From: Nitrosomonadales bacterium
GTDB lineage: Bacteria; Pseudomonadota; Gammaproteobacteria; Burkholderiales; Gallionellaceae
Direction: 5' to 3'
NCBI GenBank assembly: GCA_016177795.1
Contig: JACOUM010000010.1
Coordinates: 62,001-126,000 of the forward strand
DNA: 64,000 nucleotides
Shown: positions 1 to 64,000 of the stretch, piece by piece
How positions within the stretch are numbered: position 1 is the stretch's first letter
Layout of the letters: the number at the start of each line of letters is the position of its first letter
Notes under the pieces: model-generated
What the model saw: only the letters and a program-made list of their open reading frames with translations
Told to the model about the DNA's origin: nothing
The model's database searches: none
Program-made: the position numbers and the translations under genes

Positions 1-347
1 ACATAACCCCCGGCGGTCAGTCTGCTGCGCAGTTCCTCGTAGTTCTCGATGATGCCGTTATGCACCACGGCGATGTGGTCGTTGCTCAGGTGCGGATGCG
101 CGTTGCGCTCACTGGGTACGCCGTGTGTCGCCCAGCGCGTGTGCGCAATGCCGAGCTGTCCTTGGGTTTCGGCGCTTTTCTCGCTCAGTTCGGCGACGCG
201 CCCGGTGCTGCGTACCAGTTGCAATTGCCCGCTGTTCACCACGGCCAATCCGGCCGAGTCATAGCCGCGGTATTCCAGCCGTTGCAGACCCTCCAGCAGG
301 ATCGGCACGACATTGCGCTGCGCGATTGCGCCGACGATTCCGCACAT
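1..347 (-). CDS. glmS: Glutamine-fructose-6-phosphate aminotransferase, N-terminal part
   Basis: This gene makes glucosamine-6-phosphate from fructose-6-phosphate and glutamine, the first step towards UDP-GlcNAc. Only about the first 115 residues are in the window; the rest lies beyond position 1. The protein begins [20 protein letters not shown], in which Cys2 (exposed after Met removal) is the class II glutamine amidotransferase nucleophile. [14 protein letters not shown] and HNGIIENY follow, all hallmarks of the glutaminase domain. It lies downstream of glmU on the same strand, the usual glmU-glmS pair for UDP-GlcNAc supply. The 58-bp gap to glmU is filled by a heptamer repeat. Confidence 0.95.
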
Positions 348-360
348 TTTTAGAGTTCCG

Positions 361-392
361 GGAAGTGGGAAGCGGGAAGCGGGAAGCGGGAA
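361..392. repeat. Heptamer tandem repeat (GGAAGTG/GGAAGCG type)
   Basis: Four to five tandem units of GGAAGTG or GGAAGCG lie in the glmU-glmS gap. Close relatives of this array occur inside aceE, murU and pdxA in the same window, so it belongs to a dispersed family. Confidence 0.75.
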
Positions 393-405
393 AAACACGC
401 GGCTC

Positions 406-1779
406 TCATTTTTCACCTTTCACTTGTTTGGCTGGACGCTTCCATCCGGCAACCGTCACCTGTTTGCTGCGCGACAGGGTAAGTCCGCCCTGCGGCGCAT
501 CTTTGGTGATGGTTGATCCGGCGCCGATGGTTGCCCCATTGCCCACCGTCACCGGTGCGACCAGCTGCGTGGCCGAACCGATGAACACATCGTCCCCGAT
601 GACGGTGCGGTGCTTGTTCGCGCCGTCGTAGTTGCAGGTAATGGTGCCCGCGCCGATGTTGACGCAGCTGCCCACCGTGCTGTCGCCGATGTAGCTGAGG
701 TGGTTGGCCTTGCTGCCCTGCGCGATCTCGCTGTTCTTGACCTCGACGAAATTGCCGATGTGCACATCGGCGTGCAACCGCGTGCCGGGGCGCAGGCGCG
801 CATACGGACCGATATGGCAGTTGGCGCCCACTTCGCTGCTGTCGATCAGGCTGTACGGCGCGATGTGCGTTCCGTCTGCGATGCTGGCGTTCCTGATGAT
901 GCTGTACGCGCCCACATGCACGTTATTGCCCAGCGCTACGTCGCCCTCGAAGATGCAGCCGACATCGATCTCGACATCGCGCCCGCAATTCAGTCGGCCG
1001 CGCACATCGATGCGCGCCGGATCGGCCAGCGTCACGCCGTGCGCCAGCAGGCGCGATGCCTCGACCTGCTGCCGGGTGCGCTCCAGCGCCGCCAGTTGCG
1101 CCTTGCTGTTGATTCCGTGAATTTCCCACTCGTGGGCGGGTTGTACGGTATGCACCGCGATGCCCTGTTGCACCGCCATGGCGACAATGTCGGTCAGATA
1201 GTATTCACCCTGTGCGTTGTTGTTCTGCAGCTTCGCCAGCCATTCGCGCAGCTTGCCGGTCGGTGCCAGCAGGATGCCGGTGTTTACTTCGCGGATCCCG
1301 CGCTGCTCCGGTGACGCATCCTTCTCTTCGACGATAGCGAGTACATCGCCCTGATGGTTGCGCACGATGCGCCCGTAGCCTGCCGGGTTATCCAGATTGA
1401 CGGTCAGCAACACCAGCCCGTCGCCCGCCTGCTGCATCTGGTGCAGGGTGCTGTGCTGAATCAGCGGCACGTCGCCGTACAACACCATTGTCTGCCCATC
1501 GTCTGCCAGCAGCGGCATCGCCTGCTGCACCGCATGGCCGGTGCCGAGCTGCGGTTCCTGAATGACGAACTTCGCCGGGTACTGCTGCATCGCCTGCGGT
1601 ACCGCTTCGCCGCCATGCCCGTACACCACGCAAATCTGCTGCGGCCGCAGCGCGACCGCGCAGTCCAGCACATGCTGAAGCAGCGGCTTGCCCGCCAGCG
1701 CGTGCAGCACCTTGGGCTTTTCCGAATACATGCGCGTGCCCTTGCCGGCGGCGAGAATGACGATATTCAACAAATTCAT
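406..1779 (-). CDS. glmU: Bifunctional UDP-GlcNAc pyrophosphorylase / GlcN-1-P acetyltransferase
   Basis: GlmU acetylates glucosamine-1-phosphate and then uridylylates it to UDP-GlcNAc, the cytoplasmic precursor of peptidoglycan and LPS. At 457 residues it is full length for the family. The N-terminal nucleotidyltransferase domain opens with [14 protein letters not shown], and YGDVPLI follows. The C-terminal half (from about residue 250) is a left-handed beta-helix with hexapeptide repeats and the acetyltransferase signature [10 protein letters not shown]. The ATG at 1779 gives the canonical start. The C-terminal tail ends close to the heptamer repeat but appears intact. It is probably co-transcribed with glmS. 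Confidence 0.97.
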
Positions 1780-1912
1780 ATTCTGCTTTCTGAAGATGCC
1801 TGATTATAAACACAAGCGATGGCCTGCGGGGGCGGCCGGGATTTAGGCCACCGCATTTCGTGGCGATCCGTTAAAATTGCGCAAATTTTTTTGACTACCC
1901 GATTCCGACATC

Positions 1913-2452
1913 ATGAACCTGTCTTCCAACGCCCCACCCGCCGAGCGACGCGGTAAAGTGCTCTCCACCGTCCTTTTCGGCAGCCGCTGGCTGCAAGTCC
2001 CGCTTTATCTCGGCCTGATTATCGCCCAGTGCGTCTATGTGGTGCATTTCATGGTCGAGCTGGAGCACTTGGTCGCGGGCACCATGAGCCTCACCGAAGA
2101 GGCGATCATGCTCATTGTGCTGGGACTGATCGACGTGGTGATGATTTCCAACCTGCTCATCATGGTCATCGTCGGCGGCTACGAAACTTTCGTATCGCGC
2201 CTTAATCTGGAAGGGCACCCGGACGAGCCGGAATGGCTGTCACACGTCAACGCCAACGTGCTGAAAGTGAAACTTGCCACGGCCATTATCGGGATCTCAT
2301 CCATTCATTTGCTGAAATCATTCATCAATGCGCCCAATATGGAAGTGAAAACCCTGTTGTGGCAGACCCTGATACACATAACATTTATCGTTTCTGCGGT
2401 TTCGATTGCCTACATCGACCGGTTGATGGGCCGTCCGCAGCCCGAGCACTAG
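1913..2452 (+). CDS. YqhA family (UPF0114) membrane protein
   Basis: This 179-residue integral membrane protein resembles the UPF0114/YqhA family, whose function is unknown. Hydrophobic segments lie at about residues 30-55, 70-95, 110-135 and 145-165. A family-like stretch, GGYETFVSRL, lies in the cytoplasmic loop between segments. The ATG at 1913 has an AT-rich leader and no obvious strong ribosome binding site. It is a single gene, divergent from glmU and separated from thiC by about 400 bp. No role can be assigned from context. Confidence 0.8.
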   Translation: MNLSSNAPPAERRGKVLSTVLFGSRWLQVPLYLGLIIAQCVYVVHFMVELEHLVAGTMSLTEEAIMLIVLGLIDVVMISNLLIMVIVGGYETFVSRLNLEGHPDEPEWLSHVNANVLKVKLATAIIGISSIHLLKSFINAPNMEVKTLLWQTLIHITFIVSAVSIAYIDRLMGRPQPEH

Positions 2453-2469
2453 TACATAGCGTCATAAAT

Positions 2470-2545
2470 CTACTGCGCGATTCCGGAACGGAGTCGGGCG
2501 GTGCTCGGAATCCTCATGTACGTCTGTGTACACTCCGGTTTGGTT
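2470..2545. repeat. Dispersed repeat with AATCCTCATGTA core
   Basis: The sequence runs CTACTGCGC, then a GC-rich palindromic part, then AATCCTCATGTA...TACACTCCGGTTT. The same series (CTACTGCGC, CGGTG, AATCCTCATGTA, TACACTGCGGTTT) recurs at 43438-43520 inside a small element with terminal inverted repeats. This marks a dispersed family; no gene is seen here. Confidence 0.6.
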
Positions 2546-2599
2546 GCGACTAACCTGAAGGTAAGTCTTCACCGCAACTGCGTTGTCTGCGCTGACCAG

Positions 2600-2632
2600 C
2601 GACTTAGCTGGCGTTTTGTGCCAGCTTAGTCG
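2600..2632. repeat. 13-bp inverted repeat (hairpin)
   Basis: CGACTTAGCTGGC (2600-2612) and GCCAGCTTAGTCG (2620-2632) pair with one mismatch around a 7-nt loop. It has no T-run, so it is not a standard terminator. It is probably part of the repeat DNA filling the yqhA-thiC gap. The rest of 2546-2726 shows no gene. Confidence 0.5.
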
Positions 2633-2726
2633 AATGGCCATGCAACGCTAAGGCCTCCCCCATGATATTGCATTATTTGCGATGGTTTGCTGCTTGCGTT
2701 ACATCTGCCTTTCCAGTACCTTGCAT

Positions 2727-2806
2727 TCTTCGCTGGGGGTCTTCGCAAATATTGAAAAAGCGAAGTGAGACATACCCTTTGAACCTGTGCGGGTAATGCC
2801 GCAAAG

Positions 2807-2814
<8 letters not shown>
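2727..2814 (+). promoter_or_regulatory. TPP riboswitch (THI box) upstream of thiC
   Basis: The conserved TPP aptamer elements are visible in order: GGGGGTC near 2735, GTGAGA at 2765-2770, ACCCTTTGAACCTG at 2774-2787, GGGTAATGCC at 2791-2800 and AAAGGGAAGCA at 2803-2813. A P1 stem can be drawn between TGCATTCTT (2722-2730) and the terminal AGGGAAGCA with one mismatch. It lies 35 bp before thiC, a known TPP-repressed gene. Confidence 0.93.
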
Positions 2815-4721
<1,907 letters not shown>

Positions 4722-4727
4722 CCCGTT

Positions 4728-4766
4728 GTTGAATAATCGTGCTATGTCCCTTATAGTGCATTCAAC
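4728..4766 (+). promoter_or_regulatory. Promoter and palindromic operator of the DUF433/DUF5615 module
   Basis: A good sigma70 promoter is present: TTGAAT (4729-4734), a 17-bp spacer, and TATAGT (4752-4757). It lies inside the inverted repeat GTTGAAT (4728-4734) / ATTCAAC (4760-4766), with an inner GCTAT/ATAGTGC pair. Overlap of the -35 box and the start region by a palindrome is typical of toxin-antitoxin autoregulation, which is inferred here. It begins 6 bp after the thiC stop. Confidence 0.6.
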
Positions 4767-4790
4767 AAGCCAACCGGAAAGGCGATAAAC

Positions 4791-5012
4791 ATGACCGACT
4801 CGCGCATCACACTGGATTCCAGCAAACGTGGCGGACGTCCTTGCATCCGCAATCTGCGCATCAGTGTTTACGATGTGCTGGAAATGCTTGCCGAAGGCAT
4901 GAGTGAAGCGGACATCATCGAGGACTTTCCCGAACTCGAACCCGCCGACATTCGCGCCTGCCTTGCCTTTGCCGCAGATCGCGAACATAACCTGTACACC
5001 GTGGCAGTGTGA
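4791..5012 (+). CDS. DUF433 domain protein, putative antitoxin
   Basis: This 73-residue protein has the DUF433 pattern: a beta-strand start (RITLDSSKRGGRPCIRNLRI), then the helix-turn-helix-like VYDVLEMLAEGMSEADIIEDF and PELEPADIRACLAFA. DUF433 proteins are typically antitoxins of DUF5615 (PIN-like) toxins. The stop codon shares one base with the ATG of the next gene (TGATG), a tight translational coupling. A weak SD (GGAAAGG) precedes the ATG. It is intact even though the partner gene is frameshifted. It lies between two copies of the thiC 3' end. Confidence 0.85.
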   Translation: MTDSRITLDSSKRGGRPCIRNLRISVYDVLEMLAEGMSEADIIEDFPELEPADIRACLAFAADREHNLYTVAV

Positions 5013-5352
5013 TGAAACTGCTACTCGACGAAAACCTGTCGAGGCGCATCGTTCCTTTCCTGCAAACTGCATTCCAGAGTCAACGCAAGTCGCCTTGCTG
5101 GGATTGGAAACCGCAAGCGATTCGGAAATCTGGCAGTACGCCAAAGACAACGGCTATGTAATTGTCAGTCGCGACTCTGATTTTCAGGAACGCTCACTGG
5201 TTACAGGCCACCCGCCACAAGTTATTTGGCTCAAAATTCCCAACCGCTCAAAAACAGTTGTGCTCAACATCCTGCTGGAACACCAAGCGGAAATCGAACA
5301 AGCTTTGATAGAGCAAAATCTCGCTTGCGTTGAACTTAGCCACCGCGATTGA
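5012..5352 (+). pseudogene. DUF5615 (PIN-like) toxin, frameshifted
   Basis: The gene begins MKLLLDENLSRRIVPFLQTAF at 5012. The family sequence then continues in the -1 frame from about 5074 as PESTQVALLGLETASDSEIW, with the conserved VIVSRDSDFQERS and QVIWLKIPNRS, to the stop at 5350-5352. One missing base in the TTCC run near 5072-5075 explains it. With that base restored the product is about 113 residues, normal for DUF5615. DUF5615 proteins have a PIN-like ribonuclease fold and are paired with DUF433 antitoxins. The change may be a real inactivating mutation or a sequencing error. Confidence 0.8.
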
Positions 5353-5364
5353 AAGCCTGCTGAT

Positions 5365-5530
5365 GAATTCGCGCAAAACCGCTCATTTCTGCTCGATGAA
5401 AATCACCCTGGGCGTGCGCGACTTCGCGGCGCAACAAGGCGTGGACGAACAGACCGCATTGCAAAAAGGCATGGGACAGAAGGCGGTGGAGTTCGTGAAG
5501 CAGGGCGCAAGCATCTACCGGAAAGCGTAA
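5365..5530 (+). pseudogene. Second copy of the thiC 3' end
   Basis: Translation in one frame gives [46 protein letters not shown] and a stop. This is clearly homologous to ThiC residues from about 565 to the end. It lacks the 24 nt between the two TGCTCGATG repeats, so CSMCGPSFC has collapsed to CSM. Many differences from thiC are synonymous, indicating an old or diverged copy. It has no N-terminal ThiC part and cannot be active. It closes the segment carrying the DUF433/DUF5615 pair. Confidence 0.9.
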
Positions 5531-5588
5531 TATGTGAACTGCAGCGCAGGATCAACTTTCAAATTCATCACAGAAGAGGGAGGCAATC

Positions 5589-5807
5589 ATGGCAGCAGAC
5601 AGCGTTTATCGTATTACCGAAATAGTCGGAACCAGCAAGAAATCCTGGGAGGATGCCGCCGCGACCGCGGTCAAAACTGCCTCAAAAACCTTGCGAGATC
5701 TGAGAGTCGCCGAAGTAGTCAAACTGGATATGGTGGTCGAGGACGGCAAGGTGTCCGCCTACCGTGCGAGAGTAGCCTTGTCCTTCAAGTACGCCCCCAA
5801 GAAATAA
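5589..5807 (+). CDS. Dodecin family flavin-binding protein
   Basis: This is a 72-residue dodecin: small dodecameric proteins that bind and store flavins such as FMN and riboflavin. VYRITEIVGTSKKSWEDAAA is the family start, with the isoalloxazine-stacking Trp at position 20. The body continues TASKTLRDLRVAEV and ends in a beta strand, YRARVALSFKYAPKK. The ATG at 5589 is preceded by GAGGGAGG (5577-5584), a strong ribosome binding site. It stands alone between the second and third copies of the thiC 3' end. It looks like cargo of whatever event duplicated that sequence. Confidence 0.92.
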   Translation: MAADSVYRITEIVGTSKKSWEDAAATAVKTASKTLRDLRVAEVVKLDMVVEDGKVSAYRARVALSFKYAPKK

Positions 5808-5861
5808 GGAAATGGGTTTGCCGTCTGAGCGTTGCTGTGCATGGACGGCAAATTTCAGGAA

Positions 5862-5970
5862 TTTGCGCCGCGCAGCAAGGCGTGGACGAACAGGCTGCAC
5901 TGCAAAAAGGCATGGAGCAGAAGGCGGTGGAGTTTGTGAAGCAAGGGCGAGTATTTACCGGAAGGCGTAG
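5862..5970 (+). pseudogene. Third copy of the thiC 3' end
   Basis: [16 protein letters not shown] and [11 protein letters not shown] are encoded in one frame. After a one-base loss, the +1 frame gives ASIYRKA and a stop at 5968-5970. This tail matches the second copy and not the intact thiC (GQLYSKA). The AAQQGVDEQ segment is likewise shared by copies two and three, against AAQEGVDEQ in thiC. Copies two and three therefore share a common source. It marks the start of the helicase segment. Confidence 0.88.
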
Positions 5971-5984
5971 GTTCAGTTGTGAGA

Positions 5985-7844
5985 TTATTTCTTCCGTTGC
6001 TGAAGCATCTCGCATTGTTTAGTAAATTGGCTTTCACTGTGGTAAGTAACCAACATGCTTTCTGTTGAGCGTGTCATGGCGACATAGAGTAACTTCGCCT
6101 CTTCTTCTGGCGTTGCTTTGGCGCACGGCATGCAGCCCAGGTCGGTTATTGCAACACTGTTGAATTCCAGCCCCTTGCTGGAGTGCATGGTTAAAATTTT
6201 AACGGTGTCATCAGCAGGATTGAATGCCTTGGCACGCTGGCTGTTGGGTTGACCCGAGTCAACGGCTATCCCCTTCCGGGATAGCCCCTCACGCATCTTA
6301 TCTACCTGATTATTGAATCGGCACAGCACGGCCATTTGGCGGAAAGGGATACCGGCTTCGGCGCGCTTTTTCAGCCATGCGGCCAGGTATTCCAGCTCCT
6401 GCACATTGCCGGGTAGACGACGAACCTCCGGCCTTGCCCCGTTTCTGCCACCGAATTCCGGACGCACCAGCGGTATTTCCTCGGTACCGCCGGATTGGTC
6501 GAGATAGGCAGAAGCAAACTGGTAGGCGAAATCGAGTGCTTCCACGGTGTTACGGTAATTCACCTTCAGAATCGTGCTGCGACCTGCTGCATTGATACCG
6601 ACGCTGGACCAGGTAAAAACCCGCCGTTTGCTCCCACCGTAAAGATTTTGTGCATCGTCGTACATCAGCAGCAGCGAGTTGGTTTCCGGGTCGATCATCT
6701 GCACCAGCAGCTTGAACCACTCCGGTTTGAAATCATGGCCTTCGTCAATCATCAGCGCCGCGTACTGGGCGAGCGGAACGCGTCCCTTCTCACAACCAGC
6801 AATCACCGCAGCCACCTGTCGATCCCAAACGTCCTGACCTTGATCGCCGGGCAAATCCAGTTGATAGAGATCGCACATTTCCTTGCACCAGCCGTGAAAG
6901 TGGCGCACATGCACGCGATCACCCGCGCCCCGTTCAGCCAGCAACTGCTTGAGCTTGGCCGCCAGTGCCTTGTTGTAGCAGAGTACCAGAATGGGTTTGG
7001 CGAGGCCGAGCTTATCCAGATACATCGCGCGATAAGCCAGAATCAAAGTTTTGCCGGAGCCGGCAACGCCATGAATGATACGGTGCCCCTCGCCCAGATT
7101 ACGGGCAAGCTTCTCCTGCTCCAAATCCATGACCTTGACAATATCCGGCAGCACCTTGGCAATGGATTGTTGCGGGTCTGCGCCATCACTGGCCGCATCA
7201 AACAAGCTGCCTTGCTGAATCCGAATTTCAGGAAACAGATGCCAGCGCACCCGATCAATCCGCGCCAGGGAAAGAACGCCACCAAAGCTATAGTTGAACA
7301 TACCCCACAGGCGCTTTTGAAATGCTTCGGCATCAACCGACTCAGTCATTTCATCTTGGCAGATCACCTTGTCGCCGGGAATGGCCTGATCCAGTTCTGC
7401 CGCCTCAAACTGCTTGCGCGTGATATTGGTGAGCACGACACCGAAGCCCCAGGGCAATAACAAATGCCCGTGATAACGCCCCTGTTCCTGCTGCACCAGC
7501 AGCGGGTCACGCTCAAGAAGCCCTGTGATTTCGATGGCGTATGCGCGCGCCTGTTCAAGCGGATTGACCACCGTCTTTAAACCGCGATCCGTATGTATTT
7601 CGGCAGTGAACCTATCCATCTGCTGAATCGTTGTCAGCTTCCAGTCTTTCACCTCCAGCACCAAAATGCCACGACCGGGATGGAGCACAATGAAATCGGG
7701 ACGGCGTTGCTTTGGCCCCACTGGCACATTGACCCAGCAGTGGTAGTCATCCTCCAGATTGCGCAGCAAGCAGGTGCCAAAACGCCGCTCACTTGGCTCC
7801 AGCTTTAGATTTTTTGAATGTAACGCGGGAAGGATGATGGCCAT
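5985..7844 (-). CDS. NERD-domain nuclease fused to a UvrD-like helicase
   Basis: This 619-residue protein has an N-terminal NERD nuclease-related domain (about residues 15-150), with RRPDFIVL and ILVLEVKDW giving the PD-(D/E)XK residues Asp50, Glu64 and Lys66. A superfamily 1 helicase follows: Walker A GVAGSGKT at 259-266, Walker B IDEGHD near 367, the late motif LTMHSSKGLEFN and the motif VI-like YVAMTRST. Such nuclease-helicase fusions act on DNA and are frequent in phage-defence islands; the specific substrate is unknown. It lies 85 bp downstream of the similarly oriented DUF2075 gene, so the two may be co-transcribed. Its 3' end abuts the third thiC tail copy. Confidence 0.85.
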   Translation of the reverse strand: MAIILPALHSKNLKLEPSERRFGTCLLRNLEDDYHCWVNVPVGPKQRRPDFIVLHPGRGILVLEVKDWKLTTIQQMDRFTAEIHTDRGLKTVVNPLEQARAYAIEITGLLERDPLLVQQEQGRYHGHLLLPWGFGVVLTNITRKQFEAAELDQAIPGDKVICQDEMTESVDAEAFQKRLWGMFNYSFGGVLSLARIDRVRWHLFPEIRIQQGSLFDAASDGADPQQSIAKVLPDIVKVMDLEQEKLARNLGEGHRIIHGVAGSGKTLILAYRAMYLDKLGLAKPILVLCYNKALAAKLKQLLAERGAGDRVHVRHFHGWCKEMCDLYQLDLPGDQGQDVWDRQVAAVIAGCEKGRVPLAQYAALMIDEGHDFKPEWFKLLVQMIDPETNSLLLMYDDAQNLYGGSKRRVFTWSSVGINAAGRSTILKVNYRNTVEALDFAYQFASAYLDQSGGTEEIPLVRPEFGGRNGARPEVRRLPGNVQELEYLAAWLKKRAEAGIPFRQMAVLCRFNNQVDKMREGLSRKGIAVDSGQPNSQRAKAFNPADDTVKILTMHSSKGLEFNSVAITDLGCMPCAKATPEEEAKLLYVAMTRSTESMLVTYHSESQFTKQCEMLQQRKK

Positions 7845-7929
7845 AGTGAAAAAAACATTGGGAACTAATTAGATTCTGCTTTCATGATAGTCAAGAAATA
7901 GCACTTTCTGTGGGTTTATATTTGATTTT

Positions 7930-9906
7930 CTAGAGTATCGAAAAACCGACTTCTTTTAGGTAGTTGAAGGTGCCATCGTAAAACTGTGATTTGCGGGTAT
8001 GATCTTCGGCGTCTCCATTGGGAATCACCAAGACCATCCCTTGGCGTGCTCTAGTCAATAAAACGCGATAAGCATTTTTCAAGTATTGCCTGCGCTCTTC
8101 TTTATTAATTTTGTTCCAGCGGTTTCCACAAAACGAATGATGGCTCCATCCGCTTAGGTTATGTCGAAAGTCTGCATCCCAAGTTACGCACGCCCAATCC
8201 AGTTCCAAACCCTGAACGTCGAATTCAGTAGCAACATCCTCCAGATAGTACGATGACCGGACATCATCTTTTTCATCTAGAAACCAGTGAACAGGGTCCA
8301 TAGGAGATTTCACATCTATGGCATGAGGCTTAAGCCGTTCAGCTTGCGATGAGACAACAATTCCGTATCGCTCTGAGCCGCGTGCCTGTCCTTTGAGCCA
8401 TTTTTTTGCTTTGCTTAAATCGCGCGTGATAACAATCGGATATCTATCTTTAACCTTCTCATAAGTTTGCCGAGCAGAATCGATTTCAAGGTCAAGCATC
8501 TGCTTGACGAGCAACGAAACATCTTCTGCGCGGAATGAGCGCATCGAGACAGCCAAATGAAGTTCATCATGGTAAGTCACATGTTGGCGCGACCTCAGAT
8601 CAGCCAGCACTTTCTCTGTGTTGTATTCGCTATCGGTAAGGCGCGAAGAAATACAAATGTGCCAGTCAGGAAATGATCGGTTTATCGAATCAATCCATTC
8701 ACTGATACCAGCTTCACCTGTATTAATTTCTTGTCCGCCGCCAACTAGGCAAACAACGACCGCCCAATCCGTATGCCGATTCATGCAGGAAATTAGAAAT
8801 TCAGGCTCTGATTGATTAAAGTTCAGTGTATTTTTCTTGCGTCGCATGAAGGATGAGGTTTGCTCCATATTCCATGCGCGTTGGGCTTCATCGAATATTG
8901 CAACGTGCTCTACAGGGGCAGCACCTTTATCAAGAAGGCATTCATCGCGGAAGTGGTGAACATTCTGTATGAATGTTTTTACATTACTTCTTGCTGCACC
9001 AATTTTCGTTTTGTCGCCTGCTTCGCGGCCACGTTTGACCTTGTCACGAGCTAGAGCCTCGCAAAGTATTTTTACGAGTGGCCCATTCCCTGATAAATAT
9101 ACGCTGTACAAATCATCATCTGCATCAATATGCTTGGTGGCGATATCCAGCCCTACCAAGGTTTTTCCCGAGCCGGGCACACCTGTCACTAAACAAATTG
9201 TTTTGTGTGAATTCTCTCTTGATGAGCTGATGATTTTGGAAATGGCGGCAGAGGTCTGGCTCAGGTTAGTAGCGCTAGCATCGCTACGTGTTATTTCGGC
9301 AACTGAATGGTTGTTGTATAGCGCCATTGCCGCCTCGATAATCGTTGGTGTTGGGCAATAACGACCGCTTTCCCATTGATTCACATCTATGTCGTTGCCA
9401 TCAACAAAATTGAGCGCATCTACAATTACTTTTGCGAGTTGGTTTATGTTTGACTTAATCGGAAAAAGCAATCTGTCGTTTTGTGGAGTAACTGCAATTA
9501 TCGGAACAGTATCTTTTGCATTCGTAGCGATCAAAACCGGGGCGATATATTGCTCGTGGCTCGAATCATGGAAATTCTTTAAATCCAGCGCATAGTCACA
9601 GACTTGATCAATGGCGTAAGTGGTAAATTCTCTTTCGCCTACCTTAAACTCAAGTACAAAAATTACCGGCCCAATTAGAAGTACAACATCAATTCGACGA
9701 CCCATTCGAGGAATGGAGTATTCGAAGTAAATCGATCCTTGGAAAGGCTTAAGAATTCTCTGAAGCTCTGCAATTTGTATGCGCCAAGCATCGCGTTGAG
9801 TTTGAATTAGAGCAAAATCATTATTTACTGCGAGTACGCCAAGTATTCCCTCGGTTGAAGAGCGGAGAAAATTGGAAATTGAATCAGAGTAGTACTCTCG
9901 CTTCAT
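7930..9906 (-). CDS. DUF2075 (Schlafen-type) helicase with N-terminal PD-(D/E)XK domain
   Basis: This is a 658-residue protein. The N-terminal part has [11 protein letters not shown] and [10 protein letters not shown], a plausible PD-(D/E)XK site (Asp73, Glu86, Lys88). A DUF2075 helicase/ATPase follows, with Walker A GVPGSGKT (242-249), Walker [12 protein letters not shown], a LVGGGQEI motif and C-terminal [16 protein letters not shown]2075 is the helicase type found in group III Schlafen proteins and in many bacterial defence loci. The gene is conspicuously AT-richer than its neighbours, a sign of recent transfer. It is the first gene of the probable pair with the NERD helicase. Anti-phage activity is inference. 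Confidence 0.82.
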
Positions 9907-10017
9907 ACGTAATTATTTCTTATTTGCTTTTCGTTGATATCGCATTTGCCGCTCAAGAAAGCGAAAAGGGTTAGCGTTATTTTACTTGGCTGGAATAGAA
10001 ACATTGTGATGCAAACC

Positions 10018-10371
10018 TCATGAAAAAATCGCTGGCAAGCCAATCAGTGCAGCAATTTTGGCGCGTACTTCATCCAACTCTTCGGCTGTCGCCTTTCCTT
10101 TCGGCGTAGCTTTGCGCGCTTTCCAGTCGAGGTTTTTAACCTGGTCGGACAGCACCGCGCCGTTTACACCTTTCGCATGGATAAGGACTTCAAACGGGTA
10201 GCCTTTGATTTGGGTGGTCATCGGGCAGCACAGCATGGTGCCGGTTTTGTTGTTGTAGGCGGCGGGACTGAGCACCAGTGCGGGGCGGTGTCCGGCTTGT
10301 TCGTGCCCGGCCTGCGGGGAGAATTCAAGCCAGACGATATCGCCCGCATCCGGCACGAAGCGGCGCGCCAT
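10018..10371 (-). CDS. mazF: MazF/PemK-type endoribonuclease toxin
   Basis: This 117-residue protein is an mRNA interferase of the MazF/PemK family: DIVWLEFSPQAGHEQAGHRP is the diagnostic N-terminus, followed by PALVLSPAAYN, CCPMTTQIKGYPFEV and VLSDQVKNLDW. MazF toxins cut mRNA at short sequence motifs and are held in check by MazE. The ATG overlaps the mazE stop by one base (TAATG on the coding strand), so the two are translationally coupled. The reading frame looks intact. It forms the right edge of the accessory island. Confidence 0.95.
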   Translation of the reverse strand: MARRFVPDAGDIVWLEFSPQAGHEQAGHRPALVLSPAAYNNKTGTMLCCPMTTQIKGYPFEVLIHAKGVNGAVLSDQVKNLDWKARKATPKGKATAEELDEVRAKIAALIGLPAIFS

Positions 10372-10613
10372 TACCAGACTTCCTTGCCGACCGGCGCGCC
10401 GGTGTCAACGGGCTTGTGCTGATTCTTTGCGGTTATGCCGCCAAGCAGTTCGTCCAGCTTGTACTCCTTGCGGCGCACCGGCTCGATGACGATGCGCCCC
10501 TGCTCCTCGCGCACTTTGACGGGTTGATCCAAAGTGACATGTGCCGCTGCCATGACGGAGGCAGGGATGCGCACTGCCGCGCTGTTGCCCCATTTTTTTA
10601 CGATGATTTCCAT
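10371..10613 (-). CDS. mazE: MazE-type antitoxin
   Basis: The start at 10613 gives an 80-residue AbrB-fold antitoxin beginning MEIIVKKWGNSAAVRIPASV, the typical MazE DNA-binding strand pattern. The acidic C-terminal part (KLDELLGGITAKNQ) would wrap the toxin. GAGGA upstream supports this ATG over a longer frame starting at 10676, which would read through the promoter. A near-perfect sigma70 promoter sits 32 nt upstream. It is first in the mazE-mazF operon. Confidence 0.94.
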   Translation of the reverse strand: MEIIVKKWGNSAAVRIPASVMAAAHVTLDQPVKVREEQGRIVIEPVRRKEYKLDELLGGITAKNQHKPVDTGAPVGKEVW

Positions 10614-10644
10614 GATGTATTCCTCGTGCAATTCGATTGAGGGC

Positions 10645-10673
10645 AGTTTAGAAGGGTGCACGGGATGTGTCAA
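10645..10673 (-). promoter_or_regulatory. mazEF promoter
   Basis: On the minus strand TTGACA (10673-10668) is followed by a 17-bp spacer and TAAACT (10650-10645), a strong sigma70 promoter at the right distance from the mazE ATG. The palindrome AACAATGTT (10672-10680) overlaps the -35 edge and might serve autoregulation. Confidence 0.7.
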
Positions 10674-10810
10674 CAATGTTTATACTCGGCCAAAATGACA
10701 TTGGTGTAGGCTAAAGTACGGACGCGTGCTGAACGGCCCTCTCCCGCCTGCTTCTTTGACGGGTGCGGGTATAATCGCGCACCTGTCAATAAACGGATTA
10801 CAACTATGTT

Positions 10811-10878
10811 GTCATTCCGGCGAAGGCCGGAATCCAGTTGAATAAAACCACTGGATGCCGGGTCGAGCCCGGCATGAC
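10811..10878. repeat. REP-like repeat, GTCATTCCGGC / GCCGGCATGAC type
   Basis: Two hairpins are arranged as outer inverted repeats: GTCATTCCGGCGAAGGCCGG continuing to AATCCAG (10811-10837), and CTGGATGCCGGGTCGAGCCC continuing to GGCATGAC (10851-10878). This type is widespread in proteobacterial intergenic DNA. It ends 15 bp before the uppP start, so it lies in the uppP leader. The remainder of 10677-10810 contains a TATAAT at 10770-10775 but no gene. Confidence 0.8.
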
Positions 10879-10892
10879 GGGCATCTTGAATT

Positions 10893-11718
10893 TATGGATA
10901 TCATTCTGCTGCTCAAAGCTGCCATTCTCGGCATCGTCGAGGGACTCACCGAGTTCCTGCCGATCTCGTCTACCGGCCACCTCATCATCCTCGGCGATCT
11001 GCTCGACTATAACGACGAGACCAGCAAGGTGTTCAAGATCGTCATCCAGTTGGCCGCGATTCTCGCGGTGTGCTGGGACTACCGTGAACGGCTGACGAAA
11101 ATGGTGGTCGGGCTGCCCGGCGACCCGGTCGCGCAGCGCTTCGCGGCGATGCTGTTCATCGGCTTCCTGCCTGCGGCAATACTGGGGCTGATGTTCTACT
11201 CCACCATAAAGGCGCTGCTGTTCAACCCGATCACTGTCGCGGCCGCGCTGATCGGCGGCGGCTTCATCATCCTGTATGTGGAGAAGCGCGCCTATCATCC
11301 GCGCCTCAACTCGGTGGACGAGATGCGCTGGCCGGACGCGCTCAAGGTCGGCTTCGCGCAGGCCGTGGCGATGATCCCCGGCACGTCGCGCTCGGGTGCG
11401 ACCATCATGGGCGGGCTGATCTTCGGTCTGTCGCGCAAGACGGCGGCGGAGTTCTCGTTCTTCCTCGCCATTCCGACGATGTTCGCCGCAACCGCCTACG
11501 ACTTGTACAGGAACTGGGCGCTGCTCAGGGCGGACGACCTGCCGGTATTCGCGGTGGGCTTTGTCGCTTCGTTCGTCGCCGCGATGTGGGCGGTGAAGGG
11601 TTTCATCCGTTTCATCTCCAACCACACCTTCGTGGCGTTTGCTTGGTACCGCATCGTGTTCGGCCTGATCGTGCTGGGCACGGCATACAGCGGCATGGTG
11701 AACTGGTCGGCGCCATGA
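10893..11718 (+). CDS. uppP: Undecaprenyl-diphosphatase UppP (BacA)
   Basis: UppP removes a phosphate from undecaprenyl diphosphate at the inner membrane, recycling the lipid carrier for peptidoglycan synthesis and conferring bacitracin tolerance. With the ATG at 10893 the protein has 275 residues, close to family size. The two catalytic motifs are present: [14 protein letters not shown] near residue 16 and PGTSRSGAT near 165. About eight hydrophobic helices are visible. A longer in-frame start would run into the REP-like repeat and is not credible. The end overlaps the next gene by 4 bp (ATGA). Confidence 0.95.
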
Positions 11719-12293
11719 AAGCGTCCATTCGCAAAACCATTTGTGCCCTGCGCGAGCAGTTGCCGCCCGGTATGCGCGCCGCATACAGCGCAACCATCAC
11801 CGAACGGCTGCTGCAACTGCCCGCATACTGGCAGGCCGATGCCGTGCTGGGCTACATGAATTTCGGCGCGGAATTCGCCAGCGAGCTGTGGGTCGAACGG
11901 GTGCTGGCAGACGGCAAGCGGCTGGCGCTGCCCAAGGTGAACCATCACACCAACCATCTCGACCTGTATTGGGTGGACGATCCTGAAAACCAGCTGGCGG
12001 CGGGTTTGTGGGGGATACGCGAGCCGGTGGTGGAGCGCTGCGAACGGCTGGCCGCATCGAATGGGGTAGAATTTGTCCTGCTGCCGGGCGTGGCGTTTAC
12101 CCGTGATGGCGCGCGGCTGGGCTACGGTGGCGGCTATTACGACAAGCTGCTGGCGGGCATGACGCAGCGCCCCGCGCTGGTTGCCGCGGCGTTTGCGCTG
12201 CAGATTGTGAAAGCGCTGCCGCAGGAAGCCACCGACGTAAAAGTCGAATGGGTTGTTACCGAACAGGAATCAATCGTTTGTGCGGCGCAATGA
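11715..12293 (+). CDS. fau: 5-formyltetrahydrofolate cyclo-ligase
   Basis: This ATP-dependent enzyme converts 5-formyl-THF to 5,10-methenyl-THF, returning stored folate to the one-carbon pool. It has 192 residues, normal for the family. The substrate and ATP motif [11 protein letters not shown] lies near residue 138, and [15 protein letters not shown] precedes it. The ATG at 11715 overlaps the uppP stop, suggesting translational coupling. The same frame is open for some distance upstream inside uppP; that extension is rejected. Confidence 0.93.
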
Positions 12294-12355
12294 AGCGCAC
12301 GGGAATTTTCAGGTGTTTCCATTGAATAACTTTGCGGTAATGAGGGAGCGGAAAG

Positions 12356-15022
12356 ATGGCGAACTTACCCGATAGCGATCCGCAAGAGACTCAGGAATGG
12401 CTGGATGCGCTTGAGTCGGTACTGGAAAACGAAGGCGCGGAACGCGCACATTTCCTGCTGGAGCAGTTGATCGGCAGGGCGCGCAGCGCCGGCGCAGATG
12501 TGCCGTTCAGCGCGACCACGCCGTATTGCAACACCATCCCGCTGGGCAAGGAACAGCGCTCCGCCGGCAACCACGAACTGGAACACCATATCCGCGCACT
12601 GACACGCTGGAATGCGGCGGCACTGGTGTTGAACGCCAATCGCGAGTCTTCCGAGCTGGGCGGGCACATCGCCACCTTTGCCTCGGCGGCGACACTGTAC
12701 GACGTGGGCCTGAATCATTTCTTCCACGGCAAGACCGAAACACACGGCGGCGATCTGGTGTATTTCCAGGGGCACTCCTCGCCCGGCATCTATGCGCGCG
12801 CCTTTCTCGAAGGACGCATCGGCGAGGAGCAAATGCGCAAGTTTCGCCAGGAGTCCGAAGGCGGCGGCCTGTCGTCCTATCCGCACCCGTGGCTGATGCC
12901 GGACTTCTGGCAGTTCTCCACCGTGTCGATGGGACTGGGGCCCTTGATGGCGATTTATCAGGCGCGCTTCATGCGCTACCTGGAGCACCGCGGCATCGCG
13001 CAGACCGCCGGGCGCAAGGTGTGGGCGTTCCTCGGCGACGGCGAGACCGACGAGCCGGAATCGCTCGGCGCGATTTCGCTGGCGGGACGCGAGAAGCTCG
13101 ACAACCTGATCTTTGTCGTCAACTGTAATTTACAAAGGCTCGACGGTCCGGTGCGCGGCAACGGCAAGATCATCCAGGAACTGGAAGGCGTGTTTCGCGG
13201 CGCGGGGTGGAATGTCATCAAGGTGGTTTGGGGTCGGCATTGGGATCGCCTGTTCGCCAAGGACAAGAACGGTCTGCTGCAGCAGCGCATGCAGGAAGCG
13301 GTGGACGGCGATTACCAGAACTACAAGTCACGGGACGGCGCGTATGTGCGCGAGCATTTTTTCGGCAAATATCCGGAACTGCTGGAAATGGTCACGGATA
13401 TGTCCGACGACGAACTGTGGCGGCTGAACCGCGGCGGCCACGATCCGTACAAGGTGTACGCGGCCTATGCGGAGGCCGTCAAACACACCGGCCAGCCGAC
13501 CGTAATCCTCGCCAAGACGGTGAAGGGCTACGGCATGGGCGCGTCCGGCGAGGCGCAGAATCCGACCCACCAGCAAAAGAAGATGGATATCGATTCGCTG
13601 CGCAAATTCCGCGACCGCTTCAATCTTCCGCTGACCGACGCGCAGGTGGAAAGCCTGGATTTCTACCGCCCGCCGGAGGACAGCCTGGAGATGAAATACC
13701 TGCGGAAGCGTATCGAGGCGCTGGGCACGGTGCCGGCGCGCTGGCCGGCCGGCGCGCCATTGCAGATACCGGGGCTGGAGGCGTTCGAGGTGCTGCTGAA
13801 AGGCACTGCAGACCGCGAAATATCCACCACCATGGCGTTCATGCGCCTGCTCGGCATCCTGATCAAGGATCAGCACATCGGCAAGCAGATCGTGCCGATC
13901 GTGCCGGACGAGGCGCGCACTTTCGGCATGGACGGTCTGTTCCGCCAGATCGGCATCTTCTCTCAGGTCGGCCAGCTGTACACGCCGCAGGATGCCGACC
14001 AGCTGATGTTCTACAAGGAGGATGAACACGGCCAGATCCTGCAGGAGGGCATCACCGAGGCGGGCGCGATGTCCTCATGGATCGCCGCCGCAACCGCCTA
14101 CGCGAACCACGGCACGGCGACGATCCCGTTTTACATTTTCTATTCGATGTTTGGCTTCCAGCGCGTCGGCGATCTGGCTTGGGCGGCGGGCGACATGCTG
14201 GCGCGCGGCTTCCTGATCGGCGGCACCGCCGGACGCACCACGCTGAATGGCGAAGGGCTGCAGCATCAGGACGGGCACAGTCACCTGCACGCGGCAACGA
14301 TTCCCAATTGCGTATCCTATGATCCGGCCTTCGCCTATGAACTGGCGGTCATCATTCAGGACGGCATGCGCCGCATGTATGTTGAGCAGCAGAACCTGTT
14401 CTATTACGTCACGGTGATGAACGAGAACTATGCGCATCCGGCCATGCCGAAGGGCGCGGAGGCAGGCATCATCAAGGGGATGTATCTGTTGCAGGGAGTA
14501 GGAAGTGGGAAGTGGGGAGTGGGAAAACCAACCGTGCAGTTGCTCGGCAGCGGCACGATTCTGCGCGAAGTCATCGCGGCGGCGGAACTGCTGCAAAAGG
14601 ATTTCGGCGTGGCCGCCGACATCTGGAGCGTGACCAGCTTCAACGAGTTGCGCCGCGACGGGCTGGACTGCGAGCGCTGGAACATGCTGCACCCGGAAGC
14701 CGAGCGCCGCGCGAGTTATGTCGAGCAATGTCTGGCCGGTCGCGGCGGCCCGGCGATCGCCGCGACCGATTACATCAAGGCCTATGCCGACCAGATACGC
14801 CCCTACATTCCGGGGCGCTACAAGGTGCTGGGCACGGACGGCTTCGGCCGTTCGGATACGCGCAGGAAACTGCGCCGTTTCTTCGAGGTGGATCGCTTCC
14901 ATATCGCTGTCGCGGCGCTCAAGGCGCTGGCCGACGAAGGCGCACTCGACAGGAGCGAGGTGAGCAAGGCGATTCGGTTGTATGACATCGATCCGGGCAA
15001 ACCGAACCCGGCTGCAGTCTAG
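12356..15022 (+). CDS. aceE: Pyruvate dehydrogenase E1 component (homodimeric)
   Basis: AceE decarboxylates pyruvate on thiamine diphosphate and reductively acetylates the lipoyl domain of AceF. At 888 residues it matches the homodimeric proteobacterial type. [12 protein letters not shown] (near residue 225) followed by [11 protein letters not shown] forms the ThDP motif. The ATG at 12356 follows GAGGGAG. At about residues 714-724 the sequence reads [12 protein letters not shown], encoded by a GGAAGTG heptamer array; orthologues are expected to have a shorter loop before VQLLGSG. The frame is preserved, so the enzyme is probably functional. aceF follows after 16 bp; no lpdA is adjacent. Confidence 0.97.
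14495..14526 (+). repeat. Heptamer repeat array in frame inside aceE
   Basis: Tandem units GGGAGTA, GGAAGTG, GGAAGTG, GGGAGTG and GGAAAA are read through as [10 protein letters not shown]. The motif is the same family as at 361, 50746 and 56116. Confidence 0.8.
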
Positions 15023-15038
15023 GCCGGGGGAGAACAAC

Positions 15039-16358
15039 ATGGCAGACTCTTCAACTAAGCTCGGAGCAGGCACCAGACAGGTGTTGGTGCCGGACATCGG
15101 CAACTTCAAGGACGTGGATGTCATTGAGGTCGCGGTGAAGGCAGGCGATGCGGTCAAGACGGAACAGGCGCTCATCACGCTGGAAACCGACAAGGCAACG
15201 ATGGACGTGCCTGCGCCGTTCGACGGCGTGGTGAAAGAGGTGAAGGTGAAGGTCGGCGACAAGGTGTCGCAGGGATCGCTGATTGTGCTGATGGAAAGCG
15301 GCGATGCGGCGAGTGCACCTGCTGCCGCAACTCCAACCCCCACCCCGGACGCCGCGTCTGCCCGGCAAACTGTCGTACCGGCTGCGCCTGCGCCGACTGC
15401 CAGACCAGCGCCTGCCGCACCGCCCGTTGTTGCCGCACCGGCTGCATCTCCTTCATTCGGCGCCCACGCCAGTCCCGCCATTCGCCGCTTCGCGCGCGAG
15501 CTCGGTGTCGATCTTGCGCAAGTGACAGGCAGCGGCGAAAAAGGCCGCGTTACCAGAGACGACGTGCAGGGTTTTGTGAAGGGCGCGCTTTCACAGCCGC
15601 GCGGTGCGGCAGGCGGCGGCTTGCAGGTGCCGGCAATGCCGGCAGTGGACTTTGCCCAGTTCGGCCCGATCGAAACCAGGCCGCTGCCGCGTATCCGGAA
15701 AATATCCGGCGCGAACCTGCACCGCAACTGGGTAACCATTCCGCATGTCACCCAGTTCGACGAGGCCGACATCACGGAGATGGAGGTGTTCCGCAAGCAG
15801 CTGAACGAGGAATATGCCGGGCAGGGCATCAAGATCACGCCGCTGGCGTTTCTGCTCAAGGCGGCAATGGAAGCCTTGCAAAAGTATCCGGAATTCAACG
15901 CCTCGCTGGACGCCAGCGGCGAAAATCTGGTCGTGAAGAAATATATTCACATCGGTGTCGCGGTCGATACGCCGGACGGCCTGATGGTGCCGGTGCTGCG
16001 CGATGTGGACCAGAAAGGCATCGTGCAGCTTGCCAGGGAGCTCGGTGAAGTCAGCGCCAAGGCGCGCGAGAAAAAACTTGCCGCCACGGACATGCAGGGC
16101 GGCTGCTTTACCATTTCCAGCCTCGGCGGCATCGGCGGCACGGCGTTCACGCCGATCATCAACGCGCCGGAAGTGGCCATTCTCGGCGTATCGCGTTCCG
16201 GCATGAAGCCGGTATGGAAAGACGGCGCATTCGTGCCGCGCCTGATGCTGCCGCTGTCGCTGTCCTACGACCATCGCGTGATCGACGGTGCGGCGGCGGT
16301 GCGCTTTACCGTCTGTCTGGCGCAAACGCTGGCGGATATCCGCCGTCTGGCCCTGTAA
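15039..16358 (+). CDS. aceF: Dihydrolipoamide acetyltransferase, pyruvate dehydrogenase E2
   Basis: E2 transfers the acetyl group from the lipoyl arm to CoA. The ATG at 15039 (after GGGGGAG) gives 439 residues. Domain order: one lipoyl domain (about 12-85) with the modified Lys in ETDKATMDV; a long Ala-Pro linker (about 90-145); a peripheral subunit-binding domain [15 protein letters not shown]; and a catalytic domain with the active-site motif [15 protein letters not shown]. An in-frame extension to 14982 overlaps aceE and lacks an RBS. It forms an operon with aceE. A single lipoyl domain is on the short side for E2. Confidence 0.96.
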
Positions 16359-16361
16359 TCG

Positions 16362-17021
16362 ATGAGCAGCAAGGCAATCGGCATCCTCGGAGGAACATTT
16401 GACCCGATCCACTTCGGGCATTTAAGGCTCGCCGAAGAAATGCTGGAGCTGGCGAACCTGCGGCAGATCCGTTTCATCCCCGCCGGCATACCGCCGCACC
16501 GCAATGCGCCGCAAGTGTCCGCGCAGCACCGCAGCGCGATGGTGCGTCTGGCGATAACCGACCAGCCCGCTTTCGTGCTGGATGAGCGCGAAGTGGAGCG
16601 CACGGTGCCGTGCTATACCGTAGACACGCTGCGCGAATTGCGTGCGGAACTGGGCGCGGCGCAACCGTTGTGTCTGCTGATGGGCGGCGACGCGTTTCTG
16701 CAATTGCATACCTGGCACGAATGGGAGCAATTGTTCGGGCTGGCGCATATCGTGGTCGGCTATCGCCCCGGCTTTACGCTGGAGGAGCGCATCCACGGCG
16801 CGACGGCAGAGTTGCAGCGGCATTACCAACAGCGCCTGTGCGCCGCGAACGCCTTGTCGCAGCAGCCCTGCGGCGGCGTCACCGAACTGGCCATTCCCCA
16901 GCTGGAAATTTCCGCCACCGATATCCGCCGCCGCGTGGCCGAAGGACGTACCATACGCTACCTGCTGCCCGACGCGGTGGCCGATTACATTCACCAACAT
17001 CAACTGTACATACCATGCTAA
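16362..17021 (+). CDS. nadD: Nicotinate-nucleotide adenylyltransferase
   Basis: NadD adenylylates nicotinate mononucleotide to deamido-NAD in NAD synthesis. At 219 residues it is normal. The nucleotidyltransferase motif GGTFDPIHFGH stands at residues 10-20 and ISATDIRRR near the C-terminus. It starts 4 bp after aceF and overlaps rsfS by 7 bp, so aceF-nadD-rsfS may be co-transcribed. The nadD-rsfS-rlmH order is conserved in many proteobacteria. Confidence 0.96.
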   Translation: MSSKAIGILGGTFDPIHFGHLRLAEEMLELANLRQIRFIPAGIPPHRNAPQVSAQHRSAMVRLAITDQPAFVLDEREVERTVPCYTVDTLRELRAELGAAQPLCLLMGGDAFLQLHTWHEWEQLFGLAHIVVGYRPGFTLEERIHGATAELQRHYQQRLCAANALSQQPCGGVTELAIPQLEISATDIRRRVAEGRTIRYLLPDAVADYIHQHQLYIPC

Positions 17022-17377
17022 GCATAGAAGAAAAGACCCGGGCCGTCGTCGACGCGCTCGAAGACATCAAGGCCGATGACATTACCGTGATCGACACCAG
17101 CAAGCTCAGCTCGATGTTCGAGCGCATGGTTATCGCCAGCGCGAAATCGACACGCCAGACCAGGGCCATCGCCGACAACGTGGTGGTCAAACTGAAAGAG
17201 CGCGGCGAACAGGTCTACGGCCGCGAAGGCGAAGACAGCGGCGAATGGATACTGGTGGACCTGGGCGAAGTGCTGGTGCACATCATGCAGCCCGCGGTGC
17301 GCGATTATTACAACCTCGAAGAGCTGTGGAGCAAGGCGCAGTCGCTGCGCCCGAAACTGGCGCAAAAGTCTGAATGA
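17015..17377 (+). CDS. rsfS: Ribosomal silencing factor RsfS
   Basis: RsfS binds L14 on the 50S subunit and blocks subunit joining under starvation. The protein of 120 residues starts MLSIEEKTRAVVDALEDIKA and contains the conserved GEDSGEWILVDLGEVLVHIM. The ATG at 17015 lies inside the nadD end. The canonical neighbour rlmH follows after a 178-bp gap occupied by a repeat element. Confidence 0.95.
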   Translation: MLSIEEKTRAVVDALEDIKADDITVIDTSKLSSMFERMVIASAKSTRQTRAIADNVVVKLKERGEQVYGREGEDSGEWILVDLGEVLVHIMQPAVRDYYNLEELWSKAQSLRPKLAQKSE

Positions 17378-17389
17378 CAAAACCATCGG

Positions 17390-17538
17390 TCCACGAAAAA
17401 CACGAAAAGCACGAAAAGCACGAAATGGACGGCAGATGTCTGGTTTTCCCGGTTGGCGGACCGGGTGCAGACTACCCGTTTGAGCAGGGTGCAAGTTGGC
17501 GCTTTTTGTTTTTCGTGCATTTCGTGTCTTTCGTGGAC
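17390..17538. repeat. ACGAAA-type element with terminal inverted repeats
   Basis: The left end TCCACGAAAAACACGAAAAG (17390-17409) mirrors the right end, whose complement reads TCCACGAAAGACACGAAATG (17519-17538). CACGAAA-type units repeat at about 8-bp steps at both ends. No gene is encoded. The right end is 17 bp before the rlmH ATG. A related half-copy lies at 46213-46245. Confidence 0.7.
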
Positions 17539-17555
17539 AAACGCTTTTCCCTGAA

Positions 17556-18026
17556 ATGAAGCTGCTCATCGTATCGGTGGGGCACAAAATGCCGGACTGG
17601 ATCACGGCGGGTTTCAACGAATATGCCAGGCGCATGCCGCGCGAAGCGAAAATCGAGTTGCTGGAGATCAAGCCGGAGCCGCGCACCACCGGCAAGACCA
17701 TGGCGCAGATCATGGAGGCGGAAGCGCAGCGCATTCTTGCCGCATTGCCGCAAAGTTCCCTGCGCATCGCGCTGGACGAGCGCGGCGCGCAGCCGACCAC
17801 CAGACAGCTTGCCGCGCAGATGCAGGACTGGATGCGCGCCGGGCGCGATGTTGCCTTCATCATCGGCGGCGCGGACGGCCTGCACGAATCAGTCAAGCGG
17901 GCGGCGCAGCAGATGATGGCGCTGTCGTCTCTTACGCTGCCGCATGCCATGGTGCGTGTGCTGCTCGCTGAACAACTGTACCGCGCACATAGCCTGTTGC
18001 ACAATCATCCTTATCACCGCGAATGA
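17556..18026 (+). CDS. rlmH: 23S rRNA pseudouridine-1915 N3-methyltransferase
   Basis: RlmH is a SPOUT methyltransferase that methylates pseudouridine 1915 in helix 69 of 23S rRNA. The ATG at 17556 gives 156 residues, the family length. FIIGGADGL and the C-terminal LAEQLYRAHSLLHNHPYHRE are signature regions. A longer open frame upstream runs through repeat DNA and is rejected. It sits in its usual place after rsfS. Confidence 0.96.
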   Translation: MKLLIVSVGHKMPDWITAGFNEYARRMPREAKIELLEIKPEPRTTGKTMAQIMEAEAQRILAALPQSSLRIALDERGAQPTTRQLAAQMQDWMRAGRDVAFIIGGADGLHESVKRAAQQMMALSSLTLPHAMVRVLLAEQLYRAHSLLHNHPYHRE

Positions 18027-18046
18027 CCTGAGGTATCCTTGTTGCC

Positions 18047-18664
18047 ATGATTATCCGGCCACGCATCTATCTTGCATCGCAAAGCCCGAGGCGCCGCGAA
18101 CTGCTCAAGCAGATCGGCATCAACTTCGAGGTGCTGCTGTTGCGCACTGATCCGCGCCGCGATATGGATGTGGATGAAACTCCGTATGGCATCGAGCCGC
18201 CGGAAGATTATGTGCAGCGGGTGTGCAAGGCGAAGGCGGAGGCGGGTTATGCCGCGCTGAAGTTGCGCAACCTGCCGCCATTCCCGGTGCTGGCTGCCGA
18301 CACTGCCGTTGTGCTGGACGGCAAGATTTTCGGCAAACCGGGCAATGCGGAACAGGCTGCCGCAATGTTGCGCCAGCTTTCAGGTTGCGAACATCAGGTG
18401 CTCAGCGCCGTAGCAATCGCGTTGGGCGAGCATGTCGAGGCCGCACTTTCCACTTCCACGGTGCGTTTTGCGCCGTTTGACGAAGAGCGTATCCACCGCT
18501 ACCTGCTTACTCGTGAATACACTGACAAGGCCGGCGGTTATGGTATACAGGGGCATGCCGGCGCGTTTGTCGAGCATCTTTCCGGCAGCTATTCCGGTGT
18601 GATGGGTTTGCCGTTGTTTGAAACTGTGCAACTATTGCGGCACTTTGATTATCCGGTCCCGTGA
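18047..18664 (+). CDS. maf: Maf family nucleotide pyrophosphatase
   Basis: Maf proteins hydrolyse non-canonical or canonical NTPs to NMPs, limiting misincorporation. The 205-residue protein opens IYLASQSPRRRELLKQIG, and has DTAVVLDGKIFGKP and DKAGGYGIQGHAG, all Maf signatures. The YhdE-type dTTP/UTP pyrophosphatase is the likely subgroup, as it is paired with rng, but this is not certain. The stop overlaps the possible GTG of the next gene. Confidence 0.93.
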   Translation: MIIRPRIYLASQSPRRRELLKQIGINFEVLLLRTDPRRDMDVDETPYGIEPPEDYVQRVCKAKAEAGYAALKLRNLPPFPVLAADTAVVLDGKIFGKPGNAEQAAAMLRQLSGCEHQVLSAVAIALGEHVEAALSTSTVRFAPFDEERIHRYLLTREYTDKAGGYGIQGHAGAFVEHLSGSYSGVMGLPLFETVQLLRHFDYPVP

Positions 18665-18675
18665 ACCAGGCAACC

Positions 18676-20130
18676 ATGAGCGAAGAAATCCTGATCAATG
18701 TTACTCCGCAGGAAACCCGGGTTGCGGTGATGCAATTCGGCGTAGTGCAGGACCTGTATATCGAGCGCAGCAGCAGCCGCGGTATCGTCAGCAATGTCTA
18801 TCTTGGCAAGGTCAAGCGCGTGCTGCCCGGGATGCAATCGGCCTTCATTGACATTGGCCTGGAGCGCTCGGCATTCCTGCATGTTGCCGATATCTGGGGA
18901 AACGGCAATGACGCCGATACCGCCAAGCCGATCGAAAAAATTCTTTTTGACGGGCAGACGCTGCTGGTACAGGTGATCAAGGAGCCGATCGGCAGCAAGG
19001 GCGCGCGGCTTTCCACGCAAATCAGCATTGCCGGGCGGTTGCTGGTCTATCTGCCGCAGGAAACGCATATTGGCGTGTCGCAACGCATCGAGGGCGCAGA
19101 ACAGCGCGAGGCGTTGCGCGCCAGGCTGCAGGCCGCATTGCCGCCGGATCATCGGGGCGGCTACATCATCCGTACCATTACCGAGACGGCGGACAGCCTG
19201 GATTTTCCTGCGGACATCGCCTATCTGGACAAGCTCTGGCAGAACATGCAAGGCGCGGCACAGACCGCCAGCGCGCCGCAACTGCTGTATCAGGAGCTTA
19301 ATATCAGCCTGCGGGTATTGCGCGATTTTGTCGGCAGCGACACGACCCGGGTTCTGGTGGATTCGCGTGTCACCTATCAGGGCATGCTGGAGTTCGCGCA
19401 GTCTTACAACCCGCTTGCAACAGAACGCCTGGAGCATTATCCCGGTGAACGTCCGCTGTTCGACCTGTACGGCGTGGAAGAAGAAATCGAGCGGGCATTG
19501 TCCAAGCGCGTCGATCTCAAGTCGGGCGGCTATCTCATCATCGACCAGACCGAAGCGTTGACCACCATCGACGTGAACACCGGCGGCTTTGTCGGGCTGC
19601 GCAACTTTGACGACACCATTTTCAAAACCAACCTGGAAGCCACGCAAGTCATTGCGCGGCAGCTGCGTCTGCGCAATCTGGGCGGCATCATCATCTGCGA
19701 TTTCATCGACATGGATACCGAGGAGCATCGCGATGCGGTGCTGGAAGAGTTCAAGAGAGCGCTGGCGCGCGACCATACGCGCATCAACGTGAACGGGTTT
19801 TCCTCGCTGGGCTTGGTGGAAATGACGCGCAAGCGCACGCGCGAAAGCCTGGCGCATGTGCTGTGCGAACCCTGCCCGACCTGCCAGGGGCGCGGCGAAG
19901 TAAAAACCGCCCAGACGGTGTGCTATGAGATTCTCCGCGAAATCGTGCGCGAAGCGCGCCAATTCAGCGCGCGCGAATACCGCATTTTGGCGGCGCAACA
20001 GGTCATCGACCTGTTTCTGGAAGAGGAGTCGCAGGCCCTGGCGCAGCTTTCCGACTTTATCGGCAAGCCGATCTCGATGCAGGTGGAAACGATTTACACG
20101 CAGGAACAATACGACGTCATCCTGATGTAG
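18676..20130 (+). CDS. rng: Ribonuclease G
   Basis: RNase G is the short RNase E paralogue that matures 16S rRNA 5' ends and degrades some mRNAs. The start at 18676 (MSEEILINVTPQETRVAV) matches the family; a GTG at 18661 is possible. With 484 residues it has the S1 domain (about 35-125), the DNase I-like catalytic core with DQTEALTTIDVNTG and FIDMD, and the zinc-link CEPCPTC. It lacks the long scaffold tail of RNase E. The gene is paired with maf, a common arrangement. Confidence 0.95.
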   Translation: MSEEILINVTPQETRVAVMQFGVVQDLYIERSSSRGIVSNVYLGKVKRVLPGMQSAFIDIGLERSAFLHVADIWGNGNDADTAKPIEKILFDGQTLLVQVIKEPIGSKGARLSTQISIAGRLLVYLPQETHIGVSQRIEGAEQREALRARLQAALPPDHRGGYIIRTITETADSLDFPADIAYLDKLWQNMQGAAQTASAPQLLYQELNISLRVLRDFVGSDTTRVLVDSRVTYQGMLEFAQSYNPLATERLEHYPGERPLFDLYGVEEEIERALSKRVDLKSGGYLIIDQTEALTTIDVNTGGFVGLRNFDDTIFKTNLEATQVIARQLRLRNLGGIIICDFIDMDTEEHRDAVLEEFKRALARDHTRINVNGFSSLGLVEMTRKRTRESLAHVLCEPCPTCQGRGEVKTAQTVCYEILREIVREARQFSAREYRILAAQQVIDLFLEEESQALAQLSDFIGKPISMQVETIYTQEQYDVILM

Positions 20131-20204
20131 TTTTTTGTCATGCGCAAAATGTGCGCCGCCACGGGCGCATTGACAGCCCTTTTCAAAACGCGGAAACTGC
20201 GCAC

Positions 20205-20260
20205 AGTGCCGATTTGACATCAGCTTGCGGGGCACGTTAAACATACCAGCTAAAGCGAGG
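20205..20260 (+). promoter_or_regulatory. SAM-II riboswitch upstream of metX
   Basis: P1 is formed by GTGCC (20206-20210) and GGCAC (20231-20235). Between them is GATTTGAC...GCTTGC, and after P1 come GTTAAAC and the pseudoknot strand GCTAAAGCGAGG (20249-20260). Order and spacing match the SAM-II class (GAUUUAA, GCAAG, UAAA, GCUAAA), which controls metA/metX in other proteobacteria. The context, directly before metX, fits. Confidence 0.85.
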
Positions 20261-20262
20261 CG

Positions 20263-20297
20263 ACCCGTTTTGGCACAAGCTGAACGGGTTTTCTTTT
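20263..20297 (+). terminator. Attenuator between SAM-II riboswitch and metX
   Basis: ACCCGTT (20263-20269) pairs with AACGGGT (20283-20289) and is followed by TTTCTTTT. It starts 3 nt after the pseudoknot strand of the riboswitch and ends 10 nt before the metX start, so transcriptional attenuation is likely. Confidence 0.75.
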
Positions 20298-20306
20298 GGA
20301 GTCACT

Positions 20307-21440
20307 TTGAACAATTCTGTCGGCATCGTCAGCGCGCAGCGCGCACAATTCGACACCCCGCTGGTTTTCCGCAGCGGCGCGGCGCTGTCGCGCTACGAAT
20401 TGGTGTATGAGACCTATGGCGAGCTGAATGCCGATAAATCCAACGCCATCCTGGTTTGCCACGCGCTGTCCGGCCATCATCACGTCGCCGGCTATTATGC
20501 GGACGACACCGGGAACATCGGCTGGTGGGACAACATGATCGGCCCCGGCAAGCCGGTCGATACCAATAAATTTTTCGTGATCGGCCTGAACAATCTCGGC
20601 GGCTGCCACGGTTCGACCGGCCCATCCTCCATCGACCCGGAAACCGGTCAGCCTTACGGCGCGAATTTCCCGGTCATCACGGTGGAAGACTGGGTGGCAT
20701 CGCAGGCGCGCCTTGCCGACCTGCTCGGCATCCGGCAGTTTGCGGCGGTGATCGGCGGCAGCCTCGGCGGGATGCAGGCGCTGCAATGGTCGCTGTCATA
20801 TCCCGAACGCGTGCGCCATGTGCTGGCGATTGCCTGCGCACCGTACCTGACTGCAGAAAACATCGCCTTCAATGATGTGGCGCGCAGCGCGATCCTGGGC
20901 GACCCGGATTTTCATGGCGGCAATTTCTATCAGCACAACGTGGTGCCGACGCACGGCTTGCGGCTGGCGCGCATGCTGGGGCACATCACTTATCTGTCCG
21001 GCGACGTGATGGCGGACAAGTTCGGCCGCGAGCTGCGCGGCGGCAAATTCAATTACGGCTACGGCATCGAGTTCGAGGTCGAGTCCTACCTGCGCTACCA
21101 GGGCGACAAATTCGCGGCCTATTTCGACGCCAACACTTACCTGCTGATGACCAAGGCGCTGGACTATTTCAACCCGGCGCACGATTTCGGCGGCGACCTG
21201 AACCGCGCCTTCGCGCGTGCCAAGGCGGATTTTCTGGTGATCTCGTTTACCACCGACTGGCGCTTCTCGCCGGAGCGCGCGCGTGAAATTGTGCGCCCCC
21301 TGCTGCACAACCGGCGCAACGTCAGCTACGCGGAAATCACCTCGGCGCATGGCCACGATTCCTTCCTGATGGAGCAGGCGCACTACTTCGACGTGGTGCG
21401 CGCCTATCTCGATAACGTCGCGAAGGAATCTGCCAGATGA
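20307..21440 (+). CDS. metX: Homoserine O-acetyltransferase MetX
   Basis: MetX activates homoserine with acetyl-CoA (or succinyl-CoA in some lineages) for methionine synthesis. It is an alpha/beta hydrolase of 377 residues with the nucleophile elbow [10 protein letters not shown] and the late triad parts [10 protein letters not shown] and AHGHDSFL. The start is TTG at 20307, preceded by TTTTGGAG; no suitable ATG is near, and the N-terminus [15 protein letters not shown] fits homologues. The SAM-II riboswitch and terminator precede it. It overlaps metW by 4 bp, the usual metX-metW pair. Confidence 0.96.
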
Positions 21441-22051
21441 CGCAGAACGATATCGCCCGCCTCGCCGCGGAACGCCCGGATTTTGCCGCGATTGCCGCAT
21501 GGATCCCCAGGGGCGCGTCGGTGCTTGACCTTGGCTGCGGCGACGGCAGCCTGCTGCGTTATCTCAGGGAGACTCGCGCGGTGCGCGGCTACGGTGTGGA
21601 AATCAACGACCTCGACATCGTGTCGTGCATTGCCAACGGCGTGAATGTGATCCACGATGATCTGGAATCCGGTCTGTCCGATTTCGAGGATGGCTCGTTC
21701 GACTTCGTGATCCTGTCGCAGACGCTGCAGGCTACGCGCCACACCGAGGCGCTGATCCGCGAGATGCTGCGCGTCGGCCGCGAAGGCATTGTCAGCTTCC
21801 CCAACTTCGGCTACTGGCGGAACAGGCTCGGCGTGCTGCGCGGCAACATGCCGGTGTCCAGCGAACTGCCCTACCAGTGGTATGACACGCCGAACGTGCA
21901 CCTGTGCACGCTGCATGACTTCGAAAGTTTTTGTCGCAACCACAACGTGGCGGTGCTCGAGCGCCGCGTGATGACCGGCGAGCGCGAAGTGAGCATGTTG
22001 CCGAACCTGCTCGGCAGCACGGCGGTGTATCGTTTCCAGCGTGGCCTATGA
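21437..22051 (+). CDS. metW: Methionine biosynthesis protein MetW
   Basis: MetW has 204 residues and a class I SAM-dependent methyltransferase fold: [15 protein letters not shown] is motif I. Other family stretches are [14 protein letters not shown] and ISFPNFGYW-like [13 protein letters not shown]. It is almost always encoded with metX and is thought to be required for, or to stimulate, MetX-dependent homoserine acetylation. The start overlaps the metX stop (ATGA). Confidence 0.94.
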
Positions 22052-23304
22052 GCGTGTTCGCGGAGCTGTTTACGCGGCGCATGCTGATCTGTGTGTTCAC
22101 CGGTTTTGCCTCCGGCCTGCCGCTGTATCTGCTGTTCAACCTCGTCCCCGCCTGGCTGCGCAGCGAGCAGGTCGATCTGAAGACTATCGGCCTGTTTGCG
22201 CTGATCCAGTTTCCCTACACCTGGAAATTCCTCTGGTCGCCGCTGCTGGATCGCTATGTGGTGCCGGTGCTCGGGCGGCGGCGCGGCTGGATGCTGCTGA
22301 CCCAGCTCGGACTGCTGGCGGTGATTGCGGCGCTGGGCGGCTTCTCGCCGCAGAGCGATCTGGCCGTTATCGCATGGATCGCTACCTTGCTTGCCTTCCT
22401 CAGTGCTACGCAGGATATTGCGCTGGATGCCTACCGTCGCGAATTGCTGGGCGATGCCGAGCTGGGGCTGGGCAATGCGGTACATGTCAACGCCTACCGC
22501 ATCGCCGGGCTGGTGCCCGGCTCGCTGTCGCTGATCCTTGCCGACTTTTTGCCGTGGAACATGGTGTTCATCATCACCGCGCTGTTCGTGCTGCCGGGCA
22601 TCGCCATGACCCTGCTGGTGCAGGAACCGCATCGCGCCACGCCGCCCCGGACCTTGCGCGAGGCGGTGATCGAGCCGTTTCATGAATTCATCACGCGGCA
22701 GGGCTGGCGCAGCGCGCTGCTGATCCTCGCGTTTCTGCTGTTCTACAAACTCGGCGACAGCATGTGCACCGCGCTGGCAACGCCGTTCTATCTCGACATG
22801 GGCTTTTCCAAATCCGACATCGGCCTGATCGCCAAAAATGCCGGACTGTGGCCGTCGGTGATCGGCGGCATGCTGGGCGGGCTGTGGATGGTGAAGATCG
22901 GCATCAACCGCGCGCTGTGGCTGTTCGGCGTGGTGCAACTGGTGTCGATTTTCGGTTTCGCGTGGCTGGCTTCCGTCGGCTATCACAGCGAGATTGGCGC
23001 GCTGGAGCGCACCCAGCTGGCAGTGGTCATCGGACTGGAGGCATTGGGCGTGGGGCTGGGCACGGTGGCCTTCGTTGCGTTCATCGCGCGCACCACCCAT
23101 CCGGCCTACACCGCCACGCAGTTCGCGCTGTTCACCAGCCTGATGGCGATGCCGCGCACCTTCGCCAATGCGGCGACCGGCTGGCTGGTGGAGGCGATGG
23201 GCTGGACCGGGTTTTTCCTGCTGTGCGCGCTGCTCGCGCTGCCGGGGATGGTGCTGCTGCTGAAGGTTGCGCCATGGGGCAAGGAGGGTGCGGCACTCCG
23301 ATAG
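22048..23304 (+). CDS. ampG: AmpG-family muropeptide permease
   Basis: AmpG is a major-facilitator transporter importing GlcNAc-anhydroMurNAc muropeptides for cell-wall recycling. The ATG at 22048 gives 418 residues with about twelve hydrophobic segments. Family motifs: GFASGLPLYLLFNL near the start, PYTWKFLWSPLLDRYVVPVL, and ATQDIALDAYRRELL. The start overlaps the metW stop (ATGA). Recycling enzymes AmgK-MurU are encoded at 50.5-52.3 kb, consistent with a complete MurNAc salvage route. Confidence 0.92.
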   Translation: MSVFAELFTRRMLICVFTGFASGLPLYLLFNLVPAWLRSEQVDLKTIGLFALIQFPYTWKFLWSPLLDRYVVPVLGRRRGWMLLTQLGLLAVIAALGGFSPQSDLAVIAWIATLLAFLSATQDIALDAYRRELLGDAELGLGNAVHVNAYRIAGLVPGSLSLILADFLPWNMVFIITALFVLPGIAMTLLVQEPHRATPPRTLREAVIEPFHEFITRQGWRSALLILAFLLFYKLGDSMCTALATPFYLDMGFSKSDIGLIAKNAGLWPSVIGGMLGGLWMVKIGINRALWLFGVVQLVSIFGFAWLASVGYHSEIGALERTQLAVVIGLEALGVGLGTVAFVAFIARTTHPAYTATQFALFTSLMAMPRTFANAATGWLVEAMGWTGFFLLCALLALPGMVLLLKVAPWGKEGAALR

Positions 23305-23360
23305 ATGCCGTGCTGCGCCGCCGGAATCAATCTTGCGCGACGCCCCGGCCGAATGCGCGC

Positions 23361-24854
23361 CTATTTTTTCTTCGTGGGCATCGCCGCCTCGATTTGCCGG
23401 CATAGCGTTTTCAGGATCTTGATGCGCGCGAAATTCTTGTCGTTTGCTTCCACCAGTGTCCACGGTGAAATTTCGGTGCTGGTGCGGTCCACCATGTCGC
23501 ATACGGCATGTTCGTATTCGTCCCATTTTTTGCGGTTGCGCCAGTCCTCTTCGGTGATCTTGAAGCGCTTGAAGCCGATTTTTTCGCGCTCCTTGAAGCG
23601 TCTGAGCTGCTCATCCTTGCTGATGGACAGCCAGAATTTGACCACCACGATTTTGTGGCGCACCAGTTGTGCCTCGAAGTCGTTGATCTCGCCATAGGCG
23701 CGCATCCAGTCGGTTTCCGAGCAGAAGCCCTCGACGCGTTCGACCAGTACGCGGCCATACCAGGAACGGTCGAAAATAGTCACCCGGCCGCGTCGCGGAA
23801 TGTGCCGCCAGAAACGCCACAGATAGGGCTGGGCGCGTTCTTCCTCGGTGGGGGCGGCAACCGGAATGATGTTGTATTGACGCGCATCCAGCGCGCCGGT
23901 GATGCGGCGGATGGCGCCGCCCTTGCCGGCGGCATCATTGCCTTCAAACATGGCGATGACGGTGATGTCCCTGAACTTCGGGCTGCGTGTCAGCAGCGCG
24001 AGTTTGCCTTGGTACTTTTCCAGTTCGGCTTGGTAACCTTTCTTGTCGATCTTCTGCCCGAGGTTCAGCGTCTTCAGGATGTCCAGCTTATCGATCGAAG
24101 GAAGCGGCGGTGGTGCGGAAACCTCCGTCACTTTTTTGCCGGCTTCATCCAGGCGTTTGCGGATGGCATCCAGAATGACCTTGCCTACGGTCAGGCTGCG
24201 GTAGCGCGCATCGAAGCCTTCAACGAGGGTCCACGGCGCTTCCGCCGTGCTGGTGTGGCGTATCACGCTTTCATTTACCACACGAAACTTGTCGTATAAC
24301 TTGTAATGTTCCCAGTCCCGCTCGGTGACGCGCCAGCGGGTTTTCGGGTCTTTTTCGAGCAGCTTGAGACGCTGTTTCTGCTTGTCCTTGGATAGATGCA
24401 TCCAGAATTTAATGATCAGCGCGCCCTCATCCACCAGCATCGTCTCCAGGCGCCTGGCGCGCTCCAAGCTCTGGTCGAGATCGGCGGTCTTGGTGTGGCC
24501 GGCTACCCGGTTAAGAATCGGCCAGGTGTACCAGGAGCCGAGAAATACGCCGATTTTTCCTTTGGGCGGCAGCTCGCGCCAGAAGCGCCACATCATCGGG
24601 CGATCCAGTTCCTCGTCGGACGGTTCGCCCATGCCGTGCGTCTGGACAAAGCGCGGATCCATCCACTCGTTGAGCAGGTTGACGGTCTCACCGCGCCCCG
24701 CGCCATCTATGCCGCCCACCAGAATGATGACCGGGAATTTTGCCAGTTTTGCCAGATCCAGCTGCGCTTCCAGCAGCGCCTCGCGCAATGGCGGCACTTC
24801 CTTGTCGTAAGTGTCCTTGTCTATCTTGTGGCCGAGTTCTGCAGATTCAAACAT
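23361..24854 (-). CDS. pap: Polyphosphate:AMP phosphotransferase (tandem PPK2 domains)
   Basis: This 497-residue protein carries two PPK2 domains (about 10-240 and 255-490), the architecture of class II PPK2 enzymes that phosphorylate AMP to ADP with polyphosphate. Domain 2 has a complete Walker A-like loop, FEGNDAAGKGGAIRR. In domain 1 the equivalent loop reads GGIDGAGRGETVN, with Arg in place of the Walker Lys, as expected of a non-catalytic domain. GAGGAGGT just before the ATG is a strong RBS. It is clustered with sixA and ppk1 on the same strand. Confidence 0.92.
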   Translation of the reverse strand: MFESAELGHKIDKDTYDKEVPPLREALLEAQLDLAKLAKFPVIILVGGIDGAGRGETVNLLNEWMDPRFVQTHGMGEPSDEELDRPMMWRFWRELPPKGKIGVFLGSWYTWPILNRVAGHTKTADLDQSLERARRLETMLVDEGALIIKFWMHLSKDKQKQRLKLLEKDPKTRWRVTERDWEHYKLYDKFRVVNESVIRHTSTAEAPWTLVEGFDARYRSLTVGKVILDAIRKRLDEAGKKVTEVSAPPPLPSIDKLDILKTLNLGQKIDKKGYQAELEKYQGKLALLTRSPKFRDITVIAMFEGNDAAGKGGAIRRITGALDARQYNIIPVAAPTEEERAQPYLWRFWRHIPRRGRVTIFDRSWYGRVLVERVEGFCSETDWMRAYGEINDFEAQLVRHKIVVVKFWLSISKDEQLRRFKEREKIGFKRFKITEEDWRNRKKWDEYEHAVCDMVDRTSTEISPWTLVEANDKNFARIKILKTLCRQIEAAMPTKKK

Positions 24855-24864
24855 GGTGACCTCC

Positions 24865-25320
24865 TCATAGAAATTCCGGTGTGATGACCAGGCGCAAGGT
24901 GGTTTGCGCCGGCCCTTCGCGCTCGCGCCAGCCGAACCACCACAGTGCGCCCTTCTTGATGCTTAACGAATAATCGCTGCAGCCCAGCAGTTGTGCCGCA
25001 ACCTCGCCCAGCGTCGGCTGGTGGCCGACGATCAGCACTGCGCCGCCCGCATCCGGCCAGCGCGCCGCCTGCAGCACGGCTTGTGCCGAGGCGCCGGGTG
25101 CAATGGCGGGAGCGAGGGTAAAGTGATTGGTAAGCGCCGCAACGGTTTGTTGCGTGCGGGTCGTCGGGCTGACCAGAATGCGTGTGTCATCGGGCAGATG
25201 CTGATGCAGCAAGGCCGCGATTTTCCCCGCCTGTTTGACGCCTTTTGCGGTGAGTTTGCGGGCGTGATCGGGTGTGCCATCCGCCGCTTCCGCGTGCCGC
25301 CACAGAATCAGGTCCACCAT
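24865..25320 (-). CDS. sixA: Phosphohistidine phosphatase SixA
   Basis: SixA is a histidine phosphatase that dephosphorylates phosphohistidine proteins such as ArcB HPt or PTSNtr components. The 151-residue protein begins MVDLILWRHAEA, where RHAEA is the catalytic RHG-type motif. SPTTRTQQTV and VGHQPTLG carry the second catalytic His. The ATG at 25320 is chosen because it precedes the conserved start; an in-frame TTG at 25329 is possible. It is separated from the PPK2 gene by 10 bp, so co-transcription is likely. Confidence 0.92.
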   Translation of the reverse strand: MVDLILWRHAEAADGTPDHARKLTAKGVKQAGKIAALLHQHLPDDTRILVSPTTRTQQTVAALTNHFTLAPAIAPGASAQAVLQAARWPDAGGAVLIVGHQPTLGEVAAQLLGCSDYSLSIKKGALWWFGWREREGPAQTTLRLVITPEFL

Positions 25321-25398
25321 GGCCTCCAAATATTACATTTCGTTTGCCAACATATCCCGTATACACTATCGCCATCACTTTAATCCTAAGGAGATGAC

Positions 25399-25725
25399 AT
25401 GACAACCAAAAAGACTGTTGCGGCCGCGGCAAAGAACACTGCAAAAAAGCCGCCAGTGGAAAAATCTGCGACCGAGGCTGTGACGAAAAAACCGAAAAAA
25501 GCGCCCAAGATGAAAATAGTGCGTGACAGTTTCACCATGCCGCAAAGCGAGTATCAGAAGATTGCCGAAATCAAGGAAATTTGTCTGGAAGCCGGGTTGC
25601 CCGTGAAGAAAAGCGAAGTGTTGCGCGCCGGATTGAAGGCACTGGCCAGATTAAATGCGGTACAGCTGAAGCGCGCCCTGACGGGACTGGAAAAGATCAA
25701 GACCGGCCGCCCGAAGAAGCATTAA
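25399..25725 (+). CDS. Basic protein with ribbon-helix-helix-like region
   Basis: This 108-residue protein has a Lys/Ala/Pro-rich N-terminus (about 1-40) reminiscent of histone H1 tails. A segment FTMPQSEYQKIAEIKEICLE then KSEVLRAGLKALARL resembles a MetJ/Arc-type ribbon-helix-helix fold. It ends GRPKKH. AAGGAGATGAC gives a good RBS for the ATG at 25399. It is divergent from sixA and convergent with ppk1, its 3' end overlapping the ppk1 3' end by 4 bp. A DNA-binding or nucleoid role is inferred only from composition. Confidence 0.75.
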   Translation: MTTKKTVAAAAKNTAKKPPVEKSATEAVTKKPKKAPKMKIVRDSFTMPQSEYQKIAEIKEICLEAGLPVKKSEVLRAGLKALARLNAVQLKRALTGLEKIKTGRPKKH

Positions 25726-27821
25726 GGCAGTTTCTGGGTATTCAGCTTGTCCGGCAAGCTGGCGAGTTGCCTGAGTAATTCGCTTTGCGCGCATTTCGGT
25801 TTGGCACGGCGGATGCTCTTGCGCCGGTAATGCCCGTCGCCATCCATGTCCCAGGCCTGACGGTTGTCCTGCAGATAGGCTTTTAATCCCTCGTCGATCA
25901 CGCGTTTCTTGAGTTTCTTGTCGAGTAGCGGGAAGCATACTTCGATGCGGCGGAAGAAGTTGCGGTCCATCCAGTCTGCGCTGGCGAGATACACATTGTG
26001 TTTCAGGTCGTTGCGGAAATAGAAGATGCGCGTGTGCTCCAGAAAACGGTCGACCACCGAACGCACCCGGATATTCTCCGACAGACCTTTCACGCCGGGG
26101 CGCAATGCGCAGACGCCGCGCACGATCAACTCGACTTTCACGCCCGCCTGCGAGGCTTCATAAAGCGCATTGATGGTCTCCGGCTCCAGCAATGCGTTCA
26201 TCTTGGCGATGATATGGGCGCGTTTGCCTGCTTTGGCGAGGCGGATTTCATTCTGGATGGCGTTCAGCACCTCGCTGTGCAACGAGAACGGCGACTGCCA
26301 CAGGTGGTTCAGTTTGCGTGCCTTGCCGAGGCTGGTGAGCTGGCCGAACACTTCATTCACGTCCGCGCAGATTTCTTCATTGCAGGTAAACAAACCGAAA
26401 TCGGTATAAAGCCGGGCGGTGCGCGGATGGTAATTGCCGGTGCCCAGATGCACATAGCGGCGCAGTTTGCCGTCCTCGCGGCGCACCACCATCAGCATCT
26501 TGGCATGGGTCTTGTGCCCGACCACGCCGTACACCACATGCGCCCCCACCTGTTCCAGGCGGGTCGCCCAATTGATGTTGGCCTCTTCGTCGAAGCGCGC
26601 CATCAGCTCTACCACCACGGTCACTTCCTTGCCGCGTTGCGCCGCGCCGATCAGGGCTTCCATCAGCGCGGAAACCGCGCCGGTGCGGTATACGGTTTGT
26701 TTGATCGCGACCACGCCCGGGTCGCTGGCCGCCTGCTGGATGAAATCGATGACCGGGTTGAAGGACTGGTAAGGGTGGTGCAACAGGATGTCGCCCTTGC
26801 GGATCGCCTTGAACATGTTCGCGCCTTTTTTCTGGATCACCGGCGGCACGCCAGGCACAAAATCAGGAAATTTCAGATCGTCGCGCGCAACCAGGTCGGG
26901 AATTTCCATCAGGCGCACCAGGTTCACCGGTCCATGCACGCGGTATAAATCTTCCGTATTGAGGTTGAATTCCTTGAGCAATATCTCGGCGATTTGCGGC
27001 GAGCAGGTGTCGGCGACCTCGAGGCGCACCGCATCGCCGAAATGGCGTTGCGGCAATTCACCCTGCAGCGCAACACGCAGGTTTTTCATTTCTTCCTCGT
27101 CCACGAACAGATTGCTGTTGCGCGTCACGCGGAACTGATGGCAGCCAAGCACTTCCATGCCGGCAAACAGTTCCCCGACATGTGCGTGCAGAACCGAGGA
27201 GAGAAATACGAAGCCGTGTTCGCATCCGCTGATTTCCGGCGGCATCAGGATGGTGCGCGGCAACACGCGCGGCGCCTGAACGATGGCGCGCACCTGGTTG
27301 CGTCCGAACGCGTCCTTGCCTTGCAGTTCCACGACAAAGTTCAGGCTCTTGTTGAGTACGCGCGGAAACGGGTGTGCCGGGTCGAGCCCGATCGGGGTCA
27401 ATACCGGCATCACTTCGCGGAAGAAATAATCCCTGATCCAGGCCTGCTGCGCCTCATTCCAGTGGGTGCGGCGCAAGAAACTGATGCCCTGCGCGGCCAG
27501 CGCGGGAATGAGGTCTGCATTAAATAACTGGTATTGCCGCTCGATCAGCCGGTGCGCCTGTTCGCACACCAGCTTGAGCGTCTGCCTGGCGGTCATGCCG
27601 TCGGCGCCGGCGGCAACGCTGCCCACCTTGATTTGCTCCTTCAGTCCGGCCACGCGTATCTCGAAAAACTCGTCGAGATTGCTGCTGACGATGCACAGGT
27701 ATTTCAGCCGTTCCAGCAACGGAATGGCGGCATCTTCTGCTTGCGCCAGCACGCGCCGGTTGAACTCGAGCTGACCGAGCTCGCGGTTCAGGAATTGCTG
27801 CGGGGCAAATTTTTTGGACAA
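25722..27821 (-). CDS. ppk1: Polyphosphate kinase 1
   Basis: PPK1 reversibly builds long-chain polyphosphate from ATP. It has 699 residues, the expected size. The N-terminus FLNRELGQLEFNRRVLAQAE and YLCIVSSNLDEFFEIRVAGL are family hallmarks. The PLD-like catalytic part contains GHKTHAKML and HLGTGNYHPRTARLY. No ATG fits; the frame starts with TTG at 27821, 9 bp after the yggX stop, and the SD is weak. It is therefore probably translated downstream of yggX. Confidence 0.95.
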   Translation of the reverse strand: MSKKFAPQQFLNRELGQLEFNRRVLAQAEDAAIPLLERLKYLCIVSSNLDEFFEIRVAGLKEQIKVGSVAAGADGMTARQTLKLVCEQAHRLIERQYQLFNADLIPALAAQGISFLRRTHWNEAQQAWIRDYFFREVMPVLTPIGLDPAHPFPRVLNKSLNFVVELQGKDAFGRNQVRAIVQAPRVLPRTILMPPEISGCEHGFVFLSSVLHAHVGELFAGMEVLGCHQFRVTRNSNLFVDEEEMKNLRVALQGELPQRHFGDAVRLEVADTCSPQIAEILLKEFNLNTEDLYRVHGPVNLVRLMEIPDLVARDDLKFPDFVPGVPPVIQKKGANMFKAIRKGDILLHHPYQSFNPVIDFIQQAASDPGVVAIKQTVYRTGAVSALMEALIGAAQRGKEVTVVVELMARFDEEANINWATRLEQVGAHVVYGVVGHKTHAKMLMVVRREDGKLRRYVHLGTGNYHPRTARLYTDFGLFTCNEEICADVNEVFGQLTSLGKARKLNHLWQSPFSLHSEVLNAIQNEIRLAKAGKRAHIIAKMNALLEPETINALYEASQAGVKVELIVRGVCALRPGVKGLSENIRVRSVVDRFLEHTRIFYFRNDLKHNVYLASADWMDRNFFRRIEVCFPLLDKKLKKRVIDEGLKAYLQDNRQAWDMDGDGHYRRKSIRRAKPKCAQSELLRQLASLPDKLNTQKLP

Positions 27822-27830
27822 GTTGAGATA

Positions 27831-28103
27831 TCAGCTTTTTGGAGGCACGTATCCTTGCGGCATTTGCGTGCCTTCGCCGAAGAAGTAATCCTCCATTTGC
27901 CGCGCCAGAAACTTGCGTGCCTGCGCGTCGGCGAGATTGAGGCGGTTTTCGTTCACCAGCATGGTCTGGAATCTGACCCAGCCCTGCCAGGCTTCCTTGG
28001 AAACGTTCTCAAAAATCCGCTGGCCCAGCGGACCCGGGTAGGTCGGGCGATCCAGCCCTTCCGCCTCGCGCCCCAGTTTTACACATTGCACCATTCTTGC
28101 CAT
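27831..28103 (-). CDS. yggX: Fe(2+)-trafficking protein YggX
   Basis: This small 90-residue protein starts [20 protein letters not shown], with the conserved Cys7 of YggX proteins. They protect iron-sulfur clusters from oxidative damage and are implicated in iron handling. [19 protein letters not shown] and [14 protein letters not shown] are also conserved. It is immediately upstream of ppk1 on the same strand. Confidence 0.94.
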
Positions 28104-28180
28104 GTCGTGAATCTCCGTATGAGTAATTGTGTCCGGTAATTATGACATTAAACGTGAAGCTCGCGCAGCTGCTCGTTCGC

Positions 28181-28268
28181 CTCCTCGCCCGCTTGCGGGA
28201 GAGGATTGAGGTGAGGGAAGCGGGCATGGCAAGTCGCATTTCATAGAGATAGCATCCTTGCCATGCCC
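28181..28268. repeat. REP-like palindrome plus 12-bp perfect inverted repeat
   Basis: CCTCGCCCGCTTGCGGGAGAGG (quoted as two halves around TT: CCTCGCCCGC and GCGGGAGAGG) is a relative of the hairpin at 45373-45396. It is followed by GGGCATGGCAAG (28222-28233) and its exact complement CTTGCCATGCCC (28257-28268), around a 23-nt loop. It lies in the divergent yggX-receptor intergenic region; no gene is seen in 28104-28499. Confidence 0.65.
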
Positions 28269-28376
28269 ACTGAGATGGATTTTTTGCGCGAGTCTGGCTG
28301 AAAGCCAGCAAATACGCGGGTGCGACAATTTGTGGTTTCAACATCACATCTGCTCCGCGGATATGAGTTTCCACCG

Positions 28377-28410
28377 CAAAAAGCCGCACCGAAGCAGGGT
28401 GCGGCATTTT
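28377..28410. terminator. GC-rich hairpin in the leader of the TonB receptor
   Basis: GCCGCACC (28383-28390) pairs perfectly with GGTGCGGC (28398-28405). It is flanked by CAAAAA on the left and ATTTTG on the right, so it resembles a bidirectional intrinsic terminator. The gene upstream on the plus strand is 4 kb away, so termination of read-through or attenuation of the receptor transcript are the alternatives. GCGACAAT occurs at 28322, 28416 and 28453 around it. Confidence 0.5.
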
Positions 28411-28499
28411 GTCGCGCGACAATATGTCACATTCCCGGAAGGAAGTTGTTCGGCGACAATCGCGGCACAACATTTTATTTGTTACGACAGGAGAAAGAA

Positions 28500-30698
28500 G
28501 TGAAATTCAAGCGTATGACAATTTGTATCGCGCTGGCGTTCGCGCCCGGTGCGTTTGCGGCTGAAGCGACCTTGCCCGATGTTGAAGTGACTGGCGTAAG
28601 AATCCAGCCTCTGCCCGCCTACAGCAACTCGGCGCTTGGTGGGATCGATATTGTCCATCCGCGCACGTCCACCAGCGATACCGCCAAACTGCTCGACGGG
28701 CAGCCGGGAGTCAGCCTTTACAGCGGCGGCGGTGTTTCCAGTCTGCCGGTGATTCACGGTATGGCGGATGACCGCGTGCGCGTCAAGGTGGACGGCATGG
28801 ACCTGATCTCCGGCTGCGCGAACCACATGAACCCGGCGCTTTCCTATATCGATCCTGCCAATGTCGGCAGCGTCAAGGTATTTGCCGGCATCACGCCGGT
28901 CAGCATCGGCGGCGACAGCATCGGCGGCACGGTTCAGGTCGATTCGCAAGCCCCTGAATTTGCCCGGCCCGGTCAGGCCACCCTGATGAATGGGCAGGCG
29001 TCCGGCTTTTTTCGCAGCAACGGCAATGTGCAGGGCGGCAGCCTCTCGGCGGCGATTGCCAGCGAAACGCTGCGCCTGAGCTATACCGGCTCAACCGTCC
29101 GCTCCGACAACTACAAGGCTGCGCATGACTTCAAGGCGGCAGGGTTGGCGGCAACCGGCAGGGCTTGGCTGGCCGGCGATGTGGTGGGATCTTCCAGATA
29201 TGAATCGGAGAATCATGCGCTTGGCTTTGCGCTGCGCCATGAAAACCATCTGGTCGAGCTGAAGCTGGGTTTGCAGAACATTCCCTATCAGGGCTTTCCG
29301 AACCAGCGCATGGACATGACCGGCAACGACAGCCAGCAGGTCAATCTGCGCTATACCGGACAATACCAGTGGGGCGCGCTGGAAGGACGCGTCTATGAGG
29401 AAAAGACGCAGCATGCGATGCAGTTCGGCGATGACAAGCAATTCCTGTACGGCACAGCTCCGGGCATGCCGATGAATACTGACGGCAAGAATACCGGCGC
29501 GCTGGTCAAGGCGGACATTCTGCTCTCGGAGCAGGACATTCTCCGGGTCGGCGGCGAATATCAGCAGTATCGCCTGAATGACTGGTGGCCGGCATCCGGC
29601 ACGGCAGGCGGCATGCAGCCCAACACGTTCTGGAACATCAATAACGGCCAGCGCGACCGCTTCGACTTGTTCGGCGAATGGGAAACGAACTGGAACCCGC
29701 AATGGCTCAGCCAGCTGGGGGTGCGCAGCGACACGGTCAAGATGAACACCGGCACGGTGCAGGGCTATAACACAGGCATGATGTATGCCGCCGATGTGGC
29801 TGCCTTCAATGCCAGCAACCGCAACCGTACCGACCACAATTGGGACCTGACCGCGCTGGCGCGCTATACGCCGGATGACGGCAAGGACTTCGAGTTCGGT
29901 TATGCCCAGAAAACCCGTTCGCCCAATCTTTACGAGCGTTATTCCTGGTCAACGGGCGGCATGGCAATGCGCATGATCAACTGGTTTGGCGATGGCAACG
30001 GTTATGTCGGCAACCTCAACCTGAAGCCGGAAGTCGCGCATACTCTCAGCGCAACGGCCGACTGGCATGACGCACAGGGGCAATGGGGGTTGAAAGCCAC
30101 GCCCTACTACACCCGCATCCAGGATTACATCGACGCCAGCGCGTGTGCCGTTACTACAGGCTCCTGTCTCGCGACCAACCCGACAACCGGTTTTCTGCAT
30201 CTCACGCTGGCCAATCAATCCGCGCGCATTTACGGCCTGGATGTTTCCGGACACATGCCGCTGGCAAAAACCGGCGATTACGGCAGCTTTACCGCGTCAG
30301 GCGTGTTGAACTACACCAATGGCAAGAACCGGACAACCGGGGACAACCTGTACAACATCATGCCGCTGAACGCGAAGCTGGCTGTCGAGCAACGGCTGGG
30401 TAACTGGACCAACACCATTGAAGGGCTGCTGGTTGACGCCAAACGCAACGTGTCGCAGGTACGCAACGAGATGAGAACCGGCGGCTACGGCTTGCTCAAT
30501 CTGCGCAGCAGCTATGAATGGAAACTGGTCCGGTTGGATGCCGGCATAGAGAATGTCTTCAACAAATTCTACAATCTTCCCTTGGGTGGTGCCTACACCG
30601 GCCAGGGCATGACTATGTCGGCAACCGGGGTTGCCTGGGGCACTCCCGTCCCCGGCATGGGACGTTCGATCTATGCCGGTGCAACCCTGAAGTTCTGA
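28500..30698 (+). CDS. TonB-dependent copper receptor (OprC/NosA-like)
   Basis: This 732-residue outer-membrane receptor starts with GTG at 28500, nine bases after AGGAG. It has a signal peptide (MKFKRMTICIALAFAPGAFA), a plug domain (about 40-150) and a 22-strand barrel ending in the aromatic sequence AGATLKF. The plug carries CANHMNP, which matches the Cys-x3-Met copper-binding motif of OprC. The Met-rich STGGMAMRMINWFGDGNGYV (near 485) is also typical of OprC/NosA. Copper uptake is therefore the best call; metal specificity is inferred. It has its own terminator and is a single-gene unit. Confidence 0.85.
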   Translation: MKFKRMTICIALAFAPGAFAAEATLPDVEVTGVRIQPLPAYSNSALGGIDIVHPRTSTSDTAKLLDGQPGVSLYSGGGVSSLPVIHGMADDRVRVKVDGMDLISGCANHMNPALSYIDPANVGSVKVFAGITPVSIGGDSIGGTVQVDSQAPEFARPGQATLMNGQASGFFRSNGNVQGGSLSAAIASETLRLSYTGSTVRSDNYKAAHDFKAAGLAATGRAWLAGDVVGSSRYESENHALGFALRHENHLVELKLGLQNIPYQGFPNQRMDMTGNDSQQVNLRYTGQYQWGALEGRVYEEKTQHAMQFGDDKQFLYGTAPGMPMNTDGKNTGALVKADILLSEQDILRVGGEYQQYRLNDWWPASGTAGGMQPNTFWNINNGQRDRFDLFGEWETNWNPQWLSQLGVRSDTVKMNTGTVQGYNTGMMYAADVAAFNASNRNRTDHNWDLTALARYTPDDGKDFEFGYAQKTRSPNLYERYSWSTGGMAMRMINWFGDGNGYVGNLNLKPEVAHTLSATADWHDAQGQWGLKATPYYTRIQDYIDASACAVTTGSCLATNPTTGFLHLTLANQSARIYGLDVSGHMPLAKTGDYGSFTASGVLNYTNGKNRTTGDNLYNIMPLNAKLAVEQRLGNWTNTIEGLLVDAKRNVSQVRNEMRTGGYGLLNLRSSYEWKLVRLDAGIENVFNKFYNLPLGGAYTGQGMTMSATGVAWGTPVPGMGRSIYAGATLKF

Positions 30699-30716
30699 GG
30701 TTGCAGTGGAAACAGC

Positions 30717-30746
30717 AAACCGCCGGATAAACCCGGCGGTTTTTTA
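30717..30746 (+). terminator. Intrinsic terminator of the copper receptor gene
   Basis: ACCGCCGG (30719-30726) pairs with CCGGCGGT (30733-30740) and is followed by TTTTTATT, 20 bp after the receptor stop codon. Confidence 0.85.
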
Positions 30747-30880
30747 TTGGCAGGAACAATTACGCCGCCTGCCCGCACGTCATGCCGCCGTAAATCGTGC
30801 CCTGCAAAGGTGCGTTTCTTCTTCCCGGGCATTCCGCAGGTGATAGAATCCGGCCGAAGCAACCGCAGATTCATTCCCGT

Positions 30881-32122
30881 ATGACCGCCCACCCCCTTCA
30901 GCCAGCTGTCCTCAAAACGCAATCCGTCGGTTTTCAGGCCTTGCCGCCGCTGTCACTGTATATCCATATCCCGTGGTGCGCGCGCAAGTGCCCATATTGC
31001 GATTTCAATTCGCATGAGGCGCGCCCACCCTCTCCCTTGCAGAGAGAGGGTGGGGGAGAGGGTAGACTCTCCGCATCCCTCGAGAAGCAGTATATCGCCG
31101 CGCTGATCCGCGATCTGGAACTGGCCCTGCCGCAGATCTGGGGGCGCAAGGTATATAGCGTGTTCTTCGGCGGCGGCACACCCAGCCTGCTGAGCGGTGC
31201 GAGCATCGCGGAGATTCTGCGCAATGTGCGCATGTTGCTGCCGCTCGACCTCGGTGCGGAAATCACGCTGGAGGCCAATCCCGGCACGGTGGAAGCGGGG
31301 CGTTTCGCCGCGTATCGTGACGCCGGTGTAAACCGTTTGTCGCTCGGCATCCAGAGTTTCAGCGATACGCATCTGCAGGCGCTGGGGCGCATTCACTCCG
31401 CCGCTGAAGCCAGGCGTGCCATCGACATGGCGCAGCAACATTTCGACAACATCAACCTCGACCTGATGTACGCGCTGCCAGAACAGACGCCGGAGCAGGC
31501 GTTGCTGGATGTGCAGACCGCGCTGTCATTCGCGCCGCAGCATTTGTCCTGCTATCACCTGACGCTGGAGCCGAACACGCTGTTCCAGCGCGCTCCGCCC
31601 GCATTGCCGGACGAGGATGCGTGCAGCGAGATGCAACAACGCATCGAGGCATTGCTGGCATCGGGCGGCTATCAACATTACGAGACATCCGCCTTCGCGC
31701 AACCCGGTTGGAGCGCCAGGCACAATCTCAATTACTGGTGGTTCGGCGACTATCTGGGCATCGGCGCGGGCGCGCACAGCAAGCTGAGTTTTCACGACCG
31801 GGTCATTCGCCAGGTGCGCCACCGGCAGCCGCAGGCCTACCTGAACGCGGCGGCACAGGATGCACCGGTGCAGGAAGAGCATGAACTGTCCGGCGCCGAT
31901 CTCGCCTTCGAGTTCATGATGAATGCGTTGCGTCTGAATGAAGGTTTCGATAGTGCGCTGTTTGAGGAACGCACCGGTTTTTCGTTGCTTGCTATCCGCC
32001 GCGAATTGGATGAGGCTGATCAACGCGGGTTGCTCACGAGGGATCATCGGCGCATCGCGCCGACGCGACTCGGGCAGCGCTTTCTGAATGACCTGCTGGA
32101 AATCTTTCTGGCAAAAAGCTGA
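30881..32122 (+). CDS. hemW: Heme chaperone HemW (radical SAM, formerly HemN-like)
   Basis: HemW is a radical-SAM-type protein that binds heme and delivers it to membrane proteins; it is not a true coproporphyrinogen oxidase. The ATG at 30881 gives 413 residues. The cluster motif CX3CX2C is CARKCPYC (Cys33, Cys37, Cys40). FFGGGTPSLLSG, ANPGTVE and LNYWWFGDYLGIGAGAHSK follow, as in the family. Between DFNSHEA and SLEKQYIAAL is an extra stretch, RPPSPLQREGGGEGR, encoded by a REP-like palindrome (31024-31066). The frame is maintained. It lies so near the cluster loop that any effect on activity is uncertain. Confidence 0.93.
   Translation: MTAHPLQPAVLKTQSVGFQALPPLSLYIHIPWCARKCPYCDFNSHEARPPSPLQREGGGEGRLSASLEKQYIAALIRDLELALPQIWGRKVYSVFFGGGTPSLLSGASIAEILRNVRMLLPLDLGAEITLEANPGTVEAGRFAAYRDAGVNRLSLGIQSFSDTHLQALGRIHSAAEARRAIDMAQQHFDNINLDLMYALPEQTPEQALLDVQTALSFAPQHLSCYHLTLEPNTLFQRAPPALPDEDACSEMQQRIEALLASGGYQHYETSAFAQPGWSARHNLNYWWFGDYLGIGAGAHSKLSFHDRVIRQVRHRQPQAYLNAAAQDAPVQEEHELSGADLAFEFMMNALRLNEGFDSALFEERTGFSLLAIRRELDEADQRGLLTRDHRRIAPTRLGQRFLNDLLEIFLAKS
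31024..31066 (+). repeat. REP-like palindrome in frame inside hemW
   Basis: CCCACCCTCTC (31024-31034) is exactly complementary to GAGAGGGTGGG (31044-31054), followed by GGAGAGGGT. It is the same CCCTCTCCC-type palindrome as at 45285-45400, but here it is translated as PPSPLQREGGGEG. Confidence 0.75.
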
Positions 32123-32125
32123 GAA

Positions 32126-32764
32126 TTATCGAGCCGCGCCGGCGCTGTGCCTGATGCCCGCGAGCGAAAATTCCGCGATATGGCGCGCTATCGCTTCGAT
32201 TTCCCTGTCGTCATAGCGCATCTCTGGATGCAGGCGTTGCAATACCGGATGGGAATGGCGGTAGAACAGGCATTGCCCGAAGATGCTGAGTACGCAGCGG
32301 CGCAGTTCGGCTTCACCGGTCTTTTTTTCGGCGATTTCGCGCACCAGTTCGCCCAGGAATTCATGCAGCGGCGCAATGGCTTCGCGCACGATCTGGTCCA
32401 GCGCAGGCGTGGGGTCGGCCAGCTCGCGCGCCATGATGCGGCATTGGGTCGAGGCGTTGTTTTCATCCAGCAGCATCAGCATGAAATCGCGGATGAACAG
32501 CCGCAGCCGCAACTCGGGACAGTCTCCCGCCCTCGCATTGGCTTGTTGCAGGGCCTTGAGCGGCGCGAAATTCAGCGCCTCGGCCAGCAGGCCGTCCTTG
32601 CTGCCGAAATGATAGTTTACCGCCGCGACGTTGGCCTCTGCGCGGCGGCAAATTTCCCGTATGGTCGCGCCCTGGAAGCCATGCTGGGCAAACACCCCGC
32701 GCGCCGCGTCCAGCAGTCTTGCGCGGGTCTGATCGCTGGCAGTGATGTCGGTTGCGCCGGTCAT
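32126..32764 (-). CDS. TetR-family regulator (CecR/YbiH-like) of the RND operon
   Basis: This is a 212-residue TetR-type repressor. The N-terminal helix-turn-helix reads GATIREICRRAEANVAAVNY with the TetR end HFGSKDGLL. The C-terminal ligand domain resembles the CecR (YbiH, DUF1956) group: MARELADPTPALDQIV and LFYRHSHPVL. It is the last gene of the efflux operon, its ATG overlapping the end of the OMF gene by 4 bp. It therefore probably represses the operon promoter, perhaps at the palindrome 38723-38738. Confidence 0.88.
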   Translation of the reverse strand: MTGATDITASDQTRARLLDAARGVFAQHGFQGATIREICRRAEANVAAVNYHFGSKDGLLAEALNFAPLKALQQANARAGDCPELRLRLFIRDFMLMLLDENNASTQCRIMARELADPTPALDQIVREAIAPLHEFLGELVREIAEKKTGEAELRRCVLSIFGQCLFYRHSHPVLQRLHPEMRYDDREIEAIARHIAEFSLAGIRHSAGAAR

Positions 32765-34299
32765 TTTTCCGTGTCCGCGCTTTGACCGGCGAGCGCCTTG
32801 TAAAGCTGCGCGGCGGCCGACAGCTGAATGCGCCGCACCTGCAACGTACCCTGTTGCGCGGCGAACGACTCGCGCTGCGCATCCAGTACTTCCAGATGGT
32901 TGGCAATGCCTGCTTGGTAGCGTGCCTCGACCAGCTTCAACCGCTGGCCTTGCGCGTCGGCGTTGGCCTGTTGCGCGGCAAGCTGTTCGGCAAGTTTTTC
33001 GCGTGCATTCAGCAAGTCCGCCACTTCACGGAATGCCTGCTGGATGGTTTTTTCATATTCGGCAACCGCGATGATCTTGCGCGCTTCGGCGACATCCACG
33101 TTGGTGGAAGTGCGTCCGGCGTCGAACAATGGCAGCGTGAGCGCGGGCTGGAAACTCCACGCGCCGCTGCCCGCATCGAACAGTCCGGCCAGGGTGCGGC
33201 TGGCCGTGCCGACGCTGCCGGTCAGCGTGATGCGCGGCAGGAAGGCGGCGCGCGCCGCGCCGATGTTGGCGTTCGCGGCGATCAGCCGCTGCTCGGCGGC
33301 CAGCACGTCGGGGCGCTGCAGCAACACCTCGGCGGGCAATCCGGCAATCAGATCGGGGGTGATGCCCTGCGCGGACAGGCTGCGCGCGGCGGGCAGGTTT
33401 TTCATCTGCGCCACTGGCTGCCCCACCAGCAGGTCGAGCAAATTCGCGGCGGCGGCCTGTTGCCGTTCGAGGTTGGCGCGCTCGGCCAGCGCGGCCTGAT
33501 ATGCGCCATCCGCCTGCAGGAAATCCAGATCGCTGGATACGCCCAGATCGCGGCGGCGCAAGGTCAACTCGCGGTATTCACCGCGTGTCCGGGCGGTTTC
33601 CGCGGTGAGTTGCGCGCGTTCGCGCAGCTCCAGCAATGACAGATAGGCGTTCGCCACATCGGCGACCAGCGACAGGCGAAAGGCGCGCTGCGCAGCCTCG
33701 GTCGCGAGGTAGCCGGCTTTGGCGGCCTCGCTCAGGCTGGCGACCCGCCCCCAGAAGTCCAGCTCGAACGACACCAGGCTGATGCCCACGTCGTAGCGCT
33801 GCGAGTTGATGGCATTGGGGCTGAACGCCGATGCGCCTGCCGGGGTCAGCGAGGCGTTGCGCCCGGCGGTCAGGTTGAGGTTGGGCATCCGGTCCGCGCG
33901 CTGGATGCCGTATTGCGCGCGCGCCTCGGCGATGCGCGCGGTGGCGATGCGCAGGTCGCGGTTGTTCTCCAGCGCGGCGGCGATCAGCGCCTGCAAACGC
34001 GGATCCGGGTAGTAATGCTGCCAGTCGGTGTCGGCAACTTGCCGTGCGCCACCCGGTTTGGCGGAGTCGGGCCAAGCGGTGGCAACCGGTGTGGCGGGGC
34101 GCTGATAGTCGGGTGTCATCGAACAGCCGGTCAGCGCAACGGCCAGCACTGCACATGAAAAAAACTTCTTCCGCAGATTACGCAGATTTGCGCAGATTTG
34201 AAAACCATCGTCACAGGTTAAACCCAGGTACAGTGATTGCTGATTCTGGTTCAATCTGCGTCCATCTGCGTAATCTGCGGATGTATCAAACGTTTTCAT
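32761..34299 (-). CDS. RND efflux outer-membrane lipoprotein (NodT/OprM type)
   Basis: This is the outer-membrane channel of the tripartite pump. Lipoprotein processing is expected at VALTGC, followed by SMTPDYQRP, and two OEP domains follow. The start at 34299 (MKTF) overlaps the end of the RND pump gene. Between MKTF and FSCAVLAVALTGC lies a 42-codon insertion (34287-34162) made of a GCAGATT-type repeat. Removing it would restore a perfect signal peptide, MKTFFSCAVLAVALTGC. As it stands the signal sequence is preceded by a 46-residue polar extension, so export may be impaired unless an internal start is used. The frame is open throughout. Confidence 0.88.
   Translation of the reverse strand: MKTFDTSADYADGRRLNQNQQSLYLGLTCDDGFQICANLRNLRKKFFSCAVLAVALTGCSMTPDYQRPATPVATAWPDSAKPGGARQVADTDWQHYYPDPRLQALIAAALENNRDLRIATARIAEARAQYGIQRADRMPNLNLTAGRNASLTPAGASAFSPNAINSQRYDVGISLVSFELDFWGRVASLSEAAKAGYLATEAAQRAFRLSLVADVANAYLSLLELRERAQLTAETARTRGEYRELTLRRRDLGVSSDLDFLQADGAYQAALAERANLERQQAAAANLLDLLVGQPVAQMKNLPAARSLSAQGITPDLIAGLPAEVLLQRPDVLAAEQRLIAANANIGAARAAFLPRITLTGSVGTASRTLAGLFDAGSGAWSFQPALTLPLFDAGRTSTNVDVAEARKIIAVAEYEKTIQQAFREVADLLNAREKLAEQLAAQQANADAQGQRLKLVEARYQAGIANHLEVLDAQRESFAAQQGTLQVRRIQLSAAAQLYKALAGQSADTEK
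34162..34287 (-). repeat. GCAGATT-type repeat inserted in a signal peptide
   Basis: CCGCAGATTACGCAGATTTG (34176-34195) and its inverted partner AATCTGCGTCCATCTGCG, continuing TAATCTGCGGAT (34253-34282), bracket a 126-bp, frame-preserving insertion after codon 4 of the OMF gene. Confidence 0.8.
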
Positions 34300-37200
34300 G
34301 GGAACCTTTCTCCTCATGTTCGGCATGCTTGCGTGCATGCCCCGGGAAGATGCGCCGCACCGCCATGAAGAACACCGGCACCAGGAAGATGGCGAACACG
34401 GTGGCGGCGGTCATGCCGCCGATGACGCCGGTGCCGATGGCGCGGCGGCTCTCGGCGCCCGCGCCGGTGGAAATGGCCAGCGGGAACACGCTGGCGATGA
34501 AGGTGATGGACGTCATCAGGATCGGGCGCAGGCGCAGGCGGCAGGCTTCCAGCACCGCGTCGAGGCGTTCGCGCCCCTCGTCCTCGAGATGACGCGCGAA
34601 TTCGACGATCAGGATGGCATTCTTCGCGGCCAGGCCGATGATGGCGATCAGCCCGACCTTGAAATACACGTCGTTGGGCAGCCCGCGCAGCTCCACCGCG
34701 GTCAGCGCGCCGAACACCCCGAGCGGCACGACCAGCATCACCGCCAACGGGATGGACCAGCTTTCGTACAGCGCGGCGAGCACCAGGAATACCACCAGCA
34801 GCGAGATGCCGAACAGCAGCGGCGCCTGCTGGCCGGAGGTTTTCTCCTCGGACGAGATGCCAGACCACTCGAAGCCGATGCCCGGCGGCAGCTTCTGCGC
34901 GATGGCTTCCATCGCGATGAGCGCCTCGCCGCTGGACACGCCCGGCGCGGTCGCTCCGGAAATCTTCATCGCCGCGAGGCCGTTGTAGCGGTCGAGCTTG
35001 GCCGCTCCCGCGACCCATCGGGTAGTGACGAATTCCGAGAGGCGCACCATGCGTCCGGCATTGTTGCGCACCGCAGTGCGTAGCAGGTCGGCCTCGCTGC
35101 GGCGCGTCGCTTCCTCGGCCTGCATCTGCACGCGCAGCACCCGCCCCTGGCGCACGAAGTCGTTGATGTAGGACACGCCGAGCAGCGATTGCAGGGTGTC
35201 GTTGAGGTCGGTGGCACTGATGCCCAGCGTCTCCGCCTTGTCGCGGTCGATGTCGAAGAAGAGCTGCGGCGCGGGCTCCTGGCCTTCGGGGCGCACGGCG
35301 GCGAGGCGCTTATCGCCCATGGCCATGCCCAGCACCTGGTTGCGCGCCTCGAGCAGCTTGTCGCGCCCGGCCCCGCCGCTGTCCTGCAAACGGAAGTCGA
35401 AGCCGCCGGCCGAGGCGAGTTCCGGTATCGGCGGCGGGTTGATGGCGAACAGCATGGCCTGCTTCATGCGGAAGAACTCCATGTTGGCGCGCCTGACCAG
35501 GGCCTGCGCCGAGTTCTCCTGGCCCAGCCTGACCCCCCAGTCCTTGAGCCGGACGAAGGCGATCGCCATGTTCTGCCCGCTGCCGAAGAAGGAGAAGCCC
35601 AGCACGCCGATCACCTTGTCCACCTGCGGCTGCTTCAGGAAGTACTGCTCGACCGATTCCAGCACGGTCTGCGTTCTTTCGCGCGTGGCGGCGGGCGGCA
35701 ACTGGATGGCGGTGACGATGTAGCCCTGGTCTTCTTCCGGCAGGAAGCTTCCCGGCAGCTTCACATAGGTCCACGCGGCGATCGCGACGATCACGGCATA
35801 GATCGCCAGCGAGCGCAGCAGCCTGCGCGCGGTGTAATTGACCCCGCCGACGTAGCTTTCCGTCACGCGCCCGAAGAAGCGGTTGAAGCGGCCGTGGAGG
35901 CCGCGCTCCGCGCTTTCCGGGTCGTGCCTGAGCAGGCTCGTGCACAGCGCCGGCATCAGCGACAGCGCGAGGAAGGCGGAGAACGCCACGGTCACCACCA
36001 GCGTGACGGCGAACTGGCGGTAGATCGCGCCGGTGGAGCCGCCGAAGAACGCCATCGGCACGAACACCGCCATTAGCACCAGCGTGATGGCGATGATGGC
36101 CCCGGTGATCTCCTTCATCGCCTGCCGCGTCGCCGCGCGCGGGTCGAGATGGTTGGCGCGCATGTTGCGCTCGACGTTCTCCACCACCACGATCGCGTCG
36201 TCCACCACGATGCCGATCGCCAGCACCATCGCGAACAACGTCAGCACGTTGATCGAGAAGCCGAAGGCATACAGCCCGAGCAGCCCGCCCATCAGCGACA
36301 CCGGCACGACGATGGCCGGGATCAGCGTGGTGCGCCAGTTGCCGAGGAAGATGAACATCACCAGCACCACCAGCGCCGCCGCTTCCAGTAGGGTCTTCAT
36401 TACCTCCTGGATGGACAGCTCGATGAAGCGCGTGGTGTCGTAGGGCACCGTCCACTCCACGCCCTGCGGGAAGTAGCGCGACAACTCCTGCATCCTGGCG
36501 CGCACGCCTTGCGCGGTTGCCAGCGCGTTCGCGCCCGGCGTGATGCGGATCGCCATGCCCGCGATCGGCTGGCCGTTGAGGCGCGCGGAGCGGCTGTAGT
36601 CCTGCGCGCCGAGTTCGACGTGCGCGATGTCCCTGAGCCGTACCGCGGAACCGTCCGGGTTGGCGCGCACCACGATGTCGCCGAATTCCTCCGGGGTGGC
36701 GAGGCGCCCGCGGCTGCCGATGACGGCGTTGATCTCCTGCCCGGGTGCGGCCGGCAACTGCCCCACTTCGCCGAGCGGCAGCAGCGCGTTCTGCGCGCGC
36801 ACTGCGCGGCCGACGTCGGCGGGCGAGAGCGCGTAGGCCTCCAGCCGGTCCGGCCTGAGCCAGATGCGCATCGAATATTCGGTGCCGAACAGCAGCACCT
36901 CGCCGACGCCGGGCACGCGCAGCAGCGGCTCCAGCACGCTGGCGGAAGCGTAGCTGCCGAGATCGACGGCGTCCTGGCGCCCGTCCGGCGAGACCAGCGC
37001 GACCACCATGATGAAGTTGCGCCCGGCGCGGGTCACCGTCACGCCCAGCCGCCGCACGTCGTCCGGCAGGCGCGCTTCCACGCGCTTGATGCGGTTCTGC
37101 GCCTCGACCGATGCGAACTGGATGTCGGTGCCGGGGCGGAAAGTCAGCGACACCTGGCCGGAGCTCACCTGCGAGCTGGATTCCATGTAGAGCAGGTTTT

Positions 37201-37420
37201 CGATGCCGTTCATCTCCTGCTCGATGAGCTGCACCGCGCTCTGCTCGACCACCTGCGCCGACGCGCCGGGATAGGTGACGGAAATGTTCAGCGTGGGCGG
37301 CGCCACCGACGGGTACTGCGATACCGGCAGCGCGCGCAGCGCGAGGATCCCGGCAAACGTGATGAGGATCGCGATGACCCAGGCGAAGATCGGGCGGTCG
37401 ATGAAGAATCTGGAGAACAT
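34286..37420 (-). CDS. RND multidrug efflux permease (HAE1 family, AcrB-like)
   Basis: This inner-membrane proton-driven pump has 1044 residues, typical for AcrB/MexB-type HAE1 transporters. It begins MFSRFFIDRPIFAWVIAILI, and contains the proton-relay TM4 sequence GIVVDDAIVVVENVERNM with the two essential Asp residues. FLGNWRTTLIPAIVVPVSL and the later VPLGVFGAL are family patterns. It lies 10 bp downstream of the membrane fusion gene and overlaps the OMF gene. Substrates cannot be read from the sequence; drugs, solvents or detergents are all possible. Confidence 0.95.
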   Translation of the reverse strand: MFSRFFIDRPIFAWVIAILITFAGILALRALPVSQYPSVAPPTLNISVTYPGASAQVVEQSAVQLIEQEMNGIENLLYMESSSQVSSGQVSLTFRPGTDIQFASVEAQNRIKRVEARLPDDVRRLGVTVTRAGRNFIMVVALVSPDGRQDAVDLGSYASASVLEPLLRVPGVGEVLLFGTEYSMRIWLRPDRLEAYALSPADVGRAVRAQNALLPLGEVGQLPAAPGQEINAVIGSRGRLATPEEFGDIVVRANPDGSAVRLRDIAHVELGAQDYSRSARLNGQPIAGMAIRITPGANALATAQGVRARMQELSRYFPQGVEWTVPYDTTRFIELSIQEVMKTLLEAAALVVLVMFIFLGNWRTTLIPAIVVPVSLMGGLLGLYAFGFSINVLTLFAMVLAIGIVVDDAIVVVENVERNMRANHLDPRAATRQAMKEITGAIIAITLVLMAVFVPMAFFGGSTGAIYRQFAVTLVVTVAFSAFLALSLMPALCTSLLRHDPESAERGLHGRFNRFFGRVTESYVGGVNYTARRLLRSLAIYAVIVAIAAWTYVKLPGSFLPEEDQGYIVTAIQLPPAATRERTQTVLESVEQYFLKQPQVDKVIGVLGFSFFGSGQNMAIAFVRLKDWGVRLGQENSAQALVRRANMEFFRMKQAMLFAINPPPIPELASAGGFDFRLQDSGGAGRDKLLEARNQVLGMAMGDKRLAAVRPEGQEPAPQLFFDIDRDKAETLGISATDLNDTLQSLLGVSYINDFVRQGRVLRVQMQAEEATRRSEADLLRTAVRNNAGRMVRLSEFVTTRWVAGAAKLDRYNGLAAMKISGATAPGVSSGEALIAMEAIAQKLPPGIGFEWSGISSEEKTSGQQAPLLFGISLLVVFLVLAALYESWSIPLAVMLVVPLGVFGALTAVELRGLPNDVYFKVGLIAIIGLAAKNAILIVEFARHLEDEGRERLDAVLEACRLRLRPILMTSITFIASVFPLAISTGAGAESRRAIGTGVIGGMTAATVFAIFLVPVFFMAVRRIFPGHARKHAEHEEKGSHENV

Positions 37421-37429
37421 GGGCGACCC

Positions 37430-38635
37430 TTATGGCTTGCCGTTTGCAGCAGGCGGAGTTGTCTTGCCTGCACCAAGACCGCCCACAGGGCGAGCGTCTG
37501 GCGGCGTACCCCTTGCGGGTGCTTCTGCCTGCGGTGCGCCGTTCACCGGCACCGGCTTGACGGGTGCGCCGGGGCGCGCCTTCTGCAGGCCGTTCACGAT
37601 GACCTGCTCGCCGCCCTTCAGGCCTTCGGCGACGATGAAGTCCGTGCCCGCCATGCCCCCGGTCTTCACCGGCAACGGTGCGGCTTTACCATCGGGGGTC
37701 ACGACCATCACGAACTGCCCCTGCGGATTGGCCTGCACGGCGCGCTGCGGCACGCGGATGGCGTTTTCCGCCAGCGCCTGCGGGAAGCGCAGGCGCACGA
37801 ACATGCCGGGCAGCAGCTCGCGTTGCGGATTGGGGAATTCGGCACGCAGGCTCACTGCGCCGGTGGTCGGGTCGACCGCCATGTCGGCGAAGAATATCTT
37901 GCCGGCTTTCGGATAGACGCTGCCGTCTTCCAGCAGCATTTCCACGCTGGCGGATTCGGCGCGCTTGAGCCTGCCGGCCTTGACGGCCTGCTTCAGGCGC
38001 AGCATGTCCGTGCCGGGCTGGGTGAAATTGACGTAGATCGGGTCGAGCTGCTCGATGGTCGCCAGCAGCGTGGCCTCGCCCCTGCCGACCAGCGCACCCT
38101 CGGTCACCAGCGCGCGGCCGATGCGCCCCGAGATCGCGGCGGGGACGCTGGCGTTTTCCAAATCCTCCTCGGCACGGATCAGCGCGGCTTCGGCCTGCAT
38201 AGCCTTGGCAGCGGCCAGATCGAATTCCTGCTGGCTGACCGCCTTGATTTTGAGCAATGGCGCGTATCGCTCGACGGTCTGGCGCGCGATCATCAGGTCG
38301 GCCCTGGCGGATTCGGCGGCAGCTTTATAAGTGCGCGCATCGATCTGGAACAGGGAGGTACCCGCCTTGACGTCGCTGCCTTCCTGAAACAGGCGCTTCT
38401 CGACCACGCCCTCGACCCGCGCGCGCACCTGCGCCGTGCGGTAAGCCTGCAAGCGCCCCGGCAGATCCTGCGTGAGCGTCGCGCTGCCGGCGGCAACCGT
38501 GATCACTTCCACCTCGGGCGGCGGCATCGCCGCACCCGGGTCTCCGGGTGCGGCAGATTTATCCTTCTCGCCGCAGCCCGCCAGCAGGGCGATCAGCAAG
38601 AATATTGGAGCGAATGGTTTTGCAAGGGTAGTCAT
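37430..38635 (-). CDS. RND efflux periplasmic adaptor (membrane fusion lipoprotein)
   Basis: This 401-residue adaptor links pump and outer-membrane channel. The ATG at 38635 (after CGAGG) gives a lipoprotein signal peptide, FAPIFLLIALLAGC. GRLQAYRTAQVRARVEGVVE is the split lipoyl/biotinyl-like domain, followed by a coiled coil with QAEAALIRAEEDLENA and a beta-barrel with ADMAVDPTTGAVSLRAEFPN. The C-terminal tail is rich in Pro and Ala. It is the first gene of the adaptor-pump-OMF-TetR operon. Confidence 0.94.
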   Translation of the reverse strand: MTTLAKPFAPIFLLIALLAGCGEKDKSAAPGDPGAAMPPPEVEVITVAAGSATLTQDLPGRLQAYRTAQVRARVEGVVEKRLFQEGSDVKAGTSLFQIDARTYKAAAESARADLMIARQTVERYAPLLKIKAVSQQEFDLAAAKAMQAEAALIRAEEDLENASVPAAISGRIGRALVTEGALVGRGEATLLATIEQLDPIYVNFTQPGTDMLRLKQAVKAGRLKRAESASVEMLLEDGSVYPKAGKIFFADMAVDPTTGAVSLRAEFPNPQRELLPGMFVRLRFPQALAENAIRVPQRAVQANPQGQFVMVVTPDGKAAPLPVKTGGMAGTDFIVAEGLKGGEQVIVNGLQKARPGAPVKPVPVNGAPQAEAPARGTPPDARPVGGLGAGKTTPPAANGKP

Positions 38636-38722
38636 GGGGAACCTCGAAAATTTACTGTGCAATTGCGCGCTGCTTGTCAGGTGTGGACGGTTGGTGGAGC
38701 GAATTATCGTGGGGCAAGCGTA

Positions 38723-38738
38723 TCAAACACCTGTTTGA
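38723..38738. promoter_or_regulatory. Palindrome upstream of the RND operon, likely TetR operator
   Basis: TCAAACACCTGTTTGA is a perfect 7-bp inverted repeat with a 2-bp centre, 88 bp upstream of the adaptor ATG. It lies in the only intergenic region preceding the operon. Assignment to the operon's TetR protein is inference. Confidence 0.55.
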
Positions 38739-38840
38739 AATACAACCGTCAGCCTCTTATTAATATGAAAAACTGGTAACATGTGTCGGCATCTGTCGAA
38801 AAAAATAAAAAACAGAGTAAACATCAAGGAGTGCGAATCC

Positions 38841-39074
38841 ATGCATATTGACTACAACGTATTGCTTGACGCTACGCGGGACGATTGTCCGATTCCGACC
38901 ATCAGAACCAAGGAAATGCTTGACGAGATGGTCGCCGGGACGGTTTTGAAGGTTGTCACCAGCAAAGAAGGAACGGTCAGAAACTTACGGACATTCGTGA
39001 ATAACAATCACTGTGAATTGGTGTGCGAAACCAGAGCCACAGAAGGTTTTCACTTCTATATCAAGAAGCTCTAG
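38841..39074 (+). CDS. TusA-family sulfurtransferase-like protein
   Basis: This 77-residue protein has the TusA/SirA fold signature: DATRDDCPIPTIRTKEML, in which the Cys of CPxP is the sulfur-carrying residue. VAGTVLKVVTSKEGTVRNL and a C-terminal beta strand FHFYIKKL complete the fold. AAGGAG precedes the ATG at 38841 by 9 bp. TusA-like proteins pass persulfide sulfur to tRNA, molybdenum cofactor or sulfur-oxidation systems; which one cannot be told here. Its stop codon overlaps the first bases of the MITE. Confidence 0.88.
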   Translation: MHIDYNVLLDATRDDCPIPTIRTKEMLDEMVAGTVLKVVTSKEGTVRNLRTFVNNNHCELVCETRATEGFHFYIKKL

Positions 39075-39350
39075 GGAGCCTCTGATCAAGTCCGCCATGA
39101 ACCGCGTTGCTAACAAAAACTGGATGATCGCAAGGCGCGCGACGCAGGTCGTAGTTATTCTACGATGCCAAGGAGCGCAACACCGCGAGCGCCAGTTTTT
39201 GTTGCAACCCTTTAGGGCATTGGCTTTGCGGGCGATCTGCGGCATCAGGCTCCTGGCGAAGGGAATGACCATTCGCTTCGTCGCCTTCCTTGCATCTCAT
39301 CCCGCAAAGCCGAATGCGCGGCCATGTGGGGCTTGATCAGAGGCTCCCTA
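39072..39350. mobile_element. MITE-like element with 17-bp perfect TIRs and TA duplication
   Basis: GGGAGCCTCTGATCAAG (39074-39090) and its exact complement CTTGATCAGAGGCTCCC (39332-39348) bound 275 bp. Imperfect matching continues inward to CATG. A TA lies on each side (39072-39073 and 39349-39350), like the TA target duplication of IS630/Tc1-type transposition. There is no transposase. The interior carries a CAAGGCGC...GCAACAC hairpin (39131-39190) also found at 58807 and 61491. It fills the gap between the TusA-like gene and the phosphotransferase gene. Confidence 0.82.
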
Positions 39351-39414
39351 ATTCTGATCCAAACAGTTTTTGTGCCTGCTTTGCCGCACTGTCGCAGTTC
39401 AGCATTTCACCAAG

Positions 39415-40947
39415 TCAAGTTGAAGGAACCGGATAGATGGTCGTTACGGACAGCTCGTCCGCATCCAGCGGTTGGGCGGTTTCGATCTGCCGTTGCAGGA
39501 CGCGCAGGTCCGCTTCCGAAGCATCCTTTCCCTGTGTGCTGCGCAGGCTGATGCGTTGGCGCAAGGCGGCGTGATCCGCCCGGAGGTCCAGTATCCGGAA
39601 CGGCACCCCGCGGCGTTGGGCGAGGTCACGGAACAGGTCACGCTGCCAGCGTGCGAGACAGGCGGCATCGACGATCACCGGCCAGCCTGCGTCCAGCAAG
39701 CCTTCCGCCAGCCGTGCCAGCTGTTCGTAGGTGTGCCGGCTGGCATGCTGTGTGTACAACCCCTGTTTCACCCCGCTGCCGCTGTGCGCCAGCGCGCCGA
39801 GGCCGGCCAGCCGTTTGCGCTCCACGTCGGAGCGCAGGCGGATCATGCCCTGTTCCTGTAACAGTGACTGGGTGAGCGTGGTCTTGCCGGAGCCGGACAG
39901 CCCGTGCGTAATCCAGAGTTGCAGCGGCACGCTTCCGGTCAGGCTTTCGGCGAGTTGCAGGCAGGAGATGACTTCGGCGCGGCCGGCTGCATCATTGCCG
40001 TTGCCGGTTTGTCCGCTGCGCAAGGCCGCTACCTTGGCGCGCACCAGGGAGCGGTACACCGCGTAATAGCGCAGCAGCGCCATGCCCGCATAATCGCCGC
40101 TGGCCTCCAGCCAGGCATTGAGAAAGCGCATGGCCAGGCCGTTGCGCTGCCGATGCAGCAGGTCCATGAAGCAGAACGCGACCTCCGAGATCACGTCGAT
40201 CCAGCGCAATGCCGGGCTGAATTCGATGCAGTCGAAAATCAGCAGTTGTCCGTCCACCCAGGCCAGGTTGCCCAGATGCAGGTCGCCGTGGCATTCGCGC
40301 ACCCAGCCGTTGCGTTTGCGCTCGCGCATCAGCGGCGCGAGGCGTTCATGTTCGGCGCTGCTCCAGCTCTGCAAGACCGTCAGACGCCGGACTTCCGCCG
40401 TGTCGCGCAGCCGGGCAAAGAGAAGCTGAAAATTTTCCGCGACCGGCCGCGAGATTTTGTCCGGCCCGCCCCACGGGCTGGCAGCGGAAGCGCTGGCGCA
40501 TTCCGTGAGATGGAATTGCGCCAGCCGCGCGGCGAGTTGGTCGATCTGTTCGATACCCAGCTCGCCGCGTTCATCCAGGCGATCCAGCGTGGCATCCGGC
40601 GGAAACTGGCGCATTTGCACGGCGTATTCGATGGGTTCGCTTTGGTTGCTGATATGCGGGCCGTTGATATGCGGCGCAGCCTGGCTGCCGGTGATGGCAA
40701 CCACGCCGAGATAAGTTTCCGCCGCCAGCCGCCGGTTCAGCCGCACTTCCTCGGCGCAAGCCTGCTTGCGTTGCGCCAGCGTGCTGAAATCCAGAAAGCC
40801 CAGATTCAGCGGCTTCTTGATCTTGTAGGCGTATTCGCCGGTGAGCAATACCCAGGAAATATGCGTCTCGATCAACCGCACCTGCTTCACCGCGTGCTCA
40901 TAGCAGGACGGGTCGGTCAGCAGCGCGCGGATCAGCGGCGGCGTCAT
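39415..40947 (-). CDS. Aminoglycoside-phosphotransferase-like / ATP-binding kinase fusion
   Basis: This 510-residue two-domain protein is a recognised architecture of unknown role. The N-terminal half (to about 330) is an APH-like kinase with ECHGDLHLGNLAW (catalytic loop) and IFDCIEFSP. The C-terminal half has a P-loop, THGLSGSGKTTLTQSLL, followed by RLRSDVERKRL, as in small-molecule kinases. The ATG at 40947 overlaps the rsmI stop by 4 bp, so it is the second gene of an rsmI operon. The physiological substrate is unknown; antibiotic resistance is not implied. Confidence 0.85.
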   Translation of the reverse strand: MTPPLIRALLTDPSCYEHAVKQVRLIETHISWVLLTGEYAYKIKKPLNLGFLDFSTLAQRKQACAEEVRLNRRLAAETYLGVVAITGSQAAPHINGPHISNQSEPIEYAVQMRQFPPDATLDRLDERGELGIEQIDQLAARLAQFHLTECASASAASPWGGPDKISRPVAENFQLLFARLRDTAEVRRLTVLQSWSSAEHERLAPLMRERKRNGWVRECHGDLHLGNLAWVDGQLLIFDCIEFSPALRWIDVISEVAFCFMDLLHRQRNGLAMRFLNAWLEASGDYAGMALLRYYAVYRSLVRAKVAALRSGQTGNGNDAAGRAEVISCLQLAESLTGSVPLQLWITHGLSGSGKTTLTQSLLQEQGMIRLRSDVERKRLAGLGALAHSGSGVKQGLYTQHASRHTYEQLARLAEGLLDAGWPVIVDAACLARWQRDLFRDLAQRRGVPFRILDLRADHAALRQRISLRSTQGKDASEADLRVLQRQIETAQPLDADELSVTTIYPVPST

Positions 40948-41810
40948 TCAGGCGGTTTTTTCATCTGCAACGCAAGCTGATACAGCTCGCCGCGTTTGGC
41001 GCCGGTGATTTGTGTGGCGAGCCGCACCGCCTGCTTGAGCGGCAATTCTTCGAGCAGCAGCGATAATGTGTTCAGCGTTTCGCTGGACAGGCCGGATTGT
41101 GGCTGCGCGGCCGAGACCAGCAGCACGAATTCGCCGCGCTGGTTGTTCGGGTCGCTGTGCAGCCAGTCCAGTGCCGCGCCCAATGTGCAGCGGTGGATGT
41201 TCTCGAATAGCTTGGTAATCTCGCGCGCGAAGACGATCTCGCGCTCCGCGCCGAACACGGCTTGCAGATCGGCGGCACATTCGACGATGCGGTGCGGCGC
41301 TTCGTAGAAAACCAGGGTGGCCGCCGCATCGCGCAAGCCTTCGAGCGCGCGGCGGCGCGCGGCGGATTTATTGGGCAGGAATCCGTAAAAGAAGAAATGC
41401 GGTTCGGCCAGCCCCGCCGCCGACAAGGCGGCCATCGCCGCGCTCGCGCCGGGAATCGGGATGACGCGCAGGCCTGCCTCAAGCACCGCCTGCACCAGCA
41501 ATGCGCCGGGATCGCTGATGGCCGGGGTGCCGGCATCGCTGACAAAGGCCACGCTCTGTCCGGCCTGCAGCAGCGCGACGATTTTTTCCGCCGCGCCGCG
41601 CTCATTGTGCTGGTGCACCGCCATCAGCCGGTTCGCGCTGATGCCGTGATGGGTCAGCAGATGCGCGGTATTGCGCGTATCTTCCGCCGCGACCACGTCT
41701 GCTGCCGCCAATACATCCAGCGCACGCAGCGTAATATCACGCAAGTTTCCAATCGGCGTGGCAACTACATATAATGCAGCCTCCGGTTTTTGTGGATGTT
41801 CGCTATGCAA
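40944..41810 (-). CDS. rsmI: 16S rRNA (cytidine-1402 2'-O)-methyltransferase RsmI
   Basis: RsmI 2'-O-methylates C1402 in the ribosomal P site. The 288-residue protein has the tetrapyrrole-methylase fold: LYVVATPIGNLRDITLRAL, AAEDTRNTAHLL and SDAGTPAISDPG. No ATG precedes this conserved start, so TTG at 41810 is the best start. That TTG overlaps the 5' end of the divergent lpoA-like gene. The rsmI-lpoA-yraN-diaA-dolP block matches E. coli order. Confidence 0.95.
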   Translation of the reverse strand: MHSEHPQKPEAALYVVATPIGNLRDITLRALDVLAAADVVAAEDTRNTAHLLTHHGISANRLMAVHQHNERGAAEKIVALLQAGQSVAFVSDAGTPAISDPGALLVQAVLEAGLRVIPIPGASAAMAALSAAGLAEPHFFFYGFLPNKSAARRRALEGLRDAAATLVFYEAPHRIVECAADLQAVFGAEREIVFAREITKLFENIHRCTLGAALDWLHSDPNNQRGEFVLLVSAAQPQSGLSSETLNTLSLLLEELPLKQAVRLATQITGAKRGELYQLALQMKKPPE

Positions 41811-43100
41811 CGCATACCTCTTTCATCTGTTGTCTGGTTACCGATTCTACTCGCACTGCATGCCTGCACCGCCACGGTACCGCATACGCCGGGCGCTGCA
41901 AAGCCCGCCATTGTCAAGGCTGAGCAAATTGAAAAGACTGTGGCCGCTGCGGCGGGCGGTGAAACGCCCGAGTTGCCTTTGCAAGGCAGCATGGCAATCA
42001 TGCCGATTGAAGTGGAGACCAGGGAGCTGGCGCCTCTTGCGGCTGACGCTGATGAGCGCTTGCCGCTGGTGCGGGGCGACGAAGAGCCTGCGCCGCATAT
42101 TGCGCTGTTGCTGCCGCTGAAATCGGCGGCTTTCAACGCTGTATCCGAGGTGGTGCTGCAGGGATTCATGGCGGCCGCCAATGCGGAGGCGCAGGGATTA
42201 TCAGGAGAATTGCCGGTACGCATCTATGGCAGCCTTGACGAAAGTAATGACATTGTTGCGCTGTATCGCCAGGCAATCGCCGCCGGCGCGCAAGCGGTGG
42301 TGGGGCCGTTGACGCGCATCGGCGTCGGCGTGCTGGCGGCAGAGCAGAATATTCCCGTGCCGACTCTGGCACTGAACGTTGCAGAGGGGCGATACGCCAA
42401 CCGGTTGTATTTTTTTGGCATGATGGTGGAAGACGAGGCGCGGCGGGTCGCGCACCTGGCCTGGCAGCAGGGGTTGCATCAGGCTATCGTCATTGTTACC
42501 CAGGCGCAACTGGCCCGGCGCCTGCAGTTCGCCTTTGAAGAAGAATGGCTCGGCTTGGGCGGGACGATTCTGCGCCAGATCGAATTTAACGGCGATTCCG
42601 CAGTATTGGCAGATATTACCGACCTGCCTGACACGGTGGTATTCCTTGCCGCCGATGCTGAAAAAGCGCGTCTGATCCGCCCCTATCTGCTGAACCAGTT
42701 GCCGATTTACGCCACTTCGCGGATATTTCTGGGGAACAACGAGACGCTCATCAATTACGACCTGAACGGCATCCGTTTTGTCGATATGCCGTGGTTGCTG
42801 CAGGCCGACCACCCGGCGGTGATGGTCTATCCGCATGCCGACCTGCCGCTTTCCGCCGACCATGAGCGGTTTTATGCGTTGGGTATAGACGCATTCCGCC
42901 TGATCCGGCTGTTGCTGAACAGGGTTGACGCCAATCTGCTGCTGGATGGCGTAAGCGGCGACATACGGCTTAACGGGCACACCTTCCAGCGTATGGCGAT
43001 GCCGGCAATGCTTGTGCAGGGGCAGGCGCAATCCCGCAACGGCCGGGACGTTCCCGTCCAGCAGGTATTTCCCGACCAGACCATCGACACCCGTGAATGA
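41805..43100 (+). CDS. lpoA: LppC/LpoA-family penicillin-binding protein activator lipoprotein
   Basis: The ATG at 41805 gives a 431-residue lipoprotein with lipobox LLALHAC. It has a low-complexity N-terminal linker (about 25-95) and then a periplasmic-binding-protein-like LppC domain (HIALLLPLKSAAFNAVSEVV, VVGPLTRIGVG). E. coli LpoA activates PBP1A; here the long N-terminal TPR domain of enteric LpoA is missing, so the interaction may differ. It is divergent from rsmI with overlapping starts, and overlaps yraN by 8 bp. Confidence 0.85.
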   Translation: MQRIPLSSVVWLPILLALHACTATVPHTPGAAKPAIVKAEQIEKTVAAAAGGETPELPLQGSMAIMPIEVETRELAPLAADADERLPLVRGDEEPAPHIALLLPLKSAAFNAVSEVVLQGFMAAANAEAQGLSGELPVRIYGSLDESNDIVALYRQAIAAGAQAVVGPLTRIGVGVLAAEQNIPVPTLALNVAEGRYANRLYFFGMMVEDEARRVAHLAWQQGLHQAIVIVTQAQLARRLQFAFEEEWLGLGGTILRQIEFNGDSAVLADITDLPDTVVFLAADAEKARLIRPYLLNQLPIYATSRIFLGNNETLINYDLNGIRFVDMPWLLQADHPAVMVYPHADLPLSADHERFYALGIDAFRLIRLLLNRVDANLLLDGVSGDIRLNGHTFQRMAMPAMLVQGQAQSRNGRDVPVQQVFPDQTIDTRE

Positions 43101-43425
43101 CGGCACGCAGGCTGAACAGCGGGCAGCGCAATACTTGCAGCAGCACGGCCTGAAGCCGGTCGCGCAAAACTACCGCAGCCGTTTCGGCGAAATCGACCTG
43201 ATTATGCGGGATGGCGCGACGCTGGTGTTCATCGAGGTACGCCTGCGACGCAATGCGAATTTCGGCGGCGCGGCGGCCAGCATCGACGCGCGCAAACAGC
43301 AGCGCATCATTCGCACCGCGCAGCAATATCTTGCCGGCCTCGCACACACCCCGCCGTGCCGCTTCGATGCCGTGCTGATGGATGACAATGGCGTGCAGTG
43401 GCTCAGGAATGCGTTCGAAGCCTGA
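43093..43425 (+). CDS. yraN: UPF0102 protein YraN
   Basis: This 110-residue endonuclease-like protein of unknown role has the family motifs AQYLQQHGLKPVAQNYRSRF, GEIDLIMRDG and LVFIEVRLR, i.e. the D-E-x-K arrangement of a restriction-like fold. The GTG at 43093 overlaps the lpoA stop. A frame extending further upstream inside lpoA is rejected. It is immediately followed by a small repeat element whose terminal repeat starts one base after the stop. Confidence 0.92.
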   Translation: MNDGTQAEQRAAQYLQQHGLKPVAQNYRSRFGEIDLIMRDGATLVFIEVRLRRNANFGGAAASIDARKQQRIIRTAQQYLAGLAHTPPCRFDAVLMDDNGVQWLRNAFEA

Positions 43426-43564
43426 AGACCTTTGCACAACTACTGCGCTCGGTGATGCATCGTCGGAAAACGGTTCAAAATCCTCATGTATAAACACATA
43501 CACTGCGGTTTTTCACCGCCTTCCTCCTCGCCTGACCATCGCTCGTGACGCTGTACAAAGGTCT
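43426..43564. mobile_element. Small non-coding element with 13-bp terminal inverted repeats
   Basis: AGACCTTTGCACA (43426-43438) and TGTACAAAGGTCT (43552-43564) are inverted repeats with one mismatch. The interior carries CTACTGCGC and AATCCTCATGTA...TACACTGCGG, also present at 2470-2545. There is no coding capacity. It begins directly after the yraN stop. Confidence 0.65.
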
Positions 43565-43596
43565 TTGGGCATGAATTTGTAAACTATTCAGGTTAA

Positions 43597-44217
<621 letters not shown>

Positions 44218-44219
44218 AT

Positions 44220-44783
44220 ATGCGTATTGTTTCCCTGCTGTTGATCGTACTCGTATCGGGATCGCTGCAAGGCTGTTTCCCGGTCGTCGCCGGCGGTGTC
44301 GGAGTTGGTGTCATGATGGCGCAGGACAGGCGCACCAGCGGAGCGTATGTCGAAGACCAGGCAATTGAAACCAAGGCATTCGATCGCATCGGCAAGCAGT
44401 ATAAAGATGTGCATGTGAATGTCACCAGCTTCAACCGCAACGTGCTGATCAGCGGCGAAGTGCAGAGCGAAGCGGTAAAAGCCGAAATCGGCAGGCTGGT
44501 CTCCGGCATCGAGAACGTGCGCAACGTGAGCAATGAGCTGATTATTTCCGGCCCCAGCTCGCTGACTTCGCGCAGCAGCGACAGCCTGATTACCTCGGAT
44601 GTGAAGCTGCGCTTCGTGCAGGACAAACGTTTCGATGCTGATCATGTCAAGGTGGTCACGGAAAATGGCACGGTATTTCTGATGGGCATTGTCAAACGCG
44701 CCGAAGCCGATGCCGCCACCGAGGTTGCCAGCATGACCGGCGGTGTGCAGCGTGTGGTCAAGCTGTTCGAATACCTCGACTAG
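44220..44783 (+). CDS. dolP: BON-domain lipoprotein DolP (YraP)
   Basis: This 187-residue outer-membrane lipoprotein has a signal peptide and lipobox ([10 protein letters not shown]) and two BON domains (about 50-115 and 120-187): [20 protein letters not shown] and [20 protein letters not shown]. DolP supports outer-membrane integrity and BAM function in E. coli. The second ATG (44220) is preferred because AGGAG lies 7 bp upstream; the first, at 44214, is too close to it. The diaA-dolP order matches E. coli. Confidence 0.92.
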
Positions 44784-44785
44784 GG

Positions 44786-45268
44786 ATGTATCCCGCGCCC
44801 GTCTTCGAGCACAAGCTATGCCAGCCGGAGCATTTCGCCGCGCGGGTTGCCGCGTTGCCGCGCCCGCTGGTGTTCACCAACGGCTGTTTCGACATCTTGC
44901 ATCGCGGCCATGTGACCTATCTTGCGCAGGCGCGCGCGCTGGGCGCGGCGCTGGTCGTCGGCGTGAACAGCGATGCCTCGGTGAGGCGTCTGGGCAAAGA
45001 CGCCGACAGGCCGGTCAACCCGTTGCCTGACCGCATGGCGGTGCTGGCCGCGCTGGAATCGGTCGGCATGGTCGTGCCCTTTGATGAAGACACGCCGCTG
45101 AGCCTGATTCTCGCCTGCCGCCCCGATGTGCTGGTGAAAGGCGGTGACTGGCAGATTGAAGATATTGTTGGCGCGCGCGAAGTGCAAGGCTGGGGCGGCG
45201 CGGTGCACAGCATCCCGTTTCAGCATGAACGTTCCACCACCGCGCTATTGAACAAAATTCGCGCGTGA
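44786..45268 (+). CDS. rfaE2: D-glycero-beta-D-manno-heptose 1-phosphate adenylyltransferase
   Basis: This 160-residue enzyme forms ADP-heptose for LPS inner core. The nucleotidyltransferase motif is [16 protein letters not shown] near residue 31, followed by [13 protein letters not shown] and LVKGGDW. It is the stand-alone C-terminal domain of HldE (RfaE2/HldC), as in many betaproteobacteria; the kinase RfaE1 is not in the window. It begins 2 bp after the dolP stop. Confidence 0.94.
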
Positions 45269-45284
45269 TGAGCGAGTTGGCAGG

Positions 45285-45400
45285 TGCCCTTCTCCCGTGG
45301 ACGGGAGAAGGGTTGGGATGAGGGACGCAATCAATTGCAGGCTTTTTCATAAGCGACCATCCCTCACCCTAGCCCTCTCCCGCTTGCGGGAGAGGGAATG
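45285..45400. repeat. Composite REP/BIME-like element
   Basis: Two perfect hairpins are present: CCCTTCTCCCGT (45287-45298) with ACGGGAGAAGGG (45301-45312), and CCCTCTCCCGC (45373-45383) with GCGGGAGAGGG (45386-45396). Their flanks GGGATGAGGGA and TCCCTCACCCT are also inverted, so the pair forms a composite palindrome. It lies between rfaE2 and ubiE. Related hairpins occur at 28181 and inside hemW. Confidence 0.8.
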
Positions 45401-45465
45401 AGTCAGCACTCCAACACGTAGCAGTGGCGCAGTTTATTTTGCAGGGCATTATTAGGAGTATGAAC

Positions 45466-46197
45466 ATGGCTGAAACCCACTTTGGTTTTGAAACCGTCAC
45501 CGAGGAAGAAAAAGCCAAACGCGTCGCCGGCGTGTTCGACTCGGTCGCCGATAAATACGACGTGATGAACGACCTGATGTCCGTCGGGCTGCATCGCTTG
45601 TGGAAGCGCTTCGCGGTCGGCGTCAGCGGCGTGCGCGCCGGACAGCGCGTGCTGGATGTGGCGGGCGGTTCGGCGGATCTGTCGCGGCTGTTTCTGAAAA
45701 AGGTCGGCAGCAGCGGCCAGGTCGTGCTCACCGACATCAATAACGCGATGCTGCGCGTCGGGCGCGACCGCCTGCTCGACGAAGGCATCGTCACGCCCAT
45801 TGCGCAATGCGATGCCGAGCGCATTCCTTTCCCCGATAATTATTTCGATTGCGTCAGCATCGCCTTCGGCCTGCGCAACGTCACGCACAAGGATGCCGCG
45901 CTGCGCGAGATGCGCCGCGTGCTCAAACCGGGCGGGCGGCTGATCGTGCTGGAATTTTCCAAAGTGTGGAAACCGCTGGAGCCGCTCTACGACGCCTATT
46001 CGTTCAAGCTGCTGCCCAGGATCGGCGAACTCGTCGCCGGCGATGCCGACAGCTACCGCTACCTCGCCGAATCCATCCGCATGCACCCGGGCCAGGAAGA
46101 GCTGAAGAAAATGATGGAAGCAGCAGGGCTGGAGCGCGTCGAATACTTCAACCTGACCGGCGGCGTAGTGGCGGTGCATCGGGGATACAAGTTTTGA
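45466..46197 (+). CDS. ubiE: Ubiquinone/menaquinone C-methyltransferase UbiE
   Basis: UbiE methylates the quinone ring in ubiquinone (and menaquinone) synthesis. The ATG at 45466 gives 243 residues, with AGGAG 7 bp upstream; an ATG at 45460 is too close to it. [20 protein letters not shown] is the family N-terminus, [12 protein letters not shown] the SAM motif I, and [20 protein letters not shown] the post-I region. No ubiB or ubiJ neighbour is seen. Confidence 0.96.
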
Positions 46198-46260
46198 CGG
46201 GTGTGTTTGCACCGCGAAGCACACGAAGGTAAACACAAAAATGGATCAACGGAAGCAACG

Positions 46261-46470
46261 ATGAGTTCCTGGGGATGCCCGCATGAACGGAATGGCAAAT
46301 GCGCGCGCGTCAACGACCTGCCCTGTGATCCGGGCATGAAGGGTTGCGTGCTGTTCGGGCGTTTTGTCTGGGCGGACGCGGGCAAGAACCGTCCCGCCGC
46401 AGGGTGGGGCGGCAATGAAGCGGAACCGCCGCAACCCGAATCGCCGGACAAACCGGATCGCGGTGAATAA
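46261..46470 (+). CDS. Small cysteine-containing protein
   Basis: This 69-residue protein reads MSSWGCPHERNGKCARVNDL and then PCDPGMKGCVLFGRF, ending in a Pro/Glu-rich tail. Four Cys (6, 14, 22, 29) plus His8 suggest a metal site. The function is unknown. The Cys spacing, a non-random tail and an intrinsic terminator right after the stop argue that it is real. A TIR-like repeat fragment (AAGCACACGAAGG) lies just upstream. Confidence 0.65.
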   Translation: MSSWGCPHERNGKCARVNDLPCDPGMKGCVLFGRFVWADAGKNRPAAGWGGNEAEPPQPESPDKPDRGE

Positions 46471-46493
46471 AAAAGCCCGCCGAAGCGGGCTTT
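46469..46493 (-). terminator. Bidirectional intrinsic terminator
   Basis: AAAGCCCGC (46472-46480) and GCGGGCTTT (46485-46493) pair around CGAA. The minus strand continues with TTTTTT, so it ends the pilin transcript; the plus strand has TTTG and may end the small cysteine protein transcript. Confidence 0.85.
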
Positions 46494-46514
46494 GTCACGC
46501 CGGGTGAATTTGTA

Positions 46515-47213
46515 TCAGACGCCCATGCAGACGATATAAGTGTCGGCATCATTAATGGTGGCTGTGGATTCGGCCGCAGCGCCGATGGCATAACCCGTTG
46601 TCGGAGTTGCCATCATTGAGCCGGTAGCAGTGTTACCATCATCCATGGTGGTGTCGAGTTGTTTGACGAACTTGCCGAGGATGCCGGTGGAGCAAATGAC
46701 GTAAGAGCCGCGGATGGCTACAGGCGTGGCAGATAAATCCACAATTGGGGCGTTGGCGGCAACGTTGGTACCGCTCTGGATGCCGATGGTTCCGCCTGCC
46801 GCATTGGTGGGCAGATAGTCAGCAGCACCAGTGTCGGTTGCGCCGGGAGCGAGGCCGGCCAGACGCACATGTTGCCAAAACACATAAGATTCTGAAGCTA
46901 CAGTTGTGGCATTCCAGTTGCCGTTGATTACTCCGTTGGCTAGTGTGGCTGCAGTTGTAGATGCATCGGCTGTACCGGCGGGGGGGAATTGGGCATCCAG
47001 TACCGTTTGGGTTTGATCTCCCGGCAGCGCCTTGAACTTGTCCTGATAGCCGTAGATGAACACCGGAATGTTCTTGAAGTCGTTCGCGAGGTTCTTGACC
47101 CTCGCGCTGTTGATCAGCTCCTGGCCCTTCAGCACGCCGCCGAGCAGCAGGCCGATAATCACCAGCACGATGGCGATTTCGATCAGGGTAAAGCCGGATT
47201 GATTGCGTTTCAT
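46515..47213 (-). CDS. Type IV pilin-like prepilin
   Basis: The ATG at 47213 (after GGAGGG) gives 232 residues. MKRNQSG is a short basic leader, cleaved before FTLIEIAIVLVIIGLLLGGV, the classic N-methylated hydrophobic helix with Glu5. Beyond the helix it reads YGYQDKFKALPGD, a pattern common in stand-alone type IV pilin-like or pseudopilin proteins. The C-terminal half is rich in Thr, Ala and Gly. No assembly genes are near. It could be a minor pilin or a secreted adhesive subunit. Confidence 0.88.
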   Translation of the reverse strand: MKRNQSGFTLIEIAIVLVIIGLLLGGVLKGQELINSARVKNLANDFKNIPVFIYGYQDKFKALPGDQTQTVLDAQFPPAGTADASTTAATLANGVINGNWNATTVASESYVFWQHVRLAGLAPGATDTGAADYLPTNAAGGTIGIQSGTNVAANAPIVDLSATPVAIRGSYVICSTGILGKFVKQLDTTMDDGNTATGSMMATPTTGYAIGAAAESTATINDADTYIVCMGV

Positions 47214-47363
47214 TGTGATACCCTCCATAAAATATTTTTGTTGTTACGCTGAATATACAGCAATTACCGTGCCAATGTCATTGTGGTTTTGGTTTTTATC
47301 GCCATCGCACGGGCGGGAATCTGCTGGAATCCGCGTAATGATTAGGTAACTAATTGATTTTAT

Positions 47364-47409
47364 GTAGGGCCGGATTCATCCGGCCATGTGCGGATGAATC
47401 CGCACCTAC
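47364..47409. repeat. GTAGG...CCTAC repeat with two hairpins
   Basis: GGCCGGAT/ATCCGGCC and GTGCGGAT/ATCCGCAC are two perfect 8-bp hairpins, bounded by GTAGG and CCTAC. This compact dispersed type lies in the pilin-kinase intergenic region; no gene is seen in 47214-47491. Confidence 0.7.
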
Positions 47410-47491
47410 GCAAGGATCGCGTTTGGTTTATGGGGTGCTGCGTAAATTAGACAGTCTCTTTTTGACGGGATGCTGACAGGATGATGACGAA

Positions 47492-49180
47492 ATGTTGACA
47501 CTAGGCGCAGGAAATCGCTTGCGCACTGGACGCTGGCTGTTGCTGGCGATGCTCGCGCTGCTGCATAGCGTGATGCTGCTCGGCGTGGGCAGCCCGTGGT
47601 CGCATCCGTTGTTGCTGGCGCATCTCGGCCTGTTCCTGTTGTGGCAACCGCTGTGGCATGGCGAGCGCGAGGTGGGATACGGCGCGTTCGCGTTCATCGC
47701 GCTGGCGGCTGCGGTGGCGATGTTCTGGCTGAATTGGTGGGCGATCGCTTTCTGGCTGACCGGCTTGTTCGGCCTGGTGGGAGCGCGCATATTTGTTTTT
47801 CGCGACCGCTGGGCGCGCCTGCTGCACCTGTCGGTGATGGCCTATTTGCTGGCGGCATTGCTGCTCTGGGTGGTGCCGAATTTATTTGCTGCGCAATCTA
47901 CCGTTGAGGTCGGGCGCGCCCTGATATGGTATGTGCTGCCGGTTCTGCTGCTGCTCATGGCGGCGCTGCCGGTACATAACGAACAGATCGGAGCGTCGCA
48001 AACGGTGGACTTCATTTACAGCCTGCTGCTGTTCCTGCTGTTGGCTCTGGTGGTGCTCGGCAGCCTCGCTTTCATGACCCTGGCGCAGCTGGGGTACCTC
48101 GAGGCATTGCTGCGCACTCTGTTTTTGATGGGGTTGATGTTGCTGGCACTGGGCAGCCTGTGGAATCCGCGCTTTGGCTTCGGCGGGTTGCAGGTTATAT
48201 TTTCGCGCTATCTGCTGAATGTCGGCACGCCGTTTGAAGGCTGGCTCACCCAACTGGCCGAGGCCGCGCAGCGCGAACCCGATGCGGCAGCCTATCTGCG
48301 CCGCGCGCTCGGTATGTTGGCGGTTTTTCCGTGGCTGTCCGGCCTGTCCTGGCAGTCGCCCGACGGGGGCGGGCAAATCGGCCAGTCCGCCAAGCATGAA
48401 ATACGCGTGCAGGAGGGTGAATTGAACCTGACCATGTATACCGGTCAATCGCTCAGCCCTGCCGTGCTGCTGCACATTCATTTGCTCGCGCAACTGATCG
48501 GTTATTTCTACCAGGCTAAACAGCGCGAACAGAGGCTGCGTGATATCACGCGCCTGCAGGCCGTGTATGAGACCGGAGCGCGCCTTACCCATGATCTGAA
48601 AAACATGCTGCAATCATTATTTGCCCTGACCGCCATCACGCAAAGCCGCGAGGAAAAAACGCAGCAACTGCTGCTGCAACAGCTGCCGATACTGAGCCAG
48701 CGCATTGGGCTGGCACTGAGTAAGCTCGAGCAGCCACAACTTGAGAGTGATGTGCCGCCGCTTTCGCTGGCTGCGTGGCTGGATGCCTTGCGGCTGCGCA
48801 ACAAGCACCAGCAGATCGACTGGCTTCTCCCAGATAAAATCCCGGACAGAAAAATTCCTGCAGCGCTATTCGATTGTGTAGTGGACAACCTGCTCGACAA
48901 TGCGCTGAGGAAACGACAGACCGAGCACGACATCAGCATCTTCGTCAAAATCGATGCCGAGCCGTTGTGCGTGACCGTCTGCGACAGCGGTGATGCCATA
49001 CCCGAAGCCATTGCTGCGAGCCTGATGCACCGGGTCATTGCCTCCGAAAATGGTTTGGGGGTAGGGCTGTATCAGGCTGCGCGCTGGGCGGAACAACAGG
49101 GTTACCGTTTGACATTGACCAGCAACCAGCGCGGCAAGGTGTGCTTCGAGTTGCGCTGCCCAGTGCCACAACGGAAGTGA
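47492..49180 (+). CDS. Orphan membrane sensor histidine kinase
   Basis: This 562-residue protein has about seven to eight N-terminal hydrophobic segments (about 12-240), a linker, and a kinase core. The H-box is ARLTHDLKNMLQSLFAL with phospho-acceptor His near 371. The N-box is VVDNLLDNALRKRQ, and GLGVGLYQAARWAEQQGYRL is the G2/ATP lid. No response regulator is encoded next to it, so its partner is elsewhere. The input signal is unknown. The ATG at 47492 has a poor RBS. Confidence 0.85.
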   Translation: MLTLGAGNRLRTGRWLLLAMLALLHSVMLLGVGSPWSHPLLLAHLGLFLLWQPLWHGEREVGYGAFAFIALAAAVAMFWLNWWAIAFWLTGLFGLVGARIFVFRDRWARLLHLSVMAYLLAALLLWVVPNLFAAQSTVEVGRALIWYVLPVLLLLMAALPVHNEQIGASQTVDFIYSLLLFLLLALVVLGSLAFMTLAQLGYLEALLRTLFLMGLMLLALGSLWNPRFGFGGLQVIFSRYLLNVGTPFEGWLTQLAEAAQREPDAAAYLRRALGMLAVFPWLSGLSWQSPDGGGQIGQSAKHEIRVQEGELNLTMYTGQSLSPAVLLHIHLLAQLIGYFYQAKQREQRLRDITRLQAVYETGARLTHDLKNMLQSLFALTAITQSREEKTQQLLLQQLPILSQRIGLALSKLEQPQLESDVPPLSLAAWLDALRLRNKHQQIDWLLPDKIPDRKIPAALFDCVVDNLLDNALRKRQTEHDISIFVKIDAEPLCVTVCDSGDAIPEAIAASLMHRVIASENGLGVGLYQAARWAEQQGYRLTLTSNQRGKVCFELRCPVPQRK

Positions 49181-49224
49181 ACGTCGCAGACAAGTTGGTC
49201 TTCCCGGCCTCCTGAAGACGCCTG

Positions 49225-50529
49225 TCAGGCCTGACGCATCAATTCTTCAATAGCCTCCGCCGTTTTCGGTGCGGTGCCAGTCAGCACTTCATTGCCTTGC
49301 TGCGTAATCGCTACATCGTCCTCGATGCGGATGCCGATGTTCCACAATTCCGGCGGCACGTCATCGGCCGGGCGGATGTAGCAGCCGGGCTCGACGGTCA
49401 GCGTCATGCCGGGTTGCAGCGTGCGCCAGCGGTTGTCGACCTTGTAGTCGCCGACGTCGTGCACGTCCATGCCCAGCCAGTGACTGGTGCGGTGCATGTA
49501 GAATTTCCTGTAGCTCTCGCTTTCCAGTACGCCGTCCACGCTGCCGTGGCACAGCTTGAGGTCGATGAAGCCCTGTGCCAGCACGCGCAGCGCGGCGTTG
49601 TGCGGGTCGTTCCAGGCATTGCCGGGGCGGGCAGCCGCGATCGCGGCTGCCTGCGCGGCGAGCACGGTTTCGTACACGTCTTTTTGTGCGGCGCTGAATT
49701 TGCCGTTGACCGGAAAAGTGCGCGTGATGTCGGCGGCATAACCTTCCACTTCGCAGCCCGCGTCAATCAACAGCAGGTCGCCATCCGCAAGCCGCGCGTT
49801 GTTTTCAACATAATGCAGCACGCAGGCATTCGCGCCGCCCGCGACGATGGAGGGATAGGCGGGGTGGCGCGAGCCGTGGCGGCAGAATTCGTGCAGCAGT
49901 TCCGCCTCGATCTCGTATTCGAACTGACCGGGACGGGTGAAGCGCATGGCGCGGCAGTGCGCCTGTGCGGAGACGGCGGCGGCGCGGCGCATGATATCCA
50001 GTTCTGGCGCATCCTTGACCAGGCGCATCTCGTGGAGCAGCGCGCGCACATCGCGAATCTCGTCCGGCGCGCGGATGCCGCTGCGCACCTTGGCCTGCAC
50101 CGTGTTGCGCAACTTGAGCAGGCGCTGATCCCATGCCGCATTGCCGCCAACCGGGTAAAACAGCGTGGACTGGTTGCCCAGCAGTTCGACCAGTTTTTCA
50201 TCCAGTTGCGCGATGGGACAGGTTGCGTCGAGGCCGAGTTGTTCTCTTGCGGCCTCGGGGCCGAGGCGGTAACCATCCCAGATTTCGCGTTCCGGGTTTT
50301 TCTCGCGGCAGAACAGGATGGACTGCGGCTCGTTGCCCGCGATGAGCACCAGCACCGCTTCCGGCTCGGAGAAGCCGGTGAGGTAGTAGAAGCTGCTGTC
50401 GTGCCGGTAGGCATAGTGCGTGTCGCCGTTGCGCGCCACCTCCTCTGCGGTGGGGATGACGGCGATGCCGCGCTGCATCTTTTCCAGCAGGTGCGCGCGG
50501 CGTTGGCAGTAGATGGAGGGATCAGGCAT
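49225..50529 (-). CDS. pepP: Xaa-Pro aminopeptidase PepP
   Basis: PepP removes the N-terminal residue before proline; it is a di-manganese enzyme. The ATG at 50529 gives 434 residues. The N-terminal domain has YRHDSSFYYLTGFSEPEAVL. The pita-bread C-terminal domain contains LLIDAGCEVEGYAADITRTF with metal Asp residues, HRTSHWLGMDVHDVGDY and TVEPGCYI. It is the last gene of an amgK-murU-pepP cluster on this strand. Confidence 0.95.
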   Translation of the reverse strand: MPDPSIYCQRRAHLLEKMQRGIAVIPTAEEVARNGDTHYAYRHDSSFYYLTGFSEPEAVLVLIAGNEPQSILFCREKNPEREIWDGYRLGPEAAREQLGLDATCPIAQLDEKLVELLGNQSTLFYPVGGNAAWDQRLLKLRNTVQAKVRSGIRAPDEIRDVRALLHEMRLVKDAPELDIMRRAAAVSAQAHCRAMRFTRPGQFEYEIEAELLHEFCRHGSRHPAYPSIVAGGANACVLHYVENNARLADGDLLLIDAGCEVEGYAADITRTFPVNGKFSAAQKDVYETVLAAQAAAIAAARPGNAWNDPHNAALRVLAQGFIDLKLCHGSVDGVLESESYRKFYMHRTSHWLGMDVHDVGDYKVDNRWRTLQPGMTLTVEPGCYIRPADDVPPELWNIGIRIEDDVAITQQGNEVLTGTAPKTAEAIEELMRQA

Positions 50530-50545
50530 GGGTGGCATTCTGCGG

Positions 50546-52269
<1,724 letters not shown>

Positions 52270-52331
52270 ATGGGGGCTTTTTGAATAGCGTTAATGGTAA
52301 ACTTGCACGAGTTTACCATCTTGCCATCGTC

Positions 52332-54548
52332 ATGCGGTTTCGCCTCAAGCCTGTCGCCTTCTCTTTGCTTTGCACCTTTGCGCATCATGCGGGCGCGGAT
52401 GCGGAGCCGCTTGCGTTGCGTATGGACAAGACCTTCATGGCGATGGCGGAGCCGACGCAGGAGGCGCCCACGTTCGTGGAGGCTGATCGCCTGACCGGCA
52501 AAAAGGGAAACCGGCTCGAGGCCGTCGGCAATGCGGTATTGCGCAAGCGCGGGCAATCCATCCGGGCGGACCGCCTGCTGTATTTCCAGGATACGCAGGA
52601 TCTCGATGCGCAGGGCGCGGTGGTGCTGGAGCAGGAGGGTAACACCATGAGCGGGCCGCACCTCAGGCTGAATCTTGACACCAGTATTGGCACGATGGAG
52701 CAGCCGGCATTCTATCTGGCGGAGAATGGCGGGCGCGGTGCCGCTGATGTGTTGCATATTCAAGACCGGCGGCATTATTCGCTCGACAACGCGACCTATA
52801 CCACCTGTCCGGCGGACAACGATGACTGGCTGTTGAAAATGAAGGGGCTGGAGATCGATCGCGACCGGCAGGTCGGCACGGCGCATCATGCCTGGGTCGA
52901 ATTCATGGGGTTGCCCATCATGTATTCGCCGTGGATGGATTTTCCGCTCAACGACCAGCGCAAGTCCGGTTTCCTTGCGCCGGTATTCGGCGGCACGACC
53001 AAGGGCGGTAGCGAATTGACTTTGCCGTATTACTGGAACATTGCGCCGAACCGCGACGCGACCATTGCGCCGCGCGTGATGACCAAGCGCGGCCTGATGC
53101 TCAACAACGAGTTTCGCTATCTGGAACCGCGTTATGGCGGCGAAGCGCATGTGGATGTGCTGCCCAGCGACAATCTGGCGAATCGCAGCCGTACGCGCCT
53201 TGCCCTTATGCACAGCCAGACCATTACGGACAAGCTGGGCGGCTATGTCAATCTGAACCGCGTCTCGGATGATGCGTACTTTCGTGATCTGGCCGATACC
53301 GTGAACACGACCTCTCAAGTCAACCTGGTGCGTGAGGGCGCGCTGAACTACAACGCCGCGTGGTGGAATGCGGCCCTGCGAATACAACGCTACCAGACCC
53401 TGCAGGACCCGGCCGCGCCGATTGCCGTGCCTTATGCACGCGTGCCGCAACTGAACCTCAGCGCACAGCAGGATCATTCCGGCGCGGCGCTTACTTTTGC
53501 CGGCGAATTTGTCGAATTCAGCCACCCCACTGCGCTGAATGGCGGGCGGTTGGTGCTCAATCCCGGCGTCAGTTATCCGCTATTGAACGATCCGGCGTTT
53601 TATCTCACGCCCAAGGTCGCCTTGCACAGCACTTACTATGCGATGGGCGCCAATAACATCACCGCATTGCCCGATGCTTCGCGTACCCTGCCGATCTTCA
53701 GCGTGGATGGTGGCGTGGCTTTTGAGCGTGAAGAGAATCTGTTTGGCGGCGATTATGTGCATACGCTGGAGCCGCGCGCCTTTTATGTGTACGTGCCTTA
53801 CAAGGATCAGGATGCGCTGCCGAACTTCGACTCGGCGCAGGCGGATTTCAGCTTCACCCAGATGTTTACCGAAAACCGTTTTTTCGGCAGCGACCGGGTG
53901 GGCGACGCCAACCACGTCACGCTGGCGTTGACCTCACGTCTGCTGGAAGAGGGTAATGGCATGGAACGCCTGAAAGTGATGATTGGTGAGCGGTTCAGCT
54001 ACAGCGCGCCGCGGGTAAATCTGGTTACACCCACGACGAGTACCAACCGGTCGGATATACTGCTGGCGGTTGCCGGCCGTGTGACCAACGCCTGGTCGCT
54101 GGACAGCGAGTTTCAGTTCGATCCGAACCAGTCGCATACGCAGCGCTACAACATTGCGGCACGTTACCGCCCTGAAATCGGCAAGGCATTTAATTTTGGC
54201 TATCGTTTCGCGCGCAACACATTGCGCCAGATCGATGTTTCCGCGCAGTGGCCTTTGTCCAGCCGCTGGCATGCGGTGGGGCGCTGGAATTATTCGCTGC
54301 AGGATGCGCGGATTCTGGAGGCAATCGCCGGGCTTGAGTATAATCAAAGCTGCTGGACGTTCCGTTTTGTGGCGCAGCAATTTACCGTCGGCGCACAGCA
54401 GGCCAATACCGGTTTCTTCCTGCAACTCGAGTTGAACGACTTCGTCAAGGTCGGGTCGGATCCCCTGGGTTTGCTCAAGCGGAGCGTGCCCGGCTATGCC
54501 AAGATGAACAATGAACCTGCCAACCAAACCAGTTCGGTCTTGCGCTGA
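52332..54548 (+). CDS. lptD: LPS-assembly outer-membrane protein LptD
   Basis: LptD with LptE inserts LPS into the outer leaflet of the outer membrane. The ATG at 52332 gives 738 residues with a signal peptide (MRFRLKPVAFSLLCTFAHHA). The N-terminal OstA/LptA-like domain has VEADRLTGKKGNRLEAVGNA, and the central region includes HHAWVEFMGLPIMYSPWMDF. The C-terminal beta-barrel includes AGLEYNQSCWTFRFVAQQFT. It is followed by surA-pdxA-rsmA, the classic order. Confidence 0.96.
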   Translation: MRFRLKPVAFSLLCTFAHHAGADAEPLALRMDKTFMAMAEPTQEAPTFVEADRLTGKKGNRLEAVGNAVLRKRGQSIRADRLLYFQDTQDLDAQGAVVLEQEGNTMSGPHLRLNLDTSIGTMEQPAFYLAENGGRGAADVLHIQDRRHYSLDNATYTTCPADNDDWLLKMKGLEIDRDRQVGTAHHAWVEFMGLPIMYSPWMDFPLNDQRKSGFLAPVFGGTTKGGSELTLPYYWNIAPNRDATIAPRVMTKRGLMLNNEFRYLEPRYGGEAHVDVLPSDNLANRSRTRLALMHSQTITDKLGGYVNLNRVSDDAYFRDLADTVNTTSQVNLVREGALNYNAAWWNAALRIQRYQTLQDPAAPIAVPYARVPQLNLSAQQDHSGAALTFAGEFVEFSHPTALNGGRLVLNPGVSYPLLNDPAFYLTPKVALHSTYYAMGANNITALPDASRTLPIFSVDGGVAFEREENLFGGDYVHTLEPRAFYVYVPYKDQDALPNFDSAQADFSFTQMFTENRFFGSDRVGDANHVTLALTSRLLEEGNGMERLKVMIGERFSYSAPRVNLVTPTTSTNRSDILLAVAGRVTNAWSLDSEFQFDPNQSHTQRYNIAARYRPEIGKAFNFGYRFARNTLRQIDVSAQWPLSSRWHAVGRWNYSLQDARILEAIAGLEYNQSCWTFRFVAQQFTVGAQQANTGFFLQLELNDFVKVGSDPLGLLKRSVPGYAKMNNEPANQTSSVLR

Positions 54549-54561
54549 ACAAGCCAGAAAG

Positions 54562-55929
54562 ATGATGATGCACAAGATAACAGTCCCGGCGCTTGCCTGC
54601 GCTACCTTTATGGCACTGCACGCGCCTTATGTTGCGAGCGCGCCGGTGTCACAGCCTGCGCCGGTCATGAGCAAGACGAATAAAATTGACCCGCAGAAAC
54701 AGGTTGCGGTGATCGATTCGGTGGTTGCGGTGGTCAACGACGATGTGATTACACGGCAGGAATTGAATGAACGCCTGCGTGTAGTGATAGGCCAACTGCA
54801 GAAACAGGGTACGCCGTTGCCCGCGCCGGAGGTCCTGGAAAGGCAGATACTCGAACGCATGATCACCGACATGCTGCAGGCGCAGTTTGCCAAGGAAACG
54901 GGCATCCGTGTGGATGATACGCAGCTCGACTTGGCGATCACACGCATCGCGCAGCAAAACGGTTTTCCGTCATTGGCTGAATTCCGCACCCGGCTTGAGG
55001 CGGATGGCGTGGACTTCAAAAAATTCCGCGAGGAGATCCGCAGCGAAATCATTTCCACGCGTTTGCGCGAGCGCGAAGTGGAGAGCAAGCTGATCATCAG
55101 CGATACCGAGGTGGACAGTTATCTTGCCAATAAGGCAAAAATGGGCGGAGCTAAAGAGGAGTTCCATCTCGCCCATATTCTGGTGGTGGTGCCCGAGCGG
55201 GCCAGCGCAGCCGACATTCAGGTCGCATATAACAGAGCGGAGCAGGCGTTGGGTCAGTTGAAGAGCGGCGCGGATTTTGCGCAAGTGGCGGCAGGCTACT
55301 CCGATGCCAGGGATGCGCTGAAGGGTGGCGATCTTGGGTGGCGCCCCGGCGATCGCATTCCGCCGCTGTTCATGAACGAGCTGCAAAACCTGCAACCGGG
55401 GCAGAACACCGCAGTTTTGCGCAGTACCAGCGGATTTCACATACTCAAGCTGGTCGAGAAACGCAGCGGCAGCGCGCAGGTGGTGATTACCCAAACTCAT
55501 GCACGGCATATCCTGATCAAGACCAGCGAAATTTTTTCGGAGAGCGAGGCCAAAAACCGCCTGATGGAAATCAAGGCGCGTATTGAGGCCGGCGCGGATT
55601 TTGCCGAGCAGGCCAGGCGTTTTTCCCAGGACGGAAGCGCGCAACAGGGCGGCGATCTCGACTGGCTTTCTCCCGGGCAGACCGTTGTCGAGTTCGAGGA
55701 AGTGATGAACAGGTTGCAGCCCGGCATGATCGGCACCGCGCAAACGCAATTCGGCTGGCACCTGATTCAGGTGATCGAACGGCGCAACACCGATGTCAGT
55801 GAGCAACAGGAGCGCCAGCAGGCGCGCATGGCCATTGGCACGTTCAAGTCGGACGAGCAGTATCAGGATTGGTTGCGTCAGTTGCGCGACCGCGCGTTTA
55901 TTGAGTATCGCCTCGAAGAAAATCAATAA
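54562..55929 (+). CDS. surA: Periplasmic chaperone and peptidyl-prolyl isomerase SurA
   Basis: SurA escorts outer-membrane proteins, including LptD, to the BAM complex. The ATG at 54562 gives 455 residues and a signal peptide (VPALACATFMALHAPYVASA). The N-terminal chaperone domain (VVAVVNDDVITRQELNERLR) is followed by two PpiC rotamase domains, at about 215-315 (HLAHILVVVP, GGDLGWR) and 325-425 (ARHILIKTS, GGDLDWLSPG). A start at 54511 overlaps lptD and is less likely. Confidence 0.95.
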   Translation: MMMHKITVPALACATFMALHAPYVASAPVSQPAPVMSKTNKIDPQKQVAVIDSVVAVVNDDVITRQELNERLRVVIGQLQKQGTPLPAPEVLERQILERMITDMLQAQFAKETGIRVDDTQLDLAITRIAQQNGFPSLAEFRTRLEADGVDFKKFREEIRSEIISTRLREREVESKLIISDTEVDSYLANKAKMGGAKEEFHLAHILVVVPERASAADIQVAYNRAEQALGQLKSGADFAQVAAGYSDARDALKGGDLGWRPGDRIPPLFMNELQNLQPGQNTAVLRSTSGFHILKLVEKRSGSAQVVITQTHARHILIKTSEIFSESEAKNRLMEIKARIEAGADFAEQARRFSQDGSAQQGGDLDWLSPGQTVVEFEEVMNRLQPGMIGTAQTQFGWHLIQVIERRNTDVSEQQERQQARMAIGTFKSDEQYQDWLRQLRDRAFIEYRLEENQ

Positions 55930-55932
55930 ACG

Positions 55933-56979
55933 GTGAGCGCGGCACCCTTCCCAGTTCCATTGGCAATCACTGCCGGTGAACCGGCAGGCATCGGTCCGGA
56001 TTTATGCCTGCAGCTTGCCATCGCTCCGCCGGACATTCCCTTTGTGGTTATTGGCGATAAGCATCTGCTGCAGCAGCGCGCAGCGCAACTCGGCATTGCC
56101 CTGCAGGTGCATGAGATGGTAAGTGGTAAGTGGGAAGTGGAAAGTGGGAATGTGCCGGTTTTTCCCCACTCCCCACTCCCCACTCCCCACTCTCTGCCCA
56201 TTATCCATATTCCGCTCATCGCACCGTGCCAAGCCGGCAAGCTGGATGCCGCCAACAGCGAATACGTGCTGGCGGTGCTGCGCCGCGCCGTGCAGGGCTG
56301 CCAGGCGGGTGAATTCTCCGGCATGGTGACCTGCCCGGTACACAAGGAGATTATCAACGATGCCGGGATCCCGTTCACCGGGCACACCGAATTTCTTGCC
56401 GAACAGACCCATGCCAAACGGGTGGTGATGATGCTGGTTGGCGGCGGGATGCGCGTGGCGTTGGCGACCACCCATCTTCCCTTGAAAGACGTGCCTGCCG
56501 CGATTACCGCAGCGTTGCTGGAAAATGTGCTGCGCATCATCCGGCACGACTTGCAATCCCGTTTCGGCATTGCGCAACCGCGTATCTTGGTGGCCGGGCT
56601 GAATCCTCATGCGGGCGAGGGCGGTTATCTGGGGCGCGAGGAAATCGAGGTGATGATTCCGGTGCTTGACCGGCTGCGCGCCGAAGGCATCAGTGTCAGC
56701 GCGCCGCTGCCTGCCGATACCCTGTTTACGCCGCACAAACTGGCGCAATGCGACTGCGTGCTGGCGATGTATCACGATCAGGGCTTGCCGGTGCTCAAAC
56801 ACGCCAGTTTCGGGCAGGGCGTCAACGTCACGCTCGGTCTGCCGATCATCCGCACCTCGGTGGATCACGGCACGGCGCTGGAACTGGCGGGAAGCGGCAA
56901 GGCCGAGGCCGGCAGCCTGCTGGAGGCGATCAAAATCGCGGCACAAATGGCGCGGAACGAGCAAGCGAATCGTGCATAA
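55933..56979 (+). CDS. pdxA: 4-hydroxythreonine-4-phosphate dehydrogenase PdxA
   Basis: PdxA oxidises 4-phosphohydroxy-threonine in pyridoxal phosphate synthesis. It has 348 residues, about 20 more than usual. The family start LAITAGEPAGIGPDL is present, with GHTEFLAEQT and the metal-binding AMYHDQGLPVLKH. The excess is explained by SGKWEVESGNVPVFPHSPLP then TPHSLP (residues about 62-88), encoded by a double heptamer array. The start is GTG at 55933, 4 bp after surA. The stop lies within the first rsmA-like 5' motif. Confidence 0.95.
   Translation: MSAAPFPVPLAITAGEPAGIGPDLCLQLAIAPPDIPFVVIGDKHLLQQRAAQLGIALQVHEMVSGKWEVESGNVPVFPHSPLPTPHSLPIIHIPLIAPCQAGKLDAANSEYVLAVLRRAVQGCQAGEFSGMVTCPVHKEIINDAGIPFTGHTEFLAEQTHAKRVVMMLVGGGMRVALATTHLPLKDVPAAITAALLENVLRIIRHDLQSRFGIAQPRILVAGLNPHAGEGGYLGREEIEVMIPVLDRLRAEGISVSAPLPADTLFTPHKLAQCDCVLAMYHDQGLPVLKHASFGQGVNVTLGLPIIRTSVDHGTALELAGSGKAEAGSLLEAIKIAAQMARNEQANRA
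56116..56192 (+). repeat. Inverted pair of heptamer arrays in frame inside pdxA
   Basis: GGTAAGTGGTAAGTGGGAAG and on to 56150 is followed, after 12 bp, by CCCCACTCCCCACTCCCCAC and on to 56192. The two arrays are inverted copies of the same heptamer and could form a hairpin. They encode a SGKWEVESGN / [10 protein letters not shown] loop without breaking the frame. Confidence 0.82.
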
Positions 56980-57165
56980 AGCGCGCAAACGTTTTGGCTA
57001 CGGCCGGTGCTATGCACCTTAACATCGCAGGCGATGTTAGCCTGCGCCGAAACTCATGAATGAAGGAACCGCCTTGCATAAAGCGCGCAAACGTTTTAGT
57101 TCCGGCGTCACACGCATAGCGTATGAGCCTGCACTGAAACGTTCTTTGAGATCGCTGAAGTGAGC
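56975..57165. repeat. Tandem elements carrying copies of the rsmA 5' motif
   Basis: CATAAAGCGCGCAAACGTTT(T) occurs at 56975-56995 and 57077-57097. The rsmA start has CATAAAGCCAAAAAACGTTT(T) at 57166-57186. All three read HKARKRF or HKAKKRF. Each copy is followed by a palindromic REP-like unit that closes with AGCCTGCGCCGAAAC (57039-57053) or AGCCTGCACTGAAAC (57125-57139). Perfect inner stems include AACATCGC/GCGATGTT and GGTGC/GCACC. It fills the pdxA-rsmA gap. Confidence 0.75.
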
Positions 57166-57951
57166 CATAAAGCCAAAAAACGTTTTGGCCAGAATTTTCT
57201 CGTCGATGAGCGGGTCATCGACGATATCGTCGCCGCGATCCGCCCCGAAGCGGATGACAACATGGTGGAGATCGGTCCCGGTCTGGGCGCGCTGACGCGT
57301 CCGCTGCTGAAGCGGCTGAACCGTCTGCATGTGGTGGAAATCGACCGCGACATTATTGCGCGGCTGGAGCACGACTATCCGCAGGATGACCTGCAGCGCA
57401 GGCTGATTATTCATGCGGGAGACGCGCTGGAATTCGATTTTGCCGCGCTGCCCGCGCCGTTGCGCATCGTCGGCAACCTGCCCTACAACATCTCCTCGCC
57501 GCTGCTGTTCCATTTCGCCGCCTATGCCGGGCGCATCAAAGACATGCACTTCATGCTGCAAAACGAGGTGGTCGAGCGCATGGTGGCCGAACCTTCCACG
57601 CCGGAATACGGGCGGCTGTCGGTGATGCTGCAATACCGCTTTGATATGGAAAAATTGCTCGACGTGCCGCCGCAATCCTTCCGCCCCGCGCCCAAGGTCG
57701 ATTCCGCCATCGTGCGCATGATTCCGCTGCCGGCAGCAGAAATAATGGTGCGCAACGAAAAACTGTTCGCCGGGATCGTCGGTGCGGCGTTCGGCCAGCG
57801 CCGCAAGACCCTGCGCAATACCCTGCGCGGCTATCTGAACGAAGGGGACTTTGCGCAGCTTGGCATCGACCCCCGATTACGCGCCGAGAATCTGTCGGTA
57901 TCAGCGTTTGCCAGCGTGGCAAACCACCTGGATGGTAGAATGCACGCCTGA
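57160..57951 (+). CDS. rsmA: 16S rRNA dimethyladenosine transferase RsmA (KsgA)
   Basis: RsmA dimethylates A1518 and A1519 in 16S rRNA. The protein of 263 residues starts [20 protein letters not shown], with SAM motif [15 protein letters not shown] and the adenine motif [16 protein letters not shown]. The start is GTG at 57160. Two upstream partial copies of the start motif are in other elements and do not extend the protein. The neighbour order surA-pdxA-rsmA is conserved. Confidence 0.95.
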
Positions 57952-57968
57952 ATATACTGGTGCCCATC

Positions 57969-58808
57969 ATGTCCGAGCCGTTCCCTTTAGTGATGAGTTT
58001 CGCCGCAACCGACCCCAGCGGGGGCGCGGGTCTGCAGGCCGATTTGTTGACCATTTCCAGCATGGGCTGCCATCCGCTGTCGGTGGTCACGGCCATTACC
58101 GTGCAGGACACCAGCGGCGTGGAGGATGTACTGCCGATCGACCCGGAATGGGTGGTGGATCAGGCGCGCGCGATGCTCGAGGATGTGCCGGTCGCGGCGT
58201 TCAAGATCGGCATGCTCGGCAGTGTGGAAAACATTGCGGCGATTGCCGAGGTGATTGCGGACTACCCCGATATCCCGTTGGTGCTCGACCCGGTGCTGGC
58301 TTCCGGACGCGGCGACGAGCTGGTGAATGACGACATGCTGGATGCGATGCGCGAGCTGCTGATTCCGCAGAGCACCATCATCACGCCGAACAGCATGGAA
58401 GCGCGGCGTCTGGCCATGAACGATGATGACGAGAACGACGACCCCAGTCTCGACGAATGCGCGAAACGCCTGTTGCAGATGGGTTGCGAGTATGTGCTGA
58501 TTACCGGCACGCACGAGCAGACATCCAAGGTCATCAACACGCTTTACGGCGAGCGTGGCGTGCTGCGCAGCGACAGTTGGGCACGGTTGCCCGGTATCTA
58601 TCATGGCTCCGGCTGCACTTTGGCGGCGGCGATTGCGGCGTTGCTGGCGCAGAATGTGGATGTGCCGGAGGCGGTCAAGGAGGCGCAGGAATACACCTGG
58701 CAAACACTGAACGCGGCCTTCCGCCCCGGTATGGGACAGCATATTCCGGATCGTTTATTCTGGGCGCGCGGCGAAGAGGATGAAGATCAACCCGAGCGTC
58801 CGAATTGA
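57969..58808 (+). CDS. thiD: HMP / HMP-phosphate kinase ThiD
   Basis: ThiD phosphorylates hydroxymethylpyrimidine phosphate, the ThiC product, to the pyrophosphate. The ATG at 57969 gives 279 residues; GTG at 57960 is an alternative. The ribokinase-like motifs are FAATDPSGGAGLQADLLTIS and HGSGCTLAAAIAALL. KIGMLGSVE is also typical. The protein ends in an acidic tail (ARGEEDEDQPERPN). thiE follows after a repeat. Confidence 0.94.
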   Translation: MSEPFPLVMSFAATDPSGGAGLQADLLTISSMGCHPLSVVTAITVQDTSGVEDVLPIDPEWVVDQARAMLEDVPVAAFKIGMLGSVENIAAIAEVIADYPDIPLVLDPVLASGRGDELVNDDMLDAMRELLIPQSTIITPNSMEARRLAMNDDDENDDPSLDECAKRLLQMGCEYVLITGTHEQTSKVINTLYGERGVLRSDSWARLPGIYHGSGCTLAAAIAALLAQNVDVPEAVKEAQEYTWQTLNAAFRPGMGQHIPDRLFWARGEEDEDQPERPN

Positions 58809-58949
58809 TAGAATTAACAGATGCCAAGAAACGTAGCGAGCGATGGCAGAACAAGGCGCGAAGGGGCGAAAAAGCGGAGTTTACACACAGTAAATGAGCA
58901 TTTTGAGCCCCTGAGCAACACAGTTATGCCGAGCGCAGTAGTTTCTATC
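58807..58949. repeat. CAAGGCGC-type repeat supplying the thiE start
   Basis: Ends GATAGAA (58807-58813) and TTCTATC (58943-58949) are inverted. Inside are ACAAGGCGCGAAGGGGC, a TTTAC/GTAAA hairpin, GAGCCCC and AGCAACACAG. The same architecture recurs at 39131-39190 and 61491-61566. The thiE ATG (58926) and first codons lie within it. Confidence 0.7.
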
Positions 58950-59558
58950 GGTAGATTGTATGCGATTACGCCGGATGAGACCGATACGGTGGAGTTGCTG
59001 CGCAAGGTGCGCCTCGCATTGCTGGGCGGGGCGCGGATGGTGCAGTATCGCAACAAGACCGCCGCTGCGGCATTGCGCCTGAAGCAGGCGGAAGCATTGC
59101 GCGAACTGACGCGTGAATTTGCCGTGCCGCTCGTTATCAATGACGACGTTGTGTTGGCGCAGCAAGTGGATGCCGACGGCGTACATCTGGGCGGTGCAGA
59201 CGGCGGCGTGGCGGATACGCGTGCGCTGCTGGGCAGTGGCAAGCTGATCGGCGTGTCTTGCTATAATCGCCTGGCACTGGCGCATGAGGCGGTGCGGCAA
59301 GGCGCGGATTACGTGGCGTTCGGCAGTTTTTTCCCTTCGACGGTGAAGCCCGGAGCGGTGGTGGCGCCGCCGGATTTATTGCGGCAGGCGCGCCGCGAAC
59401 TGGCGGTGCCGCTGGTGGCGATCGGCGGCATCACGCCGCAGAACGGCGTGCAATTATTGGCAGCCGGGGCAAATGCGCTGGCGGTGATTTCGGCGGTGTT
59501 TGCCGCAGCGGATATCGAGCAGGCGGCACGTCAGTTTTCGAATTTGAAATTTCCCTGA
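58926..59558 (+). CDS. thiE: Thiamine-phosphate synthase ThiE
   Basis: ThiE couples HMP-PP with thiazole phosphate to give thiamine phosphate. The ATG at 58926 gives 210 residues. The TIM-barrel motifs are MVQYRNKTAAA, VHLGGADGG, FGSFFPSTVKPGA and VAIGGITPQNGVQ. The first codons (MPSAVVSI) lie in repeat DNA, and conserved protein begins at GRLYAITPDE. A still longer frame to 58821 is pure repeat and is rejected. It is linked with thiD but has no visible TPP riboswitch of its own. Confidence 0.92.
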   Translation: MPSAVVSIGRLYAITPDETDTVELLRKVRLALLGGARMVQYRNKTAAAALRLKQAEALRELTREFAVPLVINDDVVLAQQVDADGVHLGGADGGVADTRALLGSGKLIGVSCYNRLALAHEAVRQGADYVAFGSFFPSTVKPGAVVAPPDLLRQARRELAVPLVAIGGITPQNGVQLLAAGANALAVISAVFAAADIEQAARQFSNLKFP

Positions 59559-59585
59559 AATTATTACGTTAGAGAAAGACGCAAC

Positions 59586-60866
59586 ATGACTTCGCATAAT
59601 CAAGAGTTGTTCAACGAATCCCAGAAAGTCATCCCGGGCGGCGTGAATTCGCCGGTGCGCGCGTTCCGCTCGGTCGGCGGCACGCCGCTGTTCTTCCAGC
59701 GCGGCCAGGGTGCCTATGTGTGGGACGCGGACGGCAAAAGATATACCGATTACGTCGGCTCCTGGGGGCCGATGATCGTAGGTCATTGTCACCCCGACGT
59801 AGTCAAGGCGGTGCAGGACGCAGCGGCGCAGGGACTGGGCTTCGGCGCGCCGACCGCAGCCGAGCTGGAACTGGCCAACCTGCTGTGCAAGCTGTTGCCG
59901 AGCCTGGAAATGGTGCGCCTGGTCAGCTCCGGCACGGAAGCGACGATGAGCGCGATTCGCCTGGCGCGCGGCTTCACCGGGCGTTCGCGCATCGTCAAAT
60001 TCGAGGGTTGTTACCACGGCCACTCCGACGGGCTGCTGGTGAAGGCCGGCTCCGGCGCGCTGACCTTCGGCCAGCCGAGCTCTTCCGGCGTGCCCGCCGA
60101 GATCGCGGCCTTGACCACGGTGCTGGACTACAACGATGCCGCCGGTTTGGAAAAAGCCTTCGCCGCGATGGGCAACGAGATCGCCGCGGTGATCGTCGAA
60201 GTGGTGGCGGGCAACATGAATCTGGTTGCGCCCAGACGCGAATTCCTCGATGCGATGCGCGCGTTATGTACGAAATACGGCGCGGTGCTGATTCTCGACG
60301 AGGTGATGACCGGTTTCCGCGTCGGCTTGCAGGGCGCGCAGGGTTATTACGGCATCAAGCCGGACCTGGTTACGCTGGGTAAGGTGATGGGCGGCGGCCT
60401 GCCCGCCGCAGCCTTTGGCGGGCGGCGCGACATCATGCAATGCCTCGCGCCGCTCGGCGCGGTATACCAGGCCGGCACCTTGTCCGGCAATCCGGTCGCG
60501 GTAGCGGCCGGGTTGGCCACGCTGAAACTGGTGCAAGCCCCCGGTTTCTACGAACATCTCTCGCAACTCGCGAAACAGCTCACCGAAGGCCTGACCGCAG
60601 CGGCGGTCAAGCGCGGCATCCCGTTCTGTGCGCAATCTATCGGCGGCATGTTCGGCCTGTATTTCAGCAAGTCGCTGCCGACCAGCTATGCCGAGGTGAT
60701 GAGCTGCGACAAGGAAGCGTTCAACCGCTTCTTCCACGCGATGCTGGACGCGGGCCATTACCTCGCGCCGTCGGCGTTCGAGGCGGGCTTCGTCTCCGCC
60801 GCGCATAGCGAGGCGGACATCGCCGCCACGGTCGCCGCGGCCGATAAAATCTTCGCCAACTGGTAA
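59586..60866 (+). CDS. hemL: Glutamate-1-semialdehyde 2,1-aminomutase HemL
   Basis: HemL makes 5-aminolevulinate from glutamate-1-semialdehyde, the C5 route of heme synthesis. It has 426 residues; [20 protein letters not shown] is the family start. [16 protein letters not shown] and the PLP-Lys motif [17 protein letters not shown] are present. The stop overlaps the engB ATG by one base (TAATG). hemB, the next pathway enzyme, is encoded 0.9 kb downstream. Confidence 0.97.
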
Positions 60867-61468
60867 TGGGGTTGTTTTCGCAGGCGGCGTTCTACACCAC
60901 CGTCAATCATTTGCGCGACCTGCCGCAGCACGGCGGCAGGGAAGTCGCCTTCGTCGGGCGTTCCAACGCGGGCAAGTCGAGTGCGATCAATACGCTGGCC
61001 AACCATGTGCGCCTGGCCTACACCAGCAAGACGCCGGGGCGCACCCAGCATCTCAATTACTTTTCGCTGGGTGACAACAACTTTCTGGTGGACTTGCCCG
61101 GGTATGGCTACGCCAAGGTTCCGCCGGACGTGCAGCGGCATTGGGAAAATCTGCTCAGCCAGTATTTGCAAACCCGCAGTGAGTTGGCCGGGCTGGTGAT
61201 CATCATGGATGCGCGCCACCCGCTGACCGAACTGGACGAGAACATGCTGGACTGGTTCGCGCCGACCAACAAGCCGGTGCACATCCTGCTGACCAAATCG
61301 GACAAACTCAGCAGGCAGCAGGCCACATTGACGCTGAATCGCGTAAAATCCCATCTGGCCGAACATTTCTCACAGTGTTCCGTGCAGTTGTTTTCCAGTT
61401 TGAAAAAAATCGGCATGGAGGAGGCGGAAGCGGTGATCGCGAGCTGGTTCGCGGTAAACAAAATTTAA
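60866..61468 (+). CDS. engB: Ribosome-biogenesis GTPase EngB (YihA/YsxC)
   Basis: EngB is an essential GTPase in 50S assembly and cell division. It has 200 residues, with GTPase motifs G1 [12 protein letters not shown]2-region [15 protein letters not shown]3 [12 protein letters not shown] and G4 [10 protein letters not shown]. The ATG at 60866 is coupled to the hemL stop. A repeat element follows its stop. Confidence 0.96.
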
Positions 61469-61490
61469 AGCTCTAAGCCAGACAAGGCGC

Positions 61491-61566
61491 ACGAGCAAAA
61501 TCGCCGCGCCGCATACATGGGGTATGTAAGCAAGATTCTTCGAGGGCAACACAGTATGGCGACGAG
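61491..61566. repeat. CAAGGCGC-type repeat downstream of engB
   Basis: GACAAGGCGCACGAGCAAAA opens it, GCATACATGGGGTATGTAAG is the central hairpin (CATAC/GTATG), and GGGCAACACAGTATGGCGAC closes it. It has the same order of blocks as 39131-39190 and 58807-58949. The flanks show no gene. Confidence 0.65.
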
Positions 61567-61583
61567 ATTTGAATTTTACCGGC

Positions 61584-61685
61584 AAAAAAATGCCCCTGAG
61601 CCAAAGGGGAGGCCAGGGGCAAAGTCTTAACAGGGTTAAGACACCCGCTCAGGGAGGAGAAACGGGGAGTGACTCGCGCCACTCA
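61584..61685 (-). ncRNA. Putative sRNA with anti-Shine-Dalgarno loops
   Basis: Read on the minus strand, about 100 nt fold into four hairpins. Hairpin 1 is GAGTGGC-GCGA-GTCACTC (one G-U pair, GNRA loop). Hairpin 2 has a CCCG/CGGG stem with loop TTTCTCCTCCCTGAG. Hairpin 3 is GTCTTAAC-CCT-GTTAAGAC. Hairpin 4 is TGCCCCTG/CAGGGGCA with CTCCCC in the loop, followed by seven T. CTCCTCCC in hairpin 2 is complementary to the Shine-Dalgarno core. Hairpin 4 with its T-run is a good intrinsic terminator. The pattern resembles the betaproteobacterial toxic sRNA class with C-rich loops; identity needs a covariance search. It lies in the engB-hemB gap, antisense to the hemB direction. Confidence 0.75.
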
Positions 61686-61691
61686 CAACAT

Positions 61692-61719
61692 CAGATAAGC
61701 GATTTCTAAAATAGTTCAA
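61692..61719 (-). promoter_or_regulatory. Promoter of the putative sRNA
   Basis: On the minus strand TTGAAC (61719-61714) is followed after 16 bp by TATCTG (61697-61692), an acceptable sigma70 promoter. Transcription would start near 61685, just before hairpin 1. Confidence 0.5.
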
Positions 61720-61737
61720 CGGATAGTGAAAATTTAG

Positions 61738-62754
<1,017 letters not shown>

Positions 62755-62769
62755 CACCAACCTGAAATT

Positions 62770-63324
62770 GTGACTGCTATCGCATGTCTTGGTTGGGGTT
62801 CCCTTGTTTGGGATCCACGCAACTTACCTATTCAGCGCAATTGGTTTGATGACGGACCTCTCATTCACGTTGAGTTTGCGCGTCAATCGGATGATGGTCG
62901 AATCACTCTTGTCCTTGAACCATCCGCCAGCCCTGTCCGTTCTCTCTGGGCAATGATGGATACCACGGAAATGGGTGCTGCGCGCGAAGCGCTCCGCCAA
63001 CGTGAAGGTATTCCGCCGAACGGGATAAATCGTATCGGTAGCTGGTCTGTCGGCGAAGCATCGCCAGATTTGGTGGTCGGGCTTCCTGAATGGGCACATG
63101 CGAGAGGGGTACATGGTGTCGTATGGACTGCACTTCCGCCGAAGTTCGATAGGATTGAAAAGACACCAACAGAAGAGCAAGTTGTTCAATATCTTAGCGG
63201 TCTAACCGGAGCAAAGCGTGATACTGCTGAACGCTACGTTCGGTTTGCGCCTCGGCAAATCGATACCGCGTACCGCCGTCGTATCGAAGCCGCACTTCAA
63301 TGGACGCCACGAGAAGCTGTGTAA
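62770..63324 (+). CDS. Hypothetical protein, possible GGCT-like fold
   Basis: This 184-residue protein, start GTG at 62770, reads [20 protein letters not shown], and later [16 protein letters not shown]. The opening GWGSLVWDP is reminiscent of the substrate loop GSL of gamma-glutamylcyclotransferase-like proteins, but this is weak. The base composition is less GC-rich than its neighbours, and it lies between hemB and a repeat block, suggesting acquisition. It is probably a real gene, because the frame is long and the codon pattern is coherent. No function is assigned. Confidence 0.65.
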
Positions 63325-63354
63325 GTGTAGAGTGTAGCGATACCCATCGAAAAC

Positions 63355-63570
63355 CGCCGGGGGTAGCCCGGCAGCTAGTTACTTTTCTTGTCTTGCCAAG
63401 AAAAGTAACCAAAAGAAATCGCCCCCGGTTTGCCGCCGCTGCGCGGTTCCCTGCGTTGCTCGGCCGGTCAGGCGGCTGCGGAACTCGCGCTGCGCGCTCA
63501 GACAGTCCTCGCCGACATCCCCTGACCGTCCTCCGCTACTCGGCGGCGCACAGGGGAAAATGAAATGCGG
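63355..63570. repeat. Dispersed repeat block with 13-bp hairpin
   Basis: GTTACTTTTCTTG (63378-63390) and CAAGAAAAGTAAC (63397-63409) form a perfect hairpin with a 6-nt loop, followed by CCAAAAGAAATCGCCCCCGG and a GC-rich palindromic tract. This type of sequence is common in proteobacterial intergenic DNA. Open frames crossing it look spurious; no gene is supported in 63325-63604. Confidence 0.7.
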
Positions 63571-63574
63571 TTTT

Positions 63575-63600
63575 GTGTGCGCTGCGCGCACGTTTTTTTT
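63575..63600 (+). terminator. Intrinsic terminator with T8
   Basis: GTGCGC (63577-63582) and GCGCAC (63586-63591) form a short GC stem followed by GTTTTTTTT. It is oriented to end the transcript of the hypothetical gene at 62770-63324. The 3' end of the convergent pirin gene is 5 bp away. Confidence 0.75.
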
Positions 63601-63604
63601 GGCC

Positions 63605-64000
63605 CTACGCCAAATCAAACAGCAACACCTCCGCATCTTTCCCCGCCTGAAGACTGACGCGCGCATCATCGATATACATCAGCGCATCGCCCGCGACCAG
63701 TTCATGGCCGTTGGCCTGCAGGCTGCCGCGCGCGACATGCAGGTAGATTCTGCGTCCGGCGGCGATGGGATAGTCGAGAGTCTCTGACCCGTCCAGCAGC
63801 GCCGCCGACAGCCGCGCATCCTGGTGGATGAGCAGCGAGCCGCCTGCCGCATCGGGCGAGACCAGCAGGCACCAGCGCCCGCGCTTTGCCTCTTCCGGGA
63901 AGATTTTCTGCCAGTAGCCCGGTTCCAGCCCCTGTTCGTCCGGCAGGATCCAGATCTGCAGCAGGTGCACCGCTTCGCTGTCTGACGGATTGAATTCGCT
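63605..64000 (-). CDS. Pirin family protein, C-terminal part
   Basis: The C-terminal 131 or so residues of a bicupin protein are in the window; the N-terminus, with the metal-binding cupin, lies beyond 64000. The conserved segments are FNPSDSEAVHLLQIWILPDE, LEPGYWQKIF and GRRIYLHVARGSL. This resembles YhhW-type pirins, some of which have quercetinase activity. The physiological role cannot be judged from this part. Confidence 0.88.
   Translation of the reverse strand, partial: SEFNPSDSEAVHLLQIWILPDEQGLEPGYWQKIFPEEAKRGRWCLLVSPDAAGGSLLIHQDARLSAALLDGSETLDYPIAAGRRIYLHVARGSLQANGHELVAGDALMYIDDARVSLQAGKDAEVLLFDLA

Follow-up and report, generated by a model that had tools for sequence, protein, structure and literature searches.

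An anti-hemB (RF02837) small RNA gene with a sigma-E-type promoter between engB and hemB in a Gallionellaceae genome

The small RNA gene and its neighbours

The stretch of DNA analysed here (the window, 64,000 nucleotides of contig JACOUM010000010.1 from the Gallionellaceae assembly GCA_016177795.1) harbours a gene of about 100 nt for a small RNA (sRNA) at positions 61684-61584 of the minus strand, between engB and hemB, which are both encoded on the plus strand. The 5' end of the RNA is estimated to lie at about 61684-61689. The locus comprises the following features, where R1 denotes a covariance model built from 21 copies of the RNA:

61584..61685, minus strand: anti-hemB sRNA gene (RF02837 match 61668-61584, model R1 match 61689-61584, fold)
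61712..61718, minus strand: -35 element TGAACTA of the sigma-E-type promoter
61691..61695, minus strand: -10 element TCTGA of the same promoter, spacer 16
61667..61684, minus strand: hairpin 1 (fold and covariation)
61644..61666, minus strand: hairpin 2, which holds the anti-Shine-Dalgarno loop (fold and covariation)
61652..61659, minus strand: CUCCUCCC in the loop of hairpin 2
61624..61642, minus strand: hairpin 3 (fold and covariation)
61584..61621, minus strand: terminator hairpin with C-rich loop (61610-61603) and U-tract (61590-61584)
60866..61468, plus strand: engB, convergent neighbour (Pfam MMR_HSR1, ribosome-binding GTPase)
61747..62754, plus strand: hemB, divergent neighbour (Pfam ALAD, E 9e-137)

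We take the gene at 60866..61468 to be engB, the name given in the original prediction, with which the sequence agrees. A class-III aminotransferase gene near engB, presumably hemL, and hemB flank engB and the sRNA (window 59586-62754), i.e. two haem-synthesis genes.

A cmscan search of the whole window yields a single match above a gathering score, RF02837 anti-hemB with 61.3 bits (gathering cut-off 49.5, E 7.1e-12), and the source genome, which is 73.8% complete, likewise contains one RF02837 match above the cut-off. The locus is a real sRNA gene of this known family. Based on the Rfam match, the fold and the conservation in relatives, the predicted minus-strand sRNA gene of about 100 nt is confirmed, and the match together with the conservation excludes chance. 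The original prediction had left open whether the RNA belongs to a new class or to the betaproteobacterial toxic sRNAs, and had proposed a covariance search with Rfam models. This search finds RF02837 at a score above cut-off, which speaks against a new class, and does not find the toxic sRNA family RF02278 (thresholds E<=5 for the region and E<=0.01 for the genome).

The four hairpins, the C-rich loops and the terminator that had been predicted are all present in the minus-strand fold, which has a minimum free energy of -49.1 kcal/mol (z -6.27) and is equalled in stability by none of 200 shuffled sequences. The CCUCC of the hairpin 2 loop is 99% unpaired in the predicted ensemble, and the proposed complementarity to the Shine-Dalgarno core is supported for CUCCUCCC in this loop. 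With both strands searched, CTCCTCCC at 61659-61652 (minus strand) is the sole copy in the 64-kb window. The terminator hairpin exposes a second C-rich loop, UCCCCUUU (61610-61603), and is followed by seven Ts (61590-61584).

The listing of RF02837 assigns it to Burkholderia; the literature found, available in part, includes two papers with the RNA in a table and assigns no function to it. The B. cenocepacia member ncS04, of 105 nt, has been mapped as a transcript and blotted, according to the accessible sections of PMC5688073. It shares with the window copy a sequence and structure above the gathering score, the hemB neighbour, a length of about 100 nt, the C-rich loop and the terminator, while the window copy, from a Gallionellaceae-type host, has a sigma-E-type promoter and the Burkholderia copies have another one. 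The toxic sRNAs of RF02278 (ncS27, S17) resemble anti-hemB in their C-rich loops complementary to ribosome-binding sites, but form a separate family that is unmatched in the window.

Matches to RF02837 above the cut-off occur in 55 of the 61 relatives, in 190 of the 300 genomes sampled from the order and in 14 of 274 class-level genomes, where the source genome and genome G085 belong to the window's order, from which at least three of the 274 come. Twenty-one genomes of other orders have a match at E<=1e-9 among these 274, 12 of them above the cut-off. In 14 control genomes subjected to the same three RF02837 searches no match exceeds the cut-off, with weaker matches in up to five. The closest hemB genes are from metagenome-assembled genomes named Nitrosomonadales, Gallionella and Sideroxydans.

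Covariation, the fixed loop and genomic context

In the R1 alignment 14 of 25 base pairs have changed on both sides and 94.8% of cells are paired, compared to at most 50% once the partners are slid against each other. Among 55 distinct rows from hemB loci, 24 of 27 pairs have both partners changed, and double-change cells number 229 compared to 55 in shuffled controls; this alignment was fitted to R1 and hence leans towards the model. For the loop we analysed 175 distinct copies, after leaving out three duplicates and three weak matches (L037, L038, L041). CCUCCCU is kept in 167 of them, always inside model body positions 23-60, and CCUCCCUGA in 163, while a regular expression for the C-rich motif on the terminator side is matched in 89. 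Covariation in all four helices, combined with a fixed loop, is a new observation; the original prediction had itself named loops that vary freely and stems without covariation as grounds for its rejection, and it has withstood this comparison.

Two extra copies from two genomes of the window's genus (L227, L235) carry CUCCUCCC in hairpin 3, where it is partly paired in the predicted fold of L227, and have a changed hairpin 2 loop. This suggests that selection acts on the motif rather than on its position; the motif seems to move between hairpins.

R1 matches are present in 55 of 80 hemB loci, and all 56 matches are opposite in strand to hemB. The 25 loci without the RNA comprise six from named gammaproteobacterial genera or orders, five assigned to Gammaproteobacteria only and one with 297 bases upstream; most of the others are betaproteobacterial loci in which the gene seems to be absent from this place, and at least 12 of the 25 are from named betaproteobacteria, such as Methylophilaceae, Comamonas, Delftia, Janthinobacterium and two Polaromonas. 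A further 119 distinct copies comprise 88 that are flanked by hemB, always divergent, and 31 that are not, 12 of the latter being located beside engB and one (L186) having only 48 bases upstream. The C-rich loop is retained in copies that lack a flanking hemB. Thus, the name anti-hemB denotes a neighbour and not necessarily a target. In the window only 28 bp separate the -35 element from the hemB start codon, so that the promoters of the sRNA and of hemB must overlap.

Some genomes carry several copies, for example the six RF02837 matches in genome G268 (including L214 and L215), and neighbouring pairs of anti-hemB copies occur at L056, L223, L404, L407 and L417.

The promoter and its relation to rpoE

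A sigma-70 consensus scan of 61400-61900 finds no promoter; the promoter named in the original prediction is of sigma-E type. The E. coli sigma-E consensus is GGAACTT-N15-17-TCTnA, and we scored the copies over 11 positions against this consensus. The window promoter agrees at 9 of 11 positions, has a spacer of 16 and is conserved in place. A score of at least 9 is reached by 124 of 174 copies (L186, with its 48 upstream bases, was dropped from the 175) compared to 0.65% of shuffled segments, a control that leaves kinship uncorrected. In 116 of the 124 matches the -35 element starts 28-30 nt before the model start; five of the eight matches off the usual place are Paraburkholderia-type copies with an offset of 36, which we do not count as the same element. 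The in-place promoters are found in 40 of 48 copies from the window's family (40 copies) or Gallionella-like hemB loci (8), and in 76 of 126 copies outside these. In other orders 15 of 23 copies attain a score of 9 or more, compared to 0.5 in shuffles.

The promoter is absent from the Paraburkholderia/Burkholderia copies L083, L086, L087, L106, L117 and L121 and from the Variovorax-type copies L071, L074, L077, L079 and L080. Read by eye, Burkholderia/Paraburkholderia and Variovorax-type copies have TATGAT/TATCAT or TTGAAA-N17-TAAATT-like sites instead, and in these types a housekeeping promoter seems to have taken the place of the sigma-E-type one. The available part of PMC5688073 (Table 2) gives ncS04 as unchanged in all seven conditions in B. 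cenocepacia, which fits the promoter without sigma-E in this lineage.

To relate the promoter to RpoE itself we analysed the region upstream of rpoE in 40 genomes, one region per genome. The core GAACTW-N16/17-TCT occurs in 22 of the 40 in forward orientation and in none in reverse, with 0.1 expected from shuffles; the core was picked after earlier rpoE scans had been seen and is hence not independent, while the reverse-strand and shuffle controls stand. The strict score shows a mild enrichment at the same 40 regions, with 10 scoring at least 9 compared to 2.9 in shuffles (largest 7) and none scoring 10 or more. In an earlier rpoE set, rich in the window's genus, the motif is found in only 5 of 31 loci, and most rpoE genes of this genus have a TTATACT-type promoter as read by eye. 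Four rpoE loci of one family (L294, L295, L296, L307) are without the core, and the sRNA copies of this family, where seen (L159, L160, L175), resemble those of Paraburkholderia.

At the genome level the strict motif occurs 3-6 times in each of six Gallionellaceae genomes, the anti-hemB promoter being among these in five of the six. As the motif is rarer than its reversed control (4-17 per genome), there is no regulon-wide signal. The GRAACTW form is found at two places in the source genome, neither of them an evident sigma-E gene, and misses the window's own promoter, which starts TGAACT. The source genome does contain rpoE, followed by open reading frames that we take to be rseABC. An RpoE match is absent from 41 of 300 genomes of the order. 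Among the 20 of these that were listed, the 15 with a completeness of 98% or more are all without an anti-hemB match at E<=1e-10 but cluster in few families, and four less complete ones carry the RNA. Many genomes of the order have RpoE and no anti-hemB. The co-occurrence of anti-hemB and RpoE is thus only a hint.

Taken together, the promoter data suggest that envelope stress may switch on the anti-hemB RNA. The window sRNA shares a sigma-E-type promoter with the sigma-E-dependent sRNAs MicA, RybB and ErsA, and the core of this promoter is also present at rpoE upstream regions. New here are the sigma-E-type promoter, its change in particular lineages and the connection with the polA-engB sRNA locus described below; we found no literature linking RF02837 with sigma-E or polA-engB sRNAs in a search in which subscription journals were largely outside the scope.

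The polA-engB locus, mode of action and alternatives

From the 21 genomes of other orders with RF02837 matches 20 loci were fetched (G460 was left out), four of which end early at contig ends. Ten of the 20 have polA upstream in the same orientation, and 11 have a convergent engB downstream; 6 loci combine the two, and 15 show at least one of them. DNA polymerase I was confirmed by Pfam in all eight loci tested. In the window the engB side is kept and the polA side is not. The arrangement in other orders has the same layout as polA-spf-yihA (engB) in E. coli K-12, i.e. polA, the Spot 42 gene and convergent engB/yihA, which the accessible text of PMC3295665 also describes. Beside other copies of the RNA lie an M48 peptidase gene, upstream in place of polA (L412, 1-1416, plus strand), and a c-di-GMP-I riboswitch of 77.9 bits about 450 bases away (L411, 2037-2121, minus strand).

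Several sRNAs are known from this locus. The ErsA gene lies between polA and engB, and Spot 42 serves catabolite control and is not known to be under sigma-E. The Xanthomonas sRNA sX13 (RF02232) is located at polA, where Spot 42 and ar7 RNAs have also been noted; it has three hairpins and represses through C-rich loops and G-rich motifs, and its authors asked whether sRNAs lie at polA loci elsewhere and whether related RNAs act alike (PMC3771888, in the text available). It differs from anti-hemB in being Hfq-independent according to the same text, and anti-hemB matches remain below its gathering score. As far as the accessible texts report, ErsA depends on sigma-22, a functional homologue of sigma-E (PMC7565897, PMC8395346), and is a functional orthologue of Spot 42 (PMC8395346). 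ErsA, i.e. Pseudomon-1 (RF01719) of Pseudomonas, resembles anti-hemB in its envelope-stress sigma factor and in the C-rich stretches of its model consensus. It differs in score, as the window reaches 15.9 of 50 bits and the best bridging member 30.3.

These bridging matches come from a search of 14 other-order loci against Rfam, in which L420 has a weak match to the sX13 model, as have L409 and L402 to that of ErsA. L420 alone scores 37.9 bits against sX13 (E 5.2e-6, gathering score 50). L409 alone scores 35.3 bits with ar14, 30.3 with ErsA (E 1.9e-4) and 25.9 with sX13, none at the gathering score. The window itself reaches 21.8 of 50 bits with sX13, which is outranked by mmgR (26.0 bits). 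Neither the sX13 nor the ErsA model has a match at E<=1 in 18 loci of the window's order, and the Spot 42 region of E. coli gives none with R1. Place, promoter and architecture therefore make common descent with the polA-engB sRNAs plausible, and the sequences do not prove it. Anti-hemB is best seen as a putative betaproteobacterial branch of the polA-engB-locus sRNA lineage, in which the polA side has been replaced by hemB.

With regard to the mode of action, ncS04 is stated to bind Hfq in the available part of PMC5688073. For RF02278-type RNAs, pairing with ribosome-binding sites has been predicted or demonstrated (PMC5688073, PMC11722255), and in RIL-seq of Bordetella two C/T-rich sRNAs make up over 73% of the sRNA-mRNA chimeras, with a Shine-Dalgarno-like motif common to their partners (PMC12235514), all according to the sections accessible. 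From the likeness to these RNAs and to sX13 we infer that the anti-hemB loop may block ribosome-binding sites of mRNAs. A preference for outer-membrane protein mRNAs is not seen: the start regions of 29 porin and 29 OmpA-domain genes of the genus (30 loci fetched each) show no greater complementarity to the loop than a set of 98 six-frame ORFs from the window, each 200 codons or longer (Mann-Whitney p 0.44 and 0.40), in a test that is noisy as start codons were set by script and the ORF set includes non-genes. The pattern AGGGAGGAG-N4..9-ATG occurs in 37 of 41 genomes of the genus, and 20 of the places listed are the sRNA's own antisense strand. The other recurrent genes among 30 perfect-seed loci inspected encode a 51-aa peptide (six genomes) and a murE-like protein (three genomes). 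The peptide gene (L310, L313, L317, L322, L328, L337) has AGGGAGGAG, complementary to the loop, in its start region; the peptide is membrane-like by eye, and one copy is without a Pfam match above cut-off. At L316 (source genome), L323 and L325 a gene, presumably murE, starts with CAGGGAGGAGGTGTRATG, which is complementary to the loop over ten bases.

The comparison shows the structure, the strand, the fixed C-rich loop, the engB and hemB neighbours and a sigma-E-type promoter whose core also stands upstream of rpoE. We consider it probable that anti-hemB is a trans-acting, base-pairing envelope-stress sRNA that blocks ribosome-binding sites and forms the betaproteobacterial branch of the polA-engB lineage, and that it is not primarily a regulator of hemB. 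Upon envelope stress RpoE would transcribe anti-hemB; together with Hfq, the CUCCUCCC loop would block ribosome binding to a set of mRNAs by pairing with their G-rich Shine-Dalgarno regions.

A cis regulator, which would lower hemB expression through the divergent overlapping promoter or as antisense to a long hemB leader, is rather unlikely. The RNA does lie divergent to hemB in 55 of 80 hemB loci and in all 88 further copies with hemB in the flank, with the overlap of promoters given by the 28 bp to the start codon. However, the 31 of 119 copies without flanking hemB keep the loop, which argues for action in trans, polA is the neighbour in other orders, and the loop is the most conserved part, which antisense pairing would not favour. 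The near-invariance of the loop could instead point to a general mimic of the 16S 3' end, or to a ribosome or Hfq decoy that lowers translation overall rather than that of selected mRNAs; the CCUCC of the loop is also present in the 16S tail. Nevertheless the conservation extends beyond CCUCC (CCUCCCUGA in 163 of 175 copies), into letters that to our knowledge are absent from the 16S tail. While overexpression of the RF02278 RNA ncS27 slows growth, as stated in the available text of PMC5688073, related RNAs act on gene sets, and we regard a mimic or decoy as unlikely.

Membership in RF02278 is very improbable. Its C-rich loops and terminator are similar and seven anti-hemB copies of the genus match it weakly at the same place, but it has no match at the thresholds given above in the region or the genome and R1 gives RF02278 loci at most 16.6 bits. 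The least probable reading is a conserved element on the plus strand, i.e. a leader or small ORF before hemB (GGGAGGAG followed by ATG or GTG). Although AGGGAGGAGAAACGTGGAATG recurs in the genus, the ORFs at seven loci have 8-13 codons (one has 35) with no common sequence past the first residues, and the leader ORF was rejected on these grounds; the U-G pairs in the stems and the U-tract, moreover, identify the minus strand as the RNA strand.

For the preferred reading of anti-hemB as a trans-acting envelope-stress sRNA, the comparison indicates that RF02837 probably responds to envelope stress via RpoE, probably blocks ribosome-binding sites with its fixed C-rich loop and probably originated at the polA-engB locus. 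The anti-hemB loci make the question of the sX13 authors on other polA loci testable, and the promoter difference between lineages provides a natural experiment on the rewiring of one sRNA. We tentatively propose, as a possibility short of an even chance, that anti-hemB, ErsA, sX13 and Spot 42, perhaps with the alphaproteobacterial ar7 and ar14, may derive from one ancestral sigma-E-controlled polA-engB sRNA with C-rich anti-Shine-Dalgarno loops, whereby Betaproteobacteria would have kept engB and exchanged polA for hemB and the Burkholderia and Variovorax types would have lost sigma-E control. If this is true, the envelope-stress response would have in anti-hemB a post-transcriptional arm of ancient origin.
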